Shown: piece after piece, positions 1-40,515 of the stretch
Numbering within the stretch: position 1 is the stretch's first letter
How the letters are laid out: each line of letters starts with the position of its first letter
Source of the DNA: Thermoproteota archaeon
GTDB taxonomy: Archaea > Thermoproteota > Thermoprotei_A > Sulfolobales > Acidilobaceae
Assembly (NCBI GenBank): GCA_030549835.1
Contig: JAUQQR010000011.1
Coordinates: forward strand, 1 to 40,515
Direction: 5' to 3'
Length of the DNA: 40,515 nt
Notes under the pieces: generated by a model
Databases searched by the model: none
Seen by the model: only the letters and a program-made list of their open reading frames with translations
What the model was told of the DNA's origin: nothing
Position numbers and translations under genes: made by a program

Positions 1-2151
1 GTCAGCATATATGTAGGATTCATTTATAGTAGTTGTTATACCTATGAATAGGGGTATTTTTGTTGTATCTTTTAGAACCTCTATGAATTTCACTCCATAA
101 TTTGTTGCTATAACTGGGTTAGCATAGAATAATATTAGAGCTCCAACCCTATACGGGTACCCTTCAGCTATGCCAGCGAATAGCTCAGTATAGCTTTCCT
201 CAGGCGAATGCGGATACCATGGTCTCTTAGTAGGATATGGACTCTCTCCTCTCTTCACTCTAAGCCAATATTCTAAGCTATCTTCATAAGCTACACTATG
301 CCTATCAATTGGTGGACCCCATCTAACAGGCTCTACGGGAGATATACCTAGTTCATAAATATATCTTAAGAAGCTTGTTACTGAGGGTCTACCTAGTATT
401 CCACCCTTCCTATGGAAGTTCGCTATTAGAGTATCAAGCATTCTATAAGTCCACGTAGTATAATCTCCATTTGGATGCATCGCTATACCTCTAAAAATAC
501 AAGTCCCTGCTTGGGGGGCAGCTTCAGCAAAGTCTTTAGCCATTTGCTTTACAAGCTCAACATATTCTTTAAACTCTCGTGTATCCTTAGAGTAGGGAGA
601 TGCTATTTCAAGCCACTCCTCTAAGCTTCTACTAAATACCTCATCTTTATATATGCTAAAAGCAGTCTTTACCCTAATAGTCTCGCCAGTCTTTAATGTA
701 ATCCTCATATCTACGTCTAAATCTGCAACTTTAACCTTATCGAATACGTTTAACTCTCCGCCGATACTTACAACGGGTTTATCTGAATCTTCTAAACCTA
801 CATCCTTAGCTTTTAAGAATTCACCGAACCTAGAATGATCCTCCTCAAATATTACTAGCCATGTAGCATTAGTATATATTGGGTAGCCTAGCTCCTTAGC
901 TGCGGAATCGTTAGGAGCCTTCAAGAACTTCTCATCATACCACTTATTCTCTATTAGAATCCTAGCTATAGCCATAGCTAAAGCTCCATCTTCTCCAGGC
1001 TTGACTGGAACCCATATTATATTACCTCTAGCCTGAACTCTCGGAGCATGAGGATTAACATAGTATAGCTTTAATTGGCCCTCAGCAGCTCTCTCTATCA
1101 GAACACCTTGACCTGTAGCACCGGGGTGAAACCTACCTAGACTTATACCAGCTGCTATAATAACCTTAGCGCCTATAACATCAACATTTAAATCATAGTA
1201 TCCTTCCCAAAGCTTATTGCCAGTGTAGAAAGCTAGCTGACATGAAGATGTATGTCTAAGCCAGTTTACACTACCAATACTTCTTATCCACCTAGCGCTG
1301 AGCTGATCAGTATTAGGCTGACCTCGCCCTCTCATATAGACTACCATATTAGCTTTCGTGCCTAAATCTGGCATGCTAGGATCTATTAGGATATCTTCGA
1401 GTTTTAAACCTTTCTCTCCAAGGATCTTAGACCATTTGCTCTTAAACTCCTCTATAGTCTTAACTAAATCTTCATATGTAGTCTTCTCATTCTTAGCAAT
1501 GGCTAGTATATTATCTACATCTTTCTTCATATCTGAGAGTATCTTATTTGGATCTTCAAATCCGGCATCTCTAAGCTTTCCATATACGTAGAAGTCTTTT
1601 AGACCGGGTAGTTTCTCTCCAGTTTCTTCTATGAAACCTCCTTCCACAACTTCTTTTACAAGCTGATCCCATGATATAACCTTCCACTTTCCGCTACCTC
1701 TAGGACCGGCTCTCTTTAGAGGCTTCAAGACTCTATATGGATCATATAAGTAATGTATTCCATCCTGGCCTCTAGCACATAGTGTTCCATGCCATCTAGT
1801 TAAAGCTTCACTAACTGGAGTCTTGTATGGTAAGGCTGATAGTCTCATATTCCTATTATCTAAGGCTACAGCTCTATTATATGGATGGTATGGGTTCCCT
1901 TCGATTTTCTCTACTACCTCTACACCATTATAATCTACTACTCTAACTTTAATACCGCATCTAACATTACAGCCTAAACATGAGGAAAACACATATTTAA
2001 CATTAGCTCCAGCTTGAGGATCAGGGCTTACCCTAATATATTTTGGTCTAACAATATTATCTATAACAGGCCAGTAAGCCGCTAAACCAGCACCTAGTAA
2101 TGCTAGACCTATAAGTCCCTTAGTAAACTCTCTCCTAGACATACTACTCAT
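1..2151 (-). CDS. Tetrathionate/arsenate-reductase-like molybdopterin oxidoreductase, catalytic subunit (3' end outside window)
   Basis: The frame is open from the ATG at 2151 to the left edge (about 717 residues), so the gene is partial. The N-terminus has a Tat signal (SRREFTKGL near residues 5-13, then a hydrophobic run). A [4Fe-4S] motif follows: C58-x2-C61-x3-C65, with the fourth ligand C125 in 'GTLCARGQ'. The roughly 60-residue insertion before the fourth cysteine, and the 'GKWKVISWDQ' stretch, are typical of the TtrA/ArrA branch of the DMSO-reductase family. Cys304 in 'HTSSCQL' is the likely Mo ligand. The enzyme should work outside the membrane as the terminal reductase of a sulfur-oxyanion or arsenate respiratory complex. 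The substrate cannot be decided from sequence. The start overlaps the NrfD stop (ATGA) and is preceded by GGAGGTGAG, so the operon order is FeS-NrfD-Mo subunit. Confidence 0.85.
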   Translation of the reverse strand, partial: MSSMSRREFTKGLIGLALLGAGLAAYWPVIDNIVRPKYIRVSPDPQAGANVKYVFSSCLGCNVRCGIKVRVVDYNGVEVVEKIEGNPYHPYNRAVALDNRNMRLSALPYKTPVSEALTRWHGTLCARGQDGIHYLYDPYRVLKPLKRAGPRGSGKWKVISWDQLVKEVVEGGFIEETGEKLPGLKDFYVYGKLRDAGFEDPNKILSDMKKDVDNILAIAKNEKTTYEDLVKTIEEFKSKWSKILGEKGLKLEDILIDPSMPDLGTKANMVVYMRGRGQPNTDQLSARWIRSIGSVNWLRHTSSCQLAFYTGNKLWEGYYDLNVDVIGAKVIIAAGISLGRFHPGATGQGVLIERAAEGQLKLYYVNPHAPRVQARGNIIWVPVKPGEDGALAMAIARILIENKWYDEKFLKAPNDSAAKELGYPIYTNATWLVIFEEDHSRFGEFLKAKDVGLEDSDKPVVSIGGELNVFDKVKVADLDVDMRITLKTGETIRVKTAFSIYKDEVFSRSLEEWLEIASPYSKDTREFKEYVELVKQMAKDFAEAAPQAGTCIFRGIAMHPNGDYTTWTYRMLDTLIANFHRKGGILGRPSVTSFLRYIYELGISPVEPVRWGPPIDRHSVAYEDSLEYWLRVKRGESPYPTKRPWYPHSPEESYTELFAGIAEGYPYRVGALILFYANPVIATNYGVKFIEVLKDTTKIPLFIGITTTINESYIYAD

Positions 2152-3275
2152 AGCTTCTCACCTCCTAACACCTTCTCGAGAATTACACTCCTAGTTGGAA
2201 GTATTACTGATAGTATTACTGCTAACCCTAGGAATAAGAGAATTAATGATGATATAGGTAGAGCCTCTACAAAGTCTATATGAACTGGGAAAATAGCAAT
2301 CCCCGTCTTAGAGACTTGCTGTACACTTATACTATAAACCCACCTATCTAGTATAACAGCTACAAAGCCTATGAATGAAGCTAGAGGTAGAATCCTAATG
2401 TCTCTGAGAGAGTATAACCCTAGTATAACAGTTAGAATCAGTAATATCACAGTTAATATTATTATTCCTCCCATTACTCTCATTAATGAATCGATAACTG
2501 GAATATCACTTAGTATGAAGCTAACTCTTAGAAGTTCTATTAGTTTAATGAAGATTATAGATAAAGCTGATACTATGATAATCTTTACCATAATATTGTC
2601 TAGGTGAATCCTAGTAAGTATTGATGCTATAGATAGTATGAATATTGATGCTATTAGAGCACCTAGAGTATATGTTAGTGGAAGTAGTGGGGTAATATTG
2701 TATAACATTAGTTTGGATTCAGCTGTGAAAAGTAATCCTGGATAGTAGAATGCCCATGCTAATCCTAATATTAGGAGAATGACTGCTAGTATTCTAGCTA
2801 TCCTATAGTATGATGGATACTCAGCTTCACTCTTTAAACCTAGAGCTAGTATTCTATAATAGCCTCCTTTAGCTAAGAGATCTGCTGAGATAACTAGTAG
2901 TGTTACTAAAGTGAATACTATTATTGTTATAGGCCACATATAGGCTACTATAGCTATAAAAGATATTCCAGGATATGTGTTTGACGGCATGATATGCGGT
3001 GATATGAATATTTGGAATGCTTGATCAGGTCTTCTCAAATCTGCTAGGGGACCAAGCAAAAGTACTAGAGTAGAAGCTATTCCAAGTATACCCATTAGGG
3101 GGAGGTATCTAAGTAAAGGCTTATAATTAAGTATGAGCGTAAGACCCATTAAAATAGCTAGACCTGAAGCTATAGCTATCATCGTAGTATATGCTGTCAT
3201 AATAGGCTTCCAAACTATAGGCTCGAAGAACTCATTAGGGTACATGTATCCCTCAGGATATGCAGGCCAGCTCAT
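2148..3275 (-). CDS. NrfD/PsrC-type membrane subunit of the molybdoenzyme complex
   Basis: This 375-residue, almost wholly hydrophobic protein has about ten membrane helices and the NrfD-like layout: a short polar N-terminus 'SWPAYPEGYMYPNEFFEP', then a helix bundle. In such complexes it is the quinone-reactive anchor that passes electrons through the FeS subunit to the molybdenum subunit. Its ATG overlaps the FeS-protein stop (ATGA), and its own stop overlaps the molybdoenzyme start, so the three genes are translationally coupled. Identification rests on context plus hydropathy; loop motifs are weak. TtrC and PsrC are the closest named relatives by architecture. Confidence 0.85.
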   Translation of the reverse strand: MSWPAYPEGYMYPNEFFEPIVWKPIMTAYTTMIAIASGLAILMGLTLILNYKPLLRYLPLMGILGIASTLVLLLGPLADLRRPDQAFQIFISPHIMPSNTYPGISFIAIVAYMWPITIIVFTLVTLLVISADLLAKGGYYRILALGLKSEAEYPSYYRIARILAVILLILGLAWAFYYPGLLFTAESKLMLYNITPLLPLTYTLGALIASIFILSIASILTRIHLDNIMVKIIIVSALSIIFIKLIELLRVSFILSDIPVIDSLMRVMGGIIILTVILLILTVILGLYSLRDIRILPLASFIGFVAVILDRWVYSISVQQVSKTGIAIFPVHIDFVEALPISSLILLFLGLAVILSVILPTRSVILEKVLGGEKL

Positions 3276-3922
3276 AGATTAGCCACCTCAGGTAAATCTC
3301 TATAAAATATCATAGGCTTTGCTCCATATTCAGGTTTGAGTACTTGAACAGGATTCCTATCTACTAATCTCCTAACCTCGCTACCTTCTGTAGTTAAACT
3401 ACCGAATACTCTAGCCCCAGTAGGGCAGGCCTCAACACAAGCTGGGAGTAAGCCATCATAGATTCTATGATCACAGAATGTACATTTATCAACAACACCC
3501 TTAACAGGATTCTTATACCTAGCGCCATAAGGACATGCTGTAACACAAGCACCACAACCAATACACTTATTGTCGTCAACAAGAACTAAGCCATCTTCGT
3601 TAACGTATGTAGCACCAGTTGGGCAAGGCTTAACACAGGGTGGATTATCACAGTGGTTACACTGCTTAGGAACAAAGATTATAGTACCATCACTGCGCAC
3701 ATGCCTCTCAATCCAAGTCCTAAAGACACCTACTGGAACATTATTCTCAGCAGCACACGCAACCATGCAAGCATAGCATCCATAACACTTAGAGACATCA
3801 ATATACATAGCGAATCTCTTACCGCGACTAAAACCTATAGACGCAATACTAGAAGATGAGATAGATGTTATAGCTACGCCGAGAGCTAGCTTAGCGAAAT
3901 CTCTACGTGAAATCTTATGCAT
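3272..3922 (-). CDS. Four-cluster [4Fe-4S] electron-transfer subunit (DmsB/TtrB/PsrB type) with Tat-like leader
   Basis: About 216 residues with sixteen cysteines in four groups: CYGCYACMVAC, CNHCDNPPCVKPC, CIGCGACVTAC, and a split group CTFC...CVEACP. This is the ferredoxin-like subunit that wires NrfD to the molybdoenzyme. The open frame extends upstream to 4057, but that part is AT-rich low-complexity sequence. I chose the ATG at 3922: AGGTGG lies upstream, and the protein then begins with a Tat-like leader (ISRRDFAKLALGVAITS), as expected for an exported TtrB-type subunit. First gene of the operon; its promoter lies in the 3923-4106 gap. Confidence 0.88.
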   Translation of the reverse strand: MHKISRRDFAKLALGVAITSISSSSIASIGFSRGKRFAMYIDVSKCYGCYACMVACAAENNVPVGVFRTWIERHVRSDGTIIFVPKQCNHCDNPPCVKPCPTGATYVNEDGLVLVDDNKCIGCGACVTACPYGARYKNPVKGVVDKCTFCDHRIYDGLLPACVEACPTGARVFGSLTTEGSEVRRLVDRNPVQVLKPEYGAKPMIFYRDLPEVANL

Positions 3923-4106
3923 AGCACGCCACCTGTTCCAGTTTACTTTATTTAACCTAACAGTTAAAAACTTAATATATATATATATATATTTATATAT
4001 AATTAGAGCGATTTTACATAGATCTCTATAAATGTCTTTCAGTCTTCCATGGAGCACTCCTAGTATTTAAAAGCATTGAATATTATCTGGTTTATGGTTA
4101 ACTGCT
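3923..4106. promoter_or_regulatory. Divergent promoter region between the reductase operon and its chaperone
   Basis: A 184-bp spacer separates the minus-strand reductase operon from the plus-strand TorD-like gene. It contains a long alternating TA tract (about 3974-4002) roughly 55-80 bp upstream of the 3922 start, which can serve as a TATA element and an easily melted site. For the TorD side, 'tatttaaaag' at about 4064-4073 is a plausible TATA box about 35-40 bp before the ATG. Divergence suggests joint regulation. No clear operator palindrome is seen. Confidence 0.5.
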
Positions 4107-4571
4107 ATGGATAGTATGGATAGCTTAAGATCTAATGTCTACTTAGCTCTTAGTCTTTTCCTATTAGGATTTCCTGAGGCTAAGAATGTGAGTTATGAGC
4201 TTGGTATTGATATTTCTGAGTGTAGATTAGAGGATTTAAAGGCATCTAAGCTTAGACTAGATTATGATGCAGTATCTAGGAGTCTCTTACCTAAGGCTGT
4301 AAGTGATTTTTATGAACGCTATGGGTTTAAGGCACAGAACGATGCTGATAGTCTTGTTGCTATGCTAGCTTTCATGGCTCAATTATCAAGAGATAAGAGC
4401 TTAGAGAGTATTAAAGCTCAGGTAAGATTCCTAAATGTCCACTTAATACCACTACTTAGGATGGCTATAGAGTTGAATGTATGTCCACAGCTTATAAAGA
4501 TCTTAGATATAATCAATGAAGATTTAAAATACTTAATGACTAAGCTAGAGTTTGCAGAGACTCATATTTAG
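4107..4571 (+). CDS. TorD/DmsD-family molybdoenzyme maturation chaperone
   Basis: A 154-residue soluble, helical protein. It has the TorD-family pattern: an N-terminal 'RSNVYLALSLFLLGFP' helix, a central 'DFYERYG' with 'DSLVAMLAFMAQLS', and a C-terminal 'QVRFLNVHLIPLL'. Such chaperones bind the Tat signal of a molybdoenzyme and hold it until the cofactor is inserted. Its client is presumably the Tat-bearing oxidoreductase encoded divergently at 1-2151. Start at the first ATG (4107); a second in-frame ATG three codons later is also possible. Confidence 0.82.
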   Translation: MDSMDSLRSNVYLALSLFLLGFPEAKNVSYELGIDISECRLEDLKASKLRLDYDAVSRSLLPKAVSDFYERYGFKAQNDADSLVAMLAFMAQLSRDKSLESIKAQVRFLNVHLIPLLRMAIELNVCPQLIKILDIINEDLKYLMTKLEFAETHI

Positions 4572-4658
4572 AACCATAATTCCATAAAATAATATAAGGT
4601 TCATAGTATCTAATGCATAGTCATTTACCTACGAGGTATAGGAGACTTTTCCACTTAG

Positions 4659-5099
4659 CTATAGAGAGTTATAATATGATATTACTGCTTCTATAGTAGC
4701 TATTACAATGATAAGAATAGCCATTATGTTATGAATTGCTGATATTAGAGGTTCTATGTGCAATTTAACAACTAACATACCAATAAGTACTTGCAGAGTT
4801 ATGATTAAAACCATAGTTAAGGCTATATATTTAATCCTAGATGCTATATTGCTATCTCTCATAGCAATATATAGGGTTGTTAGTGCTAATAAGAATGTCA
4901 TGAAAGCTGTAATTCTATGAGTATACTCTAAAGCTACCTCTATATCGTAGAGTATCATAGGAGGTATAATAGAACCTAGGCAGAATGGCCAGTCTACACC
5001 GCAAGCTAACCCTGCACCTAAGGCTCTTGTTAAGGATCCTAGGGATACTGTTAGGAAAGCTAGTGTAGCGGTTAGCGTAAAGGTTAGGGTTAACCTCAT
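4659..5099 (-). CDS. ctaA: Heme A synthase, compact half-length form
   Basis: 146 residues and four predicted helices, half the usual eight-helix CtaA. Motifs: 'GSLTRALGAGLACGVDWPFC' with the Cys33/Cys40 pair, 'EYTHR' (His61), and a second set 'QVLIGMLVVKLHIEPLISAIH' with His114 and His123. CtaA converts heme O to heme A for aa3-type oxidases. A compact four-helix form is established for the crenarchaeon Aeropyrum pernix, so the short length is not a truncation. It lies 18 bp downstream of cytochrome b on the same strand, at the end of the respiratory cluster, which implies the cell makes an A-type haem oxidase. Confidence 0.85.
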   Translation of the reverse strand: MRLTLTFTLTATLAFLTVSLGSLTRALGAGLACGVDWPFCLGSIIPPMILYDIEVALEYTHRITAFMTFLLALTTLYIAMRDSNIASRIKYIALTMVLIITLQVLIGMLVVKLHIEPLISAIHNIMAILIIVIATIEAVISYYNSL

Positions 5100-5117
5100 C
5101 TATACCCCCTATCTAAG

Positions 5118-6176
5118 CTATAATGTTATAAGTATTGTTACTACTAGTCCAGCTAATACTAGAGAGTGTGGTAGTAGCTCTTCTCCGTGTCCTTTGTAAG
5201 GCTTATGATCTATTGTGATAACTCTATATAATGTATAAGATAAGCCGTATATGGAAAGTAAGAGTAAACCTATTAAAGACGTTGCTAAAATAGGCTCTAC
5301 TAACGGATCTATTAAGGCAAGTAGTATTCCAGTGAAAACTATTAGGAATAATTCAGATATAGCCACAGCTATTAAAATGCCCGGGACACTTTTCACCTCA
5401 ACACTTCCACTGATATACTCTTGCTCGCTTGACGATTCAAACCTGAAAGTATAGAATGCTACTATTCCAAGGTATAGTCCTGCTATAACAACACCTAGTA
5501 GCCCAGATATAGCATCTCCTATTCCTACCTCTGTCCTATAACCTTCTGTGGCTATGAGAGCCGCAAATGGTAGTATTATTGCAATTATTGTTGAAGCAAT
5601 AAATATTATAGCATCCCTCTTAATATTCATACCAAGCCATACAACTCTTAATAGCCTCAGACCAGGTATTAAGACTAGTATTGGAGTTATAAATACTGTT
5701 AAAGCTGTTAGTATGCTATGGAAGCTTAGTGTCATAGCACCCCAAACAGTTAGCTGAACCATATATGTCGAGAATAAGCCTAATATGAAGGTAGCGAGCA
5801 TATTGTCTAATGGATGCGTAGTTCTACCTCTAGCTATGAATGGTATGACTGTGAGAATTAGTGGAGGTACTATGAATGATGCAATGAATACAGGTAATGC
5901 TCTAAAACCTTCAAGAGCAGGGATAATTTCTTGTAAGCTAGCCGGGATATATAGGAATGAAAGTTGAAATAGTTTAAATGCATATACTAGGAACCATGGA
6001 GGCATCGGTCTAGCTTTCTCTGCTACATCTGTTCCTTCAAATATAGGTAGAGGATATAGTAGTTGATGAATCCAGCCTATAGATTGGAGTATAGCAATTA
6101 ATATGAATATCATACCCCAGACTCCAAAAGTTATTACTAGTATATATGTTAGGTTAACGGGGAACCATGGTGCCAT
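5118..6176 (-). CDS. Cytochrome b, C-terminal part (same frame as the upstream N-terminal part, after an amber codon)
   Basis: 352 residues from the ATG at 6176, about nine helices. It contains the C-terminal cytochrome b landmarks: 'ARPMPPWFLVYAFKLFQL' (counterpart of the PEWYF quinol-site segment), 'PFIARGRTTHPLDN', and 'LTVWGA'. The frame is exactly continuous with 6878-6390: 72 codons separate this ATG from the TAG, and they read through with no other stop and encode the second haem-ligand helix. ATG 6176 is therefore probably an internal Met, not the true start. The extra C-terminal helices beyond the usual cytochrome b domain resemble the long cytochrome b proteins of Sulfolobales-type complexes. 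Confidence 0.75.
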   Translation of the reverse strand: MAPWFPVNLTYILVITFGVWGMIFILIAILQSIGWIHQLLYPLPIFEGTDVAEKARPMPPWFLVYAFKLFQLSFLYIPASLQEIIPALEGFRALPVFIASFIVPPLILTVIPFIARGRTTHPLDNMLATFILGLFSTYMVQLTVWGAMTLSFHSILTALTVFITPILVLIPGLRLLRVVWLGMNIKRDAIIFIASTIIAIILPFAALIATEGYRTEVGIGDAISGLLGVVIAGLYLGIVAFYTFRFESSSEQEYISGSVEVKSVPGILIAVAISELFLIVFTGILLALIDPLVEPILATSLIGLLLLSIYGLSYTLYRVITIDHKPYKGHGEELLPHSLVLAGLVVTILITL

Positions 6177-6392
6177 ATCGCTCCTTTTCTCATCTACTGT
6201 TGTAGGTTCGTTTCTCCACTTAGTCTCTTTAGGGCTTGGGTGTATGCCATGTGCTTCAAATAGGAGGAAATGGAGTATGAATAGTAAGCCTAATGTGAAG
6301 GCGAATATTATATGTAGAGCTATAATTCTTAGGTATCTTGTAGATTCGCTAACATCAAATGCTATTGATGCTAAAATTTTTCCAGTGTACTA
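6177..6392 (-). other. In-frame TAG and 71 sense codons of cytochrome b between the two annotated halves
   Basis: The TAG codon occupies 6392-6390. The same frame then runs without a stop to ATG 6176. It encodes 'ALH', thirteen residues, then 'H' (His189 and His203 counted from GTG 6878): exactly the fourteen-residue His spacing of haem-ligand helix D. No ATG, GTG or TTG occurs in frame in this segment, so reinitiation after the TAG could not restore helix D. Coding constraint is therefore visible on both sides of the amber codon. Confidence 0.8.
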
Positions 6393-6878
6393 TCCAAAAC
6401 TACTAGATACAAATCCTATTCCAATATTTATAGCTTCTACAGCTATCTTATCTCCTATAGCTGAGTACCCGAAGAATGCTGTTTGTAGAGCCATGAATCC
6501 TGCTAGTACTCCAATAATCCATAAAATTTCTCTAGGTCTTTTATAAGCTCCTACAAGGAAGTTTCTTAGCATGTGGGCTACAGCTCCGAGTATCATGATA
6601 TTAGCAGCGATAAGATGCGATGTTAATAGAGGTTTAAAGAATGGCTTAGATTCTAAGAGTCTCCTATTAGTTTCAGCTGGGTTAACATAGTCATAGTATA
6701 GTAGTAGGAGGAGTCCAGATATACCTAACCATATGAAGGAGGCAGCAACTATAGCTCCAAGCCAGAACTCTAAAGTTACATAGCTATATGGAACACTTCT
6801 AAAAGGTAATCTATTTAGGCCTAGCCTATCTACTAGCCACTCATGTAACCTCCTAATCTGAAGAGACATAAGAATCAC
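6390..6878 (-). CDS. Cytochrome b, N-terminal part (haem helices A-C), ending at an in-frame TAG
   Basis: 162 residues up to the TAG. Helix B carries a haem-ligand pair, His88 and His102, fourteen residues apart. Helix C carries 'PREILWIIGVLAGFM' and the 'FFGYSAIGD' turn expected near the quinol site. The protein stops just before helix D, so as written it could bind only half the haem ligands. Start: GTG at 6878 has AGGAGG nine bases upstream; ATG at 6869 follows GGTGAT and is an alternative. It lies four bases after the Rieske stop. Together these form the cytochrome b/Rieske core of a bc1-like quinol-oxidising complex. Confidence 0.8.
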   Translation of the reverse strand: MILMSLQIRRLHEWLVDRLGLNRLPFRSVPYSYVTLEFWLGAIVAASFIWLGISGLLLLLYYDYVNPAETNRRLLESKPFFKPLLTSHLIAANIMILGAVAHMLRNFLVGAYKRPREILWIIGVLAGFMALQTAFFGYSAIGDKIAVEAINIGIGFVSSSFG

Positions 6879-6882
6879 CTAC

Positions 6883-7530
6883 TTAAGCCTCCTTTACTAC
6901 ACTTATGGACCCGATAAGATCGCCTTCTTCACCGCAAGTATTACAGAATTTACCGAAGATTGTAGCTCCTACAATATTAACAGCATAGAGCTCTTCATTC
7001 TCCTCTCTAAGTATGACAAATGGCAAAGGTCTCTGTGGAGGATCTAGTAGAATAGCTGCACCTCTATACGGATCATATGCCCCCCCATGGCATACACAGT
7101 ATATTACACCTCCTCTTTCCACTATCTTTGACCTAGCTAGTGGTACACTTCTACCTGGGGCATAAAAGTTTATAGCTAGGTAGGGGCATCCGAAATGTTG
7201 GCAAATAGCACTATAAGCTACTATAGAACCATGTGGATTAACAGTATAAGGAGAGCCAAATCCTGGGATAGATTCTTTCACGTAATCTTTAACTCTGAAT
7301 ACTATGGATTCCTCTGCGAGCGGAGGCATAGCTGTGTATAATGTAACCTCTATCCTTATCGGATTACCTTTTTCATCTCCTAGATTTATCAGAAAGTTTG
7401 GAGTATTTTTAAATAAATAGTTAAAAATATACGCCTTATTAGCCTCTAATTCATTTACCCTTACAGGACTACCATCACTCCAAACAAGCTTAGTTATAGG
7501 GTAAGGATGAGCTTTAGGTATAGATAACAT
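6883..7530 (-). CDS. Rieske [2Fe-2S] protein of the cytochrome b complex
   Basis: 215 residues. Cluster motifs are complete: Cys110-x-His112 with Cys115 ('CQHFGC'), and Cys145-x2-His148 with Cys147 ('CVCHGG'). The ligands are C110, H112, C145 and H148, and the structural disulfide would be C115-C147. The role is electron transfer from quinol at cytochrome b to a high-potential acceptor. No N-terminal transmembrane anchor or Tat motif is visible after ATG 7530, and an in-frame TAG just upstream rules out a longer N-terminus. The C-terminus adds a CxxC ('FCNTCGEE') outside the usual motif. It is followed four bases later by cytochrome b. Confidence 0.88.
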   Translation of the reverse strand: MLSIPKAHPYPITKLVWSDGSPVRVNELEANKAYIFNYLFKNTPNFLINLGDEKGNPIRIEVTLYTAMPPLAEESIVFRVKDYVKESIPGFGSPYTVNPHGSIVAYSAICQHFGCPYLAINFYAPGRSVPLARSKIVERGGVIYCVCHGGAYDPYRGAAILLDPPQRPLPFVILREENEELYAVNIVGATIFGKFCNTCGEEGDLIGSISVVKEA

Positions 7531-7674
7531 AACAAATCTTAACTATGCCTCCTTAATTAATGAGTACTTTTAAGTACTGAATTATATTTTAATAATAATT
7601 TTATATTAGATACTATAAAGTATTTTATATTATGCAATAAATATTATTTACTCTTTACCTAGATCTAGTAATAA

Positions 7675-8316
7675 TTAAATTATTTTCTCTGCTACTATGT
7701 TAGGCTTTGACCAGTCTCTTGGTATTACATAGTATCTTATATAACCTCTCTGGTCTGCAACAATAAAGCCTGCTTTATGCCCTATAAGCCCTGTCTTATT
7801 ATCTCTCTCCGCTCTGATATCTAACTGCTTCCATAAAATGTCTATTATCTTAGTATCATCTAGTACCCATATCCACGATTTATCCGCTAAATTTCGACCT
7901 AAAGACTCCCTCATATACTTCTTGACTATTGTAAAGTTGCTACTCCAAGGGTTCACATCTATAGTTATCCATACAACTTTATCTAATAGACCTTTTACTT
8001 CTAACTCTCTCATAACCGTTACCATTATAGCAGTCTCTATATGGCATATGTCTGGGCAGTTTACATATTGTGGCACGAGCACGTTAATCTTGCCTTCAAT
8101 AGGGATTTCTATTAAACCAATAGTACTATTAACTCTAATAGGGTACATTAACCTATTAATGACGTAAACTGGTGATGGATCTAGGAAGCTCCACTCCTTA
8201 GGCCCTAACCCGATACCATAGTAATATGAATATATTGCTGACGAGAGGCTAAATAACGCTATAAATAATGCTCCAAGAATGAAATATTGCGGAAAGAAGC
8301 TAAGTTTTAACTTCAT
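7675..8316 (-). CDS. SCO1/SenC-family copper chaperone
   Basis: 213 residues with one N-terminal membrane anchor (about residues 10-32), then a thioredoxin-like domain. The copper site is visible: Cys87-x3-Cys91 ('CPDIC') and His180 ('IGHKAGF'). SCO proteins deliver copper to, or reduce, the CuA site of oxidase subunit II outside the membrane. The only subunit II found here lacks a CuA domain, so the client must be another protein or another copper site. The ATG directly follows the TAG of the 30-residue peptide gene, which indicates coupling with the oxidase-subunit genes upstream. Confidence 0.88.
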   Translation of the reverse strand: MKLKLSFFPQYFILGALFIALFSLSSAIYSYYYGIGLGPKEWSFLDPSPVYVINRLMYPIRVNSTIGLIEIPIEGKINVLVPQYVNCPDICHIETAIMVTVMRELEVKGLLDKVVWITIDVNPWSSNFTIVKKYMRESLGRNLADKSWIWVLDDTKIIDILWKQLDIRAERDNKTGLIGHKAGFIVADQRGYIRYYVIPRDWSKPNIVAEKII

Positions 8317-8409
8317 CTATATAACCCTCAAAAGCTTAGCTATTATAGCTATTATAATCAATAGGAGAATAGCGACGATTATTGAAACTACTATTAACTC
8401 TCCTCTCAA
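8317..8409 (-). CDS. 30-residue single-helix membrane peptide, candidate small oxidase subunit
   Basis: A TTG-started frame (8409) encodes a short polar start 'MRGEL', then about twenty hydrophobic residues, and ends 'KLLRVI'. GGTGAT lies about five bases upstream. It sits six bases after the subunit IV-like gene and its TAG directly abuts the SCO1 ATG, so it is packed tightly in the operon, which argues that it is real. Short one-helix subunits are known in heme-copper oxidases (for example subunit IIa of the Thermus ba3 enzyme). Homology cannot be shown at this length; the assignment is from context. Confidence 0.5.
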   Translation of the reverse strand: MRGELIVVSIIVAILLLIIIAIIAKLLRVI

Positions 8410-8415
8410 TGATTA

Positions 8416-8709
8416 TCACCTAGCAATATACGGTGTACAGGCCATAACACTGGCTACAGCACTAGACACTAGTACCATTAATAATAACAATGTGATTAAA
8501 GACATAGCTCTTATAGATGTAGGCTCGCTAAAGATGTGCATATAGAATAGTATTATTAAGCTAGCTTGAATACCTGAAACCCCAAGAACGAAGAGCTTGG
8601 ACCATTTAGCTATACCATTAAGTATGAATACGATCTCTACTATTGCCCCTCCAACTAAGATTAAGTATACGATAGTATATAATTTGATAGTAGCTTTAAA
8701 CTCAACCAT
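8416..8709 (-). CDS. Cytochrome oxidase subunit IV-like small membrane protein
   Basis: 97 residues with three predicted helices. The segment 'LIILFYMHIFSEP' (FYMH at residues 55-58) matches the FYMHL...E signature of prokaryotic cytochrome c oxidase subunit IV proteins, which stabilise the catalytic core. It starts at ATG 8709 after GGGTGT, ten bases from the stop of the subunit II-like gene. No catalytic subunit I is found nearby. Confidence 0.7.
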   Translation of the reverse strand: MVEFKATIKLYTIVYLILVGGAIVEIVFILNGIAKWSKLFVLGVSGIQASLIILFYMHIFSEPTSIRAMSLITLLLLMVLVSSAVASVMACTPYIAR

Positions 8710-8719
8710 AGCTTACACC

Positions 8720-8884
8720 CTATAACAAGTAGAACATTGGGAATAAGAATACCCATATTAGCTCTACCATACCTATGTAGAGGCCTAATCTCGGATATTC
8801 TGGTGGAATATCATCTGGGCTTCTAGCTCTATACTTTACCATAAGAAATATTAAAATAGTTATAGATATACCTTCTAAAATCAA
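8720..8884 (-). CDS. Oxidase subunit II-like transmembrane hairpin without CuA domain
   Basis: A 54-residue frame from TTG 8884 to TAG 8720. It has two hydrophobic segments joined by 'VKYRARSPDDIPPEYPRL', then 'MVELIWVFLFPMFYLL'. This is the pattern of the N-terminal hairpin of oxidase subunit II (V-x-Y-R-x-R linker, E-x-x-W start of helix 2). The frame ends there, so the extracytoplasmic cupredoxin domain is missing. The start is uncertain: the frame is open upstream only to a TAG, AGGAG sits just two bases before TTG 8884, and an ATG at 8946 lies in another frame. It would be the first gene of the minus-strand respiratory run. Confidence 0.5.
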   Translation of the reverse strand: MILEGISITILIFLMVKYRARSPDDIPPEYPRLGLYIGMVELIWVFLFPMFYLL

Positions 8885-9039
8885 CGCTCCTATTAGGTAA
8901 AGTCTAAAGAGGCTCTAAAAGATATCTTATGTTGCTGTAATATCATTTACTTTGAACACCATTTTACATTAAACGGCGTAATAGTTTTATGTCTTATATG
9001 TGTTTAACAAATAAAATATATATGTTATGTATTAAAAAG

Positions 9040-9050
9040 TTATTTATATG
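9040..9050 (+). promoter_or_regulatory. Probable TATA box of the VKOR-family gene
   Basis: 'TTATTTATATG' is centred about 26 bp before ATG 9071, the usual archaeal TATA-to-start-site distance. The transcript should therefore be leaderless or carry a very short leader. The sequence just before the start reads GCGGTGTAGTT. Confidence 0.5.
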
Positions 9051-9070
9051 AGAATTTTAGCGGTGTAGTT

Positions 9071-9502
9071 ATGCACCAAACAATACAAATATTAGTGATT
9101 ATTTCAGCCATGGTTGGGTTTGTAGCCTCTATATGGGGGTATTATAGTTATGCTAAAGGAATAGAGACTCCAATATGTAGACCTGGAGGTAAAGCTAATT
9201 GTTTAGCAGTCTATAGTATACCTCAAGCTTGGATCTTAGGATTCCATCTTAGCTCTCTAGCACCATACTATTATGGTTTAATTTTAATCTTAAGCTTAAT
9301 ATGGCTATTAACTGGTCTTACACCAGCTATAAGGCTACTATCAATTCTAGCGTGGAGTGGAGTCTTACTAACACCATACTTAGTATATCTTGAGTTAAAC
9401 ATTGCTAGATCAATATGTGTATACTGTACTATAATGCATCTAAGCTCTCTAATTATAGCCATTGCTACAATAGGGGACCTGTTAAAAGCCCTTGGTATAT
9501 AG
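9071..9502 (+). CDS. VKOR-family membrane thiol oxidoreductase
   Basis: 143 residues and about four to five helices. Conserved residues are all visible: loop cysteines Cys36 and Cys44 with Ser49 ('CLAVYS'), and the active-site Cys116-x2-Cys119 ('CVYC'). VKOR homologues reoxidise a partner thioredoxin-like protein and pass electrons to quinone, making disulfides in exported proteins. Disulfide stabilisation is common in crenarchaea. It lies 12 bp from, and converges with, the ccdA-like gene, which together with a membrane thioredoxin would carry reducing power in the other direction. Confidence 0.87.
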   Translation: MHQTIQILVIISAMVGFVASIWGYYSYAKGIETPICRPGGKANCLAVYSIPQAWILGFHLSSLAPYYYGLILILSLIWLLTGLTPAIRLLSILAWSGVLLTPYLVYLELNIARSICVYCTIMHLSSLIIAIATIGDLLKALGI

Positions 9503-9513
9503 AGTCTTAATTC

Positions 9514-10188
9514 TTATAGGAGATAGTATAAAGTATATATACCTGCACTAGCTATTATTATGCCTTGAATTACGACCGTGAACTTATTAGTCATGAAGTT
9601 TCTCAAAGTATTTGCTAATTCAACTGTTGATAATACAGCTATATATGGTGTTATATATCCTAATGTGAATGCTAGTGTCCCTAACAGGATTATATGTGGT
9701 GCCGCTTTTAGCATAGCTATTAGTGATATAAGGAATGGGAGAGAGCAGTGAACACCTAGTAATGGTGTTATCTTAGATAATCTCTGTGACATTATTATCA
9801 TCGGGTTCATTGTTATAATTGTTAGAAGCCCCCACGCTACTAACATACTAGCTGCAAGTGACAATACTAGATTATAGATACTAATAGTTAAAATATGACT
9901 AGAGACATAGAGGATTACCATTAAGGATCCGCCAATCGTAGCTACAGACCATAGAGTTAATGCTTTCTTCACTAGTTTAGAGAATCTTATAGAGCCTCTA
10001 GCAGATGATAATGCATAAGCTGATATCATTGGTAAACTACATGGGGATAAAGCGGCTATAAGACCTAAGATATATGAGGTAATAGTAGAGGTTATTATAT
10101 ACCCTAGGTCTAAAGTTTTCTCAATATCCTCAGATAATTGAATCCCAGAATATAAGCCTCCATCTATACTCTCTCCTACTCTCCTCAA
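9514..10188 (-). CDS. ccdA: CcdA/DsbD-type thiol-disulfide transmembrane transporter
   Basis: 224 residues and six helices in two repeats, each with a cysteine next to a Pro motif: Cys50 in 'ALSPCSLPM' and Cys148 in 'GVHCSLPFL'. CcdA moves reducing equivalents from cytoplasmic thioredoxin to extracytoplasmic thiol proteins. The TTG start (10188) is nine bases after the thioredoxin stop, so the two genes form a unit and the encoded thioredoxin is the probable partner. Here it may serve SCO1 or oxidase assembly rather than cytochrome c, as no haem c protein is encoded in the window. Confidence 0.85.
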   Translation of the reverse strand: MRRVGESIDGGLYSGIQLSEDIEKTLDLGYIITSTITSYILGLIAALSPCSLPMISAYALSSARGSIRFSKLVKKALTLWSVATIGGSLMVILYVSSHILTISIYNLVLSLAASMLVAWGLLTIITMNPMIIMSQRLSKITPLLGVHCSLPFLISLIAMLKAAPHIILLGTLAFTLGYITPYIAVLSTVELANTLRNFMTNKFTVVIQGIIIASAGIYTLYYLL

Positions 10189-10199
10189 TATAGCGTTTT

Positions 10200-10682
10200 C
10201 TATAAACTTTTTAGAGGCTCGTATTGCTCTCCGAGTCCAAATGTTGATACGTGTCTCCCAACCTCTACGCCATTAACATATACTATTATTGTTGGGGTTC
10301 CGGGAACTCTATAGTCGCCAAGAATCTCTAATGTTCTCATAGCGTTTCTTTCAAGCATATTATCGATATTAGCTACTATGAGTTTAATATCTGCCCTCTC
10401 ATTAACATACCTTAATAGAGCCGGCTCTAGCTTGGCACATCCAGGGCAGTTCTTCTGCTTAAAATATAGTACAGATAAGCCATCCCTAGGTATAGAGTCT
10501 CTCAGCTTCTCGGGGTCGCTAACTTCAATAATGTTACCTGTATAATTAGAGTATGAAATGTAAGCTTTACTTAGATAGTATAGCGTGAAGAAAGCCCATA
10601 TTACCACAGTTAATATTATCAATGATTTAATAATATTACTTTGATTCTTAATTCTTAGACTCTCAGCTTTCAAGCAATACAC
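10200..10682 (-). CDS. Membrane-anchored thioredoxin-like protein
   Basis: 160 residues with one N-terminal helix (about 20-40) and a thioredoxin domain. The active site is Cys79-Pro-Gly-Cys82 and the cis-proline Pro130 sits in 'VPGTPTIIVYV'. Orientation suggests an extracytoplasmic domain that receives electrons from the CcdA protein encoded next. The gene is divergent from the UbiD-family gene, with about 64 bp between the starts. Confidence 0.85.
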   Translation of the reverse strand: MYCLKAESLRIKNQSNIIKSLIILTVVIWAFFTLYYLSKAYISYSNYTGNIIEVSDPEKLRDSIPRDGLSVLYFKQKNCPGCAKLEPALLRYVNERADIKLIVANIDNMLERNAMRTLEILGDYRVPGTPTIIVYVNGVEVGRHVSTFGLGEQYEPLKSL

Positions 10683-10746
10683 CTAAGTAGAGTTTCTATG
10701 AAGATTTAATAAGTTATGGTATATATAGATTTTAAGGTGCTCTGAG

Positions 10747-12024
10747 ATGCCTAGGGGGTCTATTAGCGAGTTTATGGTACACTTTGATGTTGATAGGATT
10801 CCTGGTGTGTTATCGAGGGAGTTTGAGGTTGCCAGAGTTATAGCTAGGAGTCAGGGTAGGGGTCCTATTGTAGCTTTTAGGGTTGAAGGTTGTTTACAGG
10901 ATAGTGTATCTAATATTGTAGATACTAGGCTTAAGTTGTATAAGGCTATTGATGTGAGTAGTGATTATGAGGCTTACTCGAAGCTCTTCGAGGCTATGAG
11001 TAAACAATCTAAGATTAGCATTGTGGGAGCTCCAAAGCTTAGTATTGCTGAGAGAGGTCTCTTAAGCCTACCAGCTGTTAGATTCTACGAGAAGGAGGCT
11101 GGATTATACTTCTCATCAGCAGTCTTTATAGCGTGTTTTGATGGTGTATGTAATGCTAGTATTCATAGGGTTTTAGTTAAAGATGAGAATACTGGAGTTG
11201 TGAGGATAGTTCCGAGGCATTTATGGGAGCTTTATCTTAGAGCTAGAAGTAGGGGGGCTAATTTACCAGTAACAGTTCTAATAGGTGTACACCCAGCTAT
11301 ACTTATCTCAGCTGCATCATCACCTAGATTTGGTGTTTTTGAGCTTGAAGTAGCGTCTAGCCTACTAGGAGGGCTTGAAGCCTATGAGAGCCCAATTCAT
11401 AAGAACCCTGTACCTTACGGTGCTGCAGCCGTAATTGAGGGGTGGCTTACCGGAGAAATGCTCGAGGAGGGACCCTACTTAGACGTTATAGGGACATATG
11501 ATAGGGTAAGGCTACAGCCAGTGCTTAGAGTTGAGAGTGTATATGTTAATAAAGATGAGTATACACATGTAATACTATCAGGCGGTTTAGAGTCATCTCT
11601 ACTAATAGGATTCCTTAGAGAAGTAGCTATATGGGAGTCTGTCTCTAGGGTAGTCCCAAAAGTGTATAAGGTTAGGCTTACGCCAGCAAGTGGGGGATGG
11701 CTTCACGCTGTGATATCTATAGATAAGAGGCATGAGGGAGACGGGAAGAACGCTATACTAGCAGCATTCGCTGCACACCCAAGCCTAAAACATGTAGTAG
11801 TAGTAAACTCTGACATAGACCCAGATGATTTAGGACAAGTTGAGTGGGCTATAGCTACTAGATTTCAGGCAGATAAAGATCTAATAATTATTAGGAACGT
11901 CAGGGGATCGACTCTAGACCCTAGCTCTAAGGATGGACTTACAGCTAAGATGGGCTTAGATGCGACTAAGCCTATTAATGCCGGGCTAGAGTTTGAGAGA
12001 GGTAGAATTCCAGGTTTAGAGTAA
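10747..12024 (+). CDS. UbiD-family decarboxylase, probable anhydromevalonate phosphate decarboxylase
   Basis: 425 residues. UbiD-family segments are present: 'VPYGAAAVIEGWLTGEM' (active-site Glu region), 'RLTPASGGWLHAVISI', and 'VVVVNSDIDPDDLGQVEWA' (metal/prenyl-FMN and catalytic acidic region). UbiD enzymes use prenylated FMN for reversible decarboxylation. In most archaea a UbiD homologue of this length decarboxylates trans-anhydromevalonate phosphate to isopentenyl phosphate in the modified mevalonate pathway, first shown in Aeropyrum pernix. That is the best guess for a single crenarchaeal copy. Neither its UbiX partner nor the aconitase-like dehydratase is in the window. ATG 10747 is preceded by AAGGTG. 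Confidence 0.82.
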   Translation: MPRGSISEFMVHFDVDRIPGVLSREFEVARVIARSQGRGPIVAFRVEGCLQDSVSNIVDTRLKLYKAIDVSSDYEAYSKLFEAMSKQSKISIVGAPKLSIAERGLLSLPAVRFYEKEAGLYFSSAVFIACFDGVCNASIHRVLVKDENTGVVRIVPRHLWELYLRARSRGANLPVTVLIGVHPAILISAASSPRFGVFELEVASSLLGGLEAYESPIHKNPVPYGAAAVIEGWLTGEMLEEGPYLDVIGTYDRVRLQPVLRVESVYVNKDEYTHVILSGGLESSLLIGFLREVAIWESVSRVVPKVYKVRLTPASGGWLHAVISIDKRHEGDGKNAILAAFAAHPSLKHVVVVNSDIDPDDLGQVEWAIATRFQADKDLIIIRNVRGSTLDPSSKDGLTAKMGLDATKPINAGLEFERGRIPGLE

Positions 12025-12036
12025 ATTATATAGATT

Positions 12037-12075
12037 CTCTATACAAGAATATATTAAGTTCCTATATAAGAATAT
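12037..12075 (+). repeat. Direct repeat upstream of the por operon
   Basis: Two similar sixteen-base units, CTCTATACAAGAATAT (12037) and TCCTATATAAGAATAT (12060), lie 23 bp apart in the ubiD-porC spacer. The second contains a TATA-like core. They could be a regulator site for the por operon or simply chance in AT-rich DNA. Confidence 0.3.
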
Positions 12076-12091
12076 AGTTGGAGACTATGGT

Positions 12092-12703
12092 ATGGATGCT
12101 ATTTACGAGATTAGATGGCATGGTAGAGGGGGGCAGGGAGCTGTAACAGCATCTATAATATTAGCTGAGGCAGCTAATACTCAGGGTTTATATGCCCAAG
12201 CTTTCCCAGAATTCGGTCCTGAGAGGAGAGGTGCTCCTGTTAAAGCTTATACTAGAATCTCGTCTATGAAAACTACTCTAAATAGATCTCCGATAGTTAA
12301 TCCCGATATTGTTGTAGTCTTAGATCCAAGCTTATCTCCAGAAACTTATATTCAAGGTCTTAAGAGTGATGGCTACATTATTATAAATACTAAGAAATCT
12401 GCCAGGGAGGTAGCCACTCAACTTAACATTCCTAGGGTTGTATCTGTAGATGGGACTAGTATAGCTTTAAGACATCTTAAGGTACCTATAGTTAATGTAG
12501 CAATGCTGGGAGCCTTAGCTAAGGTATTAGATGTTATTAGTTTAGAGTCTCTCTCTAAAGCAGTACTTAAAACCCTATATGGTATTTCATGGTCTGGATC
12601 TCTAGAATCTCTACTAAAGACTTCAGAGTTTAGTGAAGCAATGTTAGCTAATATTAGGGTTTTAATTGAGTCCTATGAGCTAGCAGAGGTGATGCAGTTA
12701 TGA
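12092..12703 (+). CDS. porC: 2-oxoacid (pyruvate):ferredoxin oxidoreductase, gamma subunit
   Basis: 203 residues with the gamma-domain signatures 'IRWHGRGGQGAVTAS' near the start and 'FPEFGPERRGAPVKAYTRIS'. This subunit belongs to the four-subunit CoA-dependent enzyme that oxidises pyruvate (or a related 2-oxoacid) to acetyl-CoA, CO2 and reduced ferredoxin in the cytoplasm. Start is ATG 12092 after GGAGA. It heads the operon gamma-delta-alpha-beta, the usual archaeal order, and its stop overlaps the delta start (ATGA). Substrate preference between pyruvate and other oxoacids cannot be read from sequence. Confidence 0.9.
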   Translation: MDAIYEIRWHGRGGQGAVTASIILAEAANTQGLYAQAFPEFGPERRGAPVKAYTRISSMKTTLNRSPIVNPDIVVVLDPSLSPETYIQGLKSDGYIIINTKKSAREVATQLNIPRVVSVDGTSIALRHLKVPIVNVAMLGALAKVLDVISLESLSKAVLKTLYGISWSGSLESLLKTSEFSEAMLANIRVLIESYELAEVMQL

Positions 12704-13005
12704 GCTGGAGGGATTTACCAGTTGGGGGTATTATCTTAGAGGCTGGTAATAGTGTTAAGAGGAAGACTGGTGATTGGAGGGTATTTAAGCCTATTATAGA
12801 TCAAGATAAGTGTACTAGATGCCTCTTATGCTGGATGTATTGTCCTGACGGGGTTATTATTATTAGAGATGGTGAGTATAGGACTAGTAGTGGTAGAGTC
12901 TGGAGATTCTCTCTAGAAATAGACTATGATTATTGTAAAGGGTGTGGTATATGTGTCGAGGAGTGTCCTATAGAAGCTATTAGCTTTATTGAGGAGGTGA
13001 AATAA
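12700..13005 (+). CDS. porD: Pyruvate:ferredoxin oxidoreductase, delta (2x[4Fe-4S]) subunit
   Basis: 101 residues with two complete cluster motifs, 'CTRCLLCWMYCP' and 'CKGCGICVEECP', typical of the 8Fe-8S ferredoxin-like delta subunit. It relays electrons from the beta-subunit cluster to external ferredoxin. ATG 12700 overlaps the porC stop; the stop is followed at once by the porA start. Confidence 0.92.
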   Translation: MSWRDLPVGGIILEAGNSVKRKTGDWRVFKPIIDQDKCTRCLLCWMYCPDGVIIIRDGEYRTSSGRVWRFSLEIDYDYCKGCGICVEECPIEAISFIEEVK

Positions 13006-14220
13006 GTGACTATGCTAGAACCTCCTATAACCAGGCAGGTTAGAGTTTTACTAAACTCTAACTATGCTGTAGCTTATGCTGTTAGAGATATTGATGTAGA
13101 TGTTATAGCTACTTACCCTATAACACCTCAGACTGGAGTTGTAGAGAAGCTTGCAGAGTTTATAGCAAATGGAGAGCTTAACGCTGAGATTATTCATGTT
13201 GAGAGTGAGCACTCAGCATTAAGTGCTATCATTGGGGCTTCAGCTGTGGGAGCTAGAGTCTTTACTGCCACGTCATCTCAGGGTTTAGAGTATATGCATG
13301 AGGTTTTACATATAGCTTCTGGTATGAGGCTACCTTTAGTTATGAGTGTAGCTACTAGGGCTCTCTCAGCCCCAATAAATATATGGTGTGATTATAGTGA
13401 TCTAATGAATGTGAGAGACTCCTCATGGATAACATTTATAGCTCATACAGCACAGGAAGTTTACGATTCAATAATTCAGGCTTACATAGTAGCTGAAGAT
13501 CCTAGAGTATTACTACCAGTTATTGTAGCATATGATGGATTCTGGATGAGCCATACATATGAGCCTCTATACTTGCCAGCTGATAGAAGTATTGTGAGCA
13601 AGCTTGTACCTAGGAGGAGTAGGGTGGTACTTGATCCAGAAAACCCGGTTACAATGGGTTCTCTAGTAGGGCCTGACTGGTACTATGAGATTAAGTATCA
13701 ACAGATAGAAGCTATGAGTGAAGCCTATAACGTTATTAGAGAAGTAGATAAGAAGATAGCAGATACATTAGGTAGAAGCTATGAACCTATAGAGGCTTAC
13801 CTTATAGATGATGCTGAGATAGGAATATTAACTTATGGCGGCATATATAGTAACTTGCTTGTATCAGTCGAGAAGCTCAGATCTGAGGGTTTAAGAGTTG
13901 GAGCTCTAAGGCTTAGACTCTGGAGACCGTTCCCTGTAGATGACTTAAGGTCTAAGATTGGAGACATATCTACTCTAATAGTCGTAGATAGAGCTATAAG
14001 CTATGGGGCTAGCATGGCGGGCCCTGTAGCATTAGAAGTCCTAGCATCACTCTATAGGAGAGGCTCACCACCAGATATTATTAACTTTATTGCTGGTATT
14101 GGAGGTAGACCTGTTACAGAACACGACTTTATAGGCATAGTGAAGACTGCGTTAAAGCTTGGAAAGAAGGGTAGAGAGATGGGCACACTATACTGGGGTG
14201 TTAGGGGGGTGAACTATTAA
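13006..14220 (+). CDS. porA: Pyruvate:ferredoxin oxidoreductase, alpha subunit
   Basis: 404 residues. The N-terminal part has 'AYPITPQTG'-type sequence ('TYPITPQTGVVEKLAEF') and 'VESEHSALSAIIGAS' with 'FTATSSQGLEYMHE', the pyrimidine-domain signature of the alpha subunit. The C-terminal domain II ends with a 'GIGGRPVTEHDF' segment. GTG 13006 follows the porD TAA directly, with GGAGGTGA five bases upstream; ATG 13012 is a weaker alternative. Its stop overlaps the beta start (TAATG). Confidence 0.92.
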   Translation: MTMLEPPITRQVRVLLNSNYAVAYAVRDIDVDVIATYPITPQTGVVEKLAEFIANGELNAEIIHVESEHSALSAIIGASAVGARVFTATSSQGLEYMHEVLHIASGMRLPLVMSVATRALSAPINIWCDYSDLMNVRDSSWITFIAHTAQEVYDSIIQAYIVAEDPRVLLPVIVAYDGFWMSHTYEPLYLPADRSIVSKLVPRRSRVVLDPENPVTMGSLVGPDWYYEIKYQQIEAMSEAYNVIREVDKKIADTLGRSYEPIEAYLIDDAEIGILTYGGIYSNLLVSVEKLRSEGLRVGALRLRLWRPFPVDDLRSKIGDISTLIVVDRAISYGASMAGPVALEVLASLYRRGSPPDIINFIAGIGGRPVTEHDFIGIVKTALKLGKKGREMGTLYWGVRGVNY

Positions 14221-15164
14221 TGTTAAGGATTAGAAGTGTTAGAGATCTACCTAGAGAAGAGTACTTCGCCCCAGGCCACGGTTTATGTGCAGGGTGTACA
14301 GCCTCAACTATTATAAGACATTTACTTAAGATAGCTGGCAGAAACACTATTATAGTTAATGCTACAGGATGCGTAGAAGTATCAACAACAATGTACCCAT
14401 ATACATCATGGAGAGTACCATGGCTTCATGTAGCATTTGAGAATGCTGCTGCAGCAGCTAGCGGCATTGAAGCTGCTTTTAAAGCTATGGCGAGGAAAGG
14501 ATTGATAGATCCAGAGAGGAATATTAATATAATTGTATTAGCAGGAGATGGAGGCACATACGATATAGGCCTCCAAGCTCTTAGCGGTATGCTCGAGAGA
14601 GGCCATAGAGTAACATATATACTATACGATAATGAGGCTTACATGAATACTGGAATACAGAGAAGTGGAGCTACACCTCTACACTCATGGACTACTACGA
14701 CACCAATAGGTAAAGTCTTTAAAGGTAAGGTACAGGTTAAGAAGCCTATAGCTGATATAGTTGCTGCACATAGGATACAGTATGTTGCTACTGCTAATAT
14801 TGCATACCCTATAGACATGGATCAGAAGATAGCAAAAGGACTACAAGTGAACGGACCATCATTTATACATATCCTACAACCATGTCCTACAGGGTGGAGA
14901 TTCGATCCTAGATATGGGATTAAGATTGGTAGGCTAGCAGTAGAGACAGCAATGTGGATAAACTGGGAGCTCGAGGAGAACCAATTCAGAGTAACAACAA
15001 GAGTACCTAAGAGGAAGCATGTAAGAAACTATATACAGCTACAGGGGAGATTCAGGGGGCTTTCAGAGGAGGAAATCAATGAAATACAGCTATATGTTGA
15101 TAGAGAAGTCGAGAGAATAAATAAAATTGTTGGAGAAGAGGTTATAGGTCCTAGAGTAGACTAA
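14220..15164 (+). CDS. porB: Pyruvate:ferredoxin oxidoreductase, beta (TPP-binding) subunit
   Basis: 314 residues. It has 'GHGLCAGCTAS', 'NATGCVEVSTT' and 'QPCPTGW', supplying the cysteines of the proximal [4Fe-4S] cluster. The thiamine-diphosphate motif is 'GDGGTYDIG', followed by 'YDNEAYMNTGIQRSGATP'. It holds the catalytic TPP and passes electrons to the delta subunit. It ends the por operon and its 3' end overlaps by four bases the convergent ferritin-like gene. Confidence 0.93.
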   Translation: MLRIRSVRDLPREEYFAPGHGLCAGCTASTIIRHLLKIAGRNTIIVNATGCVEVSTTMYPYTSWRVPWLHVAFENAAAAASGIEAAFKAMARKGLIDPERNINIIVLAGDGGTYDIGLQALSGMLERGHRVTYILYDNEAYMNTGIQRSGATPLHSWTTTTPIGKVFKGKVQVKKPIADIVAAHRIQYVATANIAYPIDMDQKIAKGLQVNGPSFIHILQPCPTGWRFDPRYGIKIGRLAVETAMWINWELEENQFRVTTRVPKRKHVRNYIQLQGRFRGLSEEEINEIQLYVDREVERINKIVGEEVIGPRVD

Positions 15165-15664
15165 ACTCCCGTAAGCCTCCTAACTCCATCTTTACTTAAT
15201 AGATTAATTAGATTTGTCCTATGCCTAACCTCGTCTCTAATAATATCCTCAGCTAGCTCCTCAGTTACAGGGTCTCGGCCGTGTGTGTAAGCATAGAGAT
15301 CTCTATATGATTTTATAGCACATTCCTCAGCCTTAATAGCTACTATAATCCACGCATCGATATCATGTGGGTCTTCGGGGATTTCTGGATACTTGCAACC
15401 TGAGATTTCCCATAACTTCCTGAAATCTCTCGGAGGATCTATATTAAAGTCTTGCAGTCTATCAGCAATCATTCTAGCATGCTTCTCTATTTCTTCCTCA
15501 GCTTCTTTAAGGAAATGCTCTGAGATCTCTTCTGATACATGTCCCCTAATAGCATATGCTGTAAGAGTATAATAGTATGCTGCAATCCATTCATCAGCAT
15601 ATGCTGAGATAAGCATATCTATGATCTTCTTTTGATCTAAAGGTTCTACAAACTCTATGCTCAC
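15161..15664 (-). CDS. Ferritin-like DPSL (thioferritin-type) protein
   Basis: 167 residues, an all-helical four-helix bundle. Diiron-type residues are visible: Glu25, Glu58 with His62 ('EEEIEKHARM'), Glu113/114, and Asp144-Glu145 with His148 ('DEVRHR'). Two cysteines, Cys90 ('SGCKYPEIP') and Cys115 next to the helix-C glutamate, match the cysteine pair that marks Dps-like (DPSL) archaeal proteins such as that of Sulfolobus. Those proteins form cages that store iron and use peroxide. It is divergent from the transporter gene at 15831. Rubrerythrin-like is the alternative, but no rubredoxin domain is present. Confidence 0.75.
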   Translation of the reverse strand: MSIEFVEPLDQKKIIDMLISAYADEWIAAYYYTLTAYAIRGHVSEEISEHFLKEAEEEIEKHARMIADRLQDFNIDPPRDFRKLWEISGCKYPEIPEDPHDIDAWIIVAIKAEECAIKSYRDLYAYTHGRDPVTEELAEDIIRDEVRHRTNLINLLSKDGVRRLTGV

Positions 15665-15725
15665 CGAGTATACACCTAACGATCATAGTATAATCTAGCG
15701 TTAAAATAATTTCATTAATAAGAAC

Positions 15726-15826
15726 GCTTATATAAGCTTAGTAGAGCTTATAGTGACCTTACATTAGAGGTCTAGCTTAGAGGTAACATATTTAAGATTC
15801 AAATACTAAACCCCTAGAGCGGGGTT
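15726..15826. promoter_or_regulatory. Divergent regulatory region with palindrome, direct repeat and hairpin
   Basis: The spacer holds a perfect 12-bp palindrome GCTTATATAAGC (15726-15737), a direct repeat TTAGAGGT at 15764 and 15777, a TATA-like 'CATATTTAAG' at about 15787, and a hairpin AACCCC/GGGGTT (15809-15826) ending four bases before GTG 15831. The palindrome is well placed to act on the DPSL promoter. The hairpin would overlap the start of the transporter transcript. Confidence 0.4.
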
Positions 15827-15830
15827 ATAG

Positions 15831-17273
15831 GTGGAGAGGATTAAACCTATACTAATAATACTTTTCCCAACTCTAGCTTTCATATTAACTCATATTGGAG
15901 GTTTTAATTTTAAGCAAATGGTCTCTACTAGTATATTAGTATTATTTATTAGTGCCACACTACTATACTGGCGGTTTAGGGTTGCCTTCGCATTACTTGG
16001 GGTATCCTTATTAATGATCTTAGGGCTCCTAGATATCTCTCACTTTATAGAGTTTTCTCAGCTTGATGTAATCATATTTCTTGTTGGTATGATGACGGTT
16101 ATAGGTGTTTTGGAGGAGAGGCATTTCTTCGATTATCTTCTTAATAGTTTAGGGGGTAGGGTTAGTTCTGGTTTCGCCCTATACGCTATAATATTGGCTA
16201 TGGCTGCATTAATGGCTGCTCTTGTAGATGAGGTTACCTCAATAATATTCATTACCCTGTTTATTCTCAAAATATGTTCTAGGCTTAACATAGATCCTCT
16301 ACCATTCGTTATAGCAGCTGTATTCACGACTAATGTTGGTAGTAGTGCTACTGTTGTAGGTAATCCTATTGGTGTAATGATTGCTTTAAGAGGAGGGTTT
16401 ACCTTTACCGACTTCTTATTATGGTCTACGCCTAACGCTATTATAGTCACTGTAGTCTCAATAATAGCCTCAATGGTGATCTGGAGGGGCTACGTGCAGG
16501 ATATAGATTCTAAGTTTAGAAAGACTAGGCTTACGTTTGAGCTCACAGAAGATATTATGAGGAAGCAGAGAGTAAACTGGGTGCTCTTCATAGGGACTAT
16601 TGGTATGCTCATTATACACCATCCGCTTGAGAGTATCCTTGAAGGATTACTAGGTAAGAGTCCTGGAGAGATGAAGAATGTATTGCTTGTAGCTACTCCA
16701 CTATTATGGTCTTCTATAGCTCTACTACTTGAGAGGCATAGAGCTAGAGATATAATCACGCATAGAGTTGACTGGTGGACACTACTCTTCTTCATGCTAC
16801 TATTCTCAGCTGTAGGTACTCTTAAATATACAGAGTCTAATATTAAGATTGGAGAGTATGCAGTTAAGCTAGGCTCACTAGTGGGGGGCCCACTTGGCAG
16901 TATTGAGATTGGTACTCTACACTCAGCATTTATAATATCAGCTATTCTAACAGCTTTCCTCGATAATGTCTTAGCCATAGCTACTATGATACCAATAGTC
17001 TATGCTCTATATGAGGCTTATGGCTGGAATGTCTTCTCATTCTTCTGGGCTATGCTATTCGCTGGCACCATGGCTGGAAACTATACTCCTATAGGTTCAA
17101 CAGCTAATATTATAGCGATAGGGATACTAGAGAGGCATGGTAAAAGGATTTCATTCTCATACTGGGTTAAGTATGCACTAGTTATTGCTACAATCCAGGT
17201 CATAATATCATTATTATGGCTAAACGCATATATTACGCCTAGAGCTCCAGAGACCTATAGACCACCTATATAG
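15831..17273 (+). CDS. ArsB/NhaD-superfamily ion transporter
   Basis: 480 residues, about twelve helices in two repeats. The superfamily marks are paired: 'FTTNVGSSATVVGNPIG' in the first half and 'MAGNYTPIGSTANIIA' in the second. 'AALVDEVTSIIFIT' and 'FLDNVLAIATMIPI' are the companion helix motifs. Members move arsenite, Na+/H+, or di/tricarboxylates; the sequence alone does not decide. The neighbouring lactate-oxidation genes make an anion transporter possible, but that is inference. GTG 15831 lacks a clear ribosome-binding site and is preceded by a hairpin. Confidence 0.8.
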   Translation: MERIKPILIILFPTLAFILTHIGGFNFKQMVSTSILVLFISATLLYWRFRVAFALLGVSLLMILGLLDISHFIEFSQLDVIIFLVGMMTVIGVLEERHFFDYLLNSLGGRVSSGFALYAIILAMAALMAALVDEVTSIIFITLFILKICSRLNIDPLPFVIAAVFTTNVGSSATVVGNPIGVMIALRGGFTFTDFLLWSTPNAIIVTVVSIIASMVIWRGYVQDIDSKFRKTRLTFELTEDIMRKQRVNWVLFIGTIGMLIIHHPLESILEGLLGKSPGEMKNVLLVATPLLWSSIALLLERHRARDIITHRVDWWTLLFFMLLFSAVGTLKYTESNIKIGEYAVKLGSLVGGPLGSIEIGTLHSAFIISAILTAFLDNVLAIATMIPIVYALYEAYGWNVFSFFWAMLFAGTMAGNYTPIGSTANIIAIGILERHGKRISFSYWVKYALVIATIQVIISLLWLNAYITPRAPETYRPPI

Positions 17274-17288
17274 CCACTCTAACCTCAA

Positions 17289-17324
17289 TTTTTAAATGCT
17301 AGATTATTTATAGTTAGTTTGGTG
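17289..17324 (+). promoter_or_regulatory. Promoter and ribosome-binding site of the GlcD-like gene
   Basis: TATA-like elements 'TTTTTAAATG' (17289) and 'ATTATTTATAG' (17302-17312) precede the gene. GGTG at 17321-17324 lies seven bases before TTG 17332, which supports that unusual start codon. Confidence 0.45.
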
Positions 17325-17331
17325 TCTCTTT

Positions 17332-18747
17332 TTGAAGCATAAGATTATAAGTGACTTGGAATCCCTACTTGGGAGAGATAAAGTTATAAGTGATCCCACT
17401 ATAATAAGCTTATACTCTAGAGAGCCTAGTGGTCTAACCTCAAATGCTTTAGCCGTTGTTTTCCCTGAGAATACTAGAGATGTTTCTAGGCTCTTATCCT
17501 ATGCTTATAGGAATGATATTAAGATTTATCCTCAAGGCTCCACTACAGCCCTATCAGGCTCCGCTATTCCAAGCGCTGACGGTGTTGTCATATCTTTTGA
17601 GAGAATGAATAGAATACTTAATGTTAGTATTCTAGACTCTACTATTGATGTCGAGCCAGGGGTTAGGCTTGGAGATTTAAATATTGAGCTTACACGCTAT
17701 GGCTACATGTTCCCAATAGATCCTGGTAGTGTTAGTATTACTACTGTAGGCGGCGCCATAAACAGTGGAGCTGGGGGTCTTAGAGGTGCTAGGTATGGTA
17801 CTATGAGAGACTGGGTTCTAGGCTTAACAATAGTCTTACCTGATGAGCAAGGCTCAGTTCTTAGGATTGGATGTAAGACTACTAAGTGTAGGCAAGGCTA
17901 TGATCTTGTTAGGCTTATAGTTGGGAGTGAGGGTACACTAGCTATAGTTACTGAGGCTACACTAAAGATAACTCCACTACCAGAGTCCACGGTTACAGCT
18001 CTAGCATTCTTCCCAACACTAGAGGATTTCTTTGAAGCATTTAGAGATATAAAGTCTAGTAGAGTCCAGCCTATGATAATGGAGTTTATGGACTATGAAA
18101 CTACAATATTAGCTAAGGAAGCATCTAATGTTGACATTAATGTTGAAGGTCACATGTTCCTAGTAAGCATAGACTGTAACGTAGAGGCTATAAATAGAGT
18201 TGAATCCTGGATTAAGGATATAATGACTAAGCATAATGCTACTAGAATATACACTGCTAAGAGTCTCGAAGAAGCTGAGAGTAGAGGATTATTTACGCTT
18301 AGGAGAAGCCTATTCCCAGCACAAGTAGCCATGGGCTCTAAGCTATATCCAGGTAGACGTATAATAGTATATTTGGAGGATATAGCAGTACCCCCATCAA
18401 AGCTATTAGAGGCTATAGCGAGGATCAGAGAAATTAGCAAATCCATGGGGATAAAAGTATCAATAGGAGGTCATGTTGGGGATGGTAATTTACATCCATC
18501 AACAGCATTCCCCATAGATGATGAGCAAGCTAAGAGGAGGGTAGCAGAATGGCATAATGAGGTAGGTAAGATAGCTTTAGAGCTTGGAGGAACTGTTAGC
18601 GCAGAGCATGGAATAGGAGTTCTTAAGAAAGAGCTCCTCAAGCTAGAGATGGAGAAGTTAGGCTCAGAGAAAGCATTATATTTAATGAGAGAGATTAAGA
18701 GAGCATTTGATCCTAAAGGTATATTAAATCCAGGTAAGGTAGTTTGA
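17332..18747 (+). CDS. FAD-linked D-lactate/glycolate dehydrogenase (GlcD family)
   Basis: 471 residues. The FAD-binding PCMH part has 'KIYPQGSTTALSGSAIP', 'IDVEPGVRLGDLN' and 'FPIDPGSVSITTVGGAINSGAGG'. The C-terminal part has 'GGHVGDGNLHPS', 'SAEHGIGVLKK' and the ending 'FDPKGILNPGK', all GlcD/DLD hallmarks. The enzyme oxidises D-lactate or glycolate and passes electrons to the FeS protein encoded next (4-bp overlap, TTGA). Start is TTG 17332. With the por operon this gives a route lactate to pyruvate to acetyl-CoA. D-lactate versus glycolate cannot be resolved. Confidence 0.87.
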   Translation: MKHKIISDLESLLGRDKVISDPTIISLYSREPSGLTSNALAVVFPENTRDVSRLLSYAYRNDIKIYPQGSTTALSGSAIPSADGVVISFERMNRILNVSILDSTIDVEPGVRLGDLNIELTRYGYMFPIDPGSVSITTVGGAINSGAGGLRGARYGTMRDWVLGLTIVLPDEQGSVLRIGCKTTKCRQGYDLVRLIVGSEGTLAIVTEATLKITPLPESTVTALAFFPTLEDFFEAFRDIKSSRVQPMIMEFMDYETTILAKEASNVDINVEGHMFLVSIDCNVEAINRVESWIKDIMTKHNATRIYTAKSLEEAESRGLFTLRRSLFPAQVAMGSKLYPGRRIIVYLEDIAVPPSKLLEAIARIREISKSMGIKVSIGGHVGDGNLHPSTAFPIDDEQAKRRVAEWHNEVGKIALELGGTVSAEHGIGVLKKELLKLEMEKLGSEKALYLMREIKRAFDPKGILNPGKVV

Positions 18748-19049
18748 AATTAAGCGAGAACATAGCTGATTGGATAATAAGAGAGGCTAGTAAATGTGTT
18801 TACTGCGGCTTTTGCGAGCCAGTATGCCCAACAATATACCCCGGCGGACATAGAGGCTATGGGCCGAGAGGTAGAGTTAACTTAGCCATAGCTATCATAA
18901 ATGGTGCTAGGAGTACTGAGATAGAGAATGCTATATATACATGCCTATTATGCGGGGCATGTAGCCTAGTATGCCCAGCTAAGATTGATATAGTAAATGT
19001 TATTAGAAGTGTAAAGTTAACCATCTCCCATCCTAGGAAAAGCTCGTAG
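18744..19049 (+). CDS. Two-cluster [4Fe-4S] protein, GlcF/HdrC N-terminal-like
   Basis: 101 residues with 'CVYCGFCEPVCP' and 'CLLCGACSLVCPAKIDI', the tandem cluster domain found at the N-terminus of GlcF and in HdrC. It is a stand-alone protein: the CCG domains that normally follow in GlcF are missing here but are present in the separate protein at 20499. It overlaps the flavoprotein gene (TTG start inside its stop) and is probably its direct electron acceptor. Confidence 0.85.
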   Translation: MKLSENIADWIIREASKCVYCGFCEPVCPTIYPGGHRGYGPRGRVNLAIAIINGARSTEIENAIYTCLLCGACSLVCPAKIDIVNVIRSVKLTISHPRKSS

Positions 19050-19060
19050 AAGTAATGTCT

Positions 19061-19106
19061 AAACTCCTCAATCTATGGTAGTTGTTGACCATAGCTTAAG
19101 AGGTTT
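19061..19106 (+). terminator. Imperfect 18-bp inverted repeat after the GlcD/FeS genes
   Basis: AAACTCCTCAATCTATGG (19061-19078) and CCATAGCTTAAGAGGTTT (19089-19106) can pair at 14 of 18 positions plus one wobble, with a 10-base loop. It starts eleven bases after the stop of the FeS gene, in a 238-bp spacer between convergent operons. A transcript-end structure is likely. No long T run follows directly. Confidence 0.45.
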
Positions 19107-19287
19107 ACTAGAATCTTCTAGCTTAATGGTATATATTTCAAATTTAGAGTTAATATTTCATGCTCTAGTTAACCTTAGGCATAGCTCACTTAATTACTCA
19201 GAGTTATAGTAACTCCAATCAGAATTAAAATAAAGATGTTCTAAGTAGGTATTAACTAAACTTTATTCTAATACACTATCATTTAGC

Positions 19288-20502
19288 TTAGAGCTTAGAC
19301 ATAGATCCACTAATAGCTATTGTTTTTAAGTATCTCAGTATATATGATAGTCTTATACCTACAGGGCATGACTCATCACACCTACCGCATTGTAGGCATA
19401 AGTAGGCTAGTTTACCTGCCTCTATAGGATCTATTGTTATAGCTGTCCAGATTATACCCATAGGGCCACCATATACTGGCCCGCCCCAGTAGTTTGCTGT
19501 ATGTACCCATACTGGGCACTCGAATGAGCATCTACCGCATCTAATACAGTATAATTGCTCACCTAGTAGTGGGTTAGATTTAGCATTCAATCTCCCATTA
19601 TCTAGGAGTATGACGTGTAACTCTTTAGGGCCTTGAGCTCCGTAAACTCTAGTTTGTTCTATATCAGCAGTACTACTAGGCCCTGTAACTATATTTATGT
19701 ATGTTGGTGGGTATAGCCCGGCGTATGCCGCTTGGATGATTGCTACCTTTACTGCATCTAGTAGTGTTGGTACAATTTTATCTATAGGTACTATGGCTAT
19801 AGTTACGGGGGGTATGCTAGATACTAGTCTTATATTACTCTCATTCTCAACTGTTACTATGGTTCCAGTATCTGCTGCTAGAGCATTTGCACCTGTTATC
19901 CCGATATCGGCTCTAATGATTTTACTCCTAAGAAATTCTCTTGCAGTATTAGCTATAGATTCTATAGTATCTTCTTTAACATCAATCTTAAGCTTCCCCT
20001 TTAAGAGTATTAATGCCTTCTCTCTAGTCATATGGACTGCAGGTGCTATAGTGTGCATTGGTTTGACTCCTTCAAGTTGTATTAGGAATTCTCCTAGATC
20101 AGTCTCCCAAACCTCATTTCCTTGCGATTCAAGGTAGCTCCTTAAGTCTAACTCTGCCGCGGCCATACTCTTAGATAATATTACTAGCTTATTAGAGCCA
20201 ACTATTCTACCTATGATTGATCTAGCATCCTCGACACTACTAGCATAGTATGGATTGGCTTTAGCTGCTTTAAGGCTACTAATTGCTTGATCTATGAGCT
20301 CTTCTAACTTCATAATAGATCTTCTCTTAATCTCTCTAACCTCTATAGCTAGGCTAGCTATTTCAGGCCTACTAGCTAATATCTCTGTAACCTTAACCTG
20401 GTTATTATACGATGCTCTACTTAGTGCTGCTTGTAGTATATTATCATCTAGGGCCTTATAGATTTCATCTAGGGCTCTTAGAGAGTCGAGTTTTAGTGTC
20501 AA
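19288..20502 (-). CDS. LutB-like LUD-domain iron-sulfur protein
   Basis: 404 residues. The N-terminal two thirds is a LUD domain ('SKSMAAAELDLRSYLESQG', 'ITGANALAADTGTIVTVENE'). The C-terminus has two [4Fe-4S] motifs, 'CIRCGRCSFECPV' and 'CLQCGRCDESCPVGI'. LutB is the electron-transfer subunit of the LutABC L-lactate dehydrogenase complex. The TTG start (20502) overlaps the stop of the LutA-like gene. No separate LutC is encoded nearby. The convergent GlcD and FeS genes may contribute to the same complex. Confidence 0.85.
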   Translation of the reverse strand: MTLKLDSLRALDEIYKALDDNILQAALSRASYNNQVKVTEILASRPEIASLAIEVREIKRRSIMKLEELIDQAISSLKAAKANPYYASSVEDARSIIGRIVGSNKLVILSKSMAAAELDLRSYLESQGNEVWETDLGEFLIQLEGVKPMHTIAPAVHMTREKALILLKGKLKIDVKEDTIESIANTAREFLRSKIIRADIGITGANALAADTGTIVTVENESNIRLVSSIPPVTIAIVPIDKIVPTLLDAVKVAIIQAAYAGLYPPTYINIVTGPSSTADIEQTRVYGAQGPKELHVILLDNGRLNAKSNPLLGEQLYCIRCGRCSFECPVWVHTANYWGGPVYGGPMGIIWTAITIDPIEAGKLAYLCLQCGRCDESCPVGIRLSYILRYLKTIAISGSMSKL

Positions 20503-21470
20503 CTCTTCTCACCTGATAATAGTAATGCTATATCTATAATCTCGATGTCATCTCCTGCTACAGCTTTAAGGTTAGAGTAGCATATAGGGCATAGCGTTAC
20601 TATACTCTTAGACTTCTCAACTAGTTCTTTAAGCCTAGAACTAGCTATAGCCTTAGCCATCTTAGGTGCTAAACCCTCAATAGGCCCTCCACAACAGTAA
20701 GTCATCCTCCTAGTTCTTCTAGGCTCTAAGTATTTAACGCCAATACTTGCTAATAGATTTCTAGGCTGATCCACTATATTCTCAAATCTAGCGTAGAGGC
20801 ATGGATCGTGAATAACAACATCTCTATGTATAGAATAGCCTGGCTTAAAACCACTCTCAGCTAGAACTTCTAGGTAACTCTTAACCTCTAAATCGAAACC
20901 ATCAATATACCTAGGATAAATACTCCTTAATATATGAGTAGTGTGGGGGTCAACAGTAATAACAGTAGTAGCTCCCCTCTCTTTTAAAGCCTTATAGACT
21001 TTTAAAGCTTGTTCTCTAAATAACTCATCAAGACCTAGATCGTAGAGTAAAACACCACTATATAAGTCACCCTCGTAAGGATAGGCAACATTAACACCAC
21101 TAGTCTTAAGAAGCTTAACTATAGACCTGAGAATACTCTCAGAGTAGACCTGAAACTCTCCACGGGGCTTAACAACTAGGCCTGTCAAGAAGCCTGGGAG
21201 AAATCTAGAGACTCTTAAAGCCATAACTGAAACACTTGAACCCTCAATCTTAGCTAAAGACTCAACAATAGAGGCAATGTAGGGCATAAGCTGATATAGA
21301 GCACCAGTATAGAGCATAGGAGAGCCTCTAGCAGGTAAGCCTAGAGGCTTAGCCCAAGAGTATATAGCATCAGCTGGAATAGGGAAAGGAAAACCATATC
21401 TCTTCATATTATCCTCAATAAGTCTCACAACCTCTAATGGATTGAGGGGCAAGTCTCTTACCTTAAACAT
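20499..21470 (-). CDS. LutA/HdrD-like protein with one intact CCG domain
   Basis: 323 residues. The second half carries a complete CCG set: 'HDPCLYARF', 'MTYCCGGPIEG' and 'TLCPICYSNL', able to bind a catalytic FeS cluster as in LutA, GlcF and HdrD. The first half has the same fold pattern ('LYTGALYQL', 'YPYEGDLYSGVLLYDLG', 'DPHTTHILRSIYP') with every expected cysteine replaced. It lies upstream of and overlaps the LutB-like gene, so both should act in lactate or glycolate oxidation. Confidence 0.82.
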   Translation of the reverse strand: MFKVRDLPLNPLEVVRLIEDNMKRYGFPFPIPADAIYSWAKPLGLPARGSPMLYTGALYQLMPYIASIVESLAKIEGSSVSVMALRVSRFLPGFLTGLVVKPRGEFQVYSESILRSIVKLLKTSGVNVAYPYEGDLYSGVLLYDLGLDELFREQALKVYKALKERGATTVITVDPHTTHILRSIYPRYIDGFDLEVKSYLEVLAESGFKPGYSIHRDVVIHDPCLYARFENIVDQPRNLLASIGVKYLEPRRTRRMTYCCGGPIEGLAPKMAKAIASSRLKELVEKSKSIVTLCPICYSNLKAVAGDDIEIIDIALLLSGEKS

Positions 21471-21532
21471 TTATACAGTTAAGACTTTAAATATTAGTAT
21501 CGATTTAGCAGACCATTTCCCGTCCTAGGTTT

Positions 21533-21630
21533 TTATAGGTTTTCCTGGGACAGATCATCACAGTTTTCCTGAGCTTCCTCCTCACGGCCTGCCATGGGTC
21601 TCGGAAACTTAGGGTCACAAAAAGGAAGTA
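21533..21630 (-). pseudogene. 3' tail of an IS200/IS605-type tnpB with right-end sequence
   Basis: On the minus strand the frame ends 'PRPMAGREEEAQENC', eight more residues, then TAA (21535-21533). The next bases, AAAACCTAGGACGGGAAATGG, closely resemble those after the tnpB-like tail at 34556. Only the last few dozen codons are recognisable. It is a relic of an element oriented opposite to the adjoining fragment. Assignment rests on the shared stop-plus-end arrangement, not on a catalytic motif. Confidence 0.45.
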
Positions 21631-21868
21631 GTAGCTACAAAAATAGCCATATTAAGGAGCTCAATCATAGAGAGGATAGTGTGGAAAGTATTACTCTACG
21701 GATTAAAAACAGTATATGTAGAACTGAGAGAAGCAACTAGCTCACGAGAACACAGAAGCTATGAAGAAACTGAGATTGGATAAAAATACTGCTAGCACAT
21801 ATCTGATTGCGTTAAGAGCTCTAAGCATCTACAAAATCTATAGAAAAGAAACAGCCGCCGAACCCTAA
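21613..21868 (+). pseudogene. Frameshifted internal fragment of an IS605 OrfB/TnpB-like transposase
   Basis: One frame (21613-21783) reads 'SSIIERIVWKVLLYGLKTVY' then 'VELREATSSREH'. The match continues in another frame from 21761, 'MKKLRLDKNTASTYLIALRA', to TAA 21868. This is the order in crenarchaeal OrfB proteins (KALLxGLKTVYV, TSS, then LDxHTASAYLIAL), so one frameshift near 21755-21765 broke it. Both ends are missing. The 3' end overlaps the last bases of the convergent DUF429 gene. With the tail at 21533 it accounts for most of the gene-free stretch 21471-21864. Confidence 0.6.
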
Positions 21869-22458
21869 ACATTCTTAATCGGCTTAATTAAGTATATTAG
21901 GCCATCTTCAGCTTCTACTCTATCTATACAGTGTTTGGCGCTGTAGCAGTATGCTACTATAGCTGCTATAATAGAATCTATCTGATCTCTATTTAATTTT
22001 TCAATACTAATATTGCTATACTTTAAGCCTATGATATCTAGAAGCTCTCTTATATTTTTAGCTCTCGAGCTTTTGAGCACGCTTCTCGGATGAGTTTCTA
22101 TAATCTCTACTCCTAAAGCTTCAAGCGTATTTTTTAGCCTCCAAGCCCTCTCTACTAGTTTCCTCATTGGCCCCAATGTAGGCGGTAGCACTGAGTATCC
22201 TCTAATCCTAGATAATTTATCGACAGCCCTATATACTGGGACCTCTATTAGTGGAGCATCAACTGATAATATTTTAACCCTACTCTCTACTACCTCCCTC
22301 ACTATATCTGGGTCATCATATAAGCATTTAGTAGCTTCTAATGTCATCGTATTGATATTTATGACAGCAAATCCGCTACATCTTTTAGAGCTTGCCGCGA
22401 GATCTAAGCCGCCAACTATTCCATCTATAAATTTCTCAGTGCAGGTCAACATCATCAC
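21865..22458 (-). CDS. DUF429-family protein (predicted nuclease fold)
   Basis: 197 residues. Family marks: 'GGLDLAASSKRCSGFAV' at the N-terminus, 'LSVDAPLIEVP', 'VLPPTLGPM', 'IIETHPRSVL' and the late 'DQIDSIIAAIVAY'. The acidic positions (the D of GLDLA, DAP, D-x2-D) fit an RNase H-like metal site proposed for DUF429; activity is unproven. Start is GTG 22458 or one of the two following ATGs. It lies downstream of the amidohydrolase gene with a 60-bp gap. Confidence 0.75.
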   Translation of the reverse strand: MMMLTCTEKFIDGIVGGLDLAASSKRCSGFAVININTMTLEATKCLYDDPDIVREVVESRVKILSVDAPLIEVPVYRAVDKLSRIRGYSVLPPTLGPMRKLVERAWRLKNTLEALGVEIIETHPRSVLKSSRAKNIRELLDIIGLKYSNISIEKLNRDQIDSIIAAIVAYCYSAKHCIDRVEAEDGLIYLIKPIKNV

Positions 22459-22518
22459 TTCTCAGGAGGTGTCCAATCATCACCCATCCTCTAATGTATA
22501 TCTTAAGGTATTTAATTT

Positions 22519-23634
22519 TTATGCTTTAATCGTAGAGATTTTGCTATTATCAATTCTTATTGCTATCTTACTTAAATTTATCCTCTTTACTATAGCATGG
22601 TATATTTCTCTAGCTTTAGGTATCCCTGTACCTTCAATATTATATATTATCATTTTAGCTTTTTTACCTTCCTCAATTACTGGAGGCTCTTTCCTAGTTA
22701 TTAAATATGGGTTTATTAGTATAGATTCTATTATCTTCTTTGCAGCCCACTCCTCCTTTAGACCCTGAGATCTAGCTAGGAGTAGTGCTTGTTGAGCTTC
22801 ACCCCATATATCTGGTGGTATCCATGAAGCATTATCTGTTCCAAGTGCTAGTAATACTCCTATTCTAAGTGCTTCAGCTATGGGGGGAGTACCTGTATTA
22901 TGCCATAAGTTAGATCTAGGACACATTATTAAGCCTATATTCCTCTCTTTTAGAACAACTAAGTCCTCTCTTGAGAGGTGTGTACCGTGGACTATAGCGT
23001 CTAGTTTAGCCTCTAGAGCTCTCTCAAGATCCCCGCGTAATCTATTTTCAGTGGTTTCAGCTACGTGAGCCATTGAAGGCTTAAATTTATTGGAGAGATC
23101 TCTAAGTAGGCCTATATCATAGTCTAGGGGGCTTGAGACGCCTAAACCCTCACAGCCCTCAGGCCACTCAGGCCCAGGTCTACCTAGAATAGTAACCTCT
23201 AAGCCAGGGGGTAGGTTACTTCTAGCATTAACAGCGAGCTTACAACCTAAACCACCGCCCTCCCTAAAGTCAATAATCAAGCCTAAGCCTGATAGCCAAG
23301 AAAGCATATAAAATTCTCTAATACCGGAGATAAGTTCAGCTATAGGAGTAGACTCTAGAAGCTTATGCTTAATACCGTGAGGAGGAGCAACAAGATCTCT
23401 TAAATCTAAATTAATGCCATACTCGGGAAAGCTATGATCTGCAGAGTGAACATGAGCATTACCAGGTTGAGGAAGTGCAATAAAACTTAAACCACCAATA
23501 GAATCAGAACTACAAGAACCCCCCCTCTCAATAGACTCAATAAAACCGTTACTTACATGTATGCAGACATCACGCCATACATCTAAACTTAAACCGATAA
23601 GAGCATAGCCAACCCTAATACTGAACCTATCCAA
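22519..23634 (-). CDS. Amidohydrolase-superfamily metal-dependent hydrolase/deaminase
   Basis: 371 residues. Metal ligands follow the superfamily pattern: His61-x-His63 in 'GNAHVHSADH', a histidine in 'SMAHVAETTEN', one in 'VHGTHLS', and the aspartate in 'LGTDNASW'. This is the SsnA/cytosine-deaminase-like branch, which removes amino or similar groups from purine or pyrimidine-like rings. The substrate cannot be assigned. TTG 23634 is the apparent start. The 199-bp gap upstream is AT-rich and holds nothing else I can recognise. Confidence 0.8.
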   Translation of the reverse strand: MDRFSIRVGYALIGLSLDVWRDVCIHVSNGFIESIERGGSCSSDSIGGLSFIALPQPGNAHVHSADHSFPEYGINLDLRDLVAPPHGIKHKLLESTPIAELISGIREFYMLSWLSGLGLIIDFREGGGLGCKLAVNARSNLPPGLEVTILGRPGPEWPEGCEGLGVSSPLDYDIGLLRDLSNKFKPSMAHVAETTENRLRGDLERALEAKLDAIVHGTHLSREDLVVLKERNIGLIMCPRSNLWHNTGTPPIAEALRIGVLLALGTDNASWIPPDIWGEAQQALLLARSQGLKEEWAAKKIIESILINPYLITRKEPPVIEEGKKAKMIIYNIEGTGIPKAREIYHAIVKRINLSKIAIRIDNSKISTIKA

Positions 23635-23833
23635 AGTAGACCCAAGAAATAAGTTAAAAAAAGAGAAACCTTAAAAGTCAAGAAATTAAATTTTATCATC
23701 AAAATAGCACTTCATCTACTTAGATGCTCTAGACCCCTACATTATCTCTAGAGTGTTCATTGCTTCTTTAAACTCTCAGATAGACATGTTTCATTATAAT
23801 TACAGAGACAACTATATTACTATGCCAAATCGT

Positions 23834-24613
23834 TTATGGTGGTGGGACGTAGAAGTATAGTTTAGCTGTATGGTAATCTCTTATTATTGTTCTAGCTGAT
23901 TCTTCTATTAGTGGCTCTCCTGTAGTCTTATACCTCCATCCCCTCTTTAAAGCTAGGAGCTCTAGTATTTTGTATGGGTCTTTCTCCTCTATCCCATAGG
24001 CGTCTGCTATTGCTTTAGGGTTATATTTTAGAGCTCTCTCTATTAAAGCCACAGCTGCTGGCACGGGATCTTTTATTTCCTCCGGAGCTCTACCCCTTAT
24101 TATCGCTTCAGGCAAGGGACCATCTACTGGTATTATTCCTGGCGTGTCTATCATGTAGAAATCATTCTCTACTTTAAGTATCTGTACCCCCCTAGTGTAT
24201 CCTGGGCTGCCTGGTATTGGACTTGTTGGAGCTCCTCTACGTCCTCTAAGAGCATTTATAATGCTTGATTTACCTGTCTTTGGGTAACCAACAACCACTA
24301 CTATGAATGGCTTATAGGGAGCCATAGATTTAATCCAGCCTCTAAGCATTCTAGTCCCTAATCTTGAAGTAGCTGATATGTACATGACCTTATAGCCTAA
24401 TCCTTCAAGGTAAGACTTCCAGCCTTCAGCAACACTCCTAGGAACTAGATCGCACTTGTTAAGTACTATGAGTAGAGTCTTATCTAGAGCATAAACAATT
24501 TTCTCAAGCTTCTTACTCATAGTACTATGAGGATCTCTAATATCGACAACCTCAACTACAATATCAGAGTTTTTAACGAGCCTAGCTATAGTCCTCCAGC
24601 TAGCAAGTATCAC
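23834..24613 (-). CDS. Circularly permuted GTPase (YlqF/RbgA family)
   Basis: 259 residues with G motifs in permuted order G4-G1-G3: 'NKCD' at 52-55, P-loop 'GYPKTGKSS' at 109-117, and 'DTPG' at 156-159, after an N-terminal 'VVEVVDIRDPHST'. Relatives assist assembly of the large ribosomal subunit. The C-terminal 90 residues form the helical RNA-binding-type domain. GTG 24613 is the start, just after TTAG. It is divergent from the ABC transporter operon, with a 202-bp spacer. Confidence 0.88.
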   Translation of the reverse strand: MILASWRTIARLVKNSDIVVEVVDIRDPHSTMSKKLEKIVYALDKTLLIVLNKCDLVPRSVAEGWKSYLEGLGYKVMYISATSRLGTRMLRGWIKSMAPYKPFIVVVVGYPKTGKSSIINALRGRRGAPTSPIPGSPGYTRGVQILKVENDFYMIDTPGIIPVDGPLPEAIIRGRAPEEIKDPVPAAVALIERALKYNPKAIADAYGIEEKDPYKILELLALKRGWRYKTTGEPLIEESARTIIRDYHTAKLYFYVPPP

Positions 24614-24815
24614 CTAACTCTACCATTATATATACTGTATTTATGGGGATGTTTAAGGTTTAATAGGATTAGCTATGATCCCGGTAATGGACTTTAATTT
24701 ACTCTAAGTCTACTATTACATTGGGATGCTCATATTTTAAAGAATCTGTATAGTGAGCGACTGTTATTAACGTTTTAAAGTCTCACTTTACCATTATTAA
24801 TTATAGGCGTCTATA

Positions 24816-25772
24816 TTGAGTAATGTTGCCGTTAAGATAATTAACTTGGTTAAAAAGTTTGGCAATGTCACTGCTGTTAATAACTTAAACTTAGATATCT
24901 ATGAGGGTGAGATTTTTGGACTCCTAGGACCTAATGGTTCTGGTAAGACTACTACACTACTCATTATAACTACAGTTTATAAACCTACATCTGGAGACGT
25001 TGAAATCTACGGATATAGTGTTACTAGACATGGCGATATTGTTAGGAGGCTTGTCGGTATAGCTTTCCAGGAGCCTAAAGCTTTATGGGTTGATAATCCC
25101 TACGAGTTGCTACTATGGCATGCTATGGTTGTAGGTTATAGTGTAATAGGTGCTAGGAGGGTTATAAGAGATATTATGGAGGAGTTAGACCTATGGGAGC
25201 ATAGAGGTAAATTTATCTCAGAGTTGAGTGGTGGGACTAGGAAGAAGGTTGAGATAGCTAAGCTATTCATACAGAAGCCTAAGATAGCCATCTTTGATGA
25301 ACCAACAGCTCAGCTAGATGTAACTACAAAGCATAGAGTCTGGGATAAGATTAAAGCATTAAGAGATGAGGGTAGTACAATCATAGTAGCTACTAATGAT
25401 ATGTTAGAAGCTGAAAGATTAGCAGATAGAATAGCGATAATACATAAAGGTACACTAAAAGCTCTAGGAACCCCCTCAGAGCTTAAAGATAGAATACCCG
25501 GTGGAGATATAATCGAGCTTAGAGTAGACAATAGGATTCCTGATGGCATAGTTAAATCTCTAATTGAGGCTATTGAAGCTCGAAAACTCGACTATAGTGA
25601 TGGAGTTATTAGAGCATATGTTAATAGAGGAGAAGAGAAGATAGCAATAGCTATAGACATACTGTCACGTAATAATATTAAGGTGAGGAGTGTATCATTA
25701 AAAGAGCCTACATTAGATGATGTATTCTTCTACTTCACTGGAGCTAGACTAGAGGAAGGTAGGATACAGTAA
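24816..25772 (+). CDS. ABC-2 type exporter, ATP-binding subunit
   Basis: 318 residues. Walker A is 'GPNGSGKTT' (38-46), Q-loop 'IAFQEP', signature 'ELSGGTRKK' (136-144), Walker B 'IAIFDEPT' (157-164) and D-loop 'AQLD'. The switch histidine is absent: the segment reads 'VATNDMLEAERLADRI' with Asn194 where DrrA-like ATPases have His. A C-terminal regulatory domain of about 100 residues follows. TTG 24816 starts an operon with two permeases (TAATG overlap with the first). Substrate unknown; relatives export drugs, lipids or peptides. Confidence 0.9.
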   Translation: MSNVAVKIINLVKKFGNVTAVNNLNLDIYEGEIFGLLGPNGSGKTTTLLIITTVYKPTSGDVEIYGYSVTRHGDIVRRLVGIAFQEPKALWVDNPYELLLWHAMVVGYSVIGARRVIRDIMEELDLWEHRGKFISELSGGTRKKVEIAKLFIQKPKIAIFDEPTAQLDVTTKHRVWDKIKALRDEGSTIIVATNDMLEAERLADRIAIIHKGTLKALGTPSELKDRIPGGDIIELRVDNRIPDGIVKSLIEAIEARKLDYSDGVIRAYVNRGEEKIAIAIDILSRNNIKVRSVSLKEPTLDDVFFYFTGARLEEGRIQ

Positions 25773-26578
25773 TGGATATTAGAGAAGATATTAGAGCATT
25801 ACTACTAGTAATCCTATGGGATATTAGGAAGCTTGGTAGATATAAATTCTTCCTCGCTATGAGGTTTGCATGGTTTCTCTTACAAGTCCTAGTTTTCGGC
25901 TTACTTGTAGCTAAGATGGTTTCTATTAGAGGTCCTCTAGGCGTTATAGACTACTATAAGTTCTATATTATTGGTGCCTATGTTGCTGTACTATTCTCTA
26001 TGTCTATGCTTAGAGGACATGAGATTGTAGAGGAGCTTGAAGACGGGCTTATAGATTATCAGTTATCATTACCAATAAAGAGGAGGATTCTAGCTATTGG
26101 TAGAGCTCTAGGAGGGGGTATTGCCTCATTTATATACTCTATACCTATGATGATAGTAATAGTCTTAATCTTAGGCGTTAATAGTATATCAGCTGTATTG
26201 GCTATAGCCTTATTTTCTCTAATCTTCGCTTCTAGTCTTGTAGGCTTAGCTATGAGTATAGCTTTAATTATTAGATCCAGTGATAGGCTAGATATTCTAA
26301 TGGGTATCTCAGACTCACTACTAGTAAGACTTAGTACAGTATTCTACCCCATAATAGCCTTAAGTTCAATAGCCATATACTACTACATAGCCAAAATTAA
26401 CCCTGTAAGCTACTTAACTGATATGATAAGGTATATAGCAACACCTGAAGACGTTTCAGGGATAACTGTATCAGATCCTCATATCATGGTAGTATTCCTA
26501 GTCGGATTTGCCATAGCCTCTATGTTATCAGCACTCTTGCTCCTAGACAAGAGAATTGAGGGAGGTTATAGTAGATGA
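25772..26578 (+). CDS. ABC-2 type permease, first subunit
   Basis: 268 residues and six predicted helices. It has the ABC-2 layout with a cytoplasmic 'EELEDGLIDYQLSLPIKRR' coupling segment after helix 2 ('LPIKRR' is the usual elbow before the next helices). It pairs with the next gene as a heterodimeric pore driven by the ATPase at 24816. Its stop overlaps the next start (ATGA). Confidence 0.85.
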   Translation: MDIREDIRALLLVILWDIRKLGRYKFFLAMRFAWFLLQVLVFGLLVAKMVSIRGPLGVIDYYKFYIIGAYVAVLFSMSMLRGHEIVEELEDGLIDYQLSLPIKRRILAIGRALGGGIASFIYSIPMMIVIVLILGVNSISAVLAIALFSLIFASSLVGLAMSIALIIRSSDRLDILMGISDSLLVRLSTVFYPIIALSSIAIYYYIAKINPVSYLTDMIRYIATPEDVSGITVSDPHIMVVFLVGFAIASMLSALLLLDKRIEGGYSR

Positions 26579-27351
26579 TATACCCGAGAATTATAACTAT
26601 AATAGCTTATAGGGATCTCCAGAGATTCTGGAAGTATAAGTGGTGGCTTGCAGGACTAGTAGCTATGAACCTAGCAGATCTCTTTATATTTGCTCTCATA
26701 TTTAGAGGTATAGTTAGGAGAGACATAGTACCAGACTACTTCTACTTCTTAGCTCCAGGTATAGCTTCTATCTCTGCTTTTGCAGCAGCATTCACTATTG
26801 GTAGAGAGGTTATGATGGAGCTACGGAGAGCCTTCCACCATTATCTTTTAAGTCTACCATTCTCGAGACTCGAGCTTGTAGCGGGTAGAGTAGTTAGCGG
26901 TATAGTTAGGGGATTTATATACCAGATCCCCTTCATAATCCTACTCATAGTTATAGCTAAGACACCTAGCTTTCTTGATCTCCTAATAGTAGTTTCAACG
27001 ACTATAATGGTTACAGCCTCAATGTCAAGCTTATCAATAGCCATCTCAACACTAGTTAAAAGTCTAGAGTTTCAGGCAACAATTAGAAGTCTAGTGTACT
27101 TTATAATCTTCTTTATGTCTAACGTATTCTACCCTGAAAGCATAGTAAGGTTAAGATTCCCAGAAATCATATACATTATGGTAGTAAATAACCCTATATC
27201 AATAGCTACAACTATCTATAGAGATATATTCACCCCACATGTAATACATGAGACTTACTCCATTGAAGTTTTAATAGCTAAATTAGCTATATGGACAGCT
27301 ATACTAGTAGCTACCGGATCAATACTATATATGAGGAATCTTCAAAGGTAA
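26575..27351 (+). CDS. ABC-2 type permease, second subunit
   Basis: 258 residues, six helices, the same architecture as its partner: 'MELRRAFHHYLLSLPFSRLE' is the coupling segment and 'NNPISIATTIYRDIF' a late cytoplasmic loop. It starts at ATG 26575 after GGAGG and overlaps the first permease by four bases. It overlaps tail-to-tail by about ten bases with the flavin reductase gene on the other strand. Confidence 0.85.
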   Translation: MIYPRIITIIAYRDLQRFWKYKWWLAGLVAMNLADLFIFALIFRGIVRRDIVPDYFYFLAPGIASISAFAAAFTIGREVMMELRRAFHHYLLSLPFSRLELVAGRVVSGIVRGFIYQIPFIILLIVIAKTPSFLDLLIVVSTTIMVTASMSSLSIAISTLVKSLEFQATIRSLVYFIIFFMSNVFYPESIVRLRFPEIIYIMVVNNPISIATTIYRDIFTPHVIHETYSIEVLIAKLAIWTAILVATGSILYMRNLQR

Positions 27352-28118
27352 GCCTTCCTCCTCAACTCCTCATAATAATAAGCGGTATCACTAGGATCAA
27401 GATTATATTCTTTAAGAACACCAGCTAACTCATGGAGTACTTTCCTCCTACTCCTGCCAGCCATACTCTTAAATATTCCCTCTAGGGTATCTAAAATCTT
27501 AAATCTCATAGATGCTACTTCTCTTAGATCTCCTGGAGCATACTCAATTTCGGTAAACTCGAAGTCCCTACATTTAACGTATAATCTCTTAACCTTATCC
27601 GGTCTTCTAGTTCTACCTAGATACATTAATGGCTTATAATCTCTTAACATCCACATACCATTAAAATCTTCTATAGCATATGCTGACCTAACTTCTCCTA
27701 CTATTAAGTCATGGTCGCCAACCTCTACTATCCTAGATAGTTCAAGCTCGAGTGAAGCAGAAGAATCTAGTAATATAGGTGCTCTAAGGACTTCTCCTCT
27801 ACCGATGTTAAATCCTGCAACTATAATCTTATTTGGATAGAATCTCTCTGAAATATCGCCGAGATATGGAGTCTTGTTAATGAGGCTTGAATCTATAAAG
27901 TTAATAGAGTAAATCCTAGATTTTAGGATAAGCTTATATGTGAACCTTTCAGGAGCCACTGCTACTCCTATAAGGAACGGTTTAAATGATAGCTGTGTCC
28001 ACCATGCAGCCATCATCCCGCTTACTCTACCATCATATTCAGCTAATACAATGGTTGGAACTGTGGGGTATAATATTCTCTCAGCTAAATCTAGGTCTAC
28101 TCTCTTAAGCTTACTCAA
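27342..28118 (-). CDS. Flavin reductase-like FMN-binding protein with C-terminal helical extension
   Basis: 258 residues. The first roughly 170 fit the flavin-reductase split barrel: 'PTVPTIVLAEYDGRVSGMMA', 'FKPFLIGVAVAPERFTYKLI', 'YSINFIDSS', 'GDHDLIVGEV'. A further 80 residues are helical and charged with no match I recognise. It overlaps by eight bases the ferredoxin gene upstream, so the two are likely partners, with ferredoxin giving electrons to the flavin. Physiological substrate unknown. Confidence 0.8.
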   Translation of the reverse strand: MSKLKRVDLDLAERILYPTVPTIVLAEYDGRVSGMMAAWWTQLSFKPFLIGVAVAPERFTYKLILKSRIYSINFIDSSLINKTPYLGDISERFYPNKIIVAGFNIGRGEVLRAPILLDSSASLELELSRIVEVGDHDLIVGEVRSAYAIEDFNGMWMLRDYKPLMYLGRTRRPDKVKRLYVKCRDFEFTEIEYAPGDLREVASMRFKILDTLEGIFKSMAGRSRRKVLHELAGVLKEYNLDPSDTAYYYEELRRKAYL

Positions 28119-28356
28119 TTCTAGCCCACCTTATAATCTCTACTGGACAATTCTCATAGGCTGCTATAATACATTCTTCTAAATCCCCGCTTACAACTCC
28201 TTCATTAAAGTTAAGTTTATCTGTTCTCCACATATCCTTAATAATTACTTTCCCATCCTCTCTACTAATCTCAAAAACTTCTCTACATAGCACTGTACAG
28301 ACCATCTCTGATATACAAGCTTCCCGAGACTCAATCCAAACTTTAATTCTGCTCAT
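28111..28356 (-). CDS. Single-cluster ferredoxin of the Pyrococcus furiosus type
   Basis: 81 residues. The pattern C14-x2-E17-x2-C20-x3-C24 ... C62-x7-C70-P matches P. furiosus ferredoxin: three cluster cysteines (C14, C20, C70), a disulfide pair (C24, C62), and an acidic residue at the position of Asp14. Here that residue is Glu17. The cluster may be [4Fe-4S] with carboxylate ligation or readily interconvert with [3Fe-4S]. It is co-transcribed with the flavin reductase-like gene. Confidence 0.85.
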   Translation of the reverse strand: MSRIKVWIESREACISEMVCTVLCREVFEISREDGKVIIKDMWRTDKLNFNEGVVSGDLEECIIAAYENCPVEIIRWARIE

Positions 28357-28428
28357 TACCCTCTTACACCCTAATAGCCTACTAAGATTTAAACTTTAAA
28401 CCCTTTAAAATCAATCTAATTAATTACG

Positions 28429-29211
28429 GTGCTAGTCTTGTCGGTTTATGAAGAAGAGATTGGTGGATTCATATTCAGAGAATACGTAGACATAGGCAAG
28501 CCTAAGTTCATGATAGTTGGCTTGCCAGATGTTGGTCTTGTTGGTGAGATAGCTGTTCTACACATGATAAGATCCCTAGGATTTACTAATAAGGTTGGAA
28601 TTGATAGCTATACCCTACTACCTCCAGTAGCTGTGGTTAAAGGTGGTGAAGGCTTATGCCCTATCAGGGTATACGGTGATGGCGATGGCCGTATAGTTGC
28701 TTTAGTAACTGATATAGCTTTAAGTTCTAGGAGTATTGTTCCACTATCTTTAGCCCTAGTAGAGTATGTTAGGCTAAGAGGAATAGAGTATATTATAGGT
28801 CTTACAGGTATTGTTAATCCTGAGAGAGCAGAACTCTTAAAACCTACAGTGTACTGGGTTGCTAGCACATATGATGCTATAAAGCTAGGCTATAATATAC
28901 CTGAAGCTAAGAGAGTTGAAGAGGGCTATATTGTAGGTCCATACGCGATTATACTTAAAGAATCTATAAGGAGGAGAGTTAATACATTAATATTAATGGC
29001 TGACTCCTTCCTAGACATTCCAGATCCTGAGGCTGCAGCAACACTATTAAGAGCATTATCGAGAATCATAGGTTTAGATATTCCTGTAGATAAGTTAATA
29101 GAGGAAGGTGAACTTGTAAAGATTAGACTTAAAGAGTTAATGAAAGAAACTAGAAGTACTCTAGCTAGGATAGGTAAGGGCTACGAGTATAGAACACCAA
29201 TAGTATACTAG
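28429..29211 (+). CDS. PAC2-family (proteasome assembly chaperone-like) protein
   Basis: 260 residues. PAC2-fold segments: 'FMIVGLPDVGLVGEIAVLHM', 'LLPPVAVVKGGE', 'IIGLTGIVNPER', 'VGPYAIILKE' and 'LILMADSFLDIPDPEAAATL'. Archaeal PAC2-family proteins are thought to aid proteasome or other complex assembly; the function of this copy is not proven. Start is GTG 28429. The small heat-shock gene follows 14 bases after the stop, which fits a protein quality-control pair. Confidence 0.82.
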   Translation: MLVLSVYEEEIGGFIFREYVDIGKPKFMIVGLPDVGLVGEIAVLHMIRSLGFTNKVGIDSYTLLPPVAVVKGGEGLCPIRVYGDGDGRIVALVTDIALSSRSIVPLSLALVEYVRLRGIEYIIGLTGIVNPERAELLKPTVYWVASTYDAIKLGYNIPEAKRVEEGYIVGPYAIILKESIRRRVNTLILMADSFLDIPDPEAAATLLRALSRIIGLDIPVDKLIEEGELVKIRLKELMKETRSTLARIGKGYEYRTPIVY

Positions 29212-29225
29212 AGTTGGTGTATATT

Positions 29226-29711
29226 ATGATAGCATACTATGATCCATTTGAGCTAGCTAGGAAGAGAATATTTAAGGCTATAAGAGAAGCTATGAGAGAG
29301 TTTGAGAGAGAATTTGAGGAATTAGAGGAGATGGCAGAGGAGTATATGAGAGAAGTACATGAACTAGAAAAAATATTTGAAGATAGAATAGATGAGATTA
29401 GAAGAGGATATACAGAACCTCTATCAACAATAATAGATAAAGAAGATAAGCTTTTACTAGTCATAGAAGCTCCAGAGGCTAGAGAAGATACAATAGAAGT
29501 TACGGTAACAGAGGATAAGATAAGAGTAGAAGGTAAAATTGATAAGAGTAAAGTAGAGAAAGCACTAGGAAAACATATATACACTAAAAAATTAGAAATG
29601 GTAAAAGGAGAGTATAAGCTACCATACAAGCTAGACCCATCAAAAGTAAGAATAGAGAAGCGTGGAAATAAAATACATATATGGATACCAAAACAACCAG
29701 AAACCTATTAA
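29226..29711 (+). CDS. Small heat-shock protein (Hsp20/alpha-crystallin family)
   Basis: About 161 residues from ATG 29226. The N-terminal 65 residues are helical and strongly acidic/basic ('REFEREFEELEEMAEEYMRE'), coiled-coil-like. The alpha-crystallin domain follows ('LLVIEAPEAREDTIEVTVTE', 'IRVEGKID', 'YTKKLEMVKGEYKLP'), ending with an I-x-I-like 'HIWIPK'. It acts as an ATP-independent holdase. Upstream in-frame TTG 29214 is possible, but GGTG six to nine bases before ATG 29226 favours the shorter form. Confidence 0.85.
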   Translation: MIAYYDPFELARKRIFKAIREAMREFEREFEELEEMAEEYMREVHELEKIFEDRIDEIRRGYTEPLSTIIDKEDKLLLVIEAPEAREDTIEVTVTEDKIRVEGKIDKSKVEKALGKHIYTKKLEMVKGEYKLPYKLDPSKVRIEKRGNKIHIWIPKQPETY

Positions 29712-29738
29712 ACCTCAATAACAATAGTACTATATGGC

Positions 29739-29827
29739 GCCGGGGTGCCCGAGCGGACTAAGGGGACGGGCTGGAGACCCGTTGCCCCTCTGGGGGCGCG
29801 CGGGTTCGAATCCCGCCCCCGGCGCCA
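29739..29827 (+). tRNA. tRNA-Ser (anticodon GGA)
   Basis: Class II tRNA. Acceptor GCCGGGG pairs with CCCCGGC (29817-29823), discriminator G29824, encoded CCA. The anticodon stem ACGGG/CCCGT encloses loop CTGGAGA (anticodon GGA). A long variable arm and T-arm GCGGG-TTCGAAT-CCCGC are present. No intron. Confidence 0.95.
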
Positions 29828-29831
29828 TGAT

Positions 29832-29909
29832 GGGGCCGTAGTCTAGCCTGGCTAGGATGCAGGGCTTGGGCCCCTGTGGTCCCGGGTTCAAATCCCGGCG
29901 GCCCCACCA
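29832..29909 (+). tRNA. tRNA-Pro (anticodon TGG)
   Basis: Acceptor GGGGCCG pairs with CGGCCCC, discriminator A29906, encoded CCA. The anticodon stem CAGGG/CCCTG encloses CTTGGGC (anticodon TGG). The T-arm has GGTTCAAATCC. It lies four bases after the tRNA-Ser CCA, so the two are surely co-transcribed. Confidence 0.95.
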
Positions 29910-29952
29910 TATAGAGCTAAGTGCGTTACGAGATTATTTTGAGTTTAGAGTT

Positions 29953-30123
29953 TTAGTCAATTATGGGCATTTCATGTGTACTTGTTTTATCCTTTACACA
30001 TTTCATAGCGCATTCTAAGTATTCATCTAGGCTTTTTGAGTTACAGAAGCAGTTGGCGTCACATTCGCTTTCAAAATAGTAGTCTTCTGGTAATATTTCT
30101 TTGCATGATTCTGGTATATCCAT
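29953..30123 (-). CDS. Cys-rich 56-residue protein, last gene of the feo operon
   Basis: ATG 30123 lies 17 bases after the FeoB stop, with AAGGAGATC properly spaced. The protein is acidic and soluble, with six cysteines: Cys7, Cys21-x3-Cys25-x-Cys27, and Cys38-x3-Cys42, plus one late His. I do not recognise a family. Position and size suggest an analogue of FeoC (small regulator of FeoB) or a metal-binding accessory factor, but the sequence is not the winged-helix FeoC of enterobacteria. Too short to appear in many gene calls; the ribosome-binding site and Cys pattern argue that it is real. Confidence 0.65.
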   Translation of the reverse strand: MDIPESCKEILPEDYYFESECDANCFCNSKSLDEYLECAMKCVKDKTSTHEMPIID

Positions 30124-30140
30124 ATTTGATCTCCTTGCGT

Positions 30141-32276
30141 CTATGTTATAAGCTGTGCTAATATATTGTATACTATTATTGATGCTATGTATGCTGATAT
30201 TAATCCTAGGATTACTGCTACTGCTGCTATCTTTACTCTTCTAGATTCACTGTATATAGTAGCTACTGTTGCTAAACATGGTGTATATAATGCTATTATA
30301 ATTATGAGAGCTATTGTAGACGCGTCAGATAAGGCTAGTGACTCTATCGCCCTAATTGGGTGTTCTATTCCCGTAGCTACTACTATTGAGCTTAGAACTA
30401 TCTCTTTGGCTATGAAGCCGGTTATGAGAGCGTATACTATTATCCAGCTATGCTCTCCTCTAATACCTAGTGGTTCTAGTAGTGGTGCTAGGAGATTTGA
30501 TATATTAGCTGCTATACTCTCAGCTGGGTCATCTGTATAATCTAGGCTTAGGGTTGTATGTGTTAGAATCCATGATATCAATGCTCCAATAAATATTATT
30601 GTCCCAGCCCTTACTAGGAAATGTTTTAACCTAGACCAGGATAGCCACCATAAAACTCTAGGTATAGGCTTATGCATACTAGGTATTTCTATTAAGAGTA
30701 TTGGCTTAGAACTATTCTTAGCTAGCTTATCTAGAGTATAGCTTAAGATAGCAAGTGACGTAAATGAAATTATATAGGCTATGATTAAAGCAGCTATACT
30801 AATAAATCCTTTTAAAGCAGACGCTAAGGCTACAAATACTATAAGCCTAGCCTGACATGGTATTAGGGGGAGTAGCATGTATAACTTAAATCTCTCCCAT
30901 ATACTAGGAATAGCTCTTAAAGACATTAAACCTGCAACATTACAACCTAAACATAATATTGAAGGGAATATTGAGTGACCTGAGAAGCCGAATTTGCAAG
31001 TATATAAGTGTAAGCTAGTAGCAAATCTAGGAGCTAAACCTGAGTCTTCTAATATGGCGAGAATTAACGCTACGGTTAATATTAGTGGAGCAAAGAATAA
31101 GACAGCACTAACACCTCCAATAATACCATCAATAATCAGGCTCTGAAGCCAGGTTGGAACGGGTTCTAGTAGGCTTCCAGTAGACTCTACTATTACGTTT
31201 ATAATACTCTCCATTACACCAGATATGCTATAAGTCTCAATTAACTCGGAGAAGTTAGAGAAGCCTATAGCATCTAAGATTATATTTAGAGGGAAACCAG
31301 TATTAATGGTAAATGCTAGAGTGAGTAATCCTAAAAGCACAGTTAGAGATATTATAGGTGATAGTCTTGGATTGAGAAGTAGCTTATCAACGTCATATGA
31401 GCTCTTCACGCCTCTATCATTGATTCTAAGTTTCGATACTGTAATATTACGTGAAGCTATGCTACTAGTATACTTGAACCTAGACTCTACTATTAAATCT
31501 GCTGGGTCTCTACCTATTATACTCTTAGCTTCTACTCTAAGTTTTCTTGCATAATCTACTATATCACTATAACCTTTACCTATAAGCATCTGTTCAATAT
31601 AGGAATCACCTTCTAGTAGCTTAATAGCTATCCATCTAATATTAACTTCTTCTAATAAACTTGTAGCTTTAAGCTTTAGTATTAAATCGTTTATGTACTG
31701 TTCTAATAATCCATAGTCTATTACTATAGCCTCTCTGCCTCTAGATTTATAAGTATTTACTATGGCCTCTAAGACATCTCTTAGACCTAAACCTGAGACT
31801 ATAGATGTTGGTACTATTGTAGTCTTAAGCTCTTTAGATAATCCCTCAACATTAATATGGATACCCCTACTGTGAGCTAAATCTAGCTTAGTAATAACTA
31901 CTATAACGTTACCTGTAAACTCGAGGAGCTGAACTGCTAAATTTAATGACCTCACAGGATTAGATCCATCAACAAGGGCTAGTATAATGTGAGGCTTAAC
32001 TTGTAAGAGGTTAAACTTAATAATGCTACCCGTTACTCCTCCCTCACTAAGACTATATACTCCAGGCATATCTACAAATATAATTTCATATCCGTTAAAC
32101 CTAGTCTTACCAATACTAACTTCAACTGTAGTACCAGGCCAGTTAGCAACCTCCACATTGCCTCTTGTTAATGAGTTGAAGAGAGCGCTCTTACCTACAT
32201 TAGGAAATCCCAAGATGCTAACATAAACACCGCTACTAGATCTCTCCAAGACACCTGTATGACTATGCATTACCAC
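30141..32276 (-). CDS. feoB: Ferrous iron transporter FeoB
   Basis: 711 residues from GTG 32276; ATG 32270, overlapping the FeoA stop (TAATG), is the likelier start (709). N-terminal G domain: G1 'GFPNVGKS' (23-30), 'NWPGTTVEV' switch, G3 'DMPGVYSLSEGG', G4 'TKLD'. A helical spacer domain follows, then the membrane part with two Gate motifs ('FGFSGHSIFPSILCLGCNVAG' region, and 'IYSESRR' near the end). It imports Fe2+ with GTPase-driven gating. Operon order is feoA-feoB-small Cys-rich protein. Confidence 0.93.
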   Translation of the reverse strand: MVMHSHTGVLERSSSGVYVSILGFPNVGKSALFNSLTRGNVEVANWPGTTVEVSIGKTRFNGYEIIFVDMPGVYSLSEGGVTGSIIKFNLLQVKPHIILALVDGSNPVRSLNLAVQLLEFTGNVIVVITKLDLAHSRGIHINVEGLSKELKTTIVPTSIVSGLGLRDVLEAIVNTYKSRGREAIVIDYGLLEQYINDLILKLKATSLLEEVNIRWIAIKLLEGDSYIEQMLIGKGYSDIVDYARKLRVEAKSIIGRDPADLIVESRFKYTSSIASRNITVSKLRINDRGVKSSYDVDKLLLNPRLSPIISLTVLLGLLTLAFTINTGFPLNIILDAIGFSNFSELIETYSISGVMESIINVIVESTGSLLEPVPTWLQSLIIDGIIGGVSAVLFFAPLILTVALILAILEDSGLAPRFATSLHLYTCKFGFSGHSIFPSILCLGCNVAGLMSLRAIPSIWERFKLYMLLPLIPCQARLIVFVALASALKGFISIAALIIAYIISFTSLAILSYTLDKLAKNSSKPILLIEIPSMHKPIPRVLWWLSWSRLKHFLVRAGTIIFIGALISWILTHTTLSLDYTDDPAESIAANISNLLAPLLEPLGIRGEHSWIIVYALITGFIAKEIVLSSIVVATGIEHPIRAIESLALSDASTIALIIIIALYTPCLATVATIYSESRRVKIAAVAVILGLISAYIASIIVYNILAQLIT

Positions 32277-32512
32277 ATTTCTTCAACCTCAACTAGAATC
32301 GAATCAGCAGTATCCCGACTTATAGCTATAAGAGACTCTTGAACCTCAACTATTACAGGACTAAACCCATCATTCCTTATAATCCTAATACTAGCACCTG
32401 GAAATAATCCCATATAGTAGAGCCTAAACTTCAACTCATCATCAACCTTAACTTCTCTAATAGTAACATTAACACTACCAGCTCTGGCTACACTAAGAGG
32501 CATAATAGCCAA
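32270..32512 (-). CDS. feoA: FeoA SH3-like protein
   Basis: About 78-81 residues with the FeoA core domain: 'LYYMGLFPGASIRII' and 'SPVIVEVQESLIAISRDTAD'. It binds FeoB and supports Fe2+ uptake. TTG 32512 and ATG 32503 are both in frame; neither has a strong ribosome-binding site. It is translationally coupled to feoB. Confidence 0.85.
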   Translation of the reverse strand: MAIMPLSVARAGSVNVTIREVKVDDELKFRLYYMGLFPGASIRIIRNDGFSPVIVEVQESLIAISRDTADSILVEVEEMW

Positions 32513-32707
32513 ACCATATCTCCCAATTTAAACTTGCTACCTAAAATCTAAAATTATATATTAATACATCCTATATATGTAGAAAAGATTTTACATATTA
32601 CTATTACTAGTAGTAAATAATATATGGTAGAATAAATTCTACTCTAGCTAATTTCATAGATACCTAGAGTCATAATATAATCATCTAGTATCATCAAGCC
32701 GTTTGCC

Positions 32708-32833
32708 CTAATTTTTCATTTCAATCACTTTCCATTCATTGTCACATCTAGGACATTCACCTCGCCTACGTGAATTTAGGTATCCACTTGGGTTCATGAG
32801 TGGCTGTTGAGCCCAACAAAATGGAGCTCCCAT
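32708..32833 (-). CDS. 41-residue putative zinc-ribbon protein or gene relic
   Basis: ATG 32833 to TAG 32708 encodes 'MGAPFCWAQQPLMN', then basic residues and a late CxxC, 'GECPRCDNEWKVIEMKN'. With Cys6 only three cysteines are present, so a full zinc site is not formed within one chain. An in-frame TAG directly precedes the ATG. GAGG lies about ten bases upstream. It sits in a decayed, gene-poor region, so it may be a fragment of a larger protein. No family recognised. Confidence 0.3.
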   Translation of the reverse strand: MGAPFCWAQQPLMNPSGYLNSRRRGECPRCDNEWKVIEMKN

Positions 32834-33056
32834 CTAGTTTAAGCCTCGTACAACTGTTTCTAGGTTCATATCAGGTAATGCTTACTCTTCTGCTATGATT
32901 ATTACATAGACTCTTTTCCCATGTAGGTTTCTTATCTTACCCTTACCTAGCGGGTAGAGTACTGTGCTCCATACTAATACCTTATTACACTACACTTTAC
33001 AAATTAGACAAACTATTGTTCATAAAATAGAAAAGATTATATGCATTACTCTACAG
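32834..33056. other. Gene-free AT-rich stretch
   Basis: I see no frame with codon structure, no RNA gene and no clear repeat here. It separates the feo operon side from the IS-remnant region. Confidence 0.4.
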
Positions 33057-33227
33057 TTTAAATGTGCGGAAACAGCCACCTGGCGAGAGAGTAGAGAGCT
33101 TATAAATGAAAGCTTCCCCCAAGGATAGCCCCTATTAGTACTCAAGATGCGGGGTGCCTAGGGGTCGCCCTGAGCGCCCACAGAGGGTGATGAAAGCCCA
33201 AGACAGATGCGGGGGAACAAGGGATGA
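33057..33227 (+). pseudogene. Decayed tnpB 3' tail with three nonsense codons
   Basis: One frame reads '...NESFPQG*PLLVLKMRGA*', then 'GSP*', then 'APTEGDESPRQMRGNKG' and TGA 33225-33227. The two late stops fall where Trp and Arg codons (TGG, CGA) would give a smooth tnpB-like C-terminus. The stop is followed by GGCTATGAAATCACC, similar to GCTATGAAACCCG beyond the tnpB tail at 33646. GC-rich hairpin-forming sequence stands out against the AT-rich surroundings. Probably an old IS200/IS605-type right end. Confidence 0.5.
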
Positions 33228-33284
33228 GGCTATGAAATCACCAGATATAAACCAATATAAGAGCTGAACCCCTGTAGCCTTAGC

Positions 33285-33644
33285 TCAGTATCTATGCTCA
33301 TATGTCTTATTTTTCTCTATTATATGGATTACCTTGTAGCCTCTATCTGCTATGTCGTCAGATATAAATCTTCTATGGCATTTAAACCATAATTTCTCTC
33401 TACACATTAATGCTATGCTGTCTTTCTCCTCTATTATCTCTAGAAGTTTTTGTAATCCAGTTTTGTATTCTTGTGTCTCCTTATACTTAATGTATCCACT
33501 ACTGAAACCTCCTAGATATTCTCCAAGCCAGTAATACTCTATATTCTCTCTTCTAAGAATCTCCTCTAAGCTCTCCCTCCTAACCCATGGTACAACCCTA
33601 CTTATAGGAAACCTCCTAACATCTACTAAAATCCTAATATTATA
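33285..33644 (-). pseudogene. DUF488-family gene, 3' two thirds, cut off from its start
   Basis: The frame from 33644 to TGA 33285 encodes 119 residues of a DUF488 protein: 'NIRILVDVRRFPISR', 'IEYYWLGEYLGGF', 'IALMCREKLWFKCHRRFISD' and 'GYKVIHIIE'. It has no start codon or N-terminal TIGHS motif. The 5' side abuts the tnpB/right-end fragment at 33646. The missing N-terminus is found on the other strand at 40093-40160, next to an inverted copy of the same fragment. Split by IS insertion and later inversion; non-functional as arranged. Confidence 0.85.
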
Positions 33645-33645
33645 C

Positions 33646-33748
33646 GCCTATGACATGGGCCCCGATGAAATGGGGCTCTGAGGCCTGTGAAGCCAAGGGT
33701 TGAGCGGGTGATATGAAAATATATCACCTGCTATGAAACCCGAACCCC
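33646..33748 (+). mobile_element. Solo tnpB 3' end plus right-end hairpin, copy B of a 103-bp inverted repeat
   Basis: It encodes the last eighteen codons of a tnpB-like frame ('PMTWAPMKWGSEACEAKG', stop TGA 33701-33703). A hairpin follows, GGTGATAT-GAAAA-TATATCACC type, then CTATGAAACCCGAACCCC. It is 100/103 identical to the reverse complement of 40161-40263. Its left end abuts the DUF488 3' part; its right side leads to the broken solute-binding protein gene. It is the right end of an IS200/IS605-family element whose 5' part is gone. Confidence 0.8.
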
Positions 33749-33780
33749 TAACATACCTATAGGGATAAGACTATAGAGGA

Positions 33781-34157
33781 TGGTTCCAGCCCCGAATATA
33801 GCCTTGTTTATTATCTATGTTCTATCTAATGCTGCTGCTATAGCCTGCCTCACAAGCTTCTCATTGGAGGGAGGAGCTCTCACATTTAATACAAAAATAT
33901 CTTATAAATGATCCTGGAACCTCTATTACCTTAAAGCCTTTAATCTTCATGAAGTAATCTATATCTTGAGGTAGTAGAGTCCTCCAAGCTATATCTATCT
34001 CGCCCCTCTCTAGGGCTAATCTGAGACTAGCAGCATCTCTATAGAATCTTATAATCATCCTTTTAGTCATAGGTTGGGTCCCATGATAGTATGGGTTAGC
34101 TTCTAAGACTATCTCAACATCACTAACAAACCATAGTAAGCATCAATTAATATTAGT
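33781..34157 (-). pseudogene. Broken family 5 extracellular solute-binding protein fragment
   Basis: The minus strand reads 'EIVLEANPYYHG', 'MIIRFYRDAASLRLALERGE', 'IDIAWRTLLPQDIDYF', 'FKVIEVPGSFIRYF'. After a frameshift in the T run near 33895 it continues 'VLNVRAPPSNEKLVRQAIAA' 'ALDRT', then TAG where Glu is expected, then 'IINKAIFGAG'. This is the middle of an oligopeptide-type ABC binding protein (SBP_bac_5), lacking both ends. At least one frameshift and one nonsense change show decay. The break lies about 30 bp from the IS fragment at 33646-33748. Confidence 0.8.
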
Positions 34158-34545
34158 GTTACTATCATGACACCATTTAATATGACTATATTCCTAGTTG
34201 TTAAGGACATGTCAATACATACTTTAAATGATAGTCTGTAGCTTAAAACTTATAAAACTTATCTAAGATTTTAATGTTCCCTACTAGTCAAGAGAAAGGT
34301 TCTACATATAGGTTTGTCAATAACATTTACAAAACAGAGAGTCTAGGAGGACTTAGCTCTGAAAGCTCCCCTAACCATTATGTTAATGGAGATACTATGA
34401 TATTAGAACTAGAAATGAATGAATCCAAGAATATTTGAGTTCTATCATCCTTAAACTCAAATATCTCTAATACTATCCTCTATAACCCTCTTCATTATTT
34501 GAGCTCCATATACTAACTTTACTATGGCCTCATCCGTTTCCCATC
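34158..34545. other. Gene-poor spacer with an 11-bp inverted repeat and an unidentified 3' coding scrap
   Basis: A perfect inverted repeat ATATTTGAGTT (34431-34441) / AACTCAAATAT (34454-34464) lies here. On the minus strand just upstream of it, about 25 codons ending 'YGAQIMKRVIEDSIRDI' stop at TGA. I cannot assign them, and they begin at the IS right end near 34545. The rest shows nothing recognisable. Confidence 0.35.
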
Positions 34546-34555
34546 ATAGGTATTT

Positions 34556-34660
34556 TTAGGATGGGTTGTGCCTCCTGTCCTGCGCTTCGCAGCTGCTACC
34601 AAGCCACTCCACGCGGGAATCATGGGAACCCTTCGAGCTTAACGGCACAAGGGCCCACAT
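34556..34660 (-). mobile_element. Solo tnpB 3' end of an IS200/IS605-type element
   Basis: From 34660 the minus strand encodes 'MWALVPLSSKGSHDSRVEWL' and 'GSSCEAQDRRHNPS', then TAA (34558-34556). The following AAATACCTATGATGGGAAACGG is like the sequence after the tail at 21533. GC-rich hairpin-forming DNA (for example CTGCGAAGCGCAG) contrasts with the surroundings. No upstream tnpB remains. Confidence 0.55.
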
Positions 34661-34850
34661 CTAATTTTTATCCCTAGGATGAAATGAGAGAATCAAACCT
34701 TATAAACCTAACGCGCCAAAACAGCTATCATCCCTATACATACAACTCCTGAATTATAAAGTCTTAAGTTACCGGTGTCTTTGACTGCTTTTATGGTTTA
34801 GGAGATTATTCTTATGTAGAAGTTTACAAGAGTTTATATATACGTCTGTA

Positions 34851-35300
34851 CTAATTACTGATTACATCTAGTATTTTTTTAGTCTTTAACTCTACACATA
34901 CACCTTTATACTCCCTCTCTAGTTTGAATAATAGGTTTTCAACTTTAATCTTAAACCCCAGCATGCTACAGAACTTTAATGTTTTACTCTCGTAGCTTCT
35001 AAAATTAGATTCTACATCTAGTACACCACTAGAATAATACTCCATAGTAGCCTCATCAGTCTTGATATACTCGCCTCTTATTACATCACCTAGTTTAAAG
35101 CTAAGCTCTACTGGGGCTCCAGTAATACTATTAATGAATAGTATCTTTAATCTAGACTCGCATAATACCGGGATTGCTAAGTCTTGCTCTCCCTCTACAG
35201 TAATATAAACTATGGTCAGTTCATATAGTATTAATAGGAAACTAGTAGTTATTAGGGTTAGAAATGTTAATACTAGTAGTACTACTTTAATCTTAGCCAT
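34851..35300 (-). CDS. DUF1850-family protein associated with TAXI TRAP transporters
   Basis: 149 residues from ATG 35300, or 154 from TTG 35315. An N-terminal hydrophobic segment (signal or anchor) leads to 'LKILFINSITGAPVELSF' and 'YIKTDEATMEYYSSG', the DUF1850 core. Such proteins are commonly encoded beside TAXI-type TRAP permeases and are probably extracytoplasmic accessory factors; the mechanism is unknown. It is last in the order receptor-permease-DUF1850. Two cysteines (in 'PVLCES' and 'GVCVEL') could form a disulfide. Confidence 0.7.
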   Translation of the reverse strand: MAKIKVVLLVLTFLTLITTSFLLILYELTIVYITVEGEQDLAIPVLCESRLKILFINSITGAPVELSFKLGDVIRGEYIKTDEATMEYYSSGVLDVESNFRSYESKTLKFCSMLGFKIKVENLLFKLEREYKGVCVELKTKKILDVISN

Positions 35301-35444
35301 CCATCTTACCCGCAACTCCTTAAACCCATTAGTATGCTAGCTTTTAGGACTCTTATATAAATTACAAGCTACTATATATCTCCTATGAAAGTATGAGAAT
35401 ATAGTTAATAGCTAGTTAGAGGTAATTAGAGGAGGGGAACTAGA

Positions 35445-37589
35445 TTACATTGAAGTTTTTACTTTCCTACTTCTTAATTCTAGGAGTACGAGTAGAGATA
35501 GCCCTAGTATTAGGCTAGCTAGGTTGAGTTTCTCAGATGGTATTATAAGCATTGTACCGAAAATGTATAGTAATATCTTGCCTAATAGTGGTAGAGGTTT
35601 ATTCCTACCGTAGTAGCCAGCATTAGCCATGGATATGAACCATGTTCCAGCTATGATTGCAGCTAATCTAGTAGTTACTAGTAGTATAGTCTCTTGCATA
35701 CTCGCGGTAAGAGCTATTGGAAGTATAAGTATAGATGCTCCCCAGTATGACCATATAATACTCGGCGCATATAGGTACTTTGGTATTGCTACAAGAGCAG
35801 CCTTCACGCCTACTCTTATCGGGTTTAAATTGTAAATAGCTGCTATAGCAAAGTTTGAAAGACCTACCGGGGGAGTTATATCTGCTAGCATTGCCATATA
35901 GAATAGGAACATATGTGTTGCTAGAAGAGCAACTGTCTCTGGTATTCCAGAGGCTACAGCTAGCTTTACAATAGCTGGAGCTGTAAGTACAGATGATAAT
36001 ACGTAGGTAGCTGTAGGAGGAACCCCCAACCCTAAGATTAATGAGAATACTGAAGCAAATATTATCGCATATGCGAGATTACCACCTAAGAGACTTAATA
36101 ATGCTAGAGTGAACTTTTGATGTAACCCAGATACTACAACCATAGCCATAATAACATTAGCTGCAGTTATACTAGCTCCTATGGGTATAAGGAGTCTTAT
36201 ACCATTAACAAAACCATTAGGGAGATTCCTAATATTAGGTCTCAGCTCTTTATCTAGTAAAGCTAGTATTATAGACGCAATTAAAGCTATTGTTACTGCT
36301 AATCGTACGGTATATCCTTGAAATATAAGTGATAATATAGTAATTACTGGAACGAATGGTATCAAGAATCTAATATTAAATCTTCTAGTCACCTGCACAT
36401 CTACAGGTCTTATATTAGCTCCTCTAACATAATACTCATTATATAGTAGTATAGATAGAACATATAATAATGCTGGGACTATAGCCATTATTATTACCCA
36501 TGTATATGGAATATTTAATATTTCTACCATAACGAAAGCTGCAGCTCCAAGAATTGGAGGGGTGATTATAGCTAGTGTTCCAGCATTAGCCATAATACCT
36601 GCAGCTGTAAGATCTGGGTATCCAGCAGCTTTAAATATATGTCTCATAGTCGAACCTATAAATGCTGTATCAGCAGCACCTGATCCAGATATCATCCCCA
36701 TACCAAGACCTAAACCGACAGAGACTCTTCCAGGACTTGCCGGGTCTCTACCTAATAATGTGAAGAATGCTCTAGCTAATATATCCCCATAGCCGAGAGC
36801 TGCTAGTACCCCTGCGAGAATCGTAAAGTAAGCTATATAGATGAGCGAAACATTTGTTATTATACCAAAGAGTGCACCTTCAGTTTCACTATATATCTTA
36901 GCTACCAGGAAGTCAATATCAAAACCTGGATGATACCACGGCCTAGGCAACATATACCCATATATATTATATAATATGAATATATTTGTAAGTATTGGTA
37001 GCTCAGGACCTATATATCTTAAGACAATACCAAATAACATTAATGTTATAGTCCATCCCATTGCGATATCCCATGGGTGAGGAATTACTGTTCTATAAAT
37101 GAGTTCTTCATAGTTAATTATAAGATAAGTATAGGGTAGAGTTGTTAGGATAGCAGTTAGTAGACTCGCATACCTAGACATACTACTTATAATTCTACTT
37201 AAAGGCTCTAATACTGGTAGAGCTAGGGTAGTAAACCAGACGAGAAGTACATATAATGCTGGGATAAGAGCCTCATTATCAATAAGCCACTCTATAGCTA
37301 GATATGTTGGAATTAAGCTTAATACAGCTAAAATTAACGCAATGAACCATCTTAAACCTAAGCTTAAGCTATGCTCTCCTCCTCTAATGTAGAGTAGTAG
37401 GTAGCCGAGAATTAAGATAAAGAAGACATGTGTAGCTCTTTGAAGTTGTGTTAAGTCGAGGATACCAATTCTATAATAGTATGAGATTGGTGTATGAGGG
37501 TGGATTATGAGATATATGTGATAAAATGTAGCTATAAGTGCAATTATGAAAAAAACCTTAGCTGTAATATCTCTAGGGTTTAGCCTCAT
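35445..37589 (-). CDS. TAXI-type TRAP transporter permease, fused 4TM/12TM subunits
   Basis: 714 residues. The N-terminal part is the four-helix DctQ-like domain and the rest the DctM-like domain, as in '4TM/12TM fusion' permeases. DctM marks include 'GMISGSGAADTAFIGSTMRH', 'MANAGTLAIITPPILGAAAF', 'LGLGVPPTATYVLSSVLTAP' and 'DITPPVGLSNFAIAAIYNLN'. It is a secondary uptake system for organic anions, driven by Na+ or H+ with the binding protein encoded upstream (11-bp gap). Confidence 0.92.
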   Translation of the reverse strand: MRLNPRDITAKVFFIIALIATFYHIYLIIHPHTPISYYYRIGILDLTQLQRATHVFFILILGYLLLYIRGGEHSLSLGLRWFIALILAVLSLIPTYLAIEWLIDNEALIPALYVLLVWFTTLALPVLEPLSRIISSMSRYASLLTAILTTLPYTYLIINYEELIYRTVIPHPWDIAMGWTITLMLFGIVLRYIGPELPILTNIFILYNIYGYMLPRPWYHPGFDIDFLVAKIYSETEGALFGIITNVSLIYIAYFTILAGVLAALGYGDILARAFFTLLGRDPASPGRVSVGLGLGMGMISGSGAADTAFIGSTMRHIFKAAGYPDLTAAGIMANAGTLAIITPPILGAAAFVMVEILNIPYTWVIIMAIVPALLYVLSILLYNEYYVRGANIRPVDVQVTRRFNIRFLIPFVPVITILSLIFQGYTVRLAVTIALIASIILALLDKELRPNIRNLPNGFVNGIRLLIPIGASITAANVIMAMVVVSGLHQKFTLALLSLLGGNLAYAIIFASVFSLILGLGVPPTATYVLSSVLTAPAIVKLAVASGIPETVALLATHMFLFYMAMLADITPPVGLSNFAIAAIYNLNPIRVGVKAALVAIPKYLYAPSIIWSYWGASILILPIALTASMQETILLVTTRLAAIIAGTWFISMANAGYYGRNKPLPLLGKILLYIFGTMLIIPSEKLNLASLILGLSLLVLLELRSRKVKTSM

Positions 37590-37600
37590 ATTATTCTACC

Positions 37601-38716
37601 TTAGTTTAGTATCCCTACTTCTCTATAATACCTCAGAGCTCCTTCATGGTAAGGTATTACTCCCCCATAGAATATTAGTGCATTCTCTAACCTAGTATCT
37701 TTTGCTGGAGCAACTGCTTTATGAAGTATACTTAGATGCTCAAACACAGTCTTAGTTATCTTATAAGCTACATCTACAGGTGTATCCTTATGGCATACGA
37801 ACATATTCCAGAATGTTAAAGTTGGAGTATCCTCGGGAGATCCATAGACATCTTTAGGTATTACTCCAGGAGCGGCTAGTCCTGGGTATTGAGCAGAGAA
37901 TGCCAATGCTGTAGGTTCATCTATAGGGACTAGGTAGATCTGTTTACCTCTAAGTGCTAGACTCTTAGCTAGCTCGAGAACAGACCCTGTAGGTAGCCCT
38001 CCACTCCAGAAGAATGCGTCTAGAGCTCCTTCTAATAATAGTTTAGCACTCTCAGCAGGTCCTAATCTCTCCCATTTCGAGAAATCTCTATCAGGCTTAA
38101 TTCCTACCAGTTCTAGGACTAGAAAAGCCTCAATCTCTGTTCCACTACCTGGAGGGCCTGTCGAGACTCTCTTACCTTTTAAATCTAGGAGACTCTTAAT
38201 ACCAGAGTCCGTTGTTGTTACTACGTGTAGATAGTTGGGGTACATAGCCCATAATATTGCTATTGGTGCTGGATTATCTTTAAATCTTTCATGTTTACCT
38301 GTATATGCTAAGTATGCTGAATCTGGTAGGACAAGCCCACAGTATATTACACCTCTTCTTAAATCGGTTTTATCTCTAATTAGTAATAAGTTATCTATAC
38401 TAGCTGCTGTATGGATACTTGTAGCCTCGATATCCGTATAGTTAGCTATAATACCTGCAACAGTAGCACCATAATAGAAGTATACACCACCAATAGTTCC
38501 CGTTGCTATGATAATACTATACTTAGCAGGTGGAGTAGGAGTAGGGGTTGGAGATGGAGACGGTGTTATAGTTGGAGTAGGAGTAGGGGTTGGCGTTGGA
38601 GACGGTGTTGGTGCTGGGGCTGTATATCTAGAAATATAGAGTGCTGCTAGTAGAATTATTAGTATAATAATAAGTGCAGTAGCATATATCGTGTAACGTG
38701 ACATACTACCCACCAT
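37601..38716 (-). CDS. TAXI-family TRAP solute receptor with membrane anchor and Thr-Pro linker
   Basis: 371 residues. An N-terminal helix (about 9-30) anchors the protein. A Pro/Thr/Ser linker 'TPTPTPTPTITPSPSPTPTP' follows, common in archaeal binding proteins. The receptor domain reads 'IIATGTIGGVYFYYGATVAG', 'GKRVSTGPPGSGTEIEAFLV', 'LGPAESAKLLLEGALDAFFW'. Known TAXI ligands include glutamate-like and dicarboxylate anions; the ligand here is unknown. Start is ATG 38716, or ATG 38704. It is divergent from the CoA-transferase gene, which may act on the imported acid. Confidence 0.9.
   Translation of the reverse strand: MVGSMSRYTIYATALIIILIILLAALYISRYTAPAPTPSPTPTPTPTPTITPSPSPTPTPTPPAKYSIIIATGTIGGVYFYYGATVAGIIANYTDIEATSIHTAASIDNLLLIRDKTDLRRGVIYCGLVLPDSAYLAYTGKHERFKDNPAPIAILWAMYPNYLHVVTTTDSGIKSLLDLKGKRVSTGPPGSGTEIEAFLVLELVGIKPDRDFSKWERLGPAESAKLLLEGALDAFFWSGGLPTGSVLELAKSLALRGKQIYLVPIDEPTALAFSAQYPGLAAPGVIPKDVYGSPEDTPTLTFWNMFVCHKDTPVDVAYKITKTVFEHLSILHKAVAPAKDTRLENALIFYGGVIPYHEGALRYYREVGILN
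38532..38609 (-). repeat. Internal 36-bp direct repeat (period 42) encoding the Thr-Pro linker
   Basis: Two nearly identical 36-base units begin at 38532 and 38574 within the TAXI receptor gene, differing at two bases. They encode the Pro/Thr/Ser-rich linker and probably change in length by slippage or unequal recombination. Confidence 0.7.
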
Positions 38717-38811
38717 ATAGTCACCACCACATGCTCAAATCAGATAGTTTTACTGAGAGTTTATATATTTATATTAAAACAATTTAAGTTTACATACATA
38801 GAAAAGTATTT

Positions 38812-40017
38812 ATGGTGTTTATTTTGTATCTAGGTAGTTTTAGGGTTTTAGATTTGACTAGATCTCTTGCTGGTCCTTTTGCTACAATGATTCTAGGCGA
38901 TCTTGGTGCTGAAGTTATTAAGGTTGAACCCCCTGGAGGCGATGAGACTAGACTCTGGGCTCCATTTATTGATAGTGAGAGTGTATACTTCCTATCAATC
39001 AATAGGAATAAGGTAAGTATTGTTATAGACTTGAGGACTCCCGAGGGTAGAGATATCTTATATAGGCTCGCTAGAGTTAGTGATGTCCTTATCGAGAATT
39101 TTAGGTCTGGAGTTACTGAGAAGTTAGGTATAGATTACAAGACTATTAGGGGTATCAATGATCATATAGTATACTGTTCAATTAGGGGATTCGGATCCGG
39201 TAGCCCTTACGAGCATAAGCCAGCTTATGATCTTATAGTTCAAGCTATGAGTGGTATAATGACTTCAACTGGTGAAGATGGTAGACCCCCGGTGAGGGTT
39301 GCTTTCGCGCTTTTCGATATGATTGCTGGTCTTATAGCTGCAAACTCTATATTAGCAGCTCTATTAGAGAGGCAGAAGAGTGGTAGGGGTAGTTATATTG
39401 AGGTTTCACTCTATGAATCGGCAGTTTTTGCTATGAGCTATATCGCTATGATATATCTATTAAAGGGGGTGAAACCTAAGAGGTATGGTCACGCTCACCC
39501 ATCAATAGTCCCATACCAGGCTTTCCAATGCTCTGATAATAAGTGGATAGCAGTCGCTGTAACTAATGATAGATTCTGGAACAACCTCTGTAAAGCACTA
39601 AACTTAAATAATATATGTTTAGACCATAGGTTTAAGAGCAACCCTGATAGGGTTAGGAATAGAGAAGAGCTCATTAAAATACTAGAAGAAATCTTTAGTA
39701 AGAAACCTAGGGATTACTGGCTAAAACTACTAGATGAATATGATGTACCTGCAGGCCCAGTTTATGAAGTAGATGAAGTATTCGAAGATCCCCATATAAA
39801 ATCATCAGGCATAGTAGGAGTAGTAGAGCATAGTAAGCTAGGTCAAATAAAACAACTACTATACCCAGCATTAATAAACAATGAAAGACCTAAACCCCAA
39901 AGGGCTCCACCAGTACTAGGAGAGCATACAGTAAAGATAATGAGAGAACTAGGATACACTGAACAGCAGATACAAGAGCTAATAAAGAAAGGAGTAATAT
40001 CAGCCGCATCCTACTAG
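38812..40017 (+). CDS. Family III CoA-transferase (CaiB/BaiF type)
   Basis: 401 residues. Family segments: 'RVLDLTRSLAGPFATMILGD', 'GAEVIKVEPPGGDETR', 'LSINRNKVSIVIDLRTPEGR', 'DVLIENFRSG', 'PAYDLIVQAMSG' with the Asp of 'AYD' at the nucleophile position, and 'SLYESAVFAMSYIA'. It moves CoA between acyl-CoA and a free carboxylic acid. A TATA-rich stretch lies about 38760-38775. Start is ATG 38812, with TTG 38824 an alternative closer to the family's usual N-terminus. The divergent TRAP operon suggests import and activation of one organic acid (inference). Confidence 0.9.
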   Translation: MVFILYLGSFRVLDLTRSLAGPFATMILGDLGAEVIKVEPPGGDETRLWAPFIDSESVYFLSINRNKVSIVIDLRTPEGRDILYRLARVSDVLIENFRSGVTEKLGIDYKTIRGINDHIVYCSIRGFGSGSPYEHKPAYDLIVQAMSGIMTSTGEDGRPPVRVAFALFDMIAGLIAANSILAALLERQKSGRGSYIEVSLYESAVFAMSYIAMIYLLKGVKPKRYGHAHPSIVPYQAFQCSDNKWIAVAVTNDRFWNNLCKALNLNNICLDHRFKSNPDRVRNREELIKILEEIFSKKPRDYWLKLLDEYDVPAGPVYEVDEVFEDPHIKSSGIVGVVEHSKLGQIKQLLYPALINNERPKPQRAPPVLGEHTVKIMRELGYTEQQIQELIKKGVISAASY

Positions 40018-40092
40018 CAACTCAAATCAACAAACTCACAGCTCAATCAATATAGGAGTGAAATCTCTCCTCCTTCATGAGGTGTCTATGAT

Positions 40093-40185
40093 ATGAGAAA
40101 AATTGTATATACAATAGGTCATAGTAATAGGAGTGTTTACGATTTCATAGAGTTATTAAGGGGGTTCGGGTTTCATAGCAGGTGA
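40093..40185 (+). pseudogene. DUF488-family gene, 5' end only, cut by an IS remnant
   Basis: ATG 40093 follows GAGGTG and encodes 'MRKIVYTIGHSNRSVYDFIE' 'LLRG', the DUF488 N-terminus with its TIGHS motif. From about 40161 the frame enters the inverted IS right-end sequence and stops at TGA 40185. The sequence expected next (NIRILVDVR...) is at 33644-33285 on the minus strand. The promoter and ribosome-binding site appear intact, so a useless 30-residue peptide may still be made. Confidence 0.85.
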
Positions 40186-40406
40186 TATACTTTCATATCA
40201 CCTACTCAACCCTTGGCTTCACAGGCCTCAGAGCCCCATTTCATCGGGGCCCATGTCATAGGCCTCCACCCTTTCAGGGTGACCCCAACCCGCAGCTCCC
40301 CATCATTGCTGCGGGGAAACCCCCACATCCTGGCTTCCAGCTCTACCCTCGCCTCTATAGCTCCACCCTCATCGAATATCTTTAATAGTAGGTTAGAGGG
40401 GAACCC
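40161..40406 (-). mobile_element. tnpB 3' fragment plus right end, copy A of the 103-bp inverted repeat
   Basis: On the minus strand an open stretch from 40406 encodes about 66 tnpB-like C-terminal residues, including 'IFDEGGAIEARVELEARMWG', 'FPRSNDGELRVGVTLKGWR' and 'PMTWAPMKWGSEACEAKG', with stop TGA at 40208-40206. The right-end hairpin follows to 40161. Positions 40161-40263 are the inverted near-copy of 33646-33748; the rest extends further into tnpB than copy B. An in-frame TAA at 40409-40407 and the lack of catalytic motifs show it is a remnant. Confidence 0.7.
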
Positions 40407-40515
40407 TTATAAACTTTGTCTATATCAACCAATATTAACAGATATAAAACCAGAAACAGCTGCGTTAGGCCATATTGATGCTTTCAAAGGGAAATATGGT
40501 GATAAGAATTTAGAG
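40407..40515 (+). other. Unidentified open frame running off the right edge
   Basis: A plus-strand frame is open to the window end and reads 'LYQPILTDIKPETAALGHID' 'AFKGKYGDKNLE'. It has no start codon or ribosome-binding site in view and continues upstream across the tnpB relic. I do not recognise it. It may be part of another mobile element or chance. Confidence 0.25.

Follow-up and report, generated by a model that had tools for sequence, protein, structure and literature searches.

A segment of about 6.4 kb (33749-40160) has very probably been inverted in this genome of an archaeon of the Acidilobaceae through one recombination between two IS607-type insertions that lay in opposite orientations. 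The analysis covered a window consisting of the whole of contig C26 (40,515 bp), which belongs to a 1.42-Mb genome in 68 contigs (96% complete), and genome-wide checks were carried out as searches against these contigs. Although the evidence for the inversion comes from a single assembly, the crosswise arrangement of four flanks makes the event legible in one genome without a reference, and two broken genes, a DUF488 gene and a relic of a dipeptide-type ABC solute-binding protein gene (SBP_bac_5), act as independent witnesses to it. The features on which the argument turns are listed below.

Table 1. Features at the two junctions and within the segment between them, in the order of the window
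Feature	Position	Strand	Remarks
DUF488, C-terminal part	33645-33285	-	...Y-NIRILVDVR to stop; PF04343 E=1.4e-19
Element copy 1	33646-33748	+	103-bp deletion derivative of IS607-type element, without 207 bp
SBP_bac_5 relic, middle part (Y)	34130-33749	-	frameshift and stop
Small TRAP-associated ORF	34851-35315	-	homologues beside DctM in G001, G002, G005, L128, L129
DctM-type TRAP transporter permease	35445-37589	-	PF06808 E=1.6e-51
TAXI-type TRAP substrate-binding protein (NMT1-like)	37601-38716	-	PF16868 E=2.5e-64
Family III CoA-transferase	38812-40017	+	PF02515 E=2.3e-130
DUF488, N-terminal part	40093-40160	+	start codon to ...ELLR, MRKIVYTIGHSNRSVYDFIELLR; residues 1-23 of DUF488 query, E=8.5e-9
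Element copy 2	40161-40470	-	complete 310-bp non-autonomous IS607-type element; carries last tnpB codons
SBP_bac_5 relic, next 15 codons (X)	40471-40515	+	HIDAFKGKYGDKNLE; cut by contig end

Two genes split across the same junctions

It was originally predicted that the DUF488 gene lies in two pieces on opposite strands, each adjoining one arm of an inverted repeat, and the coordinates, the Pfam match and the complementary alignment of the pieces all confirm this. The C-terminal part comprises 120 codons including its stop-terminated end, is free of internal stops, and finds its best match (58%) in the intact DUF488 of G002, a genome of the same genus; the N-terminal part alone is too short for Pfam. 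Against intact homologues, the two parts cover opposite, complementary ends; this holds for homologues both of the same genus (G002 and G005, 55-58% identical) and of the order, all of which align end to end with both parts. When joined, they form a single reading frame (PF04343 E=5.5e-22) that has one residue fewer at the joint than its homologues (LLR-YNIR here versus ILRAYNVK in G002). Furthermore, PF04343 has just one match in the entire 1.42-Mb genome, and there is consequently no second paralogue with which either half could be confused. An origin of the halves from two different DUF488 paralogues, which had been named as an observation that would overturn the prediction, was therefore checked and is ruled out.

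In either orientation of the segment, the DUF488 gene is interrupted by a 103-bp insert that contains an in-frame stop (LLRGFGFHSR*) and whose length is not a multiple of three. Consequently, flipping the segment back would not repair the gene, and DUF488 is dead in either orientation.

If the segment was inverted between the two element copies, then the sequence on the outer side of copy 2 once adjoined that on the inner side of copy 1. These flanks, X and Y in Table 1, are indeed found to pair, and the gene that they make up, SBP_bac_5, had not been seen in the first reading of the sequence; its split is thus an independent test of the inversion, which the inversion passed. The two frames of Y match PF00496 with E=8.1e-9 and 2.1e-5, and Y is 56% identical to a homologue in G053. 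Read on the minus strand, Y gives ...VRQAIAAALDRT*IINKAIFGAGTILYSLIPIGML, and X gives HIDAFKGKYGDKNLE in the same frame, so that the coverage of PF00496 grows from positions 205-250 (35.5 bits) with Y alone to positions 205-266 (40.1 bits) with Y and X together. The joint is spanned by alignments with more than 20 relatives (48-62% identity; for example, YSLVPNGMWSHIDVFKEKYGNANID), and each is one residue longer than the joined reading. X is only 45 bp long, as the contig ends there; it has 12 identities in 15 to the homologue at the expected position, and among the other six-frame 15-mers in the window, 12 of 80,832 reach even 6 identities. Searches of the other contigs did not turn up the remainder of the gene. 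Stops are absent from the DUF488 parts, whereas the SBP relic has both a frameshift and a stop, a contrast which indicates that the SBP gene decayed earlier or faster than DUF488.

The four flanks thus re-pair crosswise into DUF488 and SBP_bac_5, as inversion between two inverted elements predicts, and both rejoined genes are without exactly one codon relative to their homologues. Two opposite insertions and one exchange account for every junction. One could instead suppose that there was no inversion, that rearrangements of unrelated origin broke DUF488, and that both the repeat and the match to SBP arose by coincidence. The DUF488 gene of relatives adjoins neither the Feo nor the TRAP block, a sign of past reshuffling in this region, but the supposition would demand a chance re-pairing of four flanks and, in addition, the loss of exactly one codon from each of the two genes, and it is barely credible.

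A 310-bp IS607-type element and its deletion derivative

The inverted repeat is real, and its arms (33646-33748 on the plus strand and 40161-40263 on the minus strand) lie where they had been predicted; they are 103 bp long and identical at 100 of 103 positions (97%), a first delimitation having given a longer repeat of 116 nt at 92%. The arms had been taken for the right ends of IS relics. This description suits copy 1, which is a deletion derivative, but not copy 2, whose ends are set by other copies in the genome. In a search with 40161-40515, four genomic copies diverge at the same base of the left end, GCCTAACGCAGC (40470; C47:27159, C21:8491, C15:39), and the right end, ...GAACCCC, is common to three copies (copy 2, copy 1, and contig C52:29). 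Since the ends of the element are defined by independent copies, copy 2 is the complete element.

Copy 1 corresponds to positions 208-310 of this element. In copy 2, a 5-bp direct repeat, GCCTA, occurs at position 1 and again at position 208, and copy 1 is therefore explained by a 207-bp deletion between these repeats; the same deletion explains why the shortened copy still starts exactly at the gene junction. The 103-bp repeat was also considered as a stand-alone mobile unit, but this was dropped in view of the longer, 310-bp form and of the deletion between the GCCTA repeats.

Four other contigs end inside further copies of the element, namely C21 (right end), C15 (left end), C52 (left end), and C47 (right end), and in two contigs the sequence breaks off at an identical base, 39 bp into its left end. 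Thus, the element is multi-copy and breaks the assembly. Contig C26 itself breaks off 45 bp past the end of the right-hand element.

The C-terminus of tnpB carried by copy 2 matches that of an autonomous relative (E=3e-4, 56%). In a related full element, G014:C11, a serine recombinase gene (PF00239 E=1.3e-11) is followed by tnpB (PF07282 E=4.4e-15), and the 3' end of that element is 73% identical to copy 2. The presence of a serine recombinase together with TnpB in this relative identifies the family as IS607; membership of IS200/IS605 was dropped, because the autonomous relative has a serine recombinase beside tnpB. Terminal inverted repeats are absent (left end GCCTAACGCAGC, complement of the right end GGGGTTCGGGTT), and so is a target duplication, both joined genes being 3 nt short rather than duplicated. 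IS607 elements insert at GG or (G)GG without target duplication, and GG is also found at the element termini (PMC6188088). Every left end of the present element reads GCC and every right end CCCC; consequently, the missing triplet would most simply be target sequence that is shared with the element ends and contains GG.

Traces of other elements are present in the vicinity. A repeat of about 163 bp at 33074-33236, beside the C-terminal part of DUF488, has other copies in contigs C21 and C63 (79-86%) and may be another candidate tnpB 3' remnant. In addition, stretches within 34534-34740 are 72-87% similar to contig C30, where they lie beside another tnpB-like 3' end, and these could represent a further degenerate element.

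How the segment would have been inverted

Taken together, these results lead to a model in which two small non-autonomous IS607-type copies would have inserted about 6.4 kb apart in opposite orientations, one into DUF488 and the other into the SBP_bac_5 gene. An exchange between the inverted copies would then have flipped the segment, with its genes for the TRAP permease, the TAXI protein, and the CoA-transferase, so that each element is now flanked on one side by DUF488 and on the other by SBP_bac_5. The 207-bp deletion between the 5-bp repeats in one of the copies came either before or after the inversion. The original prediction of an IS insertion into DUF488 followed by homologous recombination is strengthened by the crosswise split of the second gene; its choice of agent is a different matter, as recombination by the homologous route and by the IS607 transposase are indistinguishable here. 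We nevertheless infer that the agent was not a transposase but homologous recombination, with the common tract of 103 bp (or more) as its substrate; this is the simplest agent and a likely one.

In the transposase alternative, an IS607-type serine recombinase (TnpA) would have acted at the two right ends, with the flanks exchanged at the GG core. Such a reaction would yield an identical product, and contig C62 of this genome carries a fragment of a resolvase-type TnpA. Moreover, an intramolecular inversion would result from subunit rotation on the IS607 paired-end complex (PMC6188088). On the other hand, the tnpB copies of this genome that most resemble the element have decayed, and the shared 103-bp tract makes homologous recombination sufficient. 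We know of no right-end to right-end reaction of IS607, and involvement of TnpA is considered unlikely. A stronger version, in which the transposase made the inversion at the two right ends, the segment still flips, and a non-autonomous IS607 derivative functions as a site-specific inversion site, is yet more doubtful.

The main alternative to any inversion in the cell is an assembly artefact. In this case, the genes would merely have been interrupted, and the assembler would have crossed from one copy to the other, flipping the 6.4-kb segment in silico. The source contig is short, one of 68; the element also terminates other contigs, 29 or 39 bp into its copies, which points to trouble for the assembler; and the longest identical run between copy 1 and copy 2, 59 bp, could confuse a small k-mer. 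However, the two copies differ at three sites, a run of 59 bp is shorter than ordinary short reads, and both copies have been assembled through, with unique flanks on either side. An artefact is thus held to be improbable, and inversion between two element copies is the explanation that is preferred.

The probably inverted segment and its relation to known systems

The genes for the TRAP permease, the TAXI protein, and the CoA-transferase lie whole within the inverted segment. It had been proposed that the orientation of the segment may still switch. In a programmed switch, a flip would change expression or restore a gene; here, DUF488 is dead either way and the genes of the segment are whole, and nothing in the data suggests a regulatory switch. 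The only evident functional consequence is the loss of DUF488 and of the SBP relic, the relic having been broken further.

The uninverted order was found in none of the genomes examined, and in relatives of the same genus the TRAP block stands among different genes. In G002 and G005, which belong to the same genus, the intact DUF488 gene stands behind a nucleotidyltransferase-like gene, away from the Feo and TRAP genes; the neighbours in relatives are likewise different for the Feo block (G001 and G004) and for the TRAP block (G001, G002, and G005). Given these differing neighbours, synteny does not settle the ancestral order.

The small ORF beside DctM had been labelled DUF1850. This label is not upheld, as a Pfam search with a threshold as loose as E=0.1 gave no match for the ORF, although its homologues adjoin TRAP genes in relatives. 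The ORF shares its strand with DctM here, whereas in each of the five relatives examined the two lie on opposite strands (G001/L126, G002/L127, G005/L071, L128, and L129), a difference that suggests a further small rearrangement in the region. In G005 (L071 12631-14373), a second TAXI-like gene, absent here, lies between DctM and the small ORF.

Literature searches on inversions in Acidilobaceae and on DUF488 yielded nothing useful. The mechanism belongs to an ordinary, well-known kind of rearrangement, which is unusually well documented here. The present case suggests that non-autonomous IS607-type elements down to 310 bp, which now share 103 bp, can bound inversions in Acidilobaceae.

Inversions between IS copies have been described in archaea (PMC5495485). 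As in the IS-copy inversions of Lactococcus lactis and Sulfolobus islandicus (cited in PMC5495485), inverted copies bound the segment and the flanks have been exchanged crosswise; in contrast to those cases, the segment here is far smaller (6.4 kb), the shared tract is very short (103 bp today), and the inversion is deduced from one assembly, with no strain in the other orientation. With the IS607 family (IS607, IS1535, ISC1926; PMC6188088), the element shares a serine recombinase and TnpB in its autonomous relative, the lack of terminal inverted repeats and of target duplication, and a GG-containing target, but the copies here are non-autonomous: one measures 310 bp and retains no more of tnpB than its end, and the other is its 103-bp deletion derivative. 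Finally, the element resembles the archaeal non-autonomous IS derivatives known as MITEs, such as those of Sulfolobus islandicus LAL14/1 (PMC3718332), in being a short, multi-copy, and internally deleted IS derivative; unlike these, it is of the IS607 type and without inverted terminal repeats, and thus is not a MITE in the strict sense.
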